NCBI GenBank assembly: GCA_028277725.1
Contig: JANQFX010000051.1
Coordinates: forward strand, 62,001-126,000
DNA length: 64,000 nt
Direction of reading: 5' to 3'
Origin: Thiohalocapsa sp.
Lineage (GTDB): Bacteria; Pseudomonadota; Gammaproteobacteria; Chromatiales; Chromatiaceae
The stretch's first letter is position 1, and every line of letters begins with the position of its first letter. This document shows, piece after piece, positions 1-64,000 of the stretch. The position numbers and the translations under genes are program-made. A model generated the notes under the pieces. It was not told the DNA's origin. It saw nothing but the letters and a program-made list of their open reading frames with translations, and ran no database searches.

Positions 1-64
1 CCTGGGCCACGTGGCGCCAGGTGTTGGGCTGGTGATTGAGGGGCTCGGACGCAGTGGCAGAGGA

Positions 65-466
65 TCAGCCATGCTTGCTAGGGCTGGCTCCGGAGACCGC
101 ATCGTCGCGTCCTGGTGGGTCCTCGAGGCCCAGCAAGGCATCGGCATTACCGAGGGCTGCCAAGCGCCGCACGGCCTCCGGCACCCGGGCCAGGTGCAGC
201 TGTGCCCCGTCGGCGCCGAGCCGCGATCGCCACTCGAGCAGTAGCGCGACGCCAGCGCTGGCACTGCGTTGGACGTCGGCCAGGTCGAGTTCCGTGCGGC
301 CCTGCGCATCGGGCTCCGGACACTGGTTGTACAAGGGTACGACCGTGGTCAGGTTGAGGACGCCTTCGAGGCGCCAGCGCCCCGGCGCGACGCGGGAGAG
401 CGTCGCGGTTGCCGCGTCGGGCGATGCCGAGGCTGGAGCCTGCGAGGGGCGGCGGGCACCGGTCAT
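65..466 (-). CDS. mlaB: STAS-domain protein, MlaB-like
   Basis: Small STAS-like ORF (ELDLADVQRSASAGVALLLEWRSRL) directly downstream of mlaC in an mlaFEDCB order. Confidence 0.8.
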   Translation of the reverse strand: MTGARRPSQAPASASPDAATATLSRVAPGRWRLEGVLNLTTVVPLYNQCPEPDAQGRTELDLADVQRSASAGVALLLEWRSRLGADGAQLHLARVPEAVRRLAALGNADALLGLEDPPGRDDAVSGASPSKHG

Positions 467-484
467 GGTTCGCTCGGCACCTGG

Positions 485-1105
485 TCAGGCGCCGCCGCGG
501 GTCTTCGATTGCAGTTCCTGGATCAAGCCGTCGATGCCTGAGCGGGCAATGGTGGTGCGGAACTGACCTCGGTAACTGGAGATCATGCTGACGTTCTCGA
601 TGACCAGGTCATAGACCTGCCAGGTGCCGCTCTTCCTGTGCATGCGGTAGTCGATGGGGATGGGCGGTCGGCCGCCGCCCGTGACCTCCGTCGGAACCAC
701 CACGGTGCCGTCTCGGGGGCCCGGACGCGAGGGTTTGAAGACCAGCGTCTCGCCGGAGTACTTCGCCAGCGACTTGGCGTAGGTACTGACCAGCAGCTCA
801 CGGAACGAGGAGATCAGCTCGGCGCGCTGCGCGGCGCTGGCCTTGTTCCAGTCCCGGCCGACGGCCGAGCGGGTGATCAGCTCGAAATCGAAGTGAGGGG
901 CCAGCTTGCTACCGACCAAGCCGTAGATCACAGAGGGGTTCGCGCTCAGCTGCGATCGACGGCTGTCGAGTGTCTTCAGCATGTCCTCGGCCGTGCGCTT
1001 GACCAGCGCCTCGGCGGAGGCGTCCGCGCTGGCCGCGGTCGGTAGCGCTAGGAGCAATACCATTGTCGCCGCGATGGCGGCGCGACAGGCCTGTCCGATG
1101 CTCAT
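485..1105 (-). CDS. mlaC: Phospholipid-binding protein MlaC (toluene tolerance Ttg2 family)
   Basis: Signal peptide, then a Ttg2D-like domain (FELITRSAVGRDWNKASAAQRAELISSFRELLVSTYAKSL). Confidence 0.92.
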   Translation of the reverse strand: MSIGQACRAAIAATMVLLLALPTAASADASAEALVKRTAEDMLKTLDSRRSQLSANPSVIYGLVGSKLAPHFDFELITRSAVGRDWNKASAAQRAELISSFRELLVSTYAKSLAKYSGETLVFKPSRPGPRDGTVVVPTEVTGGGRPPIPIDYRMHRKSGTWQVYDLVIENVSMISSYRGQFRTTIARSGIDGLIQELQSKTRGGA

Positions 1106-1572
1106 TCCGTATCCTCCTGTGCCTTGTTGAATAGGAATTGCCCGATCATCCGCTCCAGCACCAGGGCGGACTGGGTATGTTCGATCTGATCGCCGTCGCG
1201 CAGGTAGTCCGGGCTGCCGCCCGGGTCCAGCGCCACGTATTGCTCGCCGAGCAGCCCCGCCGTGTAGATGTTCGCGAAGGTGTCGGCCGGAATCTGGTCG
1301 TAGGCGGCGTCGATGCGCAGGGTCACCGATGCCTGGTAGCTGTCCTGGTCGAAGTCGATGGCATCGACCCGCCCGAGCCGCACGCCGGCCATGCTCACGG
1401 GGGCGCGCACTTTCAGGCTGCCGATGTTATCGAACCGTGCGGTCAGGGAGTAGCCGGGGCCGGCGCTCGCCGCGCTCAGGTTGCTGACGCGCATGGCGAG
1501 GAAGAACAGCGCCACCAGTCCGGCGGCCATGAAGGCACCGACCAGGATCTCCATTGTGCGCGTGCTTTGCAT
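1102..1572 (-). CDS. mlaD: MCE-domain phospholipid transport protein MlaD
   Basis: MQSTRTMEILVGAFMAAGLVALFFLAMRVSNL..., MCE domain; start set at 1572, not at the over-extended ORF start (2526). Confidence 0.92.
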   Translation of the reverse strand: MQSTRTMEILVGAFMAAGLVALFFLAMRVSNLSAASAGPGYSLTARFDNIGSLKVRAPVSMAGVRLGRVDAIDFDQDSYQASVTLRIDAAYDQIPADTFANIYTAGLLGEQYVALDPGGSPDYLRDGDQIEHTQSALVLERMIGQFLFNKAQEDTE

Positions 1573-1649
1573 CGATTGTCCTCGTAGCAGCGAGCCGCGG
1601 CGGACGTGATCGCCGGGTTCAGTAGGTCGAAGCGGCGGTCGGCCGTGGA

Positions 1650-2432
1650 TCAATCGCCGAACATCAGGGCCGTCAGGATGAAGTCGAGCCCGAGCACCGC
1701 CAGCGCCGAATGCACCACGGAACGGGTCGTCGCGCGGCTGACGCCAGCGGCCGTCGGTTTGGTATCGTAGCCTTGGAAGAGCGCGATCCAGGTCACCACG
1801 ACGCCGAAGACCAGGCTCTTGATGACGCCGTTGACCACGTCGTCGCGAAAATCTACCTTCGCCTGCATTTGACTCCAGAAGGCACCGTCGTCCACCCCCA
1901 GGAGCCCGACGCCGACGAACCAGCCGCCGAGCACCCCCAGGGCGCTGAACAGAGCGGCCAACAACGGCATGGCGATGACGCCAGCCAGGAACCGGGGCGC
2001 CAGGATGCGTCTCACCGGGTCCACGGCCATCATCTCCAACGCCGAGAGTTGCTCGGTTGTCTTCATCAGGCCAATTTCGGCGGTCAGCGCCGAGCCGGCC
2101 CGGCCCGCCACCAGCAGCGCGGTGACAACCGGGCCGAGTTCTCGTACCAGCGACGCGGACACCATGATGCCCAGGCTCTCCGACGCGCCGAACTGGGCCA
2201 GCACATAATAGCCCTGCAGGCCCAGCACCATGCCCACGAACAACCCCGATACGGCGATGATCAGTGTCGACAGGACACCGACGTTGAATAGCTGCGCCAA
2301 CACCAGGCGCGGTCGTACGAGCGCCTCCAGCAGGCCGCCGAGGATGCTCGCGAGCAATAGGTGCGCACGCCCGAGTCCGGCAATGGCACCGATCCCGGAA
2401 CGCCCGAGGCGTGTCAGCGGGTCGCTCAGCAT
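1650..2432 (-). CDS. mlaE: ABC transporter permease MlaE
   Basis: MlaE/YrbE family ([49 protein letters not shown]). Confidence 0.95.
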
Positions 2433-3328
2433 GCGCCCCGGCCTCGCTGTTTCGAGGGCGTGAGAAGATCGTCCGCGATGGGACGCGCTGGCTGGTGGAA
2501 GTGCACCGGACCATCCGGCTGACCATCCAGGAACTGGCGCACCCGCGGCGAGTCCTGAGCCGAGACCTCGGCCGGAGGACCCTCGCAGATCACCTTGCCG
2601 TTGGCGATGATGAAGACATAATCGGCGATGCCGAGGGTTTCGGGCACGTCGTGCGAGACCACGATGCTGCTCATCCCGACGGCATCATTGAGCTGGCGGA
2701 TCAGTTTCACCAGGACGCCCATGGAGATCGGGTCCTGTCCGGTGAAGGGCTCGTCGTACATGACCATCATCGGGTCCAGCGCGATCGCGCGCGCCAGTGC
2801 GGCGCGGCGCGCCATGCCGCCGGAGAGCTGAGCCGGCTTCAGCTCCGCTGCGCCGCGCAGGCCGACGGCCTCCAACTTCATCAGCACCAGTCGCCGCAGC
2901 AGTGGCTCCGGAAGACGCGTGTGCTCCCGCAGCGGGAAGGCGACGTTCTCGAACAGCGTCAGGTCGCCCAGCAGTGCTCCACTCTGGAACAGCATGCCCA
3001 TGCGCGTGCGTAGCGCGTAGAGTTCACGGCGGTCGAGTCGATGGATGCTCTGGCCATCCACCTCGATACTGCCGGCATCGGGCCGGAGCTGCCCCCCGAT
3101 GAGCTTCAGCAGGGTGGTCTTGCCGGTGCCGGACGGCCCCATCACCGCGGTGACGGCACCTCGGGGGATCTCCATGTCGAGGCCATCGAAGATGACGCGA
3201 TCCCCGCGTGCGAAGCGGAGTCCACGGACCCGCACCAGCGCAGAATTCGATCGATCCCGTGCCGCCAACGCCTCGCCCGTTTGCGCTGGGGCGGCGTGCC
3301 GGGCGGGTGTGGGGAAGCCTTCTCCCAT
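2426..3328 (-). CDS. mlaF: ABC transporter ATP-binding protein MlaF
   Basis: Walker [10 protein letters not shown], signature [33 protein letters not shown]. Confidence 0.95.
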
Positions 3329-3440
3329 GAGCTGGTTCGCCAGTCGGGCGGCGTAAAACAGCCCACCATTCTCTTGGCACTAGGACCGATGGTCAAGTCG
3401 CAATCCGCCAACGGGACCCATGCCCATGTATCGTTCGGGC

Positions 3441-4058
3441 CTATCTGCATGCCGTCAGGTCGGCGATGCCGAGTAGCGCCCGCAGGTCTTTCCATGCGGC
3501 GAGTTGCACGCTGGTCGGTTGCCGCAGGACGACGAGGGTCGCGCGGTGTCGCCCTGCGACCCGGCGCAACCAAGCGCCTGCGGCGCGCAGGTCTTGCTGC
3601 ACGTCGGGTGGGCATCGAAGCACCGTGGCGGCCCCGCACAAGCGGCCAGCAGTGCCTGCCGTTGTCGTCGGTACCAGCAGGGAGCCGACATCGGTGCTCT
3701 GCCAACGGATGAAACCGCCCAGCCGCTGGCCGAGTGCCCTCACCGCGGCGTCGATCAAGGCGGCTTCCGCCGGATCGCTGCGATGAGCGCCCTGGCATCG
3801 GGGATAATCCAAGTAGAAGCGAAAACCGTCGTGCACGTCGCCCGACCAGTCGCGCAGGACGTTGACGGGCACGGCGCGCCAGTGCGCCAGGGCGAGGTAG
3901 ACACCCTCATACTCGTTGGCGAAGTAGCCGAGGCGCCAGTCCGCCGGTAGGTCCTCGGGATAGTAGCCCCCGGCGTCCGCGAGTTGCCACCAACCGTCGG
4001 CAACGACGCCGATGATGCCGGGCCGTTCGTCGGGGTTCTCGCTGTCGGGGATCCGCAT
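3441..4058 (-). CDS. DUF72-like protein (divergent)
   Basis: N-terminal GYYPEDLPADWRLGYFANEYEGVYL resembles the DUF72 N-terminus; the rest is divergent. Confidence 0.5.
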   Translation of the reverse strand: MRIPDSENPDERPGIIGVVADGWWQLADAGGYYPEDLPADWRLGYFANEYEGVYLALAHWRAVPVNVLRDWSGDVHDGFRFYLDYPRCQGAHRSDPAEAALIDAAVRALGQRLGGFIRWQSTDVGSLLVPTTTAGTAGRLCGAATVLRCPPDVQQDLRAAGAWLRRVAGRHRATLVVLRQPTSVQLAAWKDLRALLGIADLTACR

Positions 4059-4191
4059 GGTCGTGGCTATGGAGTGCTGCGGGACCTGGGCAACCGGGCG
4101 TGCGCGGATGGCCGGTCACCCTTCCCTCGGGGCGCCGCAGAGATTATGTTACTGCGCTACCGAATCGCTGCTTGAGGTCTCGGCCGTGTCC

Positions 4192-4746
4192 ATGCGAGTA
4201 CAGGCTCCCGATGGCGTCGCGGCCCGCGCCCGTCGCATTCGCCTGGTCCTTTTTGATGTCGATGGCGTTCTGACCGACGGTGGACTGTACCTGGGCGATG
4301 ACGGCCAGGAGTACAAGACGTTCCACTCCCGGGACGGCCACGGCATGGTCATGCTGCGCGACAGCGGCGTGACCCTTGGCATCATCACCGGCAGACGCTC
4401 CGAGGTCGTGCGCATCCGCATGCAGAGCCTCGGTATCCAGCACGTGCACCAGGGGTGTCGCGACAAGCTACCGCCATTCATCGAACTGGCCGAGCGTATC
4501 GGCGTCCCGCACGATCAGGTCGCCTATGTCGGAGACGATCTCATGGACCTACCGGTGATGCGTCGCGTCGGGCTTGCCGTTGCCGTCGCCGATGCCCATC
4601 CCGTGGTTCGCGAGCATGCGCATTGGATCACCCCGAGCGCCGGAGGACGCGGCGCGGCGCGCGACCTGTCTGAGCTGATCCTGGACGCTCAGGGTAAGCT
4701 CGACGGATTGATCGCCGGCTATCTCAGGGACGACGTCACCGCATGA
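4192..4746 (+). CDS. kdsC: 3-deoxy-D-manno-octulosonate-8-phosphate phosphatase KdsC
   Basis: HAD motif VLFDVDGVLTDGGLYLGDDGQEYKTFHSRDGHG; upstream of lptCAB; likely start ATG 4192. Confidence 0.93.
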   Translation: MRVQAPDGVAARARRIRLVLFDVDGVLTDGGLYLGDDGQEYKTFHSRDGHGMVMLRDSGVTLGIITGRRSEVVRIRMQSLGIQHVHQGCRDKLPPFIELAERIGVPHDQVAYVGDDLMDLPVMRRVGLAVAVADAHPVVREHAHWITPSAGGRGAARDLSELILDAQGKLDGLIAGYLRDDVTA

Positions 4747-5363
4747 CGCTATCGACACGCGAGCTGGTCGTCGCGCTGGCACTCACTGTGCTCGGGGGTC
4801 TAGCGTGGTGGTATCAGAGCCGGGAGGGAGTGCAGCCGGCGGCCGGAACACCACGCGACGGCGTACCGGAGTATATCGTCGAACAGGCCTCGGCTGTGGT
4901 CATGTCGGAGCAAGGAAGACCGCTGCGCATCCTGGATACGCCCGAGCTGCGTGCCTACCCGGATGACGGCGGTACGGAGCTCGACCTGCCGGTCCTGACG
5001 GTACTAGATCCGGAGGCGCCCGATGGCCCGCGCTGGACTATCCGCTCCGAAAGCGCCTGGTTGGCACCCAGGGAGGACGAAGTCCTATTGGAAGGCCGCG
5101 TCTACGCGCAGCGTGACAGCGCGGAAGGGGTGCCTATCAGGATCTACACGAGTGCCCTGTTACTCCTCAACGATGCCGATTACGCGGAGACCGATCGCTT
5201 CGTCGAGCTGACGCAAGGCGAGGATTGGGTGACCGCCGTCAACGGTATGCGTTTTTGGTTTCGCGAGCCGATGCGTAGCCGCCTGTACGGACGGGTGCGC
5301 CAGCGCATGATGTTCGCGTCGGCGGACGACCAAAACGACGAGACCACGCGGGCAGAGAGATGA
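4743..5363 (+). CDS. lptC: LPS export ABC transporter periplasmic protein LptC
   Basis: Position between kdsC and lptA, LptC-like length and N-terminal membrane anchor. Confidence 0.88.
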   Translation: MTLSTRELVVALALTVLGGLAWWYQSREGVQPAAGTPRDGVPEYIVEQASAVVMSEQGRPLRILDTPELRAYPDDGGTELDLPVLTVLDPEAPDGPRWTIRSESAWLAPREDEVLLEGRVYAQRDSAEGVPIRIYTSALLLLNDADYAETDRFVELTQGEDWVTAVNGMRFWFREPMRSRLYGRVRQRMMFASADDQNDETTRAER

Positions 5364-5898
5364 ATCGAGCGTATCGCACACCCAGGATCGGGCGGCCCTG
5401 CCCAGCGGGAACGACCATCGGTGCGCTGCTGTTCTGGCTCCTGCTGGGCATCGCCCCCGCGTCCGCACTCGAAAGCGATAGCGAGCAGCCCCTGGAGGTC
5501 GAGGCCAACGCCGCTGAACTCGACGAGCGGCAGTCTACCAGCCTCTACATCGGCGAGGTCGAGGTGACACAGGGCAGTATGCGTATCCTGGCCGATGAGG
5601 TCCTGGTCCACCACAAGGAGAACAATCAGCCGAGGAAGATCATCGCCATCGGCAACCCTGTGCGCTATCGGCAGCTGCTCGACGATGACCCCGAGGAGAT
5701 GCGTGCACGGGCGCTGCGCATGGAATACGAAACCGATCGGCAAGAGATCACCCTCATCGACGAGGCCGAGGTGATCCAGGGCGAGGACCGTTTCGCAAGC
5801 GATCGCATCGTCTACAACCGCATCACCGAGCGCCTCACCGCCGGCACCAGTGCGCGTGGTCGCGAGCGCGTGCGCATTCGCATCGACCCGCAGGAACA

Positions 5899-5902
<4 letters not shown>
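5360..5902 (+). CDS. lptA: LPS transport periplasmic protein LptA
   Basis: Signal peptide and OstA-like domain ([36 protein letters not shown]). Confidence 0.93.
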
Positions 5903-6624
<722 letters not shown>

Positions 6625-6828
6625 TGGACACCTCGACGTCGTCGACTCAGGCTACCCTGACGGTGCAGTGCGTCGCCGACGTCCCCGGGGCGCGCGGCGG
6701 CACCATGTCAGGAATCGGTCACGATTGGGGTGGACGGGACTGCGTCGGTGCGCCACCATTGCGACAACACAATCTGGGCTAGAATCGACGTTGGCACCGA
6801 CTCCCCGTACCACCCCGTTCAGGGTGCG

Positions 6829-8316
6829 ATGAAACAGACCATTCAACTCCGCCTCGGTCAGCAGCTGACGATGACGCCGCAGCTGCAGCAGGCGATCAAG
6901 CTCCTCCAGCTGTCCACGCTCGATCTCCAGCGGGAGATCCAGGATGCGCTCGAGTCGAACCTGATGCTCGAGTCGACGGAAGAGGCTGAGACCGAGACCG
7001 AGTCGGCTGAGACGGAAGCACGTTCCACGACCACTGAGGCCAAGGTCGACAACGAGGTCCGCCCCGAGCAGTCCGAGATACCCGAGGACCTGCCCCTGGA
7101 CAGCTCCTGGAGCGATACCTACGACGGCTACCTGGCCTCCGCCCCCAGTGGCGGCGCAGCGCCGGAGGGGCTTGCGGATCTGGATCCCTTCGCACACCAC
7201 ACTCGGCCGCAGACGCTCCATGATCATCTGCTCTGGCAGCTCAATCTGGAGCGCATGGCGCCGCGTGACCGAGCGATCGCGGAAGCGTTGCTCGACGGCA
7301 TCGACGAGAACGGCTACCTCGGCGCGAATATCGACGAGCTGGTCGAGGTGATCGAAGGACCTGCCGCCAACCAGGACGCGGACGCCCCGCTGGATGCGGA
7401 CGAGGTCGAGGCGGTCCTGCATCGCATCCAATCACTCGATCCTCCCGGCGTCGGCGCCCGGTCGCTGGCGGAATGTTTGCTGCTGCAGCTGCGCCAGTTG
7501 CCGCCGGACATGCCCTTCCGCGACGAGGCGGCAATGATCTGCGCCGAGGAGTTCGCTGCCCTGTCGCGCAACGACCTGGACCATCTGCGTCGCGCGACCA
7601 AGCTGCCGCCGGAGACCCTGCGCGAGGCACTCGACCTGATCCGATCCCTCAACCCCCGGCCGGGGACCCTGGTGTCGGAGCTGCGGCCAGAGTACGTCGT
7701 GCCCGACGTGCTCGTACACAAGCGCTCCGGTGGATGGACCGTCGAGCTGAATCCGGAAACAACGCCTAAGCTTAGGGTGAACCCAAGCTACCTGAAGCTC
7801 ATTCGACGATCCGACGATGGCCCCGACAACACCTGCCTCAAGACGCACCTGCAAGAGGCGCGATGGTTCATCAAGAGCCTGAGCAGCCGCAACGACACCG
7901 TGTTACGCGTGGCCGCGAAGATCGTCGAGCTGCAACAGGGCTTCTTCGAACACGGAGAGGAGGCCATGAAGCCCCTGGTGCTGCGCGACGTCGCCGAGTC
8001 CCTCGAACTGCACGAGTCCACCGTCTCGCGGGTGACGACGCAGAAGTACATGCATACGCCGCGCGGCACCTTCGAGTTCAAGTATTTCTTCTCCAGCCAC
8101 GTCAATACTGCATCGGGGGGCGAATGTTCCTCGACGGCCATCCGAGCCTTCATCCGCAAACTCGTCGCCGCCGAGGTGCCGAGCAAACCGCTCAGCGACA
8201 ACAAGATCGCCGGTATCCTCACCGACCAAGGCATCAATGTCGCGCGGCGAACCGTAGCGAAATATCGAGAGGCGATGGGAATCCCGCCCTCGAACGAGCG
8301 CAAGCGCCTTGCATAG
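6829..8316 (+). CDS. rpoN: RNA polymerase sigma-54 factor RpoN
   Basis: MKQTIQLRLGQQLTMTPQLQQAIKLLQLS N-terminus; RpoN box ARRTVAKYREAMGIPPSNERKR. Confidence 0.98.
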   Translation: MKQTIQLRLGQQLTMTPQLQQAIKLLQLSTLDLQREIQDALESNLMLESTEEAETETESAETEARSTTTEAKVDNEVRPEQSEIPEDLPLDSSWSDTYDGYLASAPSGGAAPEGLADLDPFAHHTRPQTLHDHLLWQLNLERMAPRDRAIAEALLDGIDENGYLGANIDELVEVIEGPAANQDADAPLDADEVEAVLHRIQSLDPPGVGARSLAECLLLQLRQLPPDMPFRDEAAMICAEEFAALSRNDLDHLRRATKLPPETLREALDLIRSLNPRPGTLVSELRPEYVVPDVLVHKRSGGWTVELNPETTPKLRVNPSYLKLIRRSDDGPDNTCLKTHLQEARWFIKSLSSRNDTVLRVAAKIVELQQGFFEHGEEAMKPLVLRDVAESLELHESTVSRVTTQKYMHTPRGTFEFKYFFSSHVNTASGGECSSTAIRAFIRKLVAAEVPSKPLSDNKIAGILTDQGINVARRTVAKYREAMGIPPSNERKRLA

Positions 8317-8383
8317 GAGCGTGGCGAACCACCGCCCTCGTGTGGCTCCCACGTGGCGCCTGCCGAAACCCTGGAGTGACGCA

Positions 8384-8731
8384 ATGCAAATCAACCTGAC
8401 CGGTCATCATGTCGATATCACCGACCCGCTGAAGGACTACGTGGACACCAAGTTCGACCGCCTGGCACGACACTTCGACGACGTGATCAACGTCCATGTG
8501 ATCCTCAGTGTCGAGAAACTGCGGCAAAAGGCCGAGGCCACCATCCATGTGAACGGGGCCAATGTGTTCGCCGACGCGGTGCATGAGGACATGTACGCGG
8601 CCATCGACGGGTTGATCGATAAGCTCGACCGGCAAGTCATCAAGTACAAGGAGAAGCGCCAGAGCCATCGGGGCAGCAGCACCAAGGGCAGCCTGGAGCC
8701 GCCGGAGGAAGTGCTGCCGACGGATGAGTAA
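8384..8731 (+). CDS. hpf: Ribosome hibernation promoting factor HPF
   Basis: MQINLTGHHVDITDPLKDYVDTKFDRLARHFD; located downstream of rpoN. Confidence 0.96.
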   Translation: MQINLTGHHVDITDPLKDYVDTKFDRLARHFDDVINVHVILSVEKLRQKAEATIHVNGANVFADAVHEDMYAAIDGLIDKLDRQVIKYKEKRQSHRGSSTKGSLEPPEEVLPTDE

Positions 8732-9081
8732 TGGCCTTAGTGTCGGTGCGTACCGCTCCCCCTAGCGAACGGCAAGCGCGGGCCATTGGCCGCGATATTC
8801 GGTCGGTGGTCGGGGCATAGGGCGACTCGGGGCCGGCCGGGGATCTGGCGGCCACGGATCGCTTCGCGTCTCGGAACATGCCACGGAAGGCATTTGTCGA
8901 GGTCCTCTTGAGTTTTTCGAGGCACCCTGTATCTTCCCCAACCCTCGCTGACCCGCTACTCCGAACCCCTGTTCTGAACCGGGTGGACGCTGAAAACGGA
9001 GGGGCGTTTTGCCCCGCAGGACAACGCCGATGATTGCGGCGCTCCTCTAATAATCATACGCATGCGTGGGGTTTTCAGGCT

Positions 9082-9546
9082 ATGGTGCCTGCAGAATTGA
9101 TCGTGCCCTCCCGGTTGCTGAGCCGCTGCGAGGCTGCAAGCAAGAAGCGCCTGCTCGAGACGCTCGGCTCCTTGCTGTCCCAGGCCTCTGCGGACCTGTC
9201 CGAGACCGCAGTTTTCGACCGACTACTCGAGCGCGAACGCCTCGGCAGCACAGGGCTCGGCTGGGGGGTGGCCCTGCCGCACGCGCGGCTGTCGGGCATC
9301 GAGGGTCCCATCGGGGCCTTCGTACAACTGCGCGATGGCGTCGATTTCGATGCCATCGACGACAAGCCCGTGGACTTGGCCTTCGGACTTCTGGTGCCTG
9401 AAGCCACGGACGAACAGCACCTGAGATTGCTCGCAACCCTGGCGCAGGCCTTCGATGACGAATCGATCCGGGATGCGCTGCGCAAGGCGGGCAGCGCGGA
9501 TGATCTGGCCGAGATCTTTGCGCAACGCATCCTTGTGGATGCCTGA
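9082..9546 (+). CDS. ptsN: PTS nitrogen-regulatory EIIA (PtsN)
   Basis: GWGVALPHARLSGIEGPIGAFVQLRDGVDFDAIDDKPVDLAFGLLVPE. Confidence 0.94.
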   Translation: MVPAELIVPSRLLSRCEAASKKRLLETLGSLLSQASADLSETAVFDRLLERERLGSTGLGWGVALPHARLSGIEGPIGAFVQLRDGVDFDAIDDKPVDLAFGLLVPEATDEQHLRLLATLAQAFDDESIRDALRKAGSADDLAEIFAQRILVDA

Positions 9547-9624
9547 GCGCCGCCTGATCCCGGTCGATGGCTCCTGTCCTGCGCCGATCGCCTCGACTCG
9601 ATGTGCGGCTGAAACCGTCCCAAC

Positions 9625-10572
9625 ATGCACCCCGTCCATTCGCTACAAGGGCTCGTCGAGCATATCGGCCCGCGGCTGAAGTTGCGTTGGCTGACGCCGC
9701 CACCCGCACGGGAGGTACCGCTGCTCGGTGACGAGCGGGGGCGCAGCGCCCAGAGGCTGGTCGGGTCGCTCAATTGCATCCACCCCAATCGGTTGCAAGT
9801 GCTGGGTCAGGCAGAGATCTCGCACCTTGCCGACCTCAGCACGCCCGCCTTCGATGAGACCATCGAACGCCTGTTCGCGGCACAGCCGGCGGCGGTCGTT
9901 TTCGCCTCGGACCTGACACCGGACCCACTGTTCTTCGAGCATGCCTCGCGCACCGGGACCGCGCTGCTCGGCTCGTCCGCGCTCGACACGGAAATCGTCG
10001 ATCGGCTCCAGTATTTCCTCACCCACGCGCTGGCCGAGCGTTGCACCGTCCACGGTGTCCTGTTGGAGGTGCTCGGCCTCGGTGTCCTGCTGACTGGAGA
10101 ACCCGGCGTCGGCAAGAGTGAGCTTGCCCTGGAGATGATCGCCCGCGGCCATCGACTCATTGCCGACGACGCCCCGGAGTTTGCGCGCATCGCCCCGGAG
10201 GTGCTCCAGGGGAGCTGTCCCGCCCTGTTGAGGGACTTTCTCGAAGTACGCGGCCTAGGCGTACTCAACGTGCGTGCCATGTTCGGTGAGAGCGCCGTGC
10301 GACAGCACGAATCCCTGAACCTCATCGTCCATTTGCGGTCATTGGACAACGAGGCATTGGCTGGCATCGATCGACTGCGCGGCAGTCTGTCCTCCCGCAC
10401 CATCCTCGGCGTCGCCGTGCCGCAGGTCACCCTGCCCGTTGCGCCCGGGCGCAACCTTGCGGTGTTATTGGAGACCGCCGTGCGCAACCAGATACTGCGC
10501 ATACGAGGGTATGATGCGGGCATCGACCTCGAAGACCGTCAGGCCCGCGCCATCGCCGGCGGCGGGCATTGA
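9625..10572 (+). CDS. hprK: HPr kinase/phosphorylase
   Basis: Walker A GVLLTGEPGVGKSELALEMIARGHRLIADD; HprK-like C-terminus. Confidence 0.95.
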   Translation: MHPVHSLQGLVEHIGPRLKLRWLTPPPAREVPLLGDERGRSAQRLVGSLNCIHPNRLQVLGQAEISHLADLSTPAFDETIERLFAAQPAAVVFASDLTPDPLFFEHASRTGTALLGSSALDTEIVDRLQYFLTHALAERCTVHGVLLEVLGLGVLLTGEPGVGKSELALEMIARGHRLIADDAPEFARIAPEVLQGSCPALLRDFLEVRGLGVLNVRAMFGESAVRQHESLNLIVHLRSLDNEALAGIDRLRGSLSSRTILGVAVPQVTLPVAPGRNLAVLLETAVRNQILRIRGYDAGIDLEDRQARAIAGGGH

Positions 10573-10629
10573 CGCGCGTCTTGGCTCGATGCCGGCGCGC
10601 CGCCACTCTCACCTATCCAGCGGAACCTC

Positions 10630-11502
10630 ATGGACCTGTTAATAGTCAGCGGCCTGTCGGGCGCGGGAAAGAGCGTCGCCCTGCGAACGCTCGAGGACAT
10701 CGGCTACTACTGCATCGACAACCTGCCGATGTTCCTGTTGCGTGAGTTTGCGCTCGGGCTCGACTCGATGCGTCTGGGGGCAACCGGACGTGCTCCGGAC
10801 GGAGCCGCCGTCGGCATCGACGCCCGCAATCAGACCGAGGGGTCTCTATCGGATCTGCCTGGGCTCATCGATGATCTGCGTGCTCGCGGCATCCACTGCC
10901 GCATCCTGTTCCTCTATGCCGACAGCCAGGCGCTGATCCGTCGTTTCAGCGAGACGCGGCGCAAGCACCCACTCACTTCCGAGGAGCTATCCCTCGCAGA
11001 GGCCATCGAGCGCGAGTGCCGTATCCTGGAGCCGTTGCGCCGGGCCGCCGAGGTCCAGATAGATACCACCCATACCAACGTCCATGAGCTGCGCGATCTC
11101 GTGCGCGAACGCGTCGGCAGCGTCGGCGCCGTCGAGGCGACCGTGCTGTTGCAGTCCTTCGGCTTCAAGAATGGCGTGCCCGACGGCGTGGACTTCGTAT
11201 TCGACGTGCGCTGTCTGCCCAATCCCCATTGGCAGGAGGCGTTGCGTCCGCTCACCGGGCGCGATGCCCCTGTGGCCGAGTTCCTCGAGCGATCCTCGGA
11301 GGTCGGGCAGATGTGCGCCGATATGCAGCAGTTCCTGGATCGGTGGATTCCACGATTCGAGACCGACGGCCGTAGTTACCTGACCATCGCCGTAGGCTGC
11401 ACCGGTGGACAGCATCGATCCGTGTACGTCGTCGAGCGGCTCGGCAGACACTTGACCTCGGCGGGCCATCGCGTCCTGGTGCGGCACCGGGAGCTGTCAT
11501 GA
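10630..11502 (+). CDS. rapZ: RNase adapter protein RapZ
   Basis: VSGLSGAGKSVALRTLEDIGYYCIDNLP ... AVGCTGGQHRSVYVVERL. Confidence 0.97.
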   Translation: MDLLIVSGLSGAGKSVALRTLEDIGYYCIDNLPMFLLREFALGLDSMRLGATGRAPDGAAVGIDARNQTEGSLSDLPGLIDDLRARGIHCRILFLYADSQALIRRFSETRRKHPLTSEELSLAEAIERECRILEPLRRAAEVQIDTTHTNVHELRDLVRERVGSVGAVEATVLLQSFGFKNGVPDGVDFVFDVRCLPNPHWQEALRPLTGRDAPVAEFLERSSEVGQMCADMQQFLDRWIPRFETDGRSYLTIAVGCTGGQHRSVYVVERLGRHLTSAGHRVLVRHRELS

Positions 11503-12065
11503 GCGTCGGCGTGTTGCTGGTCACCCACGGGCGTATCGGTCACGAACTACTGGCCGCCGCCAGCTGCATCTTCGGCGGCTGTCCCGCCAGCGCGCGTGCC
11601 CTTGCCGTCTCCGCCGACGCGGACCCGGACAGGCTGGTCGTCGAGGCGCGCTCGACCGCACGCCAGATCGACGCCGGCGATGGCGTGCTGATCCTCACCG
11701 ACCTGTTCGGCGCCACGCCCTACAACATCGCGGCCTGTCTGTGCGACGGCGGAAGCCATCGCGTGCTGAGCGGCGTCAATCTGCCGATGCTCCTGCGCGT
11801 GCTCAATTATCATCAATTGCCCCTCGATGCACTCGTCGCCAAGGCCACGAGCGGCGGACACGACGGCGTCATGGCCTGTGTGGGTCCGGGTCTCGGCCCT
11901 GGTCAAGTGACGGCGACCGGTTCCTGCGATACCGAGTCCGCGGGCGCTGCGGCGGTTGGGTCACAGACCCGCCATCCGGCGTCGAAGGCATCCGCTGCTG
12001 TCGACGGGTGGCAGGCGGATCCACGGGGACGATCGGCGACAGTCAAATCACGCGCGGGGGGCTGA
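11499..12065 (+). CDS. PTS mannose-type EIIA domain protein
   Basis: VGVLLVTHGRIGHELLAAA ... GVLILTDLFGATPYNIA; C-terminus extends beyond the EIIA domain. Confidence 0.88.
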   Translation: MSVGVLLVTHGRIGHELLAAASCIFGGCPASARALAVSADADPDRLVVEARSTARQIDAGDGVLILTDLFGATPYNIAACLCDGGSHRVLSGVNLPMLLRVLNYHQLPLDALVAKATSGGHDGVMACVGPGLGPGQVTATGSCDTESAGAAAVGSQTRHPASKASAAVDGWQADPRGRSATVKSRAGG

Positions 12066-12066
12066 G

Positions 12067-12336
12067 ATGCGCTCGGAAGCTATCGACATCGTGAATCGAC
12101 TCGGGTTACACGCCCGAGCCGCGGCCAAGTTCGTCACCTGTGCCAGTGGCTTCGAGAGCGAGATTGCTGTCGAGCGCAACGGTCGGCGGGTCAATGGCAA
12201 GAGCATCATGGGCCTGATGACCCTGGCGGCCGCCAATGGCACCCAGATTCGGCTCGACGTCGATGGCCCGGACGAGGACGCCGCGTTCGCCGCGCTGGCC
12301 CAACTGGTGGCCGAGCGCTTCGGGGAGCCGGAATGA
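12067..12336 (+). CDS. ptsH: Phosphocarrier protein HPr
   Basis: MRSEAIDIVNRLGLHARAAAKFV; Ser-site region GKSIMGLMTLAA. Confidence 0.94.
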   Translation: MRSEAIDIVNRLGLHARAAAKFVTCASGFESEIAVERNGRRVNGKSIMGLMTLAAANGTQIRLDVDGPDEDAAFAALAQLVAERFGEPE

Positions 12337-14066
12337 CCATCTCGATGCATGGCACCGGTATCGACGGCTCACGCCCCGTCGCCATCGGCCGTGCATACTT
12401 GTTGAATCGGGAGCCATCGCCGCAGCCCGCACCCATCGCCGCATCCCAGGTCGCGGCGGAGCTGATGCGTCTCGACCGGGCGTTGGAAGGCGCGCGATTG
12501 CACCTGGAGCGGGTGCGCGAGCAAATCCCCGAGGGAACGCCGAAGCACATCGCCGAGTTCATCGACTCGCATCTGATGATGATGACGGACTCGGCGCTCG
12601 TCGATGCGACGCGGGATGTGATCCGCGAGCAGTCGGTGAACGCCAGCTACGCCCTGCAGTCGCAGCGCGACACCCTGGTGGCCGTGTTCGACCAGATGGA
12701 AGACGCTTACCTGCGCACGCGTCGGGACGACATCGACCACGTCGTGCGCCAGATCCAGCAATTCCTCGGCGCCGGCCCCGATCGGGCGCCGGTGGTAGAA
12801 ATCGACGTCGACGGACGGGTCGTGGTGGCAGAGGACCTGACACCGGCCGACACGATTCTGCTGCGCCAGCGCGGTGTGGCGGCCTTCGTCGTCGAGCACG
12901 GCGGACCGATGTCGCACACGGCTATCTTGGCCCGCAGCCTGGATATACCGGCCGTCATGGGCTTACACCGTGCTTGTGAACGGCTGCACGACGGCGAGTT
13001 GTTGGTCGTCGACGCCGAGACCGGCTCCGTACTGACCGAGTTGGAGCCGGGCATCCTGGAGCACTATCGTGCCCGCCTCGCCGGTTTCGACGCCCACAGG
13101 CGCGAGCTGCGGCGATTGGTGCGTGAGCCGGCCGTAACCCTGGACGGGACACCGGTGCTGCTGCTCGCCAATCTCGAACTCCCGGAGGATGTGACAGCGG
13201 CCCGCGACAATGGGGCGGCGGGCGTCGGACTCTATCGCACCGAGTTCCTCTACATGAACCGGGATGTGCTACCGGACGAAGAGGAGCACCTGGAGAATTA
13301 CCTGTCCATTGTTCGCGGCCTGGATGGTATCCCGCTCACCATTCGGACCTTGGATCTTGGTGCGGACAAACAGATCCCGGATACTGTCTTCCACCCGGCA
13401 CGCACCAATCCGGCCCTGGGGCTCCGGGCCATTCGGCTCTGCTTGAAGGAGCCCGGGCTGTTCCTGCCTCAGCTGCGCGCCATATTGCGCGCCTCCGCCG
13501 AGGGGCCGATTCGGCTCATGATCCCAATGATCTCCTGCATGTCGGAGGTCGAAGCGGTGTTGCAGCTGGTCTCGGAGGCGCGTCGGCAAATGCGCCGCGA
13601 TGGGCTGCCGTTCGACCCGCTGATGCCTATCGGTGGCATGATCGAGGTGCCGGCGGCGGCGCTCATGGCGGGTGCCCTGGCCAAGCGGCTCGACTTCCTG
13701 TCCATCGGTACCAACGACCTGATCCAATACACACTCGCCATCGACCGCGTCGACGATGCAGTGAGTTACCTCTATGACCCGCTGCATCCGTCGGTGATTC
13801 GCCTGATCAAGCACGTCATCGACTCCGCCAAGGCGACCCGGACCCCCGTTGGCATGTGCGGGGAAATGGCCGGCGACGCCCGCTTTACCGGGCTCCTGCT
13901 GGGGCTTGGGTTGCGAGAGTTCAGCATGCATCCGGGCTCCCTGCTGGAGGTCAAGGACCGGGTCCGGCGCTGCGATCGACGGCAGATGTCGCAGACCTTG
14001 GCACCCCTGCTGGAGCACCTCGAAGAGACACCCGCCGAGGAACTACTGGCCCGCTTGCAGCCCTAG
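12333..14066 (+). CDS. ptsI: Phosphoenolpyruvate-protein phosphotransferase (enzyme I)
   Basis: GGPMSHTAILARSLDIPAVMG, GLYRTEFLYMNR, GTNDLIQYTLAIDR, GMCGEMAGD. Confidence 0.97.
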   Translation: MTISMHGTGIDGSRPVAIGRAYLLNREPSPQPAPIAASQVAAELMRLDRALEGARLHLERVREQIPEGTPKHIAEFIDSHLMMMTDSALVDATRDVIREQSVNASYALQSQRDTLVAVFDQMEDAYLRTRRDDIDHVVRQIQQFLGAGPDRAPVVEIDVDGRVVVAEDLTPADTILLRQRGVAAFVVEHGGPMSHTAILARSLDIPAVMGLHRACERLHDGELLVVDAETGSVLTELEPGILEHYRARLAGFDAHRRELRRLVREPAVTLDGTPVLLLANLELPEDVTAARDNGAAGVGLYRTEFLYMNRDVLPDEEEHLENYLSIVRGLDGIPLTIRTLDLGADKQIPDTVFHPARTNPALGLRAIRLCLKEPGLFLPQLRAILRASAEGPIRLMIPMISCMSEVEAVLQLVSEARRQMRRDGLPFDPLMPIGGMIEVPAAALMAGALAKRLDFLSIGTNDLIQYTLAIDRVDDAVSYLYDPLHPSVIRLIKHVIDSAKATRTPVGMCGEMAGDARFTGLLLGLGLREFSMHPGSLLEVKDRVRRCDRRQMSQTLAPLLEHLEETPAEELLARLQP

Positions 14067-14187
14067 TCTCCGCCCTTGGTCTTGCCCTTTTCGCCGACTC
14101 TGCTGCGCTGACTGGATTGGCCTTGCCGCCGATCTCTCTATGGTGTCAGCGGCCGCTCGCATGCTCCGATTAGGCCCTCGAGCAATG

Positions 14188-14235
14188 GCGGGGCATCCTG
14201 CCCCGCACGGGCACCTCGATTGTTTCGAGGTGCCC
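14188..14235. repeat. Tandem pair of perfect inverted repeats downstream of ptsI
   Basis: GCGGGGCA-TCC-TGCCCCGC (14188-14206) followed by GGGCACCTCG-N7-CGAGGTGCCC (14209-14235). Confidence 0.85.
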
Positions 14236-14352
14236 TTGAGACGCCCGTCGGTGCTTGGGTAACGCGGACGCCACCTCGCTGCCCAAGTGTCCGGTCCGCC
14301 GCGGCGACCGCCGTGGCTTCCATTCTCGCCTTGCCCACATGCTGGAGACGCC

Positions 14353-15717
14353 ATGACCGTTGACGTCGCGACCACCGTTCCGGAGGCGGATCGCCTCGAT
14401 GCACTGCATGCAGTGCTCGAATCAGGCTCCGTAATCAAAGCCACGCGTATGCTCAATGCGTTGCATCCGGCGGAGATTGCGCACGTATTGCAGTCCATGC
14501 TTCCGCGTCAGCGTGAGCTTGTCTGGGGAATGGTGGATGATCCTGCACAGGGCGAGGTGCTGCTCTATCTGAACGACGATCTGCGCGACGAGCTGCTCCG
14601 CGACATGGCGCCGAGCAGGATACTCGAAGTCGCGGAGGCGCTGGAAACAGACGACCTCGCCGATTTGATCCAGGACTTGCCTGCAACCGTGACGCGCGAG
14701 GTGCTCAACTCACTGGACGAGCAACGTCGCGAGCGCTTGGAAACCGCCCTGGCGTTTCCGGAAGACACCGCCGGCGGCCTGATGAATACGGACATGATCA
14801 CCGTTCGCCCCGAGGTGACCTTGGACGTAGTCATGCGCTATCTCCGGAGACTGAAGGACGGCCTACCCGATCTCACCGACAACCTCATCGTGGTCAATCG
14901 CCAGGGCCGCTACCTCGGGGTGCTCTATCTCACGGACCTGCTAACGAACGACCCCGATGACTCCGTCGCCGAGATCATGACCCTGGCCGTGCAGCCGATG
15001 CTCGCGACCCTGGACGCCCGCGAAGTGGCCAATCGATTCGAGCAGCTGGATTTCGTCTCGGCACCGGTGGTGGATGAAGACGGCCATGTGCTCGGCCGCA
15101 TCACCGTGGACGACGTTATGGACCTGATTCGCGAGGAGGCGGATCACCAGTTCATGGGTCAGGCGGGCCTCAGCGAGACGGAGGACATGTTTGCACCGGT
15201 CCTACTCAGTGCGCGACGTCGCGCGGTCTGGCTGGGCGTCAATTTGCTCACTGCATTCCTCGCCGCTTGGGTGATCGGTCGTTTCGAGTCGACCATCCAG
15301 CAGCTCGTCGCCCTTGCTGTGCTGATGCCCGTGGTGGCGAGCATGGGTGGCATCGCCGGGACGCAAACCCTAACGCTCGCGATTCGCGGCATCGCCCTGG
15401 GCCACCTATCGGCCAAGAATCTGCATTGGCTCCTCGGCAAGGAGATGGCAGTCTCGTTGATCAACAGCCTGGTATGGGCACTGGTCGTGGCCGCGATTGC
15501 CTGGCTTTGGTTCGGTAGCGTCGGTGTCGCGTCCATCATCGCCGTGGCCATCACGATCAACCTGTTGGTGGCCAGTCTGGCAGGTGCCCTGCTGCCACTC
15601 TTCCTCGACCGGGTGGGTATCGATCCGGCACTGGCCGGTGGCGTGATTCTCACGACAGTGACGGATGTCGTCGGTTTCCTGGCTTTTCTTGGATTGGCGA
15701 CGCTATTGTTGGTCTAG
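14353..15717 (+). CDS. mgtE: Magnesium transporter MgtE
   Basis: MgtE N-domain, CBS pair and C-terminal TM domain (LMPVVASMGGIAGTQTLTLAIRGIALGHL); start ATG 14353. Confidence 0.96.
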   Translation: MTVDVATTVPEADRLDALHAVLESGSVIKATRMLNALHPAEIAHVLQSMLPRQRELVWGMVDDPAQGEVLLYLNDDLRDELLRDMAPSRILEVAEALETDDLADLIQDLPATVTREVLNSLDEQRRERLETALAFPEDTAGGLMNTDMITVRPEVTLDVVMRYLRRLKDGLPDLTDNLIVVNRQGRYLGVLYLTDLLTNDPDDSVAEIMTLAVQPMLATLDAREVANRFEQLDFVSAPVVDEDGHVLGRITVDDVMDLIREEADHQFMGQAGLSETEDMFAPVLLSARRRAVWLGVNLLTAFLAAWVIGRFESTIQQLVALAVLMPVVASMGGIAGTQTLTLAIRGIALGHLSAKNLHWLLGKEMAVSLINSLVWALVVAAIAWLWFGSVGVASIIAVAITINLLVASLAGALLPLFLDRVGIDPALAGGVILTTVTDVVGFLAFLGLATLLLV

Positions 15718-16325
15718 GTGTTCGCAGCTCGACGCAAGCCATTGAAACCCGCGCCTCATGAGTGCTGTGCTGATCGACTCCGTGGCATAGCGTTTGCCGG
15801 GAACGGTCGCCCTCTCCAAGCCCCACGCCCCGGGGTGGGTTGCAAGTCCAGTCAATGCTGAAGATTGGTCCAAAGTGGAATATGCACAATGTTTCCCAAT
15901 AGGCGGCGAGTATCGTCAGGGATGCGATACCAAGACCCCGTCGGGCGCCGACCAACCGCATTCGAGAGCGGGTCGGTAGCACGGGACTGCTGAGGTTCGA
16001 TCGTCCCTATCCCCAATAGCCCCTAGAGCGCAGGCATGCTCTGCTGTTGCTTTTATCGGTCGAATCTTGTCCTATTGGGTTGACTTTTTTTCTGCTTGCT
16101 ATACAGTCTCCAGAGTAATGGAGGTGGTCTTTCTTTGATTGTTCGCGATCGGCTCGCGCGCTCAGATTAGGATACCTAGAGGTCTGTTCTAAGGCCCGGT
16201 ATCGAGACTTCCCTCATAACTGTTGGCGCGCTCAGTGTTGCGCCCTCGACTCCCGGACCGCTTGTGAGGCCATATCCAGCGGTCCACACCCTAACCAACC
16301 CGTTCATCAACCCAGGAGGTTGTCC

Positions 16326-16724
16326 TTGGACTACAAGAGCCTTAGCGTCGAAGACTTGCAGCAACAGTTGCAGCAAATCGAGCAAAGCAAGGTCGATCTG
16401 GAAAAGGCGCTGACCCAGCGCTGGCACGAGGCGAAGTCCGAACTCGCCCAGGAGATTCGCGAGCTGATCGACTCCCGCGGCTACGACGCCGACGAAATTC
16501 TCTCCCTCGTCATGCCGCGGCGTCGGCGTGCCGGAGGCGGCGCGAAAAAGGGCAATCGCAGCTACACCCGCTATGTCGATCCGGAGAACCCGAATCAGGT
16601 CTACACCCGTGGCGTCCTGCCCGGCTGGATGAAGGAGAAGATGGCCGCGCAGGGCTACGATCCGTCCGTCAAGGAGGATCGCGAGGCGTTCAAGGCCAAC
16701 TATCTGCAGGCCGTGCAGGAGTAG
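16326..16724 (+). CDS. H-NS family nucleoid-associated protein
   Basis: H-NS-like coiled coil plus C-terminal YTRYVDPENPNQVYTRGVLPGWMKEKM; AGGAGG at 16314-16319 favours TTG 16326 over TTG 16320. Confidence 0.8.
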   Translation: MDYKSLSVEDLQQQLQQIEQSKVDLEKALTQRWHEAKSELAQEIRELIDSRGYDADEILSLVMPRRRRAGGGAKKGNRSYTRYVDPENPNQVYTRGVLPGWMKEKMAAQGYDPSVKEDREAFKANYLQAVQE

Positions 16725-16781
16725 TTCGCTGGAGGCCGATCACCGGCTTCCCTCCGCTGTTTCCTCCGCCGTTCTTCAAGG

Positions 16782-16810
16782 AACCGGAAGACGCCGTCTT
16801 CCGGTTTTTT
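16782..16810 (+). terminator. Rho-independent terminator of the H-NS-like gene
   Basis: AACCGGAAGAC-GCC-GTCTTCCGGTT stem followed by a T-run. Confidence 0.93.
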
Positions 16811-16918
16811 GTTTTGGCCCTTTGATCTTCGGCACCCCTCTGGCACGCATCGCACAAGGGAGCCGACCATGGGCATAATCGGACCTTGCGTGGCGAGTGG
16901 TGAAGGTGGAGCAGCGCG

Positions 16919-17437
16919 ATGGTACCCAACAGCGACGATGAAAATGGCTCTACGGAACCGGAGGATATCGCTCGGTCCGCCGACGCGGGCAACATGGAGC
17001 AGTTGCGCAGTCTGCTGTTCGGCGGCCAGATGCGCGACTACGATCGACGCTTCAAACAAGTCGACGAACGCATCTCCATCGAGCTGGAGCGCCTGTCCAC
17101 CGAACTTCGAGGTGAACTCCTCGCCGAGCGCGAGGCCCGTCTCTCTGCACAACAGTCCGCCGCGACCACCTTGGACGAACTGCGTCTCGCCCTGCTAACG
17201 CGACTGGATGATTTGGATGCCGCGCTTACCGAGGAGTCGGCCAGCCGTGAGTCCGCCTTGGGCGAGCTCGCCGATGCCCTTCGCGACGAGTTGGAGGCCC
17301 GCGCGGCTGTCGTAGAGCGCGCCCTGACCGCGGAGCGCGAGCGGTTGCGCGGCGAAAAGGCCGACCGCGAGGAACTGGCGCAGCTCTTCGGCGACGTCTC
17401 CTCGCGCCTGGCTCGGACGCGGGATCAGGCCGAGTAG
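16919..17437 (+). CDS. Hypothetical coiled-coil protein with an LRxLLxGxQ N-terminal motif
   Basis: 172 aa, Glu/Arg/Leu-rich helical; first gene of the GTPase/OmpA/HK cluster. Confidence 0.8.
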   Translation: MVPNSDDENGSTEPEDIARSADAGNMEQLRSLLFGGQMRDYDRRFKQVDERISIELERLSTELRGELLAEREARLSAQQSAATTLDELRLALLTRLDDLDAALTEESASRESALGELADALRDELEARAAVVERALTAERERLRGEKADREELAQLFGDVSSRLARTRDQAE

Positions 17438-17476
17438 CCAGGGACCGCACGGAGGACGTCCGGTCCTGAGTAGCCG

Positions 17477-19501
17477 ATGGCAGCGGACTTCAGCCCATCC
17501 CGCCCCGCGGACGCCCAGCCGACCGACAAGGGGCCGACCCGCGAGCGCAACGGGTGTCCCTCGGAGTCGGACGAGTCGGCGTTCGAGCGCCTCAAGGGCC
17601 TATTGCTCGGCGATCAGCCCAAGCGCGTCGCCGATCTCGAGCAGCGCCTTGCGGATCCCGCCCGCCGCGCGCAGGACCTGGCCCAGGTGCTGCCGGAGGC
17701 TGTGCGTGCCTCCGGAGCGGCCGATCAGCGTCTCGCCGATGCCCTAGCGCGCCCGGTGGATGCCTGTATCCAACGCTCCGTCTCGCAGGATCCACAGCGC
17801 CTGGCTGATGCCCTGTTCCCGGTCATGGGGCCGGCCATTCGGCGCGCCATCGGCGAGTCGTTGAAAGGTTTGGTGCAGTCCATCAATCAGGCCGTGGAGC
17901 ATAGCCTGTCGCCACGCGGTTTCCGTTGGCGGCTGGAGGCGTGGCGCAGCGGCAGCACCTTCGCAGAGGTGGTGCTCAAGCATACGCTGGTATACCGAGT
18001 CGAGGCGGCGTACCTGATCCACAACGAAACCGGTCTGCTGATCGATCACGTAGTGGCCGCGACGGACACGACCCTCAAGGACGAGGACGCCGTTTCGGCG
18101 ATGCTGACCGCCATCCAGGACTTCGTGCAGGACTCCTTCAGTGCCGAGGGCGCGCCGCTGGAGTCCGTCGAGATAGGCCAACGCCTGCTCTGGCTGCTGC
18201 GCGGTCCGGCGGCGACCCTTGCCTGCGTCATCATCGGCCTGCCGCCCCATAGCCTTCGAACCGATCTCGCCGCCGTGCTGCTAGAGGTCCACGCGACCTT
18301 GGCCGCGCCGCTGGCCGGCTTTCGAGGGGACAAGTCTGCGCTGATGGCGGCCCATCCGCTGTTGGAGCAGTGCCTCGCCCTCGAGTATCGGGAGGACGCG
18401 GTCCCCGAGCGGCAGACGACCTGGTGGCCCTGGGGGCTCGCCCTGCTCCTGCTCCTGTTGCTGGCCGGGACGGGTTGGATGGCCTGGCAGCACTGGGATT
18501 GGCAGCAGCGACTCTCCCGTGCCCGGGCCGAACTCGCCGACACACCGGGCCTCGCGTTGCTGCACTGGGCGCCGGCGCGGCGCATCGATGTCGAACTCCT
18601 CGCCGATCCGCTGTCGTCGGCCGTCTCCGGGCCTGCCCGGCAGCGGGTGAGCGATGAGACGATCCGCTCGCGACTGCGCATCCGCACTCGCCCCTATGTC
18701 TCGGCCGACCCGCCCATCGTCCTGGAGCGCGCCCGCCGCCAGCTCCGCCCACCGCCCGGCGTGACCCTGGATCTGGACGGCGGCCTGCTACGCGTCTCGG
18801 GGCGCGCCCCGTCGGACTGGGTTGAGCGATTGCGCCGTTCACCGCTCCCGCCCGCCGGTGCGGAGGGGTTGGACCTCTCCGCGCTGGAGCCCGAGCTCAA
18901 GGACCAATCGGACCTCGCCGAACGGGTGCGAGCGGCGTTGCAGCCGCCCGAGGGCGTGCGCGTGACCTTGGATGGCACCAACGTCCAGCTGCGCGGCGCC
19001 GCGCCCCAGGCCTGGATCATGCGCGTCGCGGAGCGGCTGATGCCGCTGAGGGAGCTCACGGGCTGCACCGATAGAGGCCTGGTCGCAACGGAGGCCCTAC
19101 GCGCAAGGCAGTTGGTAGCGGAACTTCAGGGGCTGCGCTTGTACTTCTCCGAGGGCATCGAGCCGACGCCCGATTTTGCCGCCCGATTGCAGCGCGCGGC
19201 TGGCTGGATGCGTGAACTCGCCGACCTGCGCGACGCATTGCCCGGCCTATGGACCCGCATCGTCGTGGTCGGCCGGTCCGATGGGCTCGGCGATCCGCGC
19301 CGCAATCTGTGGCTGCGCGGAGAACGGGCCAGCTTTGCCGTTGCTCGCTGGCGTGAGCTCGGTGTCCCCGGCACTTTGCTCAGCGCCGAGGCCGCGCCGG
19401 ACTCCGAATCATCAGGGATGGCGAGTCGGAAAGACCGGCGCGTAGAGATCCGGGTCGAGTTGACGCTGCCCGCGCCGCGCGGTTGCAACCCGCCGTCCTG
19501 A
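17477..19501 (+). CDS. Membrane protein with C-terminal OmpA-like domain and large cytoplasmic N-terminal region
   Basis: Single TM (WWPWGLALLLLLLLAGTGWMAW) and OmpA-like C-terminus (VVVGRSDGLGDPRRNLWLRGERASFAVARWRELGVP...DRRVEIRVEL). Confidence 0.85.
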   Translation: MAADFSPSRPADAQPTDKGPTRERNGCPSESDESAFERLKGLLLGDQPKRVADLEQRLADPARRAQDLAQVLPEAVRASGAADQRLADALARPVDACIQRSVSQDPQRLADALFPVMGPAIRRAIGESLKGLVQSINQAVEHSLSPRGFRWRLEAWRSGSTFAEVVLKHTLVYRVEAAYLIHNETGLLIDHVVAATDTTLKDEDAVSAMLTAIQDFVQDSFSAEGAPLESVEIGQRLLWLLRGPAATLACVIIGLPPHSLRTDLAAVLLEVHATLAAPLAGFRGDKSALMAAHPLLEQCLALEYREDAVPERQTTWWPWGLALLLLLLLAGTGWMAWQHWDWQQRLSRARAELADTPGLALLHWAPARRIDVELLADPLSSAVSGPARQRVSDETIRSRLRIRTRPYVSADPPIVLERARRQLRPPPGVTLDLDGGLLRVSGRAPSDWVERLRRSPLPPAGAEGLDLSALEPELKDQSDLAERVRAALQPPEGVRVTLDGTNVQLRGAAPQAWIMRVAERLMPLRELTGCTDRGLVATEALRARQLVAELQGLRLYFSEGIEPTPDFAARLQRAAGWMRELADLRDALPGLWTRIVVVGRSDGLGDPRRNLWLRGERASFAVARWRELGVPGTLLSAEAAPDSESSGMASRKDRRVEIRVELTLPAPRGCNPPS

Positions 19502-20073
19502 GGCATGATCATGAGCCCTCAGACCCCTCCGTATTGGACGTCACTGCAACCAGAGCCCCTCGCCTCGTGGACGCCCGGAAGATTTGCATCCTCGGTGACT
19601 TCGCCGTCGGCAAGACCAGCCTGGCCCGGCGCTTCGTGCACCAGCAGTTCTCGGACAAGTATCTCACCACCGTCGGCGTCAAGGTCGATACCAAGGCGGT
19701 GGAGCTGGGCGCCGGCCGCGCCCTGAAGCTCGCCATTTGGGACATCGCCGGCACCGATACACCGACCGAGCTCCTATTGCGCTACACCCGCGGTGCCGCG
19801 GGTTTTCTGCTCGTCGCCGACGCCACGCGCGCCGAGACTCTGGACTGCTGCGCCGAACTCCGCGATGCCGTCCTAGACCGTCTCGGGCCGCTACCGCACA
19901 TCCTGCTCATCAACAAGTGCGACCTCGAGGCGCAGCGTGAGCTGACCGCCGCGGCGTTGCCATCGCCTCTCGACACCGCCCTGGCCCGCTTCGACACCAG
20001 CGCCCTGACCGGGGCCAAGGTCGAGACGGCCTTCACGGCGCTCGCACGAGCCATGCTGGAGTCGGCGCCATGA
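19483..20073 (+). CDS. Ras/Rab-like small GTPase
   Basis: G1 GDFAVGKTS, G3 WDIAGTD, G4 NKCD, G5 TSALTG; start uncertain, GTG at 19567 also plausible. Confidence 0.9.
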   Translation: MQPAVLRHDHEPSDPSVLDVTATRAPRLVDARKICILGDFAVGKTSLARRFVHQQFSDKYLTTVGVKVDTKAVELGAGRALKLAIWDIAGTDTPTELLLRYTRGAAGFLLVADATRAETLDCCAELRDAVLDRLGPLPHILLINKCDLEAQRELTAAALPSPLDTALARFDTSALTGAKVETAFTALARAMLESAP

Positions 20074-21686
20074 GCCTGCCGCCGCGCCTCGGGCGCTGGC
20101 TGCGTCGGCGCCTGGTGCAGCGTGCCCGGCCTTGCCTCATACGCGTGGATCGGGAGGGCCGATTGCTGGGCATGGACGGCGACTGCGCTCACTACGGCCT
20201 CGACGGATTGCCGGCCTGGGCCGATGTCACGCCGTACCTACCGCTGCTCGTCGGCCTGGACCTCAACGAGTCCGGTGCCGGCGATCCTTCCCGCGATGTC
20301 GAGTCCGTGGCCGGATCGATGCTCTGGCCGATGGTCGAGATTGCGGGCGGACGCCACGCCGACCTGCTACTGGAGGCCGACGGAGACGTCACGCTGATGT
20401 TGCTGACCGACGCGGACGACGCGCACGCGCGTCAGGCGTTGCCGCAGCAGCACGCCAACGAGCGGGCGCTGTTGACGAGGCGCCTGCAACGGGCCCTGGA
20501 GGAGCTGAAGGCCGCTCGATCGGAGCTCGAAGCGCGCAACCGTATGCTCGAGTCGTTGAACGACGCCAAGGGGCGGTTCATTGCCGGTCTCTCGCATGAG
20601 CTCCGGACGCCGCTGACCGCGGTCCTCGGCCATGCGGGCCTACTGCGCGATCAACTGGAGGCTGCACCGGTGCGTGGGGCCGCATCGCCGAGCATGGACG
20701 CGTCGCGGGAGAGCCTCGACGCCATCCAGTCCGGCGCGGAACACCTGCTGTCCCTGGTCGGCAATGTGCTCGATCACGCGAGCATAGAGACCGGACAACT
20801 GGTGATGAACCCGGCGCCGCTGTCGCTGGCACAACTCTGCGTCGACCTGCGCGGCCTGTTCGAGCGGGAGGCCCGGCGCCGCGGCATGACCTTTCGGGTG
20901 CGCGCTGATCGGCTTCCGCCGCGGATCGAGACGGACGCGACTCGGCTGCGACAGGTCATCATCAACCTGGTCAACAACGCCCTCAAGTACGCGGGCACGG
21001 GCGTCGTGGAGCTGAAGCTGGACTGGCGCGAGGGCCGGCTCGTCGTCGCCGTTGCGGACAGAGGACCTGGCGTGCCCCTGTCCCAGCGCGAGCGCATTCT
21101 GCGGCCCTTCGAGCGCGCCGATACCTCCAGCGGTGAGGGCAAGGCGGGCAGCGTCGGGCTCGGTCTGGCCATCAGCGCTGAGCTAGTGCGACGCCTCGGC
21201 GGCGAGATCCAGATCGACGATCATCCGGGCGGCGGCGCACTGTTTTCGTTCAGCATCGCGGCCCCCGTGTCGCAGGGACCAGTTGCACCGGCGGGGACCG
21301 CGGGGGTCGCATCGGCTACGGAGAGTGTGCACCTGTTGATGGTGGACGATGCACCCGAGATTCGGATTCTGTACACCAGCCTCCTCGGGAGGGCAGGCTT
21401 CAGTGTGCGGGCGGTCCGTGACGCGGAGGCGGCCTTGGCGGCCCTGGCCGGCAGGCGCCCCGGCATCATCATCGTCGACCTGAACCTCTGTGACGCCGAC
21501 GGAGCCGAGCTGGTCAGGCGTTTCCGAGCCCAGGGCTTCGCGGGCAAGATCCTCGGCTGGTCGGCCTCGGCCCTGCGCGCCGACCGTGAGCGCATGCTCG
21601 GCGCCGGCGCCGACCGCTACCTCGTGAAGCCGGTGCCCGCCGCGGAACTGCGCGACGCCCTGCGGGAACTGTTCGTAGCGCCTTAG
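20070..21686 (+). CDS. Soluble hybrid histidine kinase (HisKA-HATPase-REC)
   Basis: H-box FIAGLSHELRTPLTAVLGHAGLL, N-box IINLVNNALKYAGTG, G2 GLGLAIS, REC phospho-site IIIVDLNL; no TM segment evident. Confidence 0.93.
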   Translation: MSLPPRLGRWLRRRLVQRARPCLIRVDREGRLLGMDGDCAHYGLDGLPAWADVTPYLPLLVGLDLNESGAGDPSRDVESVAGSMLWPMVEIAGGRHADLLLEADGDVTLMLLTDADDAHARQALPQQHANERALLTRRLQRALEELKAARSELEARNRMLESLNDAKGRFIAGLSHELRTPLTAVLGHAGLLRDQLEAAPVRGAASPSMDASRESLDAIQSGAEHLLSLVGNVLDHASIETGQLVMNPAPLSLAQLCVDLRGLFEREARRRGMTFRVRADRLPPRIETDATRLRQVIINLVNNALKYAGTGVVELKLDWREGRLVVAVADRGPGVPLSQRERILRPFERADTSSGEGKAGSVGLGLAISAELVRRLGGEIQIDDHPGGGALFSFSIAAPVSQGPVAPAGTAGVASATESVHLLMVDDAPEIRILYTSLLGRAGFSVRAVRDAEAALAALAGRRPGIIIVDLNLCDADGAELVRRFRAQGFAGKILGWSASALRADRERMLGAGADRYLVKPVPAAELRDALRELFVAP

Positions 21687-21714
21687 AGGGTGTTTACATG
21701 GTGTAAACACCCTC
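21686..21714 (+). terminator. Strong hairpin downstream of the hybrid kinase
   Basis: GAGGGTGTTTAC-ATGGT-GTAAACACCCTC, perfect 12-bp stem, begins at the stop codon; no T-run. Confidence 0.7.
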
Positions 21715-21842
21715 TTGGGACGGCTTCGATTCCTGATTGGCGCTTGCACGGCACGGCCGACCGCCCCATGTCCCACGCGCATCCAAGATCGACGCCGATC
21801 CGCGGCGAACTCCAACAACACATCTACACGACGGAGCAAACG

Positions 21843-22079
21843 ATGGAAACAGACGCAGTCGCGCAGCTCATCCGCACCGGCCTGCCCGGCGCCGAGGTCC
21901 AGGTCACCGGCGATGGCTCGCACTTCGAGGCTGTGGTCGTCAGCGAGGCATTCGAGGGCCTAACGCCGATCAAGAAGCAGCGCCTGGTCATGGACACGGT
22001 CAAGCCGCAGATTGCGAGCGGCGAGCTGCATGCGCTGTCCATCAAGACCTTGACCCCCGCCCAGGCGAACGCCGGCTAG
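21843..22079 (+). CDS. BolA/IbaG family protein
   Basis: GAEVQVTGDGSHFEAVVVSEAFEGLTPIKKQRLVMDTVKPQIASGELHALSIKT. Confidence 0.93.
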   Translation: METDAVAQLIRTGLPGAEVQVTGDGSHFEAVVVSEAFEGLTPIKKQRLVMDTVKPQIASGELHALSIKTLTPAQANAG

Positions 22080-22094
22080 CGCCGGTGGCGCCAA

Positions 22095-23438
22095 TCACAT
22101 TTGCTCAAAGCAAGGGTTCGCGGCCGCGGACTGCACTTGCTCACGGCGCAGGCGGCTGGTCGCCGGATAACGGCACGTGAAACTGGTGCCGCGGTCCGGC
22201 TCACTGGCGATGCTGAGCTCCGCGCCGTGGCGGTTCATGACGTGTTTGACGATCGCGAGCCCGAGCCCCGTGCCGCCGGAAGCGCGCGAGCGCGCCTTAT
22301 CGACGCGATAGAAGCGCTCGGTGACGCGTGGGACGTGCTCCGGCGCGATGCCCGGGCCGTCGTCGGTCACCTGCAACACGGGTCCGCCGGGTTCATCGCG
22401 CCAGATGATCCCGACATGGCTGCCCGGCGGCGTGTGCTTGACGGCGTTGAAGATGAGGTTGGACATGGCGCTGCGCAGATCGGGCGGGTGCCCGAGCAGC
22501 AGCAGATCCTCGTCCAAGTCCAACTCGAAGTCATGGGCTCCGCCACTCAGGGCGCGGGCATCCGCCAGGATGACCTCGATCTCTTGAGGCACGTCCACCG
22601 GATTGCAGGCGGAGTTGCTGTCCTGCATCTCGAGGCGTGATAGCGTCAGCAGGTCCTCGATGATGGTCCGCATCCGGTTGGTCTGCTTTTCCATCAGCGT
22701 CAGCGGACGGCGGTGCTGCTCCGGGGTCAGCCCCGAGCCCGAGAGGTTCTCGACGAAACCGGCGATCACCGTCAGCGGCGTGCGCAGCTCGTGTGAAGCG
22801 TTCGCGACGAAGTCGCGCCGGATCATGTTCAAGTGGAAGATCTTGGTGATGTCGCGTCCCACCACCAAGCGCTGGCGCTTACGCTCGCCGAAGGGGGCCA
22901 CGCGGATCGACAGCATCAGGGACTGGTTGTGCTCCGGGGCCACCTCCAGCGGTCGGGCATATTCGCCGCCGTCGAGGTATTCCGCCAGCCCCTGCTGCTC
23001 GAATACGGCCGTCAGGGTCCGGCCCTCGTGGACCGGCCAGACGACACCCATCAGGGTCGCAGCGGCCGGGTTTGCCCATTCGATGCGCTTGCTCTTGTTC
23101 AGGACTACCAGGGCATCGGGAACGGAGTTCGCGGCCTCGCGAAAGCGCCGCTGGAAGCGGATCTGACGTTTCCGATCCTTCCGCGCACGCTGTTGATAGC
23201 GGCCGACGGTGCGGTAGACATCACCCCACAGTCCCATCGGGAAGGGCGGTGCCAGGCGATACCGGCGACGGATCAGGCGTGTCAGGCGGATCAGAAAGTA
23301 GAGCTGCCGCAGCAGGTAGAGGGCCAGCACCCAGAGCAGCGCGACGGCCGTCGGTACGCCGACGAACGCCAGCCCTGTTGCCAGCGCCGCGAGGCCGGTC
23401 AGCAGTGCAAGCTCGAAGCCCAGGGCCTCGATACGCAT
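22095..23438 (-). CDS. phoR: Phosphate regulon sensor histidine kinase PhoR
   Basis: PhoR layout: N-terminal TM, PAS, RRDFVANASHELRTPLTVIAGFVENL, GGTGLGLAIVKHVMNRHGAEL; downstream of phoB. Confidence 0.92.
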   Translation of the reverse strand: MRIEALGFELALLTGLAALATGLAFVGVPTAVALLWVLALYLLRQLYFLIRLTRLIRRRYRLAPPFPMGLWGDVYRTVGRYQQRARKDRKRQIRFQRRFREAANSVPDALVVLNKSKRIEWANPAAATLMGVVWPVHEGRTLTAVFEQQGLAEYLDGGEYARPLEVAPEHNQSLMLSIRVAPFGERKRQRLVVGRDITKIFHLNMIRRDFVANASHELRTPLTVIAGFVENLSGSGLTPEQHRRPLTLMEKQTNRMRTIIEDLLTLSRLEMQDSNSACNPVDVPQEIEVILADARALSGGAHDFELDLDEDLLLLGHPPDLRSAMSNLIFNAVKHTPPGSHVGIIWRDEPGGPVLQVTDDGPGIAPEHVPRVTERFYRVDKARSRASGGTGLGLAIVKHVMNRHGAELSIASEPDRGTSFTCRYPATSRLRREQVQSAAANPCFEQM

Positions 23439-23495
23439 CTCAGCTCAGCCGGCCGGCGGCGCGGCAGCTAGACTCCATGCTCCGGTTCGCCCACA

Positions 23496-24176
23496 TCATG
23501 TGCCCGAGAACCGGTAGCCGACGCCACGCACCGTCTGCAACAGGTTCTCGTGCCCTGTCTGCTCCAGCGCCTTGCGCAGGCGGCGCACATGCACATCCAC
23601 GGTGCGCTCCTCGACATAGACGCGGTCGCCCCAGACCTGATCGAGCAGCTGCGAGCGGCTGAAGGCGCGGTCGGCGTGGGTCATGAAGAAATGCAGTAGC
23701 CGGTACTCGGTGGGCGCGATGTCGATGGACTGGCCGTCGGCGCTGACCCGGTGACTGACGTTGTCGATGGTGAGTCCACCGATCTCGATCTTGTCGGCGA
23801 TGTCCCCCGGTTGCGCCCGGCGCAGCACCGCGTTGACCCGGGCGACCATTTCGCGGGGAGAGAAGGGCTTGGTGATGTAGTCATCGGCACCGGTGTCCAG
23901 GCCCTTGACCCGATCCTCCTCCTCGCCGCGCGCGGAGATCATGATAATCGGCATGGACCGCGACCGGGGGTTCTGCTTGAGCTGCTCGGCCAGTTCCAAG
24001 CCAGAGCGGCCCGGCAGCATCCAATCGAGGAGCATCAGATCCGGCTGTTCGCTGAGGAGTTTACGGGCCTCCTCTGCATGACCGGCCTCGAGCACGCGGA
24101 AGCCTCCCTCTTCGAGGGCGAAGCGGATCACCTCTCGGATATCCGGTTCGTCGTCGACGATCAATACGGTGGCCAT
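23496..24176 (-). CDS. phoB: Phosphate regulon response regulator PhoB
   Basis: VLIVDDEPDIREVIRFALE, GADDYITKPFSPREMVARVNAVLRR, EERTVDVHVRRLRKALE. Confidence 0.94.
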   Translation of the reverse strand: MATVLIVDDEPDIREVIRFALEEGGFRVLEAGHAEEARKLLSEQPDLMLLDWMLPGRSGLELAEQLKQNPRSRSMPIIMISARGEEEDRVKGLDTGADDYITKPFSPREMVARVNAVLRRAQPGDIADKIEIGGLTIDNVSHRVSADGQSIDIAPTEYRLLHFFMTHADRAFSRSQLLDQVWGDRVYVEERTVDVHVRRLRKALEQTGHENLLQTVRGVGYRFSGT

Positions 24177-24295
24177 GTCATCCTCTGCGCGCTGCGACGG
24201 GTCGGACCGGGATTCTATTGCCGGTGCGTTACGAACAGGTTACCTCGGGTTGCATCTTGCGACCGTCGAGGCTTCGTCAGCAGCAGCGAACCGGC

Positions 24296-24481
24296 CTAGG
24301 GGCGATCGTCATAGGCGATGCCACGCTCGGCGAGCCAGCGACGGAAGCGCTGGATCTTGGTGTCCAGCGAGCAGGTCGGCGGCAGCCTGTCCAGGTCGTG
24401 CCCGAAGGCGACCTGGAGCTCGGTCTGCTCATCCTCGTCCAGCCCATGCCAATCGCGCCGCTGGCTCGCTTCTTGCTTCAT
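24296..24481 (-). CDS. Hypothetical small protein
   Basis: 61 aa ORF from MKQEASQRRDWHGLDEDEQ. Confidence 0.5.
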   Translation of the reverse strand: MKQEASQRRDWHGLDEDEQTELQVAFGHDLDRLPPTCSLDTKIQRFRRWLAERGIAYDDRP

Positions 24482-24640
24482 AATTCTAGAGTCTATCGGG
24501 CAACGGCCGCTGGCCCAGCCGCGGGTCGGGTGGGACACCCCCCGCCGTGGGGAGGGCGTATGCTCCGATCTGTGCGTTTCGTCGGTGGGTGCCCTCGCAC
24601 CACTTCGCCCCTGTCATCGACCCACCGGAGCTGTCGAACC

Positions 24641-25240
24641 ATGGATACTACCGAATCCCAGGCACTTGCCATCCCCCCAACCGACGCCGAAGCTGGCAAG
24701 GGGCGCCGCTCCGTGTTCCGGGGCAAAGTGGTGGACGTCGGCCTCGAACGAGTGCGACTCCCGACGGGCCGGGAAGTGGAGCTGGAGGTGATCCGTCATC
24801 CGGGCGGTGCTGCGGCCGTGGCCATCGACGATCACGGGCGGGTCTGCCTGCTGCGCCAGTATCGCCATGTGGCCGGTGGATGGCTCTGGGAGCTGCCCGC
24901 TGGCAAGATCGACCCCGGAGAGTCGCCCGCGTCCACCGCAGAGCGGGAGCTGGCCGAGGAGGCCGGTCTCGTCGCCGCGAGCTGGGATAGCCTCGGACAC
25001 CTGCATTCGTCACCCGGTGTCTTCGCCGAGGTCATCCACCTCTATCTGGCCCGTGGCCTGAGCGAAGTGGACCTCGGCCACGAGGCGGACGAGGTCATCG
25101 AAGTCCACTGGCTGCCGCTGACGGACGCCCTGGCGTGCTGTGGCGATGGCGCCATCACCGACGCCAAGACCCTGGTCGGCTTGTACCGCGCCGATGCCTT
25201 GCTGCGGATTGGTGCACCGGATGCCCTAGACCTCGGCTGA
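24641..25240 (+). CDS. NUDIX hydrolase (ADP-ribose pyrophosphatase-like)
   Basis: NUDIX box GKIDPGESPASTAERELAEEAGL. Confidence 0.94.
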   Translation: MDTTESQALAIPPTDAEAGKGRRSVFRGKVVDVGLERVRLPTGREVELEVIRHPGGAAAVAIDDHGRVCLLRQYRHVAGGWLWELPAGKIDPGESPASTAERELAEEAGLVAASWDSLGHLHSSPGVFAEVIHLYLARGLSEVDLGHEADEVIEVHWLPLTDALACCGDGAITDAKTLVGLYRADALLRIGAPDALDLG

Positions 25241-25393
25241 AGATCCTGGTTGGTGGTCCGACCGGCGCTGCTGTCGGATGGGAAAGACCAAAGCGAGCCC
25301 ATTTCTCGGTTGCCGCGCGGCGGCGCCAACGCGCTGCGGGGTCGAACTGGAGTTCGGCCCTCCGACCGCCGTGCTCCTGCCCATCGCGGCGTT

Positions 25394-27799
25394 TCATCCC
25401 TCCATCGCCGCGGCGATGGGCCGATACTGTAGTCCGTAGAACATCTCCAGGTAGCGCCGCGTCTCGGCGCGTTCCAGATCGGTGACATATTTCCAAAAGC
25501 CATAGACCCGCGCCAGGGTCATCATGCGCTCGGCGTAGCGGCGCCAGGTATAGTGGGCCTCCACCCTCGCCAAGGCGCCGTCCGAGAGTGCCTGCCAGTG
25601 CGCGGGCTCGTCGGCGGCATGGCGGAAGAAGTCCGCGATGGTCTCCGCCGAGGCATTGCCGTGGTTCGGGTCGATGTGGAAGCCCGAGACGCCGTCCTCG
25701 ATGATCTCCAGCGGACCACCGAAGCAGGTCGCGAAGGTCGGTAGGCCGCAGCTCATGGCCTCGATGACCGTCAGGCCGAAGGCCTCGAACAACGCCGGCT
25801 GTATGAAGGCGCCGCGCCGGTCCGCGATGTACCGATACAGCTCGCCTGCAAGCTGCTTCTCCAGGTGGATGCCGAGCCAGCGCACCTGGCCGTCCAGGCC
25901 GTGCTCGCCCATCAGGTGGTGCATCATGCCGATCTGCTCCCGTTCCTCGTCATCGCCGGAGCGCCCGGCGTCCACATGGCCCGCCACCACGACCAGGTCG
26001 ACCAGCTCGCGGAGCGCCGGCGAGCGGCCGTACCAATCGACGAAGCCCGTGATGTTCTTGATGCGATCCATCCGCGCCATGGTGAACAGCAGCGGCTTGT
26101 CGCGGGTCGCCAGCACGCCGCGCGTGTCGCCGGGGCGCTCGCCGCCGTAGATCAGATCCTCGATCTCGGGGTGCAGGTGGGTCAGTCGCCGCTCCGTGTC
26201 GGTGAAGGGGAAGTAGATGTCCTCGTTGGCCCCCGGCGAGACGATGTTGAACTTCGGGTCGTAGACGTCCACGCCTGCGATCACGCGGAACAGCCCCGGC
26301 ATGGTGAATCGGGCGTAGCTCTCGTACTGGCCGACACTGGCGTCGGTCCCGGCGATTTCCTGGTAGGTGCTGGTGATGATGAAGTCGGCGGTGTTCATGG
26401 CCACCAGATCAGCCGTGAACTGGGCGGAGAAGTGGTAGCGCTGCTCGTTGTCGCGCCAGTAGAGGTCGGAGTACAGGTACTTGGTCTTTTCCAACGCGTG
26501 GGCGATGTTGCACTGGCTGACATTCAGCCGTTGCGACATCAGCGAGGCCACCAGATTGCCGTCGGAGTAATTACCGATGATCAGGTCCGGCCGCCCGCCG
26601 AGCTGCGCGAGCAACTCGCGCTCCGCATCTACGGCGTAGCGTTCCAGGTAGGGCCAGATGTGGAAGCGCGATACCCAATGCTGCAGCTCCTCGCCGGCGG
26701 CGTTGCGGAAGGGTACGCGCAGGATGGCCGCATTCCGCGTGCCGGCGACGGGCTCCAGGCGCTGGTTGCAGAGCGTCCCTTCGGCTTGCGGAATCAGCCG
26801 GGTCAGGACGATGACGCGGGGCTCGATGTCGATCCCCTGCGCCGCCAGGCGCTGGCGCATTTCGCGCTCCAGCGCGCGAACCTGATCCAGGATGTAGACC
26901 ACCTGGCCGCCGGTGTCGGGCCGTCCGAGCACGTTGGACTGCCCGAACCAGCCGTGCGGCGACAGGATGGCGATGGAGAAGATCATCGGCACCCGCCCGA
27001 GGAACTCCTCCAGTGCCTGCGGCGACGGCGCCTCCAGGATGTCCAGCAGCAGGCCCATGCTGTCGCGGATGCGCCCGACCTCCGCGCCCCAGCCGGGCTC
27101 GAAGCCCTGTGCGCGCAGCTCCGCCGCGACCTCGTCGAAGGGGAGGTGCGGCGGTCGGCGGCGCAGCGGAATCAGCGCCTGGCGCAGGGCGTTGCGCAGC
27201 TCGGCGACGCTGTTGATGGCGTCGTTCAGCATCAGCTGTTGGCCACGGTAGGAGTGCATGCGCAGGAAATGCAGCAGCCGCTGGTCGCCCTTGCCGATCT
27301 CCTCGAATAGGCGACTGGAGAGGCGCCGATTCAGGAATTCCACGCCGCGACCAATAGACTCAGACTCCTTCAGTTTGTACTGGTCCCGATAGAAGGGCTC
27401 CAGGTCGATCTCCAGACCGAAGGGGTCCTCATTTCCGCCCGTAGCGAGGTGCTCCTTGAAGTTCAGGTACTTGTCGACGCCGACCTGTTGTAGGTCCATG
27501 GTCTCCAGATGGATGCGCAGATAGTCCCACCGGGCGACGCGCCGACGCAGCGCGAGGTAGATCCAGGAGGCATCCATGGCGGCCTCCTCGGACTGATGCA
27601 GGGCTCGGGCGAGCGCCGTGGCCGCCAGCGACGGGTCTTCCTCGCACAGGTAGTCGATGGCGTCGTTGAGGTCGCTGCGCAGTAGGAATGATCGATGCAG
27701 GCCGATGATGTAGTGGAGCACGCGGTGCGCTTGGCTGCGCTGCTCCTCCAGAAAGCTCTTGAGCTCAGGGATGCGTGCGTTCGGGACTTCGCTCTCCAT
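25394..27799 (-). CDS. Sucrose synthase
   Basis: 801 aa; sucrose synthase N-terminal domain and GT-B motifs ([60 protein letters not shown]). Confidence 0.96.
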
Positions 27800-28110
27800 T
27801 TCGGGCTCCTGTGGTTAGGCGTTGCGTTTGTGCCGACCTTCGGCCCGTCCGCCCGCGGGAGAGGCTCGCTTCCGGCGGCGCCGGGCGCGAGGTCTCGCAT
27901 GGCGGCCGTAGCGCCCGTCACCCAATGGTGAGTTGGGAGTTTCTGCGGAATGTGAAAACAGCTCACGTCTTGCATAGAAACCGGCGCGGTCAACTGCTCC
28001 ATCTAGGCTCAGGGGTGTCGGGGTGGACCGATCCGGGCGGGCCTTCGACTGGTGAGGGCGGAGCCTAGATCTCGTGCCGGGTCTTGAGCGGGGAATCTTG
28101 GTCGGGCGAT

Positions 28111-29001
28111 TCAGGCCCCGTTCCAGGTACGGACGAAGTCGGTGTAGAAGGTGTCGTCGGCGACGGTGGCGCCGCGGCGTCCGACGATGGCGGAGGCGAC
28201 GTCCTGGGCACGCGCGAGGGTCCGATCCAGGGGCCAGTCGCGTAGGAGCCCGAGGATGAGCACCGAGGCGAAGCCGTCGCCGGCACCAACCGCATCCACC
28301 ACCTCGACGCTCCCGGCGGGCCGGATCTGGCCTCTCTGGCCGTCGGCGGTGAGTGCGAAGGCGCCCTCCGCGCCGAGGGTGACATAGGCGTGGTCCAATC
28401 CGTGGCGCTCGATGAGCGCGGCGGCGCGCGACTCCGGGCCGTCGCCGGCGGGGGCCAGCTGCGCCAGTTCGTCCGCGTTCAGCTTCACCCAGCGAGCGCC
28501 GTCCAGCTCCGCAATGACCGCTTCTCGTGACCACCAGGGGTCGCGCAGGTTCACGTCCAGAAAGACCGCGTCGGTACGCGTCTTCAGTTGCTCCAGCGCC
28601 GACGCGGACTCGGCGCCCCGAAGGGCCAGGGTTCCGTGATAGAGCAGCGCACCGTCCGCGCTGGCGGGCAGGGCGTCGGCGTCGATGAAGTCGTAGGCCC
28701 GGTCGGCGACGATGTCGTAGCTCGGTTCGCCGTCGGCGAGCGTGACCTGTACCGAGCCGGTGGCATGCACGGCGTCCCGTTGTAGCCCGGCGGTGGTCAT
28801 GCCGCGCGTGCGCATGGCCGACTCGATGCGGCGCCCGAGCTCGTCTTCACCCGCGCGGCTCACGAACAGGGGCCCCGCACCGAAGGCCGCCAGATGCCAG
28901 GCGACGTTGAAGGGGGCGCCCCCGAGCACCTCGGCATCCGGGAAGCAGTCGAACAGGACCTCGCCGAAGACGATCGGCGCTTGCGAGGGGTCGAAGGGCA
29001 T
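28111..29001 (-). CDS. PfkB-family carbohydrate kinase (probable fructokinase)
   Basis: FGEVLFDCFPDAEVLGGAPFNVAWHLAAFG ... VDAVGAGDGFASVL. Confidence 0.92.
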   Translation of the reverse strand: MPFDPSQAPIVFGEVLFDCFPDAEVLGGAPFNVAWHLAAFGAGPLFVSRAGEDELGRRIESAMRTRGMTTAGLQRDAVHATGSVQVTLADGEPSYDIVADRAYDFIDADALPASADGALLYHGTLALRGAESASALEQLKTRTDAVFLDVNLRDPWWSREAVIAELDGARWVKLNADELAQLAPAGDGPESRAAALIERHGLDHAYVTLGAEGAFALTADGQRGQIRPAGSVEVVDAVGAGDGFASVLILGLLRDWPLDRTLARAQDVASAIVGRRGATVADDTFYTDFVRTWNGA

Positions 29002-29369
29002 GCGGAGCTCCGTTGTGTGACCACCGTATCGACTGGGGACATCGGCGATGCTGTGCAAGCGGCCCGAATCAGGCGCGCTGGCCCTCAGACTACCGCAAGG
29101 TGCCGGGCCCTGTCGGCGTGCCGCTCATCCGCCCCATCGATCCCGGTGGACGACCGAACGCAAGGGGACGCGCTCGAGCCAGCCGGCCGTCTCCAGCTCT
29201 GGGCGCTCGCGAAAGAAGTGCACACTGAAGGCCCATTGATCGGCGGCCATTGTCGATTCTCCGGCTCGTGGTTGCGGTCTGTTCTCGCGCCGCTCGCCGG
29301 CTCGACACCTGGTGCAGCGTTGGACGCGCCGGGTTGCCAGGATCAGGACACTGGGATCAGACCTCTGGA

Positions 29370-30245
29370 TCAGGCATCCGGAGCACCGGGGTCTTCGATT
29401 GTCGGTGGCGGCTGCGATCGACCGGATGCGGCATTGCGCCATGGATGCCGGCTCGGCGCAACTCCCGACGAAGCGCCCGAGAGTGAGACGGCCGCAAGCA
29501 ACACGGCAACCAGGACCGGGCCAAAGGGCTGATCCAGCAGCAGCGCGACCCAGAACGCGATGAGGAAGCCCAGCACCCCGAGTACGGAGGACAGCAGCAG
29601 GGTCCAACGCCAGCTCGGCGCGACCCGAAAGGCCAGCCAGGCGGGCGCCAGGACCAGCGCAAGGGCCGCCATCACCCCCATGCTCGCGGTCGCGACCGCC
29701 ACACCTGCAGCGGCCAGCAGGTCGAATGTCGTGTGCCAGCGGCGCACCGGGCGTCCGTTGGCGGCATCGTGATGCGGCAGCAGTCGTGTGCGCAGCAACT
29801 TGTTCATGAGCCATGGCAGCAGCATCGCGCCGGCCAGCGCCAACAGAAGGGCAGCGGCGAGGTCCTCCGGCCCAGCGAAGTAGAGCTGGCCCTGGATGAG
29901 CGCCTGCGCGACCTGGTCGCCGGCTGAGGTGTTCGCGCCGATCAGCAGCAGTGCTGCCCAGCCGCCGAGCATCATGAAGCCGTAGCTCGCATTTCCTGCC
30001 GCGCCGCTCGCACCCTTGGCGAGGGCGCTGACGCCGGCCGCGAGCACGCCGCCGATCAAGGCCGGTAGCGCGGCGACGAGCGCGAGCAGCGCTCCGGCGG
30101 CGCTGATCTGCGCATAGCCCAGGGACGCGAGCCACTCGTCCCGAAGCATGAGGACGGCGCCGAGCAACGGCAGCACGACGGCGAGCACCACCCCCGTGGC
30201 AAGGGGCAGCCGGAACAGGGGGTCGACGAGTGTCGTTAGCTCCAT
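29370..30245 (-). CDS. Metal ABC transporter permease (ABC-3/ZnuB-like)
   Basis: ABC-3 type hydrophobic protein (LLGAVLMLRDEWLASLGYAQISAAGALLA); cotranscribed with ABC ATPase and solute-binding gene. Confidence 0.88.
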   Translation of the reverse strand: MELTTLVDPLFRLPLATGVVLAVVLPLLGAVLMLRDEWLASLGYAQISAAGALLALVAALPALIGGVLAAGVSALAKGASGAAGNASYGFMMLGGWAALLLIGANTSAGDQVAQALIQGQLYFAGPEDLAAALLLALAGAMLLPWLMNKLLRTRLLPHHDAANGRPVRRWHTTFDLLAAAGVAVATASMGVMAALALVLAPAWLAFRVAPSWRWTLLLSSVLGVLGFLIAFWVALLLDQPFGPVLVAVLLAAVSLSGASSGVAPSRHPWRNAASGRSQPPPTIEDPGAPDA

Positions 30246-30255
30246 GGGTCAGCGG

Positions 30256-30813
30256 TCATCCTGCGAGTTCCAGCACGCGGGTGCAGTGGGCGTCGAGGAA
30301 GGGCCGTTCGTGGCTGACCAGGAGCACGGCGCGGTCTCCACGCCGTGCGCAGAGCATATCCGCCAACAGCCCGGTGTGTTGCGGGTCCAGGTTGTTGGTG
30401 GGTTCGTCGAGCAGTACCAAGTCCGCCGGGCCGGCGAGGGCGGCCCAGACCGAGAGCAGCTGATGCTGGCCGCCGCTGAGGCGATCCAGTCGCTTGCGCG
30501 AGGCCAGCGCGAGGGTCGGCGGCAGGCCGTCGATCTCGGCGCGGGCGGCTCTCAGTAGTTCGCGCCCCGTCACCGGTAGCGGCGACAGGCGCACCGGCGC
30601 CTGCGGCTGCATCGCCACGCGCAGACCTGGCCGGCGCTCGATGTGGCCGGCGAAGCAGCACGCATGCCCGGCGATGGCCGCGATCAGCGTCGACTTGCCG
30701 CTACCGTTGGCGCCCCAGAGGCCGACGACATCGCCCGCCCCCAGGCGTAGCGAGACCGGCCCAACCACCGGCCGCGACCAGCCGGCGACGAGGCCATCGA
30801 TCTTCAGTAGCAC
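30256..30813 (-). CDS. Metal ABC transporter ATP-binding protein
   Basis: Walker A GANGSGKSTLIAAIAG; LSGGQHQLLSVWAALAGPADLVLLDEPTNNLDP. Confidence 0.93.
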   Translation of the reverse strand: MLLKIDGLVAGWSRPVVGPVSLRLGAGDVVGLWGANGSGKSTLIAAIAGHACCFAGHIERRPGLRVAMQPQAPVRLSPLPVTGRELLRAARAEIDGLPPTLALASRKRLDRLSGGQHQLLSVWAALAGPADLVLLDEPTNNLDPQHTGLLADMLCARRGDRAVLLVSHERPFLDAHCTRVLELAG

Positions 30814-30825
30814 GGCGACCGGGCC

Positions 30826-31764
30826 TCAGCCTGCACCTGCAATGGTGCTGACCCAGCGGTCGATATGGCGCAGGTAGCCATCGCCGTCGGCGCTCACCGG
30901 GGGCTCCAGCGGCAGGGTCTTGACCGACCAGCCCAGCTCGCGGCCGAGCTTTCTCGGTCCCTTCGGCGATTGGTAGGGCGCATGGATGATGACGCCGTCT
31001 CTCCCCCTGAGCTTGCCGGCAAGGTTGCGCAGATCGCGCCCGCTCGGCGGCACGCCGGGAATCGGCTCGATGGTGCCGAGCAGCGGTACGCCGAAGCGCT
31101 CGAGCAGGTAGACGGCGTCGCGATGATAGAGCACGACCCCCGGCGCATCGGCGAGCTGGGCCTGCCAACCGGGCACGCGGCCTTCGACGGCATCGGCGAA
31201 GTGTGCCGCGTTGCGCCGGTACTTGGTCGCATTGGCCGAATCCAGTCGGGCCATCCGCTCGCCCAGGGCCGTCGCCACCTGCGTCATGCGCACCGGGTCC
31301 AGGTCCACATGCGGGTTGCCGGCCGGGTGCACATCGCCCCGGGCGCGGTCCGCGGTGCCGCCGACATCCAGCAGCGGCACCTGGGCCGCGGCCTCGAAGT
31401 AGCCCTCGCGCCCGGGGAGGATCCCCGGGTTCGCGGCGCTGGAGCTCGCGGCCGGCAACCAGCCGACCTCCAGTTCGGCACCCACGGCGACCACCAGGTC
31501 GGCGCCGCGCAGGGCGCGGATCATGCTCGGCTTGGCCTGCAGCATATGCAGATCCTGATCCGGCTCGGCGAGCACCGTCAGATTGGCAGCGGGTGCCACT
31601 GTGCGCACCAGTGCACCCATGCTCGAGCTGGTGGCGACCACGTCGAGCGACAGCGCCGGACCCGCGAATATCGCGAGCAGGCCGAACAGCCAGAGTTTCA
31701 TGCTGTTGCGCTTACTGAGTCTCGGGTTGAACATCGAGTGCACCTCAGAACTTGTGGGCGCCAT
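30826..31764 (-). CDS. Metal ABC transporter solute-binding protein (ZnuA-like, cluster A-I)
   Basis: Signal peptide; HMLQAKPSMIRALRGADLVVAVGAELEVGWLP; GNPHVDLDP. Confidence 0.9.
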   Translation of the reverse strand: MAPTSSEVHSMFNPRLSKRNSMKLWLFGLLAIFAGPALSLDVVATSSSMGALVRTVAPAANLTVLAEPDQDLHMLQAKPSMIRALRGADLVVAVGAELEVGWLPAASSSAANPGILPGREGYFEAAAQVPLLDVGGTADRARGDVHPAGNPHVDLDPVRMTQVATALGERMARLDSANATKYRRNAAHFADAVEGRVPGWQAQLADAPGVVLYHRDAVYLLERFGVPLLGTIEPIPGVPPSGRDLRNLAGKLRGRDGVIIHAPYQSPKGPRKLGRELGWSVKTLPLEPPVSADGDGYLRHIDRWVSTIAGAG

Positions 31765-33472
31765 GGCTGCCCAGGCTCATCAGGAACTGCATGTAGAAGG
31801 CGTTGAAGCGCTCGCGCTCGTCCTCTGCCACCAGGATGTCGTTGTAGGCGTACTGCGCGCGCAGTTGCGAGAACTCGGACAGGTTCCAGGTGACGTCCAG
31901 GGTCCAGCGGTCGGAGCTGCCGAAGCTCGCGCTGCGGCCACCGCTGACCTTGTTGGTCAGGCCCAGCACGTCGTAGCGCAACCCGGCCTTCCAACGTGGC
32001 AGGAAACCATAGGTCGCCTGGGCGTAGAGACCGTCGGTGGTGAAGTCCCGAGAGGTGCCAATCTGCTCCGGATGGGCGCTGGAGCGCACCTTCATGTCCT
32101 TGATGGACCGAAGGTACTCGGCCTGGAAGGTGATATCGCCTTGCCCGTAGGCGCCGGTTGCATCGTATTTGTAGACCAGGTCGAGACCCCAGAGGTCGGC
32201 GTCGCCGGCGAGGCCCGTCTCGTGCAGTTGCTCGGTCACGCCGTCGCCGTGGGCGTGCATGTGGTCGTGGCCTTCCTCCTCATGCTCGTGATCCTCGTCG
32301 TGCGCGTGCTCCCCGTCGTGCTCATCCCCATGTTCGTGGCCGTCCTCGTGCCCATGGTCTCCATCATGCCCGTGGTCATCCTCGTGCCCATGGTCGTCCT
32401 CATGCTCGTGTGCCATGGCATGGGTGTGCGTGTGCACCGCCTGCTGCTGCTCGGCATGGGCGTAGGACACGCCGAACTGCAGGGCGTGCTTGCGCCCGAG
32501 GTCCGGGGCCACTTTGGCGAATGCGGTGTAGAGCCGCGGCCCGGTGTTGGTGCTGCCGAGGCCGAGGCGGTCCTGCTCCGCGTCACTGAGGGTGGCGCCG
32601 AAGATCTCCTGCCGGCCCTGCAAGGCCTCGCCACCGATGCGGGCGTAGAAGGGCAGGTCGTCCGGCACCCAGGAGAGCTGCAGACCCGTGTCCTGCAAGC
32701 CATGGAAGCCGAGCAGGTTCAGGTACGGCAGGTTCTGGTCGACGAAATCCCACTGGTGAGGGTGCTGGTTGTTGACGTAGCCGAAGTCGCTCAGGAACTT
32801 GCCGCCCTTGATCTTGAGGCCATAGGGCAGCGAGCGGGTCTCGAAGTAAGCCTCCTCCAGCTCGACGTTGCCGTCGCCGTCGATGGAGATGTAGGTCGCG
32901 GCATCGAAGTACGGGTCCACCGTCGCCGTGAAGGACAGCTCCGCCTCGCGGAAGTTGAAGCCGTTCTCCGCCACCGAATGGGTGTGGCCACCGTCGTCGT
33001 GGGCGTGGCCATCGCCGCCATGGTCATGCGTATGGCTGCGACCCGGCTGAAACACCTCGCCCACCAGCGCAGCGCCGTCTCCTTCCGCGGTGTCGTCCTG
33101 GTAGTAGTTGCCATCCAGGATCACCGAGATCTGCGGATTGAAGCCGCTGCCGGAGGTCACCGCGCCGAACAAACCGCCGCTGCGACTGCCGGCGGGCGCC
33201 CGGTCCGCGGCCTGCGCCTCGGCGCGCAGCACGCTCGGGGCCGTCATGGGCAAGGACAGTGCGTCCGCGCCCGCCGCTTGCCGCGCGACCTCCGCGGCAT
33301 TCTCCGCATCCAACAAACGGGACTCCAGCGCCTGGATGCGTGTCTCGTACTGGCTGCGCATGGCGTCGAGCTCGGCACGCAGCGCGGCGATATCGGCGTC
33401 GCCGGCGGCAAGCGCGGTGATCGGGGTTAATAGAGCGGCCAAGAGCGCGCCCCGCAAGAGGTAGGAATTCAT
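31745..33472 (-). CDS. His-rich outer-membrane porin-like protein, probably zinc related
   Basis: Signal peptide, periplasmic coiled coil, beta-rich body ending FYMQFLMSLGSHGAHKF; two His-rich acidic segments. Confidence 0.85.
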   Translation of the reverse strand: MNSYLLRGALLAALLTPITALAAGDADIAALRAELDAMRSQYETRIQALESRLLDAENAAEVARQAAGADALSLPMTAPSVLRAEAQAADRAPAGSRSGGLFGAVTSGSGFNPQISVILDGNYYQDDTAEGDGAALVGEVFQPGRSHTHDHGGDGHAHDDGGHTHSVAENGFNFREAELSFTATVDPYFDAATYISIDGDGNVELEEAYFETRSLPYGLKIKGGKFLSDFGYVNNQHPHQWDFVDQNLPYLNLLGFHGLQDTGLQLSWVPDDLPFYARIGGEALQGRQEIFGATLSDAEQDRLGLGSTNTGPRLYTAFAKVAPDLGRKHALQFGVSYAHAEQQQAVHTHTHAMAHEHEDDHGHEDDHGHDGDHGHEDGHEHGDEHDGEHAHDEDHEHEEEGHDHMHAHGDGVTEQLHETGLAGDADLWGLDLVYKYDATGAYGQGDITFQAEYLRSIKDMKVRSSAHPEQIGTSRDFTTDGLYAQATYGFLPRWKAGLRYDVLGLTNKVSGGRSASFGSSDRWTLDVTWNLSEFSQLRAQYAYNDILVAEDERERFNAFYMQFLMSLGSHGAHKF

Positions 33473-33529
33473 GGTTTGCACTCCGAGGGACAGAGGTCGA
33501 CCGGTGATTCGATCTAGACCAACAGCAAA

Positions 33530-33544
33530 GATGTTATACCATAG
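33530..33544. promoter_or_regulatory. Weak Zur-like half-site in the divergent promoter region
   Basis: GATGTTATACCATAG; left half resembles the gammaproteobacterial Zur motif, right half is poor. Confidence 0.25.
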
Positions 33545-33560
33545 CCGTGAAAAATGTTGC

Positions 33561-36245
33561 ATGTATCAAACCAACAACATGATGCGAGTCAGTACGGCGA
33601 CGATCTTCGGGCTGTTCTTTGTTTCCGGCCTGTGCGCACTGCTGCTGCAGGTCCTCTGGATGCGCGAGCTGGGCCTGCTCTTCGGTGTCACGGCGCAGGC
33701 CGCGGCGGCCACCTTGGCGGCCTTCTTTCTTGGCCTCGCGACGGGCAGCGCCTATTGGGGCCGACGCAGTGATGGTCTCGCGCGGCCACTGCGGGCTTAC
33801 GCGCTGCTCGAGGCCGGCGTCCTGTTGGCAGCGCTGTCCTATTTCCTGCTGACACCGGCGTTCGCATCGCTTTACGGTGTGTTGTATGACCGACTGGCGT
33901 CCGCCGAGCCCGCGGTGCTGGCGCTGATCAAGCTGCTGCTGGCGCTGGTGCTGCTGTCGCCCGCGGCCTTCTTCATGGGCGGGACCCTCCCCGTGCTGAG
34001 TACCTGGCTGGTGCGACACCCGACGGCGCTCGCGCGCTCGGTGCCGCTGCTCTACGGCGTCAACACGACAGGCGCGGCGGCAGGCGCCCTGAGTGGCGCC
34101 TTCCTGCTTCCGCCGCTGCTTGGCTATGACGGTACTTACCTCATGGCGCTGGCGCTGACCGCGGGCATCGCGCTCATCGCCTGGCGGTTGGACCTTTGGG
34201 TGCAGCCCCGCACTGCTGCGCCGCACTCTGGACCGCCCGACGACGCTATGCCCAGCGGTCCTGCTGTCAGCCCGCTGCCCGCTGCCTGGCTGCGAGGGCT
34301 CGCGATGCTGTCCGGTTTCGTCACGCTGGCGCTGGAGGTCCTGTGGACACGGATGTTCGCGCAGGCTTTGCAGAACTCGGTCTACAGCTATGCCGTGATC
34401 CTGGTGGTCTTCCTGCTCGCGCTCGCCGCCGGGTCATTTGTCGCTGCCTGGCTGGCGCGGCGCCGTTGGCCCGTTGTGCCGACCCTGTCGGTGCTGCTTC
34501 TTGTCGCGGCATTGCTTGTTGCCTCAACACCACATTTGTTCTTTCGGCTCACCGAAGGCCTGGGCTACCTGGGCGCCGGGCGTGACTGGCTCGACTATCT
34601 GTTGGCCCTGGGTAACGCCGCCTTGATCACGCTCGCGGCCCCGACGCTGGTCCTCGGCGTGATCTTCCCTTTCCTGTGGAAAGCCGCGGGCGCGGTCGGA
34701 CGCGGCGCCGGCGAGCAGGTGGGCGGGCTGCTCGCGCTGAATACCCTGGGCGCGATCCTGGGCTCCCTGGCGGCGGGCTTCCTGCTGCTGGACTGGCTGG
34801 GCCTGTGGCGCTCCATCCAATGGCTGGCCGGGCTCTACCTGGCGGCAGCGGCGCTGCTGATGACGCTGGCCCCTGACCCTGACCAGGAGCACGCGAATCG
34901 ATTTCGACCGGCATTCGCAGTGGCGCCCATGCTGGGCTTCCTGCTGCTGCTTTCGGTGCTGGATGCCGGGCGCCTGCCCGCGGTGCGCACCGACCTGGTG
35001 CGGCGCGCCGAGACCCTGCTGGAGGTGCGCGAAGGTGGTGCGGGTACGGTGGCGGTGGTGCGGCGCGGGGAGCACCTGGGCATCAAGGTGGACAACCACT
35101 ACACCCTGGGCAGCACGCGCGGACACGGCCTGCAGCAGCGGCAGGCGCATTTCCCGCTGCTGCTGCACCCCGAGCCGCGGCGGGTGTTCTTCTTGGGCAT
35201 GGGCACGGGCATCACCGCTGGCGCGGCATTGGCACACCCTGTGGAGCAAGTCGTCGTCGCCGAGTTGCTGTCCGATGTGGTCGATGTGGCGCGGGAGTAC
35301 TTCGGACCCTACACAGGTGGGCTCTTCCGGGACAGGCGCGCCATCGTTCTCGCCGAGGACGGCCGTCATCACCTGAGTGCCGGTGATGCGACCTACGACG
35401 TCGTGATCGGCGACCTCTTCGTCCCATGGAAGCAGGGCAACGCAGCTCTGTACTCCATGGAGCACTTTCGCAACGTCGCAGAGCGCTTGGCGCCGGATGG
35501 CCTCTTCGCCCAGTGGGTACCGCTCTATCAGGTTACGGAGCAGGAGTTCGGCGTCATCGCGCGGACCTTCACCGACGTGTTTCCGGACGTCACGCTCTGG
35601 CGCGGTGACTTCCTGCCGGAGGGCCCGATCGTGGCACTGGTGGGTCGCAAGGCATCGCGCCCGCTGGACCCGGCCAGGGTGCGGCGCCGCGCAGAGGCGC
35701 TCGTTCCAGACGCCCCCGGGCTAGTTGCGGACCCATCCGGCCAATCGACCCTGCCGGACCCGGAGACCCCGCCCTTGCTGCTGTACTACGCCGGCAATCT
35801 CGGGCGCGCCTCGGACTTGTTTGCGGCCTACCCGCCGAATACCGACGACCGGCCCGAACTCCAGTTCAGCGCCGCCCGGTCGCAACGGGCCGAGGCTGCC
35901 GGGCGCGGTGCTTGGTTGGTCGGCGAGCCGCTGATCGCCCTGTTCGACCGGGTTCTGGAGCGCGTCCCCGCCGCCGAAGACCCTTACCTGGCGCACCTGA
36001 CGCCGCACCAGCGTGAGGCCGTGTCGGCGGGCTTGGACATCTTCGCGGCCCGCCTCGCTGAGGCACAGGGCGAGCGTGCCCAATCCAAGGCCCTGCTGAC
36101 CCGGGCCGGTCGCCGGCTGGCACCGCCGCGCCAGCCCGACACCGAAGCCGCAGAGCTGCGCCGCGAGCTGGAATCCCTGCGTGCGGAGCGGGATGCCGCC
36201 CTGCAGGCACTGGAGCAGCGCATCCGCGATCTGTCGGGCGGCTGA
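33561..36245 (+). CDS. Fused MFS transporter/spermidine synthase-like protein
   Basis: N-terminal multi-TM region plus C-terminal SpeE-like domain (RVFFLGMGTGITAGAALAHPVEQVVVAELLSDVVDVAREYF ... YDVVIGDLFVPWKQGNAALYSMEHF). Confidence 0.9.
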   Translation: MYQTNNMMRVSTATIFGLFFVSGLCALLLQVLWMRELGLLFGVTAQAAAATLAAFFLGLATGSAYWGRRSDGLARPLRAYALLEAGVLLAALSYFLLTPAFASLYGVLYDRLASAEPAVLALIKLLLALVLLSPAAFFMGGTLPVLSTWLVRHPTALARSVPLLYGVNTTGAAAGALSGAFLLPPLLGYDGTYLMALALTAGIALIAWRLDLWVQPRTAAPHSGPPDDAMPSGPAVSPLPAAWLRGLAMLSGFVTLALEVLWTRMFAQALQNSVYSYAVILVVFLLALAAGSFVAAWLARRRWPVVPTLSVLLLVAALLVASTPHLFFRLTEGLGYLGAGRDWLDYLLALGNAALITLAAPTLVLGVIFPFLWKAAGAVGRGAGEQVGGLLALNTLGAILGSLAAGFLLLDWLGLWRSIQWLAGLYLAAAALLMTLAPDPDQEHANRFRPAFAVAPMLGFLLLLSVLDAGRLPAVRTDLVRRAETLLEVREGGAGTVAVVRRGEHLGIKVDNHYTLGSTRGHGLQQRQAHFPLLLHPEPRRVFFLGMGTGITAGAALAHPVEQVVVAELLSDVVDVAREYFGPYTGGLFRDRRAIVLAEDGRHHLSAGDATYDVVIGDLFVPWKQGNAALYSMEHFRNVAERLAPDGLFAQWVPLYQVTEQEFGVIARTFTDVFPDVTLWRGDFLPEGPIVALVGRKASRPLDPARVRRRAEALVPDAPGLVADPSGQSTLPDPETPPLLLYYAGNLGRASDLFAAYPPNTDDRPELQFSAARSQRAEAAGRGAWLVGEPLIALFDRVLERVPAAEDPYLAHLTPHQREAVSAGLDIFAARLAEAQGERAQSKALLTRAGRRLAPPRQPDTEAAELRRELESLRAERDAALQALEQRIRDLSGG

Positions 36246-36462
36246 TGCGGATCGAAGGAGGCGTTCGACCGCACGCAGCGGCGTCGGCCGCGCCGGGTGA
36301 TGACGCCGACGTTCATCAGGTCGGGGAGCAGAGCCGGGGGCCATCCGTCGACTTGCGGCCCCGCCCACGCATGATCCCCGTCAGCTGTGCCGCGCGCCGC
36401 GATGGTGGCGTTTTCCCTTGCCTGGTTTATGATGAACCCGTCATCCGTCGCGTGGACGGCCC

Positions 36463-37326
36463 GTGTCCCACTCGGGCGTCCCACCACTGGCCCGTTGTTC
36501 CGGGGAGAATCCGATGCCGTATCCGTTGTACAGATCGACGTCAGAGCCGCATGGCCCCAGTACCCTGCTGCGACGGCTGGCGTCCGCCGCGTTGCTGTGC
36601 TTGCCCCTGGTCGCTTCGGCCCATTTCCAGGAGCTCATCCCGTCCACCGAGATCGTCGACGCCCAGACCGGTCCCGAGCTGACCCTGGCACTGACCTTCA
36701 CGCACCCCATGGAGGGCGGGCCGGTCATGGCCATGGGCGAGCCCGCGGCCTTCGGCGTGCTCACGCCGGATGGCAAGCAGGATCTCGGCGACGCCCTGGA
36801 GCGGATAGAGGTCGCCGGCCAGGCGGCCTACCAGGCGGCCTTCCGCGTACCGGGCCCTGGCGACTACGTCTTCTACATCGAGCCCGCGCCCTACTGGGAG
36901 CCGGCCGAGGGCGTGATGATCGTCCACTACACCAAGACCGTGGTGGACGCCTACGGCGCCGAGGCGGGCTGGGACCGGCTGGTGGGCCTGCCGGTGGAGA
37001 TCGAACCCCTGACCCGACCCTATGGCCTCTGGGCCGGCAACCTGTTCACGGGCCTGGTGCGGAAGAACGGTCGGCCGGTGCCCTTCGCGGAAGTCGAGGT
37101 GGAGTGGCGCAACGACGGCAGCGTCACACCCCCGGCCGCGCCCTTCGTCACCCAGGTGCTGAAGGCGGACGCCAACGGCGTGTTCAGCTATGCCATGCCG
37201 CGTGCCGGCTGGTGGGGCTTCGCGGCGCTGATCGAGGGCGACGCCCCCATGACCAATCCGGAGGGCAAGGAGGTCCCGGTGGAACAGGGGGCGCTGATCT
37301 GGGTCCGCACCAGGCCGATGCGGTAG
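36463..37326 (+). CDS. DUF4198 / NikK-like periplasmic metal-transport accessory protein
   Basis: DUF4198-like ([47 protein letters not shown]). Confidence 0.82.
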
Positions 37327-37383
37327 CGCTTAGGTCGTGGACCGGCATCCGGTGTCCCTGTCCGACGGCCCGGAGCGCGGATT

Positions 37384-37403
37384 CCCTCGCCCGCGGGCGA
37401 GGG
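37384..37403. repeat. Perfect 20-bp palindrome between the NikK-like and NikL-like genes
   Basis: CCCTCGCCCG|CGGGCGAGGG. Confidence 0.9.
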
Positions 37404-37408
37404 TTCGG

Positions 37409-38113
37409 ATGGCGGTGCGGATGGGGTGCATCGTGGCGTTCGCCGGCACGCTGCTGGGCGCCGCGCCCACGCTGGCACATAAGCTCCATGTCTTCGCGGC
37501 CGCCGATGGCCGACTCATCCAGGGACAGGCGTACTTTTCCGGCGGCGCGCCTGCGGTCGGCCTGACCGTGCTGGTGCAGGACGAGTCCGGGAAGCGGCTC
37601 GCGCAGTCGCACACCGACGCCGAGGGCGTCTTCCAGGTCGAGGCGGCGGCACCGCTGGACCATGTCGTCGTTGTGCAAACCGGCGATGGCCATCGCGCCG
37701 AATGGCGCATCCATGCCGATGAGTTGGCAGTTGGCTTTCCAGCCGGGGCGGAGTCCATCGACACCGGTTTGTCCGCGAAGCCGCCCGAGTCCGCGCCAGC
37801 GACGCCGCGGGACACCGCGTCCAGCGCTGGCGCCGGTTCCGATCCGCAATCCAATGCTGTCCCCGACTTCGACCCCGGCCCCGATCAGGCGCTCGATCCG
37901 GCGGTGCTCGCGGCCATCGAGCGTGCCGTCGCTCGGCAGGTGCGGCCGCTGCGCGAGGAGACTCAGGCCGCGCGCGAGGCCGTGCAGCTGCGCGACCTGC
38001 TCGGCGGACTCGGCTACATCCTGGGGCTGACCGGCCTCGGTCTCTGGTGGCACTGCCGACGGGCCAGCCGTGCCTTGCGGACATCTGCGCCGCAGCAGGA
38101 GGGGCCGGGCTGA
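37409..38113 (+). CDS. NikL/CbiL-like cobalt/nickel transport accessory protein
   Basis: Signal peptide, HKLHVFAAADGRLIQGQAYFSGGAPAVGLTVLVQDESG, C-terminal TM; start set at ATG 37409. Confidence 0.72.
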   Translation: MAVRMGCIVAFAGTLLGAAPTLAHKLHVFAAADGRLIQGQAYFSGGAPAVGLTVLVQDESGKRLAQSHTDAEGVFQVEAAAPLDHVVVVQTGDGHRAEWRIHADELAVGFPAGAESIDTGLSAKPPESAPATPRDTASSAGAGSDPQSNAVPDFDPGPDQALDPAVLAAIERAVARQVRPLREETQAAREAVQLRDLLGGLGYILGLTGLGLWWHCRRASRALRTSAPQQEGPG

Positions 38114-38250
38114 TGCGGCAATCGGTGCTGTAGTAGGTGGACGGACTCACCTCGGCTGAGGCGTCGCACAAAACTGGCCCCAGTGTTGCTGATGCCGCCA
38201 AAAGCCCAGTTTATGCCTTTGTTTTTTCTGGGTTCAGACCGGGCGTTCCC

Positions 38251-38264
38251 TTGATTGGAATCAT
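38251..38264. promoter_or_regulatory. Candidate FNR/ANR box upstream of cydA
   Basis: TTGAT-TGGA-ATCAT, one mismatch to TTGAT-N4-ATCAA. Confidence 0.5.
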
Positions 38265-38538
38265 CGAAACCGTGTCTTTATCCGAGCAATTCTGTCGAGA
38301 TTGATAATTCGCATGTCCGACGGGTCGGACTGGGAAATATAAGAATTCGCTAATACGAGAGGGCCTTCCCCAGCGTATCGGCATGGGGCCGACGGGCGGG
38401 GACAGGGACGCGCCACCACCGGAGCGCCGCAGCAGGGGTAGCGCGGTGACCGGACGAGGATCGGCTGAGCGGACCGACGGCGCGGGTTGCCGAGGGTCCG
38501 GCGCCTTTGTTACCACCGCAAGAACGGACCATCGACCC

Positions 38539-40161
38539 ATGCTTGACAGCACAATGATCGAGTTGTCGCGCTGGCAGTTCGCCGCCACCGCGATGTATCA
38601 CTTCCTCTTCGTACCACTGACGCTTGGTCTCTCCTGGATGCTGGTCATCATGGAGAGCGTCTACGTTATGACCGGTCGCGAGATCTATCGCGACATGACC
38701 AAGTTCTGGGGCAAGTTGTTCGGTATCAACTTCGCCCTCGGTGTCACCACCGGCCTGACCATGGAGTTCCAGTTCGGCACCAACTGGGCCTACTACTCCC
38801 ACTACGTCGGCGACGTCTTCGGTGCGCCGCTGGCCATCGAGGGCCTCATGGCCTTCTTCCTGGAGTCCACCTTCATCGGCCTGTTCTTCCTGGGTTGGGA
38901 GCGCCTGACCAAGAGGCAGCACCTGATGGTGACTTTCCTGACCGCGCTGGGTTCCAACCTGTCGGCCATGTGGATTCTCATCGCCAACGGCTGGATGCAG
39001 TTCCCGGTGGGCTCGGAGTTCAGCTTCGAGACCATGCGCATGGAAATGACCAGCTTCACGGAAGTGCTGTTCAACCCGGTCGCGCAGGTCAAGTTCGTGC
39101 ATACGGTGGCTGCTGGCTACGTCACGGCGGCGATGTTCGTCGCGGGCATCAGCGCCTGGTATATGCTCAAGGGCCGCGACCTGGCCTTCGCCAAGCGCTC
39201 CTTCTCGGTGGCCATGGGCTTCGGTCTCGCCTCCATCCTGTCCGTGCTCCTGCTCGGCGACGAGTCAGGCTACGAGGTCGGCGATGTGCAGCGCGTCAAG
39301 CTCGCGGCCATCGAGGCCGAATGGCACACGGAGGAGGCGCCCGCCGCGTTCACGGTGTTCGGTTTCCCGAGCAACGAGGACGAGGAGACGCACATGGCCG
39401 TGAAGATCCCGTTTGTGCTCGGGCTCATCGCGACCCGCTCGCTGGATGAAGAGGTCGTCGGCCTCAAGGATCTGATGCGCGAGCACGAGGTCCGCATCCG
39501 CTCCGGCATGGTGGCCTACGAGTACCTGGAGCGCCTGCGCGCCGGCGAGGACAACGCGCACAACCGCGGCGCCTTCGAGGAACACATGGACGACCTCGGC
39601 TACGGCCTGCTGCTGAAGGCGTACACCGACAACCCGGCGGAGGCCACGGAGGAGCAGATCCAACTGGCCGTGAAGGACTCCATACCGGAGGTGGCGCCAC
39701 TGTTCTGGAGCTTCCGCATCATGGTTGCGGCCGGCTTCTGGATGCTGCTGCTGTTCGTGCTCGGGTTCTACTTCAATGCCACGCGCAAGATTCAGGACAA
39801 GCGCTGGTTGTTGCGCGCCTTCTTGTTCAGCATCCCGGTGCCCTGGATCGCCGCCGAGACCGGGTGGTTCGTCGCCGAGTTCGGCCGCCAGCCCTGGGCC
39901 ATCGGTGAGGTGCTGCCGACCTCCGTCGCCGCCTCTTCACTCACCGCGAACGACCTCATCATCAGCCTCACCGGCTTCATCGTCTTCTACACGGCGCTGT
40001 TCATCATCGAGATGTTCCTGATGTTCAAGTTCGCGCGGCTCGGTCCGAGCTCCTTGCACACCGGCCGCTACTTCCACGAAAAGCAGGGCTCCCAAGGCGA
40101 GAGCAGCCATGGCGCAGGTCCAGCTCCAACCACCGCTCCGGCACAGAAGCGGGAGGACTGA
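38539..40161 (+). CDS. cydA: Cytochrome bd ubiquinol oxidase subunit I
   Basis: [41 protein letters not shown]; 540 aa. Confidence 0.97.
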
Positions 40162-40164
40162 CAC

Positions 40165-41307
40165 ATGATCCTGGACTTCGAAACCCTCAAGTTCGTCTGG
40201 TGGATACTGGTGGGCGTGCTGTTCATCGGCTTCGCGGTCACCGACGGCATGGACATGGGCGTCGGCACGCTGCTGCCCTTCCTGGGCAAGAACGACGACG
40301 AGCGGCGCGTCATCATCAACACTATCGGCCCGCACTGGGACGGCAACCAGGTGTGGCTGATCACCGCGGGCGGCGCCATCTTCGCCGCCTGGCCGCTGGT
40401 CTATGCAACGGCCTTCTCGGGTTTCTACTTCGCCATGCTGCTGGCGCTGTTCGCACTCTTCTTCCGACCGGTCGGTTTCGACTACCGGAGCAAGATCGCT
40501 GACCAGCGCTGGCGTAGCGCTTGGGACTGGGGGCTGTTCATCGGCGGCGCCGTGCCGGCGCTGGTGTTCGGCATCGCCTTCGGCAACCTGCTGCAGGGCG
40601 TGCCCTTCCACCTCGATGACCTGTTGCGGCCCTACTACACGGGCAGCTTCTTCGGCCTGCTGAATCCGTTCGCACTCCTGGTCGGGCTTATCAGTCTGGG
40701 TATGCTGACCATGCATGGCGCCATCTGGCTGCAGCTGCGCACCGAGGACCCGGTCTCGACCCGCGCCAAGCAATGGGCCAAGGTGACCGGGCTCGCGACC
40801 ATCGCCGCCTTCGCGTTGGCCGGGCTCTGGCTGACCTTCTTCATCGACGGCTACCGCGTCGTCAGCATGCCCCCCATCGATGCCGTTCCCAACCCGCTGA
40901 CCAAGGAGGTGGTGATCGACGGTGGCGCCTGGCTCGCGAACTACCGCGATTACCCGCTGACCCTATTGTTCCCGATCCTCGGTTTCGCGGGTCTCGGCTT
41001 TGCGATCTCCCTGTCCATGAAGGACAGGGCCGGGCTCGGCCTGATCATGAGCGGCATGGGTATCGCCGGCATCATCATGACCGCGGGCGCGGCCATGTTC
41101 CCGTTCATCATGCCGTCCAGCACCAACCCGGGCAGTAGCCTGATCGCGTGGGATGCCACCTCAAGCCACCTGACCCTGACGGTCATGTTCTGGGCCGCGG
41201 CGATCTTCATTCCGATCATCCTGCTTTACACCACCTGGACCTACGCCCGGATGTGGCGCCGCGTTACGGTGGCGGAGATCAAGTCGCAGGACACCTTGGC
41301 CTACTGA
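40165..41307 (+). CDS. cydB: Cytochrome bd ubiquinol oxidase subunit II
   Basis: WWILVGVLFIGFAVTDGMDMGVGTLLPFLGKNDDERRVIINTIGPHWDGNQVWLITAGGAIFAAWP. Confidence 0.97.
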   Translation: MILDFETLKFVWWILVGVLFIGFAVTDGMDMGVGTLLPFLGKNDDERRVIINTIGPHWDGNQVWLITAGGAIFAAWPLVYATAFSGFYFAMLLALFALFFRPVGFDYRSKIADQRWRSAWDWGLFIGGAVPALVFGIAFGNLLQGVPFHLDDLLRPYYTGSFFGLLNPFALLVGLISLGMLTMHGAIWLQLRTEDPVSTRAKQWAKVTGLATIAAFALAGLWLTFFIDGYRVVSMPPIDAVPNPLTKEVVIDGGAWLANYRDYPLTLLFPILGFAGLGFAISLSMKDRAGLGLIMSGMGIAGIIMTAGAAMFPFIMPSSTNPGSSLIAWDATSSHLTLTVMFWAAAIFIPIILLYTTWTYARMWRRVTVAEIKSQDTLAY

Positions 41308-41375
41308 CACCGAGAGGACCACGCGACGAAGCGGTAGGCCTCCTCGCTTGCAGCTTCACCGTTCAACGTTCACAG

Positions 41376-41423
41376 GCTTCCCCGGGCGCAGCCGGCCACC
41401 AGGCCGGCTGCGCCCGGGGAAGC
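41376..41423 (+). promoter_or_regulatory. 22-bp perfect inverted repeat (ACCA loop) in the cydB-cydX intergenic region
   Basis: GCTTCCCCGGGCGCAGCCGGCC-ACCA-GGCCGGCTGCGCCCGGGGAAGC. Confidence 0.95.
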
Positions 41424-41447
41424 GTCACCAACCTGGAGCTCCATCCC

Positions 41448-41570
41448 ATGTGGTATTTCTCCTGGATCCTGGGCGTCCTGCTCGCCATCGCCTTCGGCAT
41501 CATCAACGTCATGTGGTACGAATCCGAGCAGTGTCTCGGTGAGCCGGACGACAACAAGCTCGACCCTTGA
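41448..41570 (+). CDS. cydX: Cytochrome bd-I small subunit CydX
   Basis: 40 aa: MWYFSWILGVLLAIAFGIINVMWYESEQCLGEPDDNKLDP; not listed as its own ORF in the supplied track. Confidence 0.95.
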   Translation: MWYFSWILGVLLAIAFGIINVMWYESEQCLGEPDDNKLDP

Positions 41571-41584
41571 GCGCTGTGATAGGA

Positions 41585-41614
41585 GCGGGCGACCGCAGTG
41601 TGTCGGTCGCCCGC
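41585..41614. terminator. Hairpin between convergent cydX and dsrE-like genes
   Basis: GCGGGCGACCG-N8-CGGTCGCCCGC, 11-bp perfect stem; no T-run. Confidence 0.65.
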
Positions 41615-41637
41615 CATGCGGGCATCGGCGGAGCCCT

Positions 41638-42090
41638 TTACCAGGAGAGTGTCTTAACGCTGGGGTCGAAGAGAAGCCCCATCACGAGATCGGGCGTCCC
41701 CATCTGCACGCCGTCGATGAAATCCGCCTCGGTCAGGCCCGCGGCCTTGGAACAAGCCGCGCAGGCGATGACCAGGCCGCCATCCGCTGCGAACGCTTGG
41801 AGCATGTCCTGGATCGACTGGCCGTCGTCCTTCATCAGACCATGCATGTGGGACGGGCGCTTCTTGTCCACGAGATAGATGCCGCGGACGTTGAGCCAAA
41901 TGGCCACCGGCTTGTGACCCCGCTTCAGCACCTTTTCGTGCGCAAACATGATCGCCTTGGCGGCGGCCCAGGTTTCATCGGTGGTCAGGTTGACGAACAG
42001 CCCGCCTTTTTCCTCCGCCGCGTTGACGTTCAGAGAAATGCCGCTCAACACCAGCGCCAGAGCGATAGCCAGCAACACGCCACTCTTCAT
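41638..42090 (-). CDS. Secreted DsrE/DsrF-like family protein
   Basis: Signal peptide MKSGVLLAIALALVLSGISLNVNA; GGLFVNLTTDETWAAAKAIMFAHEKVLKRGH; ACAACSKAAG. Confidence 0.85.
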   Translation of the reverse strand: MKSGVLLAIALALVLSGISLNVNAAEEKGGLFVNLTTDETWAAAKAIMFAHEKVLKRGHKPVAIWLNVRGIYLVDKKRPSHMHGLMKDDGQSIQDMLQAFAADGGLVIACAACSKAAGLTEADFIDGVQMGTPDLVMGLLFDPSVKTLSW

Positions 42091-42212
42091 CGGATTGATC
42101 TCCGTTGGGGCTTGAATCAAGGGTGTTAGCGAGCCTACTCACAAGCACGGGCAGCGCAATGACATCGTGCAGGCGCTGCTCGTGACCTTGCTGCCGATGC
42201 GCCTGAGCGTCC

Positions 42213-43508
42213 TCAGAACTTCGCCCAGACGCGCAGCGCGAAGAGGTCGTCGACGTCGTCGAGGATCTGGTTGGGTACGGTGCTGCCGGCAAGTCCTGGA
42301 GCCGAGAAATCTCGGACCTGGTAATCCGCGAGCACCCGTAGATGCTTGTTGAAGCGGTAGGTCGTGCCGAGTGTCAGGGTCTCGAAGCGGCGTTCGGTCA
42401 GGCTGCTGTCTGTGCCTCGGTTGAGCTGATCGTAGCGTGCACGCAACTCCCAGTCGCCGAACAGCGTGTAGCCGCCATCCAGGTACCAGCCGTCCGCCTT
42501 GTTCTCCGGCAGCAGATTGTAGGAGGCGACTAGGGCGCCGTTGTTGCTGACCGAGCCGGGTACGGCGACGCCGTCGGTGCCGTTGAAGATCATGCCGTCG
42601 GCCTTGATCCACTCCCCGGCAGCGCGCCAGGGACCGCGGCGAAAGGTGGCCCCTACCCCATAGCGGGTGCGGTCGAATGTCTGTTTGAGCTGCTGTGTGC
42701 CGGCCCGAAGCTCGCGCTCACCGGTCTGATACCAGCCGGTCATCTTCAGCCCGTCTCGGAACGGCCCTTTGCCGCCGAATGCGAATTCCGAGCTCCAGTA
42801 CAGAGTCCAGTCCGGCGTCCCGCTACCGGTCCCGTTGTAGATCGCCAGGCCCGAGCCAGTGCCTGCCATGACGGCGTAGGTGTGCCCCCAATCGCCGGTC
42901 TTGAACGCATCGAACACCTGAAAGCCGGTGTCGCGCCAGCCGCTGACGGGGCCGGTGAGCTCGTTGGCGTCCCTAGGCGGGAGGCCGTCGCTGTCGAGCG
43001 GGCGCTCGTTGACGATCTGCGCATTGACGGCGGACGGGTAGATATAGTCCCGCAGTACGGCTGGCTGCAAGCCTTCTTCCGAGCCCGGATACTTGAACTG
43101 ACCGATGCGAATACGCGCGTGCGGTATCAGGTTGACGGTGGCACTGACGTCGGTGAACGTCACGTTCGGCGTGCCGTTCTGCGAGATCGGGTTGTCGCCG
43201 GCCAGTGGCGAGAGCCAGTAGTTGATCTTGCCGTCGAGCAGACGTCCGCGTAGACCGAGGCGTAGGTGAGAGAACTGGAGTGTCGAGGTCTCGTCGAGGT
43301 TCGGCGGAATCTGGTTCAGGACCATCGGTTGGTCCTTCCAGCGCCGCGGCCCGCGCACGCTCGACGACGGCTGGGTACCGCCCGCAGATCGGGGCATCGC
43401 GGCACGCGACGCGTCGCAATAGCCAGCGCGACGCCAATCGGTGCGGCGCAGGCTCAGGAGGGCGCAGGCTTGTCGGCCCGACGTCGGCGGCCGGATGTCG
43501 ATGGGCAT
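42213..43508 (-). CDS. Phosphate-selective-type porin; N-terminus doubtful
   Basis: Porin-like repeats (HARIRIGQFKYPGSEEGLQP ... YRFNKHLRVLADYQVRDFSAP ... DDLFALRVWAKF); in-frame N-terminus is not signal-peptide-like. Confidence 0.8.
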   Translation of the reverse strand: MPIDIRPPTSGRQACALLSLRRTDWRRAGYCDASRAAMPRSAGGTQPSSSVRGPRRWKDQPMVLNQIPPNLDETSTLQFSHLRLGLRGRLLDGKINYWLSPLAGDNPISQNGTPNVTFTDVSATVNLIPHARIRIGQFKYPGSEEGLQPAVLRDYIYPSAVNAQIVNERPLDSDGLPPRDANELTGPVSGWRDTGFQVFDAFKTGDWGHTYAVMAGTGSGLAIYNGTGSGTPDWTLYWSSEFAFGGKGPFRDGLKMTGWYQTGERELRAGTQQLKQTFDRTRYGVGATFRRGPWRAAGEWIKADGMIFNGTDGVAVPGSVSNNGALVASYNLLPENKADGWYLDGGYTLFGDWELRARYDQLNRGTDSSLTERRFETLTLGTTYRFNKHLRVLADYQVRDFSAPGLAGSTVPNQILDDVDDLFALRVWAKF

Positions 43509-43535
43509 AGACCAGCCTGGTTCCTCGAGATGCCC

Positions 43536-44960
43536 CTAGTCAGTGGCGAGGTCTCGGCGCTTTCCCGCGGCGGGCAGGCAGACCCGAACCGCGAGCCCGC
43601 CGGCCTCGGCGCGTCGGAAGTCGAGCCTGCCCCCGTAGGCGTCCACGATGTCCCGAGCGATGGCGATGCCGAGACCGCTTCCGGCTTGGCGTTCGTCGAG
43701 CCTCAGTCCCCGCTGGCCGAGCCGGTGTAGCTGGTCTTCCGCGATTCCCGGGCCGTCGTCCGCAATGGAGATCTGGATTTCATCGCCGGCTTTGCTGGGG
43801 ACCTTCACCCGGATGTCCACCTGTTCGCAGGCCCACTTGGTTGCGTTCTCCAGGAGGTTGCCGAGCAGCTCCAGCAGGTGGTCCCTGGGCAGGGCGGCGA
43901 TGGCGACCGAGGGCGTGTCCAGGCGCCAGTGCAGTCTGCCACCCTGGGGTGTCCGCTCGAGGGTGCGCAACACGCGCTTGACCGCATCCGGTACGTCGGC
44001 GCCACCGGGTTGTCGGCTGGTTCCGGAGCGCAGGCGCGCCCGAATCAGCTCCCGGTCCACACGCCGCCGCATCTGCTCGGCCAGTTGATCCAAATCGTCC
44101 GCGAGTGCCGGATGCCCTTGGTTCCGTAGCAGATCGGCGTCCGCGGCCAGGGCGCTCAACGGTGTCTTCAGGCCGTGGGCCAGGTCGGCGGTCCACCCGC
44201 GCGCCCGTGCAATGGCTGCCTCTCGTGCGGCGAGTAGCTCGTTGACCTCCGCCACCAGGGGCAGGACCTCGTCCGGGTAGTGCTCCGGCAGGCGCTCGGC
44301 GGCGCCCTCACGCACCGCGTAGACGTCCTGACGCAGCCGGTCCAGGGGCGCTAGCCCGGCACGGATCTGCACCCAGGTGGCGAGCCCGAGCAGCAAGGCG
44401 ATGACGCCGAGATAGGGCAGCATGTCCGCGGCGAAGGCGTTGCGCGCGGCGCTGAGCTCCGCGTCGTCCTGGGCCACGGCGAGGCGCAGGGTGCGGGTAT
44501 TGGCCCCGGTCGGCTGGTCCGAGCCGTCGTTGATGACGACACTGCGCTCGCGGACCAGCAGTCGCTGGCCGGCGGGCCCCGAGAGCCGGTGCGCATGCAC
44601 CGCGCCGGCCGGCAGCGGGTCGACGGGCAACGCCAGCGCGGTGTCCCACAGCGAGCGTGAGCGCAGTAGGCCAGGTTCGGCGGTGCCGGAGGCGAGCTCG
44701 TCCACCTGCCAGTAGAGTCCGCCGAGCGGGGTATCGAAGCCTGGGTCCTGTGGTTGCGGCTCCACCTCGATTGCCCCCTCCGGCGCGGTCTGCACCGCCG
44801 CCGCGAGTTGGTTGAGCCGAGTCGTCAGCTCCGCGCCGATGCGCCGCTCCACGTGGCGCTCGAACAGGGCCACCAGGCTCACGGCGGCCAAGGCCAGCGC
44901 GAGGGTGATGGACGCGAGCGCGGCGACGGCAAGGCGGGAACGCAGGGAATGGCGGGTCAC
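43536..44960 (-). CDS. Sensor histidine kinase (QseC/PhoQ-type)
   Basis: TM1, periplasmic domain, TM2, WTADLAHGLKTPLSALAADADLL, NATKW, DDGPGI, GSGLGIAIARDI. Confidence 0.93.
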   Translation of the reverse strand: MTRHSLRSRLAVAALASITLALALAAVSLVALFERHVERRIGAELTTRLNQLAAAVQTAPEGAIEVEPQPQDPGFDTPLGGLYWQVDELASGTAEPGLLRSRSLWDTALALPVDPLPAGAVHAHRLSGPAGQRLLVRERSVVINDGSDQPTGANTRTLRLAVAQDDAELSAARNAFAADMLPYLGVIALLLGLATWVQIRAGLAPLDRLRQDVYAVREGAAERLPEHYPDEVLPLVAEVNELLAAREAAIARARGWTADLAHGLKTPLSALAADADLLRNQGHPALADDLDQLAEQMRRRVDRELIRARLRSGTSRQPGGADVPDAVKRVLRTLERTPQGGRLHWRLDTPSVAIAALPRDHLLELLGNLLENATKWACEQVDIRVKVPSKAGDEIQISIADDGPGIAEDQLHRLGQRGLRLDERQAGSGLGIAIARDIVDAYGGRLDFRRAEAGGLAVRVCLPAAGKRRDLATD

Positions 44961-45649
44961 GGCGCGCTCTGCGGCCCCCCGTCGCCCGGAGCGCTCGGCT
45001 CGATGACATAACCGAAGCCGCGCCGGGTTCGTATCAGATCCGCGCCCAGCTTGCGCCGTACACGGCCGACCAGCACCTCCACGCTGTTGGAGTCGCGCTC
45101 GAAGTCCTGGGCGTAGAGCTGTTCGGTCAATTCCAGCTGCGGCACGACCCGACCGGCATGCTGCATCAGGTAGGCGACCAGCCGGTACTCGGTGGGCGAG
45201 AGATGGGCCGGAACGCCGTCGCGACTGACCTGCATGCGGCGGGTGTCCAACATGAGCCCGCCCGCGTGCAACACCGCCGACGCCTGGCCGGCGGCCCGGC
45301 GGACCAGCGCGCGCAGCCGGGCCAGCAGCTCCTCCATGCGGAAGGGCTTGGGCAGGTAGTCGTCGGCGCCGGCATCGATGCCCTCTACCCTCTCATGCCA
45401 GTCGCCGCGCGCCGTGAGAATCAGAACTGGAAAGCGCTGGCCCGCCTCGCGCCAACGCCGCAGCACCGCAAGCCCATCCATACCGGGCAGGCCCAGGTCC
45501 AGGACCACGGCGGCCCAGGTCTCGGTGTCGCCGCGGAACCAGGCGTCCTCGCCGTCCGCGCTGTGCCCCACCACAAAGCCGGCGGTCTCGAGCGCTGTGG
45601 TCACGCCGTCGGCCAGCTGTCTGTCGTCTTCCACCAGCAGGAGGCGCAT
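44957..45649 (-). CDS. OmpR-family response regulator
   Basis: MRLLLVEDDRQLADGVTTALETAGF ... GADDYLPKPFRMEELLARLRALVRR ... VEVLVGRVRRKLGADLIRTRRGFGYVI. Confidence 0.95.
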   Translation of the reverse strand: MRLLLVEDDRQLADGVTTALETAGFVVGHSADGEDAWFRGDTETWAAVVLDLGLPGMDGLAVLRRWREAGQRFPVLILTARGDWHERVEGIDAGADDYLPKPFRMEELLARLRALVRRAAGQASAVLHAGGLMLDTRRMQVSRDGVPAHLSPTEYRLVAYLMQHAGRVVPQLELTEQLYAQDFERDSNSVEVLVGRVRRKLGADLIRTRRGFGYVIEPSAPGDGGPQSAP

Positions 45650-45996
45650 CAGTCGTCCTCCTCGTGTTCCAAGAGGACACCGGTGGCGGCGTCGACGACC
45701 ACCTCGATTCGGCGACCGCCCGTCGCGATGATCTTGAACTCGTAGACCCAGGCGCCGTCCTCGCGTTCCAACTCCACCTCGACGACATCGCCCGGGATGG
45801 AGGCCGTCACCATGTCCAGGACCTCGGCCAGCGGGCGTATCTCGCCGCGGCCGAGCGCCGCGCGGGCGCGGTTGTGATCGTGGCCGTGTTCATGGTCGTG
45901 CGGGCTCGCAAGCGTCGGCGGGCCGAGCGCGAACATCACCACCAGCAGTGCGATCAGTTGCGTACGGGGCGTTCCGTTGGTCAAGCGCGGTTGCAT
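45649..45996 (-). CDS. PepSY-domain protein
   Basis: VLDMVTASIPGDVVEVELEREDGAWVYEFKIIATGGRRIEVVVDAATGVLLEHEEDD. Confidence 0.9.
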   Translation of the reverse strand: MQPRLTNGTPRTQLIALLVVMFALGPPTLASPHDHEHGHDHNRARAALGRGEIRPLAEVLDMVTASIPGDVVEVELEREDGAWVYEFKIIATGGRRIEVVVDAATGVLLEHEEDD

Positions 45997-46149
45997 GGTG
46001 TGCCGATGGTGTAGGGGCGGAGATTCATGTCGGTCGCTCCTGGCAGCTGCGGGTCATGCCGTCTCGTGGCCGGCCCCGCGCCTAACACTCGCGAGCGTGA
46101 CGTGTCGCAGCGCCACGTTGCCCCGTCCGGTCATTGTAGGGCTTCGTAC

Positions 46150-46165
46150 CTGACGAAAGACTGAC
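46150..46165. promoter_or_regulatory. Candidate response-regulator direct repeat
   Basis: CTGAC-N6-CTGAC (11-bp period) between the divergent PepSY and cytochrome b genes. Confidence 0.45.
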
Positions 46166-46303
46166 AGGGTCGTACAGGGTTCGGTCAGCGGCCGTCCCCT
46201 AATCTGCACCCAAGCGTCGTGCCGAAGGCGCCGGGGACAAGCCCTGGGGCCGGCGGTACTCCGCGAGGCTCAATCCACTCTGCAGACAACGGGGTCACGC
46301 TCC

Positions 46304-46921
46304 ATGACGACTCATTCGGTAACGGGGGCTACGCACGGGGCGCGTGCCGACGCGATCGACGCCACATCGGTGCGGGTCTGGGACCCGCTGGTGCGGCTCT
46401 TCCATTGGTCACTGGTGGCGGCCTTCGCCACGGCGTTCATCGTCGAGGACGATCGGCTCGGCGTGCATGTCTGGGCCGGCTACATGGTCCTGGCCCTGAT
46501 CGCGGTGCGGCTCGCCTGGGGCGTGCTCGGTACTCGCCACGCGCGCTTCTCGGATTTCGTGCGCGGACCGCGGCAGGTGGTCGACTACATCCGCGATGCA
46601 CTGGCCTTCCGCGCGCCGCGCTTCCTGGGCCATAACCCGGCGGGCGGCGCCATGGTCGTGGCCTTGCTGCTGTTGGTCGGTCTGACCGGCCTCACCGGCC
46701 TGGCGCTCTATGGCGCGCAGGAGCTCTCCGGTCCCCTGGCACCGATGCTGGCCGGCATGCCCGCCGGCGTCGGCGACGCGCTGGAGGAGACCCACGAGTT
46801 ACTGGCCAACCTGACCCTTGGCTTCATCGCCCTCCACCTGGTCGGCGTGATCTTCTCCAGCCTGGCGCACCGCGAGAACCTCGTCGGCGCTATGGTCACC
46901 GGTCGCAAGCGTCGGGTCTGA
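46304..46921 (+). CDS. Cytochrome b561-type membrane protein
   Basis: VRVWDPLVRLFHWSLVAAFATAFI ... HELLANLTLGFIALHLVGVIFSSLAHRENLVGAMVTGRKR. Confidence 0.93.
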   Translation: MTTHSVTGATHGARADAIDATSVRVWDPLVRLFHWSLVAAFATAFIVEDDRLGVHVWAGYMVLALIAVRLAWGVLGTRHARFSDFVRGPRQVVDYIRDALAFRAPRFLGHNPAGGAMVVALLLLVGLTGLTGLALYGAQELSGPLAPMLAGMPAGVGDALEETHELLANLTLGFIALHLVGVIFSSLAHRENLVGAMVTGRKRRV

Positions 46922-46934
46922 TCGGAGGGAGACC

Positions 46935-47324
46935 ATGAATCACACGCATCCGGATGTCCCCATCGGTCTCCGGTCCGCCGGCCTCCATTGCGCCTGCCTA
47001 CTCATGGCCGCTGCCTGGAGCACCGCCGTTCACGCCGGTGACCCAGCCGCCGGGGCCAGGGCCTGGGTCAGAGAGTATCCGCAGCCCGGCGGCGTGCCGG
47101 CACGCAGCTGCGTGACCTGCCATACCGCCGACCTGGCCCAGCCGGGACGCCACGCGAAGACCGGCAAATCCATCGAGCCCATGGCGCCGTCGGTGAATCC
47201 CGAGCGACTCACCGACCCGGCGAAGGTGGCGAAATGGCTCGGGCGCAATTGCCGTTGGACCCTGGGCCGCGCATGCACGGCCGCGGAGAAGGCGGATTTC
47301 TTGGCCTACATCGAAACGCAGTGA
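46935..47324 (+). CDS. SHP-like monoheme cytochrome c (DUF1924)
   Basis: CVTCH heme site; SIEPMAPSVNPERLTDPAKVAKWLGRNCRWTLGRACTAAEKADFLAYI. Confidence 0.9.
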   Translation: MNHTHPDVPIGLRSAGLHCACLLMAAAWSTAVHAGDPAAGARAWVREYPQPGGVPARSCVTCHTADLAQPGRHAKTGKSIEPMAPSVNPERLTDPAKVAKWLGRNCRWTLGRACTAAEKADFLAYIETQ

Positions 47325-47355
47325 TCCCGAGTACCAACGACACCGGAGAACTCAC

Positions 47356-47976
47356 ATGGGCATTCACACCCAGCCCGCCCGTCTCCTACCCGGCAGTCTC
47401 ATCGCGGCGCTGCTGGCGCTCGGCGCCGCCGGGCCGGCCCTCGGCGACGATGACGACCACAACGATGAATACGACGACTACCATGAGCATGGCGAACGCC
47501 ATGTCGGAAGGTGGGTCGAGCCCGGCGAGGACGTCAGGCCCGTCTCGAATGCGGCCTATGCCGAGGAGTGCGGCGCATGCCACATGGCCTATCAGCCGGG
47601 GCTGCTGCCGGGCGCTGCCTGGCAGCGGATCATGGCCCCCGATGCGCTAATGGATCACTACGGAGACGATGCGTCGCTGTCGGACGATGTGCGCCGGGAG
47701 CTCGCGGGCTACCTGACGACCCATGGCGCCGAGCTGTCCAGAAAATCCCGCGCGCGGGCCTTCGGGGTTGGCGATAGCGGTTCCGGGACGCTGCCGCGCA
47801 TCACCGCAACCCGCTACTTCCGCAACGAGCACCACGAGATCCCGTCCCGCATGGTTGAGGGGAATCCGGACGTGGGCAGCTTCAGCAACTGCAATGCCTG
47901 TCACCAGGGTGCGGGTGACGGCGTCTACAACGAGCATCGAGTGCGCATTCCGGGTTACGGACGCTGGGACGACTGA
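47356..47976 (+). CDS. Diheme cytochrome c (DHC-like)
   Basis: Two CxxCH sites (CGACH, CNACH); EECGACHMAYQPGLLPGAAWQRIM. Confidence 0.92.
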   Translation: MGIHTQPARLLPGSLIAALLALGAAGPALGDDDDHNDEYDDYHEHGERHVGRWVEPGEDVRPVSNAAYAEECGACHMAYQPGLLPGAAWQRIMAPDALMDHYGDDASLSDDVRRELAGYLTTHGAELSRKSRARAFGVGDSGSGTLPRITATRYFRNEHHEIPSRMVEGNPDVGSFSNCNACHQGAGDGVYNEHRVRIPGYGRWDD

Positions 47977-48095
47977 AGCCCGCGTCGGGCGGAACCATGG
48001 ACGGGAGTTCTCCGGTCTATGCGGCCTTGAACGAGATCTTCTCCAGCCGGGCCGCCTGGTCCTGGGCGAACTGCTCGATTTGCATGACGGCGTCG

Positions 48096-48188
48096 TTCGT
48101 CGCAGTCGATCCGAGGGCCACGGGCCACCCCGCTTACCACCCGGTAGTGCCTCTGCAGCTCTTCATTTGCGGCTACCTTAACCACATT
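48096..48188 (+). pseudogene. IS1182/DUF772-type transposase remnant
   Basis: ATGHPAYHPVVPLQLFICGYLNHI resembles (A)TGRPAYHPAVLLKLYIYGYLNRI; no flanking transposase sequence recognised. Confidence 0.55.
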
Positions 48189-48313
48189 GGGTGGGTGCCC
48201 TGTTGCAACCGCCCGGCACATACCGCCGACGGGGCCGCTTTCACCACAATAACCAGAATCTTGCGTCCAATAATGCGCGGTTCCCGCACTCAGAAAGCTG
48301 CGCTCTCGGATCA

Positions 48314-49912
48314 TCAAAATGGCTTGAACACGAGTCCTTGTCGTTCCTGTTGACGCTGGGCGGGAAAGGGGATGCCGAGCTTCTGCATCCTGGAGCGTAG
48401 CGTATTGGGATTGACGTCCAGCAACTGTGCCGCGCCGCCCGGGCCGTGAATCTTGCCGCCCGCCATCTCGAGTGCTGTCTGGATGTGCCGACGCAGGAAG
48501 GCATCGAGCCGTGGGACGTCCTCCCCCTCCACCGGCGATGCATGGGTGCTGGCCGATGCATGGACGCCGAGATCGTCGAAGCACAGCGGCTGCCCACGGT
48601 GGAGGATGATCGCGCGCTCGATGACGTTCGCCAACTCGCGCACATTCCCCGGCCAGGGATAGGCCATCAGGCACTCGATGGCCCCTGCGGCCAGCCGCGG
48701 AGAGTCGCCGAGCTTCAGGTCCCGCGCCTTGGCATCGACGAAGAACTGCACCAGCGCCGGAATGTCGCAGGCGCGCTCCCGCAGTGGCGGTACCGCGATC
48801 GGGAAGACGTTGAGGCGAAAGAACAGATCCTCGCGAAAACGCCCCTCTCTGACCATGGTCCCCAGATCGCGATTGGTCGCGGCGATGATGCGAATGTCGA
48901 CCGGGATGCGCTCGACACCTCCGACTCGCTCGATCTCGCGATTCTGAAGCACGCGCAACAGACGAACCTGCGCTTCGAGCGGCATCTCGCCGATCTCGTC
49001 GAGCAGAATGGTGCCACCGTTGGCCCGTTCGAACCGACCGTGCTTACGCGCGAGCGCTCCGGTAAAGGCGCCCTTCTCGTGGCCGAAGAGCTCGCTGTCG
49101 ATCAAGGACTCCGCGATCGCGCCGCAGTTCACCGCGACGAAAGGGCCGTTCCGGCGTGGTGAGCCAAGATGGATGGCTTGGGCGATCAGGTCCTTGCCGA
49201 CGCCCGTCTTCCCGGTGATCAGCACCGGGCTTGCGGTCGGGGCGACATGGCGGACGCGGTGCATGACCTCGCGCAAGCCGAAATCGGCGCCGACGATCGC
49301 CTCGCCCCCTCGGCGGATCAAATCGCGCTGCAACTGCCGATTGTCATCGGCCAAGCGATCCTGGAGTTTGAGAACCTCCCGGTGCCGAAGCAGGTTGGAC
49401 ATCGCGATTGTAAAGGGTTCCTTCAACATCGACAGCAGCTTGGCATGCTGCTGGGTGAAGCGCTCGTCGCCCTCCGTGACCAGGACGATGGAGCCGCGGC
49501 CGACCAGCTCGGCCGACGTCGTCAGCCCGAGTGGCATCACCATGATCGAGGTCATGACCAGACGGTTGAATTCGGCAATCTCCCGGGTCAGCGTCTGGGC
49601 CAAGGGATTGTCCGCGAACAGCCAGACATGTCGGCTGGGACGGCGGCGCAATTCCTCCGCGAATCCCCACAACTCCTTGCGTGCGGCCTCGGAGAGCGGC
49701 GTCATGCGGTCAACGATCACCGCCTCCTCGGGAGAGGCGATCGCGACGATGCGCATCGCGTTCAGGTTCAGGTCGAAGAACTGCAAGAAGGCCTTGTCGA
49801 CGGGCATGGCGGTGCGGAGCACTCGAACGCAGGCGGGCAGAGCCTCCTCGAACCGGAGACTGCCGCACAGGCCGAGGGTCGCTGCGCGAAAGAACGCGTC
49901 AGGATCGAGCAT
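48314..49912 (-). CDS. Sigma54-dependent transcriptional activator (GAF-AAA+-HTH)
   Basis: GAFTGA motif in GHEKGAFTGALARKHGRFERANGGTILLDEIGEMPLEAQVRLLRVLQ; C-terminal LLDVNPNTLRSRMQKLGI. Confidence 0.95.
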   Translation of the reverse strand: MLDPDAFFRAATLGLCGSLRFEEALPACVRVLRTAMPVDKAFLQFFDLNLNAMRIVAIASPEEAVIVDRMTPLSEAARKELWGFAEELRRRPSRHVWLFADNPLAQTLTREIAEFNRLVMTSIMVMPLGLTTSAELVGRGSIVLVTEGDERFTQQHAKLLSMLKEPFTIAMSNLLRHREVLKLQDRLADDNRQLQRDLIRRGGEAIVGADFGLREVMHRVRHVAPTASPVLITGKTGVGKDLIAQAIHLGSPRRNGPFVAVNCGAIAESLIDSELFGHEKGAFTGALARKHGRFERANGGTILLDEIGEMPLEAQVRLLRVLQNREIERVGGVERIPVDIRIIAATNRDLGTMVREGRFREDLFFRLNVFPIAVPPLRERACDIPALVQFFVDAKARDLKLGDSPRLAAGAIECLMAYPWPGNVRELANVIERAIILHRGQPLCFDDLGVHASASTHASPVEGEDVPRLDAFLRRHIQTALEMAGGKIHGPGGAAQLLDVNPNTLRSRMQKLGIPFPAQRQQERQGLVFKPF

Positions 49913-51497
49913 CGGCCTTCCTCCAGTCCCGGCCGGCAGGGATGCCCAGCTTGGACAGACGGTATCTCAAGGTGTTGGGATTGACGCCAAGCCGCTCGGC
50001 AGCACCTCCGGGTCCGTGTAGCTTTCCCTCGGTCATGGCGAGAACACGCCGCAGGTGATCCGCAACGGCGCGATCGAGGTTCATGTCCCGGCGATCCGCA
50101 TCGTGCCTGGGCGTCCGTGCTGTTCCAGAGCCAGCACTTGCTCCCGTGTCCGCGCCGGTCGGTGAGCCCAAACCGCTAAAGCGGAGGGGACCGTCGGGAT
50201 TGAGGATCATCGCCCGCTCGATGACGTTCTCCAGCTCCCTGACATTGCCGGGCCAGTCATAGGCCATGAGCTGGCCGATGGCCTCCTCGGCCAGCGTGGG
50301 CATCTGTGCGAGCTTCAGCTCTCCGGTCTTGCGTTTGATGAAGAACCGCACCAGTGCGGGGAGATCTCCGGCGCGATCGCGAAGCGGCGGCACGGCTATG
50401 GGCACGACCGCCAGGCGGAACAGCAGGTCTTCTCGGAAGCCTCCCTCCGCGACCATCCGCGGGAGGTCGCGATTGGTGGCGGCAATGATCCGGATATCGA
50501 CGGGAATCCGCTCCGTTCCGCCGACCCGCTCGATCTCGCGATTCTGCAGCACGCGCAACAATCGCACCTGTGCCTCCAGCGGCATCTCGCCGATCTCATC
50601 AAGCAGAATAGTGCCCTTGTGGGCGCGCTCGAAACGCCCGAGCCTCCGCGCCAGCGCGCCGGTAAAGGCGCCCTTCTCATGCCCAAAGAGCTCCGAATCC
50701 AGCAGGGCGGCCGGGATAGCGCCACAGTTGACCGGAACGAAGGGACCGCCCGACCGCCGTGATGCAAGATGGATCGCACTGGCGATCAAATCCTTGCCGA
50801 CCCCGGTCTCGCCGGTGATCAGGACCGGAGTCTCTGTCGCGGCCACCTGCCGAACCTGCCTGATGACCTCGCGCAGACCGAAATCCGCCCCGACGATCTG
50901 CTCGCCAACGCTCTGCCGCAGTGCGCGGTGCAGCTCCTGGTTCTCCTCGGCGAGCCGGTTCTTGAGCGATATGGCTTGCTCGTGCTGGAGCGCATTGGAC
51001 ATGGCGACGAAGAAGGGTTCCTTCAGCGTCGCGAAGAGCCGGGCATGCGAATCGTCGAAGCGGTCTTCGCCCTCGGCAATCGCGCCAAGTGCGCCGACCA
51101 GCCGTCCACCGACAATCAGCGGCAGTCCCATGTAAGACGACAGCGGGGCCCCGATGGCTTGGAGAACATGGAGCGAGAGGGGATCCTGCGACGGTCGGTT
51201 CAAGATCACCACCGGCGGAGCAGCGCCAGCCAAATGCTGCCGCTCGATCTCCCGGAGCGTCTCCCTGAAAGACGCGGGGAGGGGTATTCGCAGACCCGTC
51301 TTCAGCCCGGTCGTGGCACTCGCCTCGGCGACGATTTCGATCCCCTCCAGGTCTTCTGAGTGACGCTCGAGAAAGATCTGATCGATGGGCATGTGTCGGG
51401 CGAAGTAGGCATGACAGGCATGCAATGCCTCACCGATATCCAGACTGCTGCAAATCCTGAGCGTGGCCTCCCGAAAGAAGGCATTCTCGCCGACCAT
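49899..51497 (-). CDS. Sigma54-dependent transcriptional activator (GAF-AAA+-HTH), paralogue
   Basis: GHEKGAFTGALARRLGRFERAHKGTILLDEIGEMPLEAQ; C-terminal LGVNPNTLRYRLSKLGIP; likely start MVGENAFF at 51497. Confidence 0.95.
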   Translation of the reverse strand: MVGENAFFREATLRICSSLDIGEALHACHAYFARHMPIDQIFLERHSEDLEGIEIVAEASATTGLKTGLRIPLPASFRETLREIERQHLAGAAPPVVILNRPSQDPLSLHVLQAIGAPLSSYMGLPLIVGGRLVGALGAIAEGEDRFDDSHARLFATLKEPFFVAMSNALQHEQAISLKNRLAEENQELHRALRQSVGEQIVGADFGLREVIRQVRQVAATETPVLITGETGVGKDLIASAIHLASRRSGGPFVPVNCGAIPAALLDSELFGHEKGAFTGALARRLGRFERAHKGTILLDEIGEMPLEAQVRLLRVLQNREIERVGGTERIPVDIRIIAATNRDLPRMVAEGGFREDLLFRLAVVPIAVPPLRDRAGDLPALVRFFIKRKTGELKLAQMPTLAEEAIGQLMAYDWPGNVRELENVIERAMILNPDGPLRFSGLGSPTGADTGASAGSGTARTPRHDADRRDMNLDRAVADHLRRVLAMTEGKLHGPGGAAERLGVNPNTLRYRLSKLGIPAGRDWRKADARS

Positions 51498-51660
51498 GGG
51501 ACTCTCTCCTGGTTGGCGGTCCCGGCCGCCGCTGTCCGCCATCGTCAAATCTCGTAATTGTCCGCCAAACAACTACATATCACAAACTCCAATTGTCAAT
51601 TGTCGTGAAAAGCAAACGGCGAAAGATCACATATCATTGATTTTAAAGAGATAAAGGAGG

Positions 51661-51676
51661 TGGCACGATACTCGCA
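51661..51676 (+). promoter_or_regulatory. Candidate sigma54 -24/-12 promoter
   Basis: TGGCACGATACTCGCA vs TGGCACGrNNNTTGCW; one mismatch (TTGC to TCGC). Confidence 0.6.
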
Positions 51677-51795
51677 CTGGATGAGGCAAGAACCGGCGAC
51701 CAAGCACCTGCACGGCGAGGTTGGGCCATCGTCGCGATCAGTCGGCACCCTGGCGTTGCGGACGTCGTGTACGAGAAGCCCTCGGGAAGGAGCAG

Positions 51796-52068
51796 ATGTC
51801 ACAGCTCGAGATCATTCACCTGCGTGCATCAGGCGAGCCGATCGAGGCCATTGCGGAGCGAATCAAGGAATCCAGCGCGTCTGTGCAGCAGGATGTCGAT
51901 GTCATCGTGGTCTATCGCCAAGTCGGCCTGGACACGGATCTCGCCTTGCATCTGCATCACCGCACTCTGATGCCGGGTGAGGGTGCAAGCCCGAGCGGCT
52001 TGCGACTCGCCGCGGCGCTCAGCGGCTACGGCTTGGTAGAGCATACAGTCTGGAAGGAGCTGGCATGA
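51796..52068 (+). CDS. Hypothetical small protein upstream of the RND operon
   Basis: 90 aa from ATG 51796 with SD GGAAGGAG: MSQLEIIHLRASGEPIEAIAERIKESSASV...GLRLAAALSGYGLVEHTVWKELA. Confidence 0.75.
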   Translation: MSQLEIIHLRASGEPIEAIAERIKESSASVQQDVDVIVVYRQVGLDTDLALHLHHRTLMPGEGASPSGLRLAAALSGYGLVEHTVWKELA

Positions 52069-52144
52069 AGGCGACCTCAAACAGCAATGGACGACTGATG
52101 ACGATCCCATCGGAAGTCCGTCTTTGTCCCGTCGAGGACTGAAC

Positions 52145-53275
52145 ATGCTACGCAAACTACTGATTACAGCCATCGCCGTTGCCATCCTCGTCGGCTCTAT
52201 CGTCTACGCCAAGCTGGGGCAGTTCTCGGCCATGGGAGAGGCGGCCGAGGCCATGGTGGTGCCCCCTGAGACGGTCACCGCGGTGACCGTGGACAAGGCG
52301 CTCTGGGAGCAATCCATCGCTGCCGTCGGCACCCTCGAGCCCGTTCAAGGGGTGACGGTCAGCACCGAGGTCGGAGGACGCGTGACCAGGATCGACTTCA
52401 CCTCCGGCGAGGCAGTGGATGCAGGCGATATCCTGTTGCAAATGGACACCGCCAGCGAGGAGGCCCAGCTCGCCTCCGCGGAGGCGTCCGCCGCCTTGGC
52501 GCAGGCCGATCTGACCCGGGTCCGAGCCATGGGGGAGCGAAAGCTCTCCTCCCAGGATGCCCTCGACGCCGCGGAAGCCAAGGCCAAGGAGACCCTGGCC
52601 CAGGTCGGCAACATGCGTGCGCTGATCGCCAAGAAGACGATCCGCGCCCCCTTCAGCGGTCGCCTCGGGCTGCGATTGGTCAATCTGGGTCAGGTACTTC
52701 AGGCCGGCGATCGAATCGTCTCCCTGCATACTCTGGATCCAATCTACATGGATTTCTCGATCCCACAGCAACGGCTCGGCGATCTGGGTCGCGATATCGG
52801 TGTGCGTGTGTTCGCCGACGTCGCGCCCGCAGAGACCTTCACCGGAAAGATCCTCGCCGTCGATCCGGAGGTCGATGCCAGGACTCGCAGTGTCCGCGTG
52901 CGCGCCCAGATCGCCAATCCCGGCGAGCAGCTGCAGGCCGGCATGTTTGCCAGGGTCGAGGTGGTGTTGCCGGACCAACAGCCTGTCCTGCCGATTCCCG
53001 CCACGGCGGTGCTTTATGCACCCTATGGGGACTCGGTGTTCGTGATCGAAGAGCAGGAGGTCGAGCAGACCGGCGAGATCGGACAGGTGCTGCGTCAGCA
53101 ATTCGTTCGCCTCGGGCGGTCGCACGGCGACTTTGTCGATGTGATCGATGGACTGGATGCGGGCGAGGTGGTCGTGACCAGCGGCGCGTTCAAGCTGCGC
53201 AGCGGTACGCCGGTCGTCATCGACAATAGGCTGGCTCCCAAAGCCAGTCTCGAGCCGAATCCCAGCGACTCCTGA
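52145..53275 (+). CDS. RND efflux periplasmic adaptor subunit (MFP)
   Basis: GTLEPVQGVTVSTEVGGRVTRIDFTSGEAVDAGDILLQMD ... IRAPFSGRLGLRLVNLGQVLQAGD. Confidence 0.95.
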   Translation: MLRKLLITAIAVAILVGSIVYAKLGQFSAMGEAAEAMVVPPETVTAVTVDKALWEQSIAAVGTLEPVQGVTVSTEVGGRVTRIDFTSGEAVDAGDILLQMDTASEEAQLASAEASAALAQADLTRVRAMGERKLSSQDALDAAEAKAKETLAQVGNMRALIAKKTIRAPFSGRLGLRLVNLGQVLQAGDRIVSLHTLDPIYMDFSIPQQRLGDLGRDIGVRVFADVAPAETFTGKILAVDPEVDARTRSVRVRAQIANPGEQLQAGMFARVEVVLPDQQPVLPIPATAVLYAPYGDSVFVIEEQEVEQTGEIGQVLRQQFVRLGRSHGDFVDVIDGLDAGEVVVTSGAFKLRSGTPVVIDNRLAPKASLEPNPSDS

Positions 53276-53339
53276 CCCACAGTCTTCCGGTCAATCCGGA
53301 GCGATCCATTTCCGTTGCCCAGGGCGAAGGCGCACCATA

Positions 53340-56300
53340 GTGAAAAGCTTCACGGATCTGTTCATCCACCGGCCAGTGCTGGCCATCGTGGTCAATCTGC
53401 TGATCGTCATCGCGGGGCTCAACGCATGGAATACGCTGAGCGTGCGCCAGTACCCGGTGAGCGAGAACGCCTCGGTGCAGATCTCGACCGTCTATGTCGG
53501 CGCCAGCGCGGAGCTGGTGCGGGGCTTCATCACGACCCCGCTGGAGCGCGCCATTGGCGCGGCCGAAGGCATCGATTACATCGAATCCAAGAGCCTGCAG
53601 GGAATCTCCATCATCACCGCCCGGCTGAAGCTCAATTACGATTCGACCAAGGCCCTCACGGACATCTCCTCCAAGGTCGACCAGGTGCGCAACGACTTGC
53701 CGGTGGAGGCCCAGGTGCCTGCCATCAGCGTGCTCTCTGCCGACTCGGAGTTCGCCGCGGCCTATCTCAGCTTCGCCTCGGATATTCTCTCGCCGGAGCA
53801 GATCACCGACTATCTGACCCGGGTGGTGCAGCCACGGCTGGCGGCGGTCGCGGGTGTGCAGCGCATCGAGATCTTCGGCGCGCGCACCTTCGCGATGCGC
53901 ATCTGGCTCAAGCCCGAGCGCATGGCCGCGCTCGGTATCAGCCCCGCGCAGGTCCGTGACGCGCTGGCCGCGAACAACTATTTGGCCGCCATCGGCAGCA
54001 CGAAGGGCGCCCTGGTACAGAAGACCCTGGCGGCAAACACCGACCTGCGCAGCGCGGAGGATTTTCGCCGCCTGGTGATCTACCAGCAGGGAGACGCCAT
54101 CGTGCGTCTGGAGGACGTCGCCGATGTCGAGCTGGGTGCCGAGGACTACGACACCCTAGTGCGGTATTCGGGGCAGACCGCGGTCTTCGCCGGCGTTTTT
54201 CCGCAGCCCAATGCCAACATCATTGAGGTGATGCGCGGCGTGAGCGCAGAGCTGTCCCAGCTAAAGCAGGACATGCCGGCCGGCCTGGACGCCAGCATCG
54301 GCTACGATGCCTCCGAGTACGTCCGCGATGCCATCCACGAGGTGACGATCACTCTGAGCGAGACACTGCTGATCGTGATCGTCGTGATCTTCCTGTTCCT
54401 CGGCTCGGTGCGCTCGGTGCTGGTGCCCGTGCTAGCCATTCCAGTGTCGCTGATCGGCGGCATCTTCCTGATGCAGCTGTTCGGCTTCACGCTGAACCTG
54501 CTGACACTGCTGGCCATCGTGCTCTCGGTCGGTCTGGTCGTCGACGATGCCATCGTGGTGGTCGAGAACGTCGAGCGCCACCTGCGCGAGGGGCGCACCC
54601 CGCGCGAGGCCGCGCTGATCGGTGCGCGCGAGCTGATCTCGCCGATTATCGCGATGACCGTCACGCTGGTCTCGGTCTATGTCCCCATCGGCTTACAGGG
54701 CGGCCTGACCGGGGCCCTGTTCCGCGAGTTCGCCTTCACCCTGGCCGGTGCCGTGACCATCTCCGGCGTGGTCGCGCTGACTCTATCGCCAACCATGTCG
54801 GCAAAGCTGTTGCGCAGTGCTCAAGAAGAGGAGCGGGGCTTGACCGGCTGGCTCAACCGGCGCTTCGACAACCTGCGCGAGTCCTATGGGCGCGCGCTCG
54901 GCGCGACGCTCGCCGCCCGCCCCGCCGTTTACCTGGTGTGGGTGGTGGTGAGTCTCTGCACCATCCCGATGTTCATGTTCTCGCCGAAGGAACTGGCTCC
55001 GACAGAGGACCAGAGCGTGCTATTCGGCATCATCAACGTGGCCGCCAACGCGACGACCGACTATAACGCCGTCTACGCTCATGCCGCCGAGCAGGTCATG
55101 CTCGATGTCCCGGAATCCGAGCTGACCTTCCAGCTGTTGTTCCCGCCTTCCATCGGCGCCACCGTCGGTGCCGACGGCTTCAGCGGCATGGTGGTCAAGC
55201 CCTGGGGCGAGCGTACCCGGACGGTCTCGCAGATGCTCCCTGGCGTGCAGGCGGAGGTTGGGAAGATCCCGGGCGTCCAAGTATTCATGACCACCCCGCC
55301 GGCCCTGCCGGGCGGCAGCAATTTCCCCATCGAGTTCCTGATCACCTCGACCGGCGATGTCGAGCGCCTGCTCGAGCTGGCCAAAGAGCTGCAGAACCGC
55401 GCCGCGGAGAGCGGGTTGTTCTTCTTTCCGCCCGACATCGACTTGAAGCTGGATCAACCCCAGGCCAACTTGGTCTTCGATCGGGACAAGGTCGCCGCGC
55501 TCGGGCTGAACCTCGCCCAGGTCGGCACCGACCTCGCCGTGGCCACCGGAGGCGACTTCGTCAACCGCTTCAACATGGCCGACCGGAGCTACAAGGTGAT
55601 CCCGATGATCAAGCGCGCGGATCGGCTCACCAGCGAGCAGCTTGGCGAGATCCATCTCGCCGGGCCGAACGGCCAGATGGTGCCGCTCTCGGCGGTCGCG
55701 CACATCGAGCATGATGTGGTGGCGCGCTCGCTTAATCGCTTCCAGCAGCTCAACGCGGTCAAGCTCTCGGGCATGAGCGCCCGCACCCTGGACGAGGCGC
55801 TGCGCTTCCTCGAGGAGACCGCGCGGGAGATCCTGCCCCCTGGCTACGGCGTCGACTACACCGGCGAGTCGCGCCAGCTGCGCACCGAGGGCAACAAGTT
55901 CCTGCCCGCCTTCTCGCTGGCGGTGCTGATGATCTACCTGGTCCTGTCCGTGCAGTTCAATTCCTTCCGCGATCCCATCGTCATCCTGGCCGGTTCGGTG
56001 CCATTGGCCCTGTTCGGCGCGCTTCTGTTCACCGTCCTCAAGATGCCCGACCCGAATATGCCGCACTGGACCAACGGCTGGACCACGACCATGAACATCT
56101 ACGCCGAGGTCGGTCTGGTCACCCTGGTCGGGCTGATCGCTAAGAACGGCATCCTGATCGTCGAATTCGCCGGCAAGCTCCAGCAACAGGGCTTGAGCAA
56201 GCTCGATGCCGTGCATCAGGCGGCGATGATCCGGCTACGCCCGATCCTGATGACCAGTGTGGCGACCATCGCCGGTCATCTACCCTTGGTCCTAGTCACG

Positions 56301-56474
56301 GGTGCCGGGGCCGCGGCACGCAACTCCATCGGCCTGGTGCTGGTCGGCGGCATGGCCATTGGGACGCTCTTTACCCTGTTCGTGGTGCCCTCCGTCTATG
56401 TGCTGCTGGCCAAGGACAGGAGCCGGGAGTCATCTCGTGACCTCTCTGACCAGAAGGCGGTGATGCCTGGTTAG
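53340..56474 (+). CDS. RND multidrug efflux transporter (HAE1 family)
   Basis: 1044 aa; SFTDLFIHRPVLAIVVNLLIVIAGLNAWNTLSVRQYP; VVDDAIVVVENVERHL; GTG start. Confidence 0.96.
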   Translation: MKSFTDLFIHRPVLAIVVNLLIVIAGLNAWNTLSVRQYPVSENASVQISTVYVGASAELVRGFITTPLERAIGAAEGIDYIESKSLQGISIITARLKLNYDSTKALTDISSKVDQVRNDLPVEAQVPAISVLSADSEFAAAYLSFASDILSPEQITDYLTRVVQPRLAAVAGVQRIEIFGARTFAMRIWLKPERMAALGISPAQVRDALAANNYLAAIGSTKGALVQKTLAANTDLRSAEDFRRLVIYQQGDAIVRLEDVADVELGAEDYDTLVRYSGQTAVFAGVFPQPNANIIEVMRGVSAELSQLKQDMPAGLDASIGYDASEYVRDAIHEVTITLSETLLIVIVVIFLFLGSVRSVLVPVLAIPVSLIGGIFLMQLFGFTLNLLTLLAIVLSVGLVVDDAIVVVENVERHLREGRTPREAALIGARELISPIIAMTVTLVSVYVPIGLQGGLTGALFREFAFTLAGAVTISGVVALTLSPTMSAKLLRSAQEEERGLTGWLNRRFDNLRESYGRALGATLAARPAVYLVWVVVSLCTIPMFMFSPKELAPTEDQSVLFGIINVAANATTDYNAVYAHAAEQVMLDVPESELTFQLLFPPSIGATVGADGFSGMVVKPWGERTRTVSQMLPGVQAEVGKIPGVQVFMTTPPALPGGSNFPIEFLITSTGDVERLLELAKELQNRAAESGLFFFPPDIDLKLDQPQANLVFDRDKVAALGLNLAQVGTDLAVATGGDFVNRFNMADRSYKVIPMIKRADRLTSEQLGEIHLAGPNGQMVPLSAVAHIEHDVVARSLNRFQQLNAVKLSGMSARTLDEALRFLEETAREILPPGYGVDYTGESRQLRTEGNKFLPAFSLAVLMIYLVLSVQFNSFRDPIVILAGSVPLALFGALLFTVLKMPDPNMPHWTNGWTTTMNIYAEVGLVTLVGLIAKNGILIVEFAGKLQQQGLSKLDAVHQAAMIRLRPILMTSVATIAGHLPLVLVTGAGAAARNSIGLVLVGGMAIGTLFTLFVVPSVYVLLAKDRSRESSRDLSDQKAVMPG

Positions 56475-56676
56475 GCCTTTGCTCCTCTCTGCCGCCTCCA
56501 CGCTGAGCGCCGAGGATCGCGTACACAGCAAGAGCGCCCGCAAGGCCGTTCCAAGTAGAGGTCGCCGTGTCGCGGCGGATCAGCAGAGCGGGAAGTCGAA
56601 CGATCTGCTAGACGACAGGATGCCGCGGCGGCGGCCCGCAACCGGGCTCCGGCCTCGGTAGTTCGGTGCCGATCCG

Positions 56677-58704
56677 TCAGTCATCCTTGAACAGCTTGGA
56701 CTTGTCGACCAGGTCGGTGTGGGCGCGCTTGAAGCAGGTCCAGGTGCCGGAGGACTTGTCGTAGACCGAGTTGACGAAGCACTTCCAGTGTTCCTCGTCG
56801 ATGCGGTTGTGGTCCATCCGGTAGTAGAAGCCGGGGTAGCGGGTCTCCTCGCGAAACCGCACGTGCATCAGGTGGGCCTCGGCGGTGAGGATGCGGTGGT
56901 GGTGCTCCCAACAGCGCAACAACTCGTGCAGGTCCTTGGCGCGTACCCGGTGCGCATCCTGCTTCAGGACCTCCAGCTTCTGCTCGGCGACCGCCAGCAT
57001 GTGGCCATTGGTCTGATAGAGCGTGGATACGCCGCCGACGTACTCGTCCATGATCTTCTGTAGCCGCAGCAGCAGCATGTCCGGCGTGATGGTCTCCGGG
57101 TTGATGCTGCTGTCGGTGGTTTGGTCTCGATGTGCCAGGTGGTTGCGCATGGGCCGGTAGAGCTCCTCCGCCAATTGCGCCGCCGGCGTGTCCGGGGTGG
57201 GGTGCAGGTCGGGGTGGTCCAGGCAGTACTTGACCATGGCCTTGGCGGCGATGCGGCCCTCGGCGTGGGAGCCGGCCGCGTACTTGTGTCCGCTGGCACC
57301 CACGCCGTCGCCGGCCGTGAACAGGCCGCGCACGGTGGTCATGCCGCGGTAGCCCCAGCTCCAGCCCTCGGGCAGGTGGGACGGCACCCGGTCCCGGTCG
57401 TCGTGGTCCTCGTCGGTAGGCGCACCGAGATCCTCCGGGCCCGAGGTCCAGAGTCCGCAGCAGCCGACGTCCGAGCCCAGCAGCGAGGGCTCCGCGGGCA
57501 TCAGTTCCGCGAGTCGCTTTTCGGGCTCGATGTTCTCGCCCGCCCAGACGCCGGCCTGGCCGACGCAGGCGTGGAGGAATTCCTGCCAGACGCCGGCCTC
57601 CAGTTGCTTGATTTCTTTTGGCGTCAGGCTCTCGGCGAGCTTGCCCAGGGCGGCCACGGTGTTCATGTAGATCGGCCCGCGGCCCTCGCGCAGCTCCTGT
57701 AGCAGCAGGTGGCTGCGCAGGCAGGGCGGGGGCACCCGGCTCTGCCCGTAGGGCGCGTAGGCCTCGAGGATGGCCCGGTTGGTGCTCAGGAAGGTGTCGC
57801 CATCGCAGTTGACGAAGGTCGCCTCGAAGCGCCGTCGCCAGGCGCTCACCGGGCCGTACCCATCCTTGAAACGAATCGGGACCACGCGCGACTCCATCAT
57901 GGTCAGCTCGGCGCCGACCTCGGCGGCCATGGCGTAGGTGGACGCGGCGCTCCAGCCGGGGGACCAGCCACTGCCGGCGGCTTCGCCGACGGCGCGGGGG
58001 CGGAACAGGCCCGCACCGCCACCGGTCGCCAGCAGGCAGGCCTTGCAGCGGTAGACGTAGACGCGGTGCTCCCGCAGCGAGAAGCCGACGGCACCGGCGA
58101 TCCTCCCCGGTTCATCGGCGTCGGCGAGGAGTTTGACGATGCAGACGTGCTCCTGGACCCGCTCGGAGCCGAGCGCCCGGCGTGCCGCGTCGGCGACGAT
58201 CGGCTTCAGGGATTCGCCGTGCACGATGATGCCCCAATGGCCGGAGCGCAGCGGGGCGCCGCCTTCCGCCAGCGTTTTGTCTTCGTCGCCGGGGCGCTTG
58301 ACGACGGGCAAGCCCCAGGCCTCGAACAGGTGTACGGAGTCGTCCAGATGCCGGCCCAGGTCGTAGGCGAGGTCGTCGCGGGTGATGCCCATGAGCGCGT
58401 GGGAGACCATGCGCGCGTAGTCGGCCGGGTCCTGCCCGCCGAGATAGGCGTCGATGGACGAGAGGCCCTGGGCGACGGCGCCGGAGCGGACCAGCGCGGC
58501 CTTGTCCACCAGCTTGATGTCCAGTTCGATGCCCTGTTCTTTGGCGGCCTCGATCCAGGGGACGACTTCATAGGCCGCACCACAGGCGGCCATGCCGCCG
58601 CCGATGATGAGGATGTCGAGTTGCTCCTCCAGAACCTCGGGGGTAGCGTCGGTGTCGGCCCCCGCCTGCTGCTCCGTCTCGGAGTTGCCCAATGGACCTG
58701 CCAT
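56677..58704 (-). CDS. aprA: Adenylylsulfate reductase alpha subunit
   Basis: FAD domain DILIIGGGMAACGAAYEVVPWIEAAKEQGIELDIKLVDKAALVRSGAVAQGLSSIDAYLGGQDPADYARMVSHALMGI; paired with aprB. Confidence 0.97.
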   Translation of the reverse strand: MAGPLGNSETEQQAGADTDATPEVLEEQLDILIIGGGMAACGAAYEVVPWIEAAKEQGIELDIKLVDKAALVRSGAVAQGLSSIDAYLGGQDPADYARMVSHALMGITRDDLAYDLGRHLDDSVHLFEAWGLPVVKRPGDEDKTLAEGGAPLRSGHWGIIVHGESLKPIVADAARRALGSERVQEHVCIVKLLADADEPGRIAGAVGFSLREHRVYVYRCKACLLATGGGAGLFRPRAVGEAAGSGWSPGWSAASTYAMAAEVGAELTMMESRVVPIRFKDGYGPVSAWRRRFEATFVNCDGDTFLSTNRAILEAYAPYGQSRVPPPCLRSHLLLQELREGRGPIYMNTVAALGKLAESLTPKEIKQLEAGVWQEFLHACVGQAGVWAGENIEPEKRLAELMPAEPSLLGSDVGCCGLWTSGPEDLGAPTDEDHDDRDRVPSHLPEGWSWGYRGMTTVRGLFTAGDGVGASGHKYAAGSHAEGRIAAKAMVKYCLDHPDLHPTPDTPAAQLAEELYRPMRNHLAHRDQTTDSSINPETITPDMLLLRLQKIMDEYVGGVSTLYQTNGHMLAVAEQKLEVLKQDAHRVRAKDLHELLRCWEHHHRILTAEAHLMHVRFREETRYPGFYYRMDHNRIDEEHWKCFVNSVYDKSSGTWTCFKRAHTDLVDKSKLFKDD

Positions 58705-58790
58705 GGTGTCTGCCTCTGTGTCGGGGTGTGCCGATGCGTGGGGCGCTGCCTGGGTCGCGGCGCGCGGACGCTATCGGGGGCCGGTGCGGC

Positions 58791-59258
58791 CTAGATGTGG
58801 ATCAGTTCGGCGGGATCGCCGGGATTCGTTGGCTCGTCCTGGTCGAAAAAGCCGGGCTGGCCGATCCTGTCGAGCTTTGCCGCGGCCTTGCCGGCGTAAG
58901 GCTCGATGCTGTCCGCGGGTCGAGTGCGAACCGGGTACTCGAACCGATTCTGGTCGCCGTTGCGGAACTCGATGGTCCAGGCGATGAACGCATCGCCAAG
59001 CTCAGGCTGGACACGCGCACCCAGGGGAACCGCGTCGGCGGCGGCGCGGAACTCGATCGCCTGCTGCGGGCAGGCCTTCACGCAGGCGTAGCAGGCCCAG
59101 CACTGGGACGGCTCCCGGTTCCAGGCCTTTTTCGCCCAGCCCGTGGCGCTACCGTCCAGGTCGAGCGCCATCAAGTCGTGCGGGCAGATCGACACGCACG
59201 CGATGCGCTCGCGGCCGTCGCAGCCGTCGCAGGTCTCGGTCCGGACGAAGGTCGGCAT
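58791..59258 (-). CDS. aprB: Adenylylsulfate reductase beta subunit
   Basis: MPTFVRTETCDGCDGRERIACVSICPHDLMALD ... PSQCWACYACVKACPQQAIEFRAAADAVPLGA. Confidence 0.97.
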   Translation of the reverse strand: MPTFVRTETCDGCDGRERIACVSICPHDLMALDLDGSATGWAKKAWNREPSQCWACYACVKACPQQAIEFRAAADAVPLGARVQPELGDAFIAWTIEFRNGDQNRFEYPVRTRPADSIEPYAGKAAAKLDRIGQPGFFDQDEPTNPGDPAELIHI

Positions 59259-59477
59259 GTCGGTGCGCTCCTGATGTTGCGCCGGCGGTTCCCGCTGCAC
59301 CTTGCTGTGGTCGGGCATGGCCGGAAAGCACGGTCGGTTGAGCATAGTCAGGGGCTGGAAAAACTGTCAAAGTCCGTGCTGACGCGCCGCGAACCGGTGG
59401 TCGGTGTTGTAGCGTCTCTCGCCGGAGCGCATGTCCACCCGCCTCCAGCCCACACCCTGCTCGCTCCCTGTCACCCG

Positions 59478-59882
59478 ATGAACCGATCCCTCGCTCTGAT
59501 TGCCGTGGTCTTCGGGCTCGCCAGTGTCCTGCTCGGCGCCTTCGGTGCGCATGGTCTGGAGGGGCGGGTCAGTGCCGAACGCCTGGAGGTCTGGCAGACC
59601 GGTGCGCACTACCTCGGCTGGCACGCGACGACGCTGTTGGTTGTCGCCCTGCTCGGTGCGCTGCCGGCGGCACCGCTGTCGATGCGCTGGCTGGGCATCG
59701 CCGGCTGGGCCTTCGTCGTCGGTTGCCTGCTGTTTAGCGGAAGCCTCTTCGTGCTGGTGCTCACCAACACCGCCGCCTGGGGTGCGGTGACGCCGCTCGG
59801 CGGGCTGGCCCTGGCCGGCGGCTGGGGTGCGCTGGCGGCGGCCGTTGTGTTCGGTCGGCGCCCGTCGTCCGGCATGGACTGA
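59478..59882 (+). CDS. DUF423 family membrane protein
   Basis: IAVVFGLASVLLGAFGAHGLEGRVSAERLEVWQTGAHY. Confidence 0.92.
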   Translation: MNRSLALIAVVFGLASVLLGAFGAHGLEGRVSAERLEVWQTGAHYLGWHATTLLVVALLGALPAAPLSMRWLGIAGWAFVVGCLLFSGSLFVLVLTNTAAWGAVTPLGGLALAGGWGALAAAVVFGRRPSSGMD

Positions 59883-59896
59883 GCTGGCCGGCTTCG

Positions 59897-60643
59897 ATGC
59901 GTCAGGATCGGATCTACACCCCCCAGCCCCTGCAGGTCGGCACGCGGCTCGAACTGGAACCGAACGCGGTGCGCCACCTGGCGCAGGTGCTGCGCCTGCG
60001 CAGCGGCGACTCGCTGGTGCTGTTCAACGGCGATGGCCTCGACTACCCAGCGACCCTGGTGCAGGCGTCCGCCCGCGCCGCGGTCGCCGAGGTCTCCGCT
60101 CCAACCGATGGGACCCCGGAGCCCGAGCCGGCCCTCGCCGCCACGCTTGCGCTCGGCATCACCAAGGGCGAACGCATGGACTACGCGTTGCAGAAGGCCG
60201 TGGAACTCGGCGCCGAGGAACTCCTGCCCCTGTTCACCGAGCGCAGCGTTGTGCGCCTGCGCGACGACCGTCTCGACAAGCGTGTCCGCCACTGGCAGGG
60301 CGTGGTCATCGCGGCCTGCGAGCAGAGCGGGCGGCGTCGGCTGCCCCGGCTCCAGGCCCCGAAGCGTCTCGCGTCCTGGCTGGCGGATTGGCCCGAGGGG
60401 CGGACGGGCTTGATCCTGCATCATCGGGCCGAGTCGACGCTGCCGGAGCTGGCACCCCCTGCGGATGGCCGCCTCACGCTCCTGGTGGGGCCGGAGGGCG
60501 GACTATCCGAGGCGGAGCGGGCTGCGGCCGTGCAATGCGGCTTCGCGGCCGCGCGGCTCGGACCGCGGGTCCTCCGTGCCGAGACGGCGCCCCTTGCCGC
60601 GCTGGCGTCGCTACAGATGCTCTGGGGCGATTTCCGCGACTGA
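59897..60643 (+). CDS. rsmE: 16S rRNA (uracil(1498)-N(3))-methyltransferase RsmE
   Basis: GITKGERMDYALQKAVELGAEELLPLFTERSVV ... LLVGPEGGLSEAE ... LGPRVLRAETAPLAAL. Confidence 0.95.
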   Translation: MRQDRIYTPQPLQVGTRLELEPNAVRHLAQVLRLRSGDSLVLFNGDGLDYPATLVQASARAAVAEVSAPTDGTPEPEPALAATLALGITKGERMDYALQKAVELGAEELLPLFTERSVVRLRDDRLDKRVRHWQGVVIAACEQSGRRRLPRLQAPKRLASWLADWPEGRTGLILHHRAESTLPELAPPADGRLTLLVGPEGGLSEAERAAAVQCGFAAARLGPRVLRAETAPLAALASLQMLWGDFRD

Positions 60644-60747
60644 GCACGGCGGTGCGGCGCCGGGCCCAGTCGAGCCAGGCACCCTGGGGCCGCCCCCCGC
60701 CTGTGTTCCGACATGTCGGCTCCAGAGGCGTCGTCGCCGTGGGTTAC

Positions 60748-62334
60748 TTAGAAGGCCGGTGGCGGAGGTACCCGCGTGCAGCCCGCGTCGGCGCAATGGG
60801 CCACCTTGAGATCGCCGTTGGTCTCGTCGTAGTAGAGCACCAATGGCAGCCCATCACTGCCGACGATGATGTCGATGTGCCAGCCCACCGAGCCCTTGGC
60901 GTCCAGCGTGACGATAGACGCGGTGTTGCAGTCGGCGTCTCGGCAGTGCGCGACCTTGACGTCGCTCTCGGTATGGCTGTGGTAGGCGATGACCGGAAGC
61001 CCGTCTTTGCCGAGCGCGACCGCCGGATTTGCGCCCACGGACCCCGGGGTGTCGACGCGTGCGAAGGTGACACTGGAGCAGGCCGCATCCAGGCAATGGG
61101 CGGACTTCAGGTCGTCGTTGAAGAAATCCCAGTAAACGACGAAGGGGAGCCCGTCGGCACCCATCATCAAGTCCGTGCCCATGCCGACGCCGCCGAGGTC
61201 GAGCGCTTGGATGTCGACCTCGCCGCAGCCGCGGTCGAGACAGCGCGCGAGCTTGACGTCGCGCCGTGTCGTGTCGAAGTAGCTGATCACCGCGAGTCCG
61301 TCGTCGCCGACGGCAATGGCGTTGTGCCAGCCGACATCACCCGCCGTATCGACCGGCCGCAGTGCCGCGCTGGAGCAAGCGGGGTCGCGGCAGAGCGCGA
61401 CCAGCAGATCGCTGTGCTCCTTGTCGTGGTAGCTGATGATCGGCAGCCCGTCCGGCGCCACGGCGATGTCCACGAACTTGCCGACGTCGCCGGAGGTATC
61501 GACCTCGCTGATGTCCACCCTGAAGCAGCCGGCATCCCGGCAGCGCGCCGCCTTCAGGATGCCGGTGGCGTTGTCGAAGTAGGCGATGATCGGCAGACCG
61601 TCGGCGCCGATGTCCAGCCCGATGGACCAGCCGATCTCGCCCGTGGCGTCGACAACCGTGATGCTGGCCTCGGTGCAGGCGACGTCGGCGCAGTGGGCGA
61701 CCTTGAGGTCGAGATTGGCATAGTCGAGGTAGGCAATCACCGGCAAGCCGTCGCCGCCGACGGCCGCTGCAGGGGACCAGCCAACATCGCTGCCTGCGTC
61801 CAGCACGTCGAGTCGGTTATAACCCGTCGGCGACCTCGCTGACGGCGCGGTATGGGGTGCCGGGGCGGCCGCATCGAGCTGCAGGCTGAAGGCATCGAAC
61901 CTGGACCGATCGTCACCCGCGACCACGCGCAGGATATGGCTGCCCGGTGAGACGCCACGCGGCAGGGGCCCGGCCTCGATGTAGGTCTGGGTGGCGTGCC
62001 GCACCGGCAGCGGTAGTCCATCCAGAGTGACTTCCGGTAAGCGCAGGCCGAAGTTCTCGCCCTTGATGCGGAGAACCTTGGTGTCCGGTTCCAGCTTGGC
62101 GTCCAAGACCAACAGCTGCGGGTTGTCCAGCCATCCGTAGTCGTTGGTGGATTGCTGCGCCGCGGAGGGGGCCGGCCAGAGCAGTGCCAGCGCCAGCATG
62201 GGGCCGAGCACGAGACCGACCATGACATCCAACATGTGAACCGGCGTCAGACTCAGTACCCGACCGGACCCTGAATCGAGGCTCGCACCGAGCATCAGCC
62301 ACAAGTGGGGCAGAAACGACGTCGACCTCGGCAT
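60748..62334 (-). CDS. Secreted repeat protein: IPT/TIG-like N-terminal domain plus seven ~50-aa repeats
   Basis: Signal-like N-terminus, VTLDGLPLPVRHATQTYIEAGPLPRGVSPGSHIL, then seven repeats DGLP(V/I)I.Y.D....DLK.A.C.D..C; start uncertain (62334 or 62235). Confidence 0.75.
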   Translation of the reverse strand: MPRSTSFLPHLWLMLGASLDSGSGRVLSLTPVHMLDVMVGLVLGPMLALALLWPAPSAAQQSTNDYGWLDNPQLLVLDAKLEPDTKVLRIKGENFGLRLPEVTLDGLPLPVRHATQTYIEAGPLPRGVSPGSHILRVVAGDDRSRFDAFSLQLDAAAPAPHTAPSARSPTGYNRLDVLDAGSDVGWSPAAAVGGDGLPVIAYLDYANLDLKVAHCADVACTEASITVVDATGEIGWSIGLDIGADGLPIIAYFDNATGILKAARCRDAGCFRVDISEVDTSGDVGKFVDIAVAPDGLPIISYHDKEHSDLLVALCRDPACSSAALRPVDTAGDVGWHNAIAVGDDGLAVISYFDTTRRDVKLARCLDRGCGEVDIQALDLGGVGMGTDLMMGADGLPFVVYWDFFNDDLKSAHCLDAACSSVTFARVDTPGSVGANPAVALGKDGLPVIAYHSHTESDVKVAHCRDADCNTASIVTLDAKGSVGWHIDIIVGSDGLPLVLYYDETNGDLKVAHCADAGCTRVPPPPAF

Positions 62335-62696
62335 GGGGGTTCTGGGCCTTTCAGAGCTGCGTGCTCGCCATTGGCTTGGCGTCGGTTCGGCACGATCGTC
62401 GTTGGGCCGGCCGTGGCAGTAGTGGTGATTTGTGGCGGCAGGCGGTCCGGCCCGCAACCCCACATGTTAGCACCCGACATGGGCTTCGCCGGGGTCTCGT
62501 TCGCAGTACGGTTGAGGTCGTCTGTGGGGTGCTCTGTTCGCTGGACCAAGACTGGTTTCCCGGGCCTTGCCGACCTAGGCCCTATTCGAGCCCGGGCCGG
62601 ACAGATCATCGCTATGCTCTGTAGGAGATCTCGAAGAATGGCACGGAAGGCGTTTTCGGAGGTCCCCTGCATCAAAGATTCGGGTAGATCACGATC

Positions 62697-62711
62697 AATA
62701 CCCGTGGTATT
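62697..62711. promoter_or_regulatory. Nested inverted repeats upstream of the 62792 ORF
   Basis: AATACC-CGT-GGTATT, within ATCAAT (62694) ... ATTGAT (62722). Confidence 0.35.
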
Positions 62712-62791
62712 TCACTATTGATATTCTGGACAAACAGTGGTTCATGGGGCACGATTAGTAGGGATTAAGTTACCTGCTCAGGACCGCCGTC

Positions 62792-63370
62792 ATGATCGAG
62801 AATCGCCAGCTCCGCCGCCACAGGCCCTATTTCCAAGGTTGGGCGCAGGCGTTTGGGGATCATGCCGTGCACGACGAGCCCGACGTCGGCCGGCGCTGGC
62901 TGTTCGGCGATGGCCAGCTGGGCCTGATCCTGAGTCCCTCGCTGCGGGCGCGCCTCTGCGGCGGTGACGAGGCCGCACTCGGCGGCATCCTCGCCGATCA
63001 GCCCGACCCCCCGGCCTCGCAGGTGGTGAGCATCCGTATGCTGGCGCGTAACGCGCGGGAGCGTTCGCGGGCCTCGGTGCTCGACCTCAGCAAAGAAACC
63101 CTCCGGGTGGGCCGTCTGCGTCTACGGGAGTGCCCGGCGAAGGCCGTCGACGGTCTGCATAGGCTCTTCGATGGGGCCGGCGAGCTGCACCTGTTCGAGA
63201 CCTACCACCTGATCTGTCCCACCGGCACACGCATTCTGACGCTGTCGCGCCGCGCGCCGCTGCGGCTGATTTATCGCGAACTGCCACCGGCGCTGATTCG
63301 CTCTGCGCCCAATCTGCGCCCGGTCGCCACCGAGACCAAGCCGCATCTGCGCGACCTCGCCTGCGCTTGA
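62792..63370 (+). CDS. Hypothetical protein
   Basis: 192 aa continuous ORF oriented with polA; no family recognised. Confidence 0.65.
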   Translation: MIENRQLRRHRPYFQGWAQAFGDHAVHDEPDVGRRWLFGDGQLGLILSPSLRARLCGGDEAALGGILADQPDPPASQVVSIRMLARNARERSRASVLDLSKETLRVGRLRLRECPAKAVDGLHRLFDGAGELHLFETYHLICPTGTRILTLSRRAPLRLIYRELPPALIRSAPNLRPVATETKPHLRDLACA

Positions 63371-63511
63371 GAGCCTCCGGGTCGGGGTTCCTGGGCGCCG
63401 GCTTTCGGCCCCGAAACCCGCCCCAGTGCTGTGCCCGATCGCGCCCGGTCTGACCTTGCCGCGGCGGCGTGATACCGTTGACGCCTTGCCCGAGCCACAC
63501 AACCCGAGCCC

Positions 63512-64000
63512 ATGCCCGACCGGTACCCGTTCGTCCTCGTCGACGCCTCCGGCTATCTGTTCCGCGCCTACCACGCGCTGCCCAAGCTGACCAACACCCG
63601 CGGCGAGGCCACGGGTGCGCTGGTCGGCGTGCTCAATATGCTGCGCAAGCTCATCGACGAGCAGCGACCGGACTACATCGGCGTCGTCTTCGATGCCTCG
63701 GGGCCGACGTTCCGCGACCGGCTCTACACCGATTACAAGGCCAATCGCCCACCCATGCCGGACGACCTGCGCGAGCAGCTCGGCCCGCTGAAGGAGGTGA
63801 TCCGCGCCATGGGCCTGCCGCTGCTGGAGGTGGCGGACGTCGAGGCCGACGACGTCATCGGCACCCTGGCGACCCGAGCCGCCGCGGAGGGCCTCTCCAC
63901 CTTGGTCTCCACCGGCGACAAGGACATGGCCCAGCTGGTGGGCGAGCACGTGACACTGGTCAATACCATGTCCGACACCCTGCTCGATCCGGTGGGGGTG
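63512..64000 (+). CDS. polA: DNA polymerase I, 5' end (runs off window)
   Basis: [48 protein letters not shown] ... [12 protein letters not shown]; no stop before the window end. Confidence 0.97.

Follow-up and report, generated by a model that had tools for sequence, protein, structure and literature searches.

The Thiohalocapsa sp. sequence analysed here (the window, a whole stretch of 64,000 nucleotides) carries four closely spaced genes, and it raises the question of whether an envelope protein could signal through a Ras-like small GTPase to a histidine kinase that lacks a transmembrane sensor. This route was put forward in the original prediction, which was made from the sequence of the locus. 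All four predicted plus-strand open reading frames (ORFs) were present. The features of the locus and the evidence for each are listed below in window coordinates.

16782..16810, plus strand: terminator-like hairpin with a U-run, 5′ of the cassette (−22.8 kcal/mol, z −5.1)
16919..17437, plus strand: gene 1, coiled-coil protein, 172 aa (ORF)
16994-17053, plus strand: N-terminal motif MEQLRSLLFGGQMRDYDRRF of gene 1, residues 26-45 (motif also in gene 2)
17477..19501, plus strand: gene 2, OmpA-like transmembrane protein, 674 aa (ORF)
17582..17611, plus strand: N-terminal motif FERLKGLLLG of gene 2 (hhalign against the gene 1 motif)
17960..18388, plus strand: predicted cytosolic longin/Roadblock-like core of gene 2, residues 162-304 (AlphaFold2, Foldseek, Roadblock profile match)
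18428..18496, plus strand: single transmembrane helix of gene 2, residues 318-340 (hydropathy, sequence)
19121..19468, plus strand: C-terminal OmpA-like peptidoglycan-binding region of gene 2, diverged (Pfam in relatives)
19483..20073, plus strand: gene 3, Group 1 Rup (Rab/Ras-like) small GTPase, 196 aa from TTG (Pfam Ras, G motifs)
20070..21686, plus strand: gene 4, soluble hybrid histidine kinase, 538 aa (Pfam, catalytic residues)
20448..20450, plus strand: codon of kinase Gln127, the near-invariant Gln of the output N-domain (type-A alignment)
21686..21714, plus strand: strong hairpin at the end of the kinase gene, without a U-tract (−26.0 kcal/mol, z −6.4)

Genes 1 and 2 are separated by 39 bases (17437/17477). 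The other two junctions had been described as tight: the overlap of genes 3 and 4 (20073/20070) is real and consists of a 4-base ATGA, whereas the 19 bases shared by genes 2 and 3 (19501/19483) probably reflect a wrongly placed start codon. Gene 3 probably starts at GTG 19567 rather than at the upstream TTG, because the (R/K)KIC motif is where its homologues start. Both flanking hairpins were recovered, the upstream one terminator-like, as predicted, and the downstream one strong but lacking a U-tract. Directly 5′ of the terminator lies an H-NS-family gene (16320-16724, plus strand; Pfam Histone_HNS, 6e-9). A BolA-family gene (21849-22079, plus strand; Pfam, 1.5e-15) is located just 3′ of the cassette, as are, on the opposite strand, the genes for a PhoR-like kinase and a PhoB-like regulator (22095-24176, minus strand). 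A PhoB/PhoR-like pair is also found near the cassette in loci L022 and L023.

Scanning of GTDB genomes with an alignment of the GTPase yielded 80 loci, which span Gammaproteobacteria, Desulfobacterota, Acidobacteriota, Myxococcales, Planctomycetota, Cyanobacteria, Chloroflexi, and others. Upstream genes were counted in the 62 loci with at least 4.5 kb of upstream flank, and downstream genes in the 72 loci with at least 1 kb. An OmpA-like gene was present upstream of the GTPase gene in 50 of the 62 loci, and OmpA-like and coiled-coil genes were both present in 46; the OmpA-like gene was absent nearby in 12, eight of which were from Beggiatoa-type Thiotrichales. An output protein was recognised by profile in 68 of the 72 loci, and two of the remaining four encode HD-GYP proteins according to Pfam. 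Presence was also scored in 184 gammaproteobacterial genomes, with a cut-off of >80 bits for the GTPase and with a marginal OmpA-domain match in one genome (G118) left out. The GTPase was found in 19 of these genomes and the cytosolic domain of the OmpA-like protein in 18; 18 genomes had both, with the two genes adjacent in 17. An output N-domain of type A or type B (see below) was present in 16 of the 18 genomes having both and in none of the other 166.

Gene content, gene order, co-occurrence, and motif conservation were thus read directly from the loci. The original prediction had named a lack of co-conservation as the result that would count against it; in this neighbourhood survey the GTPase, the OmpA protein, and the output N-domain were co-conserved. 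As the gene order recurs in several phyla, the grouping is more than chance, and we concluded that the four ORFs are one real cassette. Variants of the arrangement were also seen. In loci L044 and L046, genes for an OmpR-type regulator, the GTPase, a hybrid kinase, and an Hpt protein are consecutive, with no OmpA-like or coiled-coil gene nearby. The Beggiatoa-type loci L028, L029, L034, L054, L059, L069, and L072 have an extra ORF of 148-173 aa with an output N-domain just 5′ of the GTPase gene.

Gene 3 encodes a Ras-like GTPase (Pfam Ras, 1.4e-29) in which the motifs G1 to G5 are kept (GDFAVGKTS, TTVGV, WDIAGT, NKCD, and TSA). The position of Ras Gln61 is occupied by Thr in the window protein; of 84 GTPases, 83 have a residue other than Gln there and one has Gln. 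The best matches among solved structures were Rab23, Rab1, and Rab35. The protein had been likened to MglA; its Ras-like nature held, but the comparison was inexact, since the protein is not an MglA: it belongs to the Rup/Rab clade, keeps the Asp of DxxG (WD in the listed G3 motifs), and has no insertion between G1 and G2, the spacing being 14 in 83 of 83 measured GTPases.

Gene neighbourhoods of this kind have been published. Group 1 Rup proteins, prokaryotic GTPases placed close to eukaryotic Rab, Ran, Ras, and Rho, were described next to a coiled-coil protein, a DUF-TM-OmpA protein, and a signalling output, mainly a GGDEF/EAL protein or a histidine kinase; in the N-terminal part of this output, one Gln is invariant (Wuichet & Søgaard-Andersen 2014, PMC4316618). 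In that study, the GTPase lacked the G3 Gln and the Gln of the output was proposed to act in trans; Rup GTPases were held not to be linked to MglB homologues, the domain of the OmpA protein was left as a DUF, and at publication the Rup GTPases had neither a characterised member nor a known regulator. Judged by these neighbourhood criteria, the window locus is a Group 1 Rup cassette: a Ras-type GTPase without G3 Gln (WDIAGT) is adjoined by a coiled-coil protein (gene 1 and its homologues, the coiled coil being judged from sequence), by a protein with a DUF, a transmembrane helix, and an OmpA region seen in relatives and undetected by Pfam in the window copy, and by an output in which Gln127 represents the invariant N-terminal-region Gln. 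The earlier statement that no characterised system has this exact composition was accordingly wrong in bioinformatic terms, whereas in experimental terms it agrees with PMC4316618. What is new here is the longin/Roadblock prediction for the cytosolic domain of the OmpA-like protein, the composition itself being already published. The PAS-like plug-in domain of the outputs, the motif shared by genes 1 and 2, and the Hpt and OmpR-type additions in many relatives are also added.

Even at E = 1, the window protein gave no Pfam match to the OmpA domain predicted for gene 2. Pfam OmpA was above the cut-off in 6 of 10 relatives, with weaker matches in the other 4. Because relatives of the same protein pass this cut-off, the domain was considered present but diverged in the window copy. 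The strongly conserved cytosolic part of the gene 2 homologues reads WR.EA.R.G..F.EVVL.HTL.YRVE...LIH.ETGLL ... D.DAVSAMLTAIQDFV.DSF. For this domain there was no significant match in Pfam, NCBIfam, or PHROGs, and a sequence-only search against solved structures returned nothing usable. An AlphaFold2 model built with 49 sequences had a mean pLDDT of 82 and a pTM of 0.54, parts of the core being near pLDDT 70, and the modelled core has the order helix-b-b-helix-b-b-b-helix. Comparison of the core with the PDB by Foldseek returned longin/Roadblock proteins throughout the top 50, among which there was no PAS or GAF match. The matches comprised Mon1-Ccz1 with Ypt7 (E 3.7e-5), TRAPP, AP sigma subunits, Rag/Ragulator, CPLANE, and MglB, and the Foldseek probability was 1.00 for Mon1-Ccz1, TRAPP, CPLANE, Ragulator, and MglB. 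Longin and Roadblock are related GTPase-binding domains, and longin and PAS have a general fold in common (PMC3521125).

The domain was also aligned by hhalign with Roadblock proteins fetched from other genomes. The match was colinear with a score of 17.8, at an HH probability of only 5.6%. In the controls, none of 200 column shuffles exceeded 10.9, a score of 17.8 or more was reached by 1 of 100 block shuffles, and the remaining cassette profiles stayed at or below 6.0. Gene 2 stayed below the cut-off of Pfam Roadblock/LC7 (PF03259), with no match in the window protein and one member at 0.033, and no Pfam Roadblock protein was found in the source genome, a 4.35-Mb draft that is 83.7% complete. 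The sequence match to Roadblock by itself is suggestive; taken together with the predicted fold, it indicates that the cytosolic domain of gene 2 is likely longin/Roadblock-like. At their N-termini, the coiled-coil and OmpA-like proteins have the motif IRxLLFG (IR.LLFG) in common (hhalign score 23.3 versus a shuffled maximum of 10.6). One L073 protein matches both the coiled-coil and the OmpA-like profiles.

The product of gene 4 contains HisKA, HATPase_c, and receiver domains (Pfam); H176, N302, D330, D470, and K520 are all present and no transmembrane segment is evident, which confirmed the predicted soluble hybrid kinase without a transmembrane sensor. The model of residues 1-118 (mean pLDDT 92) shows a PAS-like fold with a long helix behind it. 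The structural matches were PAS domains of phytochromes, FlrB, and others, and the Foldseek top 50 contained no longin match. Type-A N-domains are carried by kinases, class III cyclases, HD-GYP proteins, and SpoIIE proteins, and type-B N-domains by GGDEF, GGDEF-EAL, and HD-GYP proteins and kinases. The two profiles gave a weak colinear match (E 8.9e-5, HH probability 60%), and a common origin is likely. A search of the source genome found a single copy of the type-A N-domain. We concluded that the output N-domain is a PAS-like plug-in dedicated to the cassette and placed on interchangeable enzymes. Two regions (G094:C88:11198-12043 and G173:C238:13480-14328) have a type-A and a type-B N-domain in succession within ~0.9 kb, apparently in one protein.

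In the model, Gln127 of the kinase is placed where the long helix begins behind the PAS core, and 74 of 75 type-A N-domains have Gln here. The apparent counterpart in type-B outputs is the QKAR position, at which only 9 of 15 carry Gln; Arg was read there by eye in the GGDEF outputs of the Desulfovibrio-type loci L033, L056, L064, L087, L088, and L097. Candidate phosphorelay partners were found in relatives: an OmpR-type regulator is encoded just upstream in 15 loci, and an Hpt protein just downstream in 4 loci and upstream in others. Neither gene adjoins the window cassette, where the nearby PhoB/PhoR genes are on the other strand. The cassette kinases of L070 and L073 (627-628 aa) match the Hpt profile too, which suggests that an Hpt domain is fused to them. 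When the surroundings of the loci were screened for further recurrent genes, most of those that emerged were antisense-looking ORFs of the cassette, and no shared process was seen.

Longin and Roadblock proteins regulate the nucleotide state of Rab and MglA. In the model that we consider most likely, with about an even chance of being right, the state of the envelope would act through the predicted longin-like domain of gene 2 on the nucleotide state of the GTPase, and through this on the PAS domain of the kinase. The OmpA-like protein would reside in the inner membrane, its C-terminal domain gripping the cell wall and its longin/Roadblock-like N-domain facing the cytoplasm. The envelope state, sensed by the periplasmic part, would alter the longin/Roadblock-like domain, which may regulate the Rup GTPase as a GEF, a GAP, or both. 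Through the common N-terminal helix motif, the coiled-coil protein may pair with the OmpA-like protein as its scaffold or assembly partner. The GTP-bound GTPase would then bind the PAS-like N-domain of the output, here the hybrid histidine kinase, and raise or lower its activity; where relatives have the full set, phosphate would pass from the receiver to Hpt and on to the OmpR-type regulator. Both folds are predicted, and we infer every physical interaction, the direction of signalling, and the choice between GEF and GAP. The predicted route from the envelope protein via the GTPase to the soluble kinase gained support at the level of genes and folds, because co-conservation is strict, the fold modelled for gene 2 is that of a GTPase platform, and the PAS-like domain is dedicated to the cassette.

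The conserved Gln of the outputs allows a reading that we regard as fairly unlikely, namely that the output N-domain is itself the GAP. Its Gln would supply the catalytic glutamine missing from the GTPase, the kinase would both read and end the signal, and the OmpA-like protein would only anchor. This is the in-trans proposal of 2014 (PMC4316618), and it agrees with the near-absence of Gln from the Gln61 position and the near-invariance of Gln127 in type A. However, the incomplete conservation in type B speaks against it, the Arg of the six GGDEF outputs weakening a universal catalytic role; moreover, a Gln placed where the post-PAS helix begins could simply transmit a signal, and the longin-like fold would be left unexplained. 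The signal could also flow in reverse, the kinase being the sensor and the GTPase and OmpA-like protein the output acting on the envelope. Such an order would resemble that of the actinobacterial conservons, which consist of a kinase, a Roadblock protein, a DUF protein, and a small GTPase posited as the output (PMC4316618), and a PAS-like N-domain, a common sensory fold, would suit a sensor kinase. We hold this quite unlikely, as output enzymes with quite different products are swapped beside a constant OmpA-like protein and GTPase, a pattern that suits one shared input feeding exchangeable outputs, and as several loci add Hpt and an OmpR-type regulator.

It is distinctly improbable that the cassette controls polarity or motility in the manner of MglA, the OmpA-like protein serving to mark a site in the cell. 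Both small GTPases are paired with a Roadblock-related fold, but the cassette GTPase differs from MglA in the features given above, and the recurrence screen around the loci, in which family names were not looked up, contained no obvious motility gene family. Separate roles for four chance neighbours would be compatible with our finding no sigma-70-like promoter for a transcript shared by the four genes; this explanation is extremely improbable, being refuted by the co-conservation counts as far as comparative genomics can do so.

Returning to the preferred route from the envelope to the kinase, we put the chance at about even that bacteria already have a Rab-clade GTPase working with a regulator of longin/Roadblock fold, which here is fused to a wall-binding protein that spans the membrane. 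If this is true, the pairing that underlies eukaryotic Rab activation exists in bacterial envelope signalling, with effectors swappable via a dedicated PAS-like domain. The cassette would then provide a Rab-like switch that is small and open to testing; simple assays exist for its outputs (c-di-GMP enzymes, cyclases, and kinases). Zhang et al. (PMC3521125) derived eukaryotic longins from MglB-type partners of MglA-clade GTPases, and a longin/Roadblock domain with a bacterial Rab-clade GTPase would add a data point to their argument. In the collection of papers searched, none mentioned longin, Roadblock, bacteria, OmpA, and GTPase together. FtsZ-like/OmpA/GTPase systems (PMC2875224) were set aside; the FtsZ-like and VWA proteins that are central there are absent from the four-gene cluster.

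Among known systems, the Group 1 Rup cassette (PMC4316618) is alike in its four components, its GTPase without G3 Gln, and its output with a conserved Gln; the present account differs in the longin/Roadblock-like fold predicted for the former DUF and in the wider range of outputs. The actinobacterial conservon (CvnA-D) is likewise a four-gene cassette with a histidine kinase and a small GTPase. It differs in having a Group 2 MglA, a free Roadblock protein, and a membrane-bound kinase, and in lacking an OmpA part, whereas the window GTPase is of Rup type and the 83.7% complete genome yielded no Pfam Roadblock protein. MglA-MglB of Myxococcus and Thermus resembles the cassette in combining a small GTPase with a Roadblock-related partner, but the cassette GTPase is of another clade, and its partner is membrane-spanning and wall-binding, unlike MglB, a free Roadblock dimer. 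Eukaryotic Rab proteins with longin-fold GEFs (Mon1-Ccz1, TRAPP, and Fuzzy-Inturned) are similar in that the cassette GTPase is nearest to Rab23, Rab1, and Rab35 and the predicted fold of its partner is nearest to Mon1-Ccz1. In contrast to these, the cassette is without vesicle traffic, no lipid anchor was seen, and its output is two-component or cyclic-nucleotide signalling.
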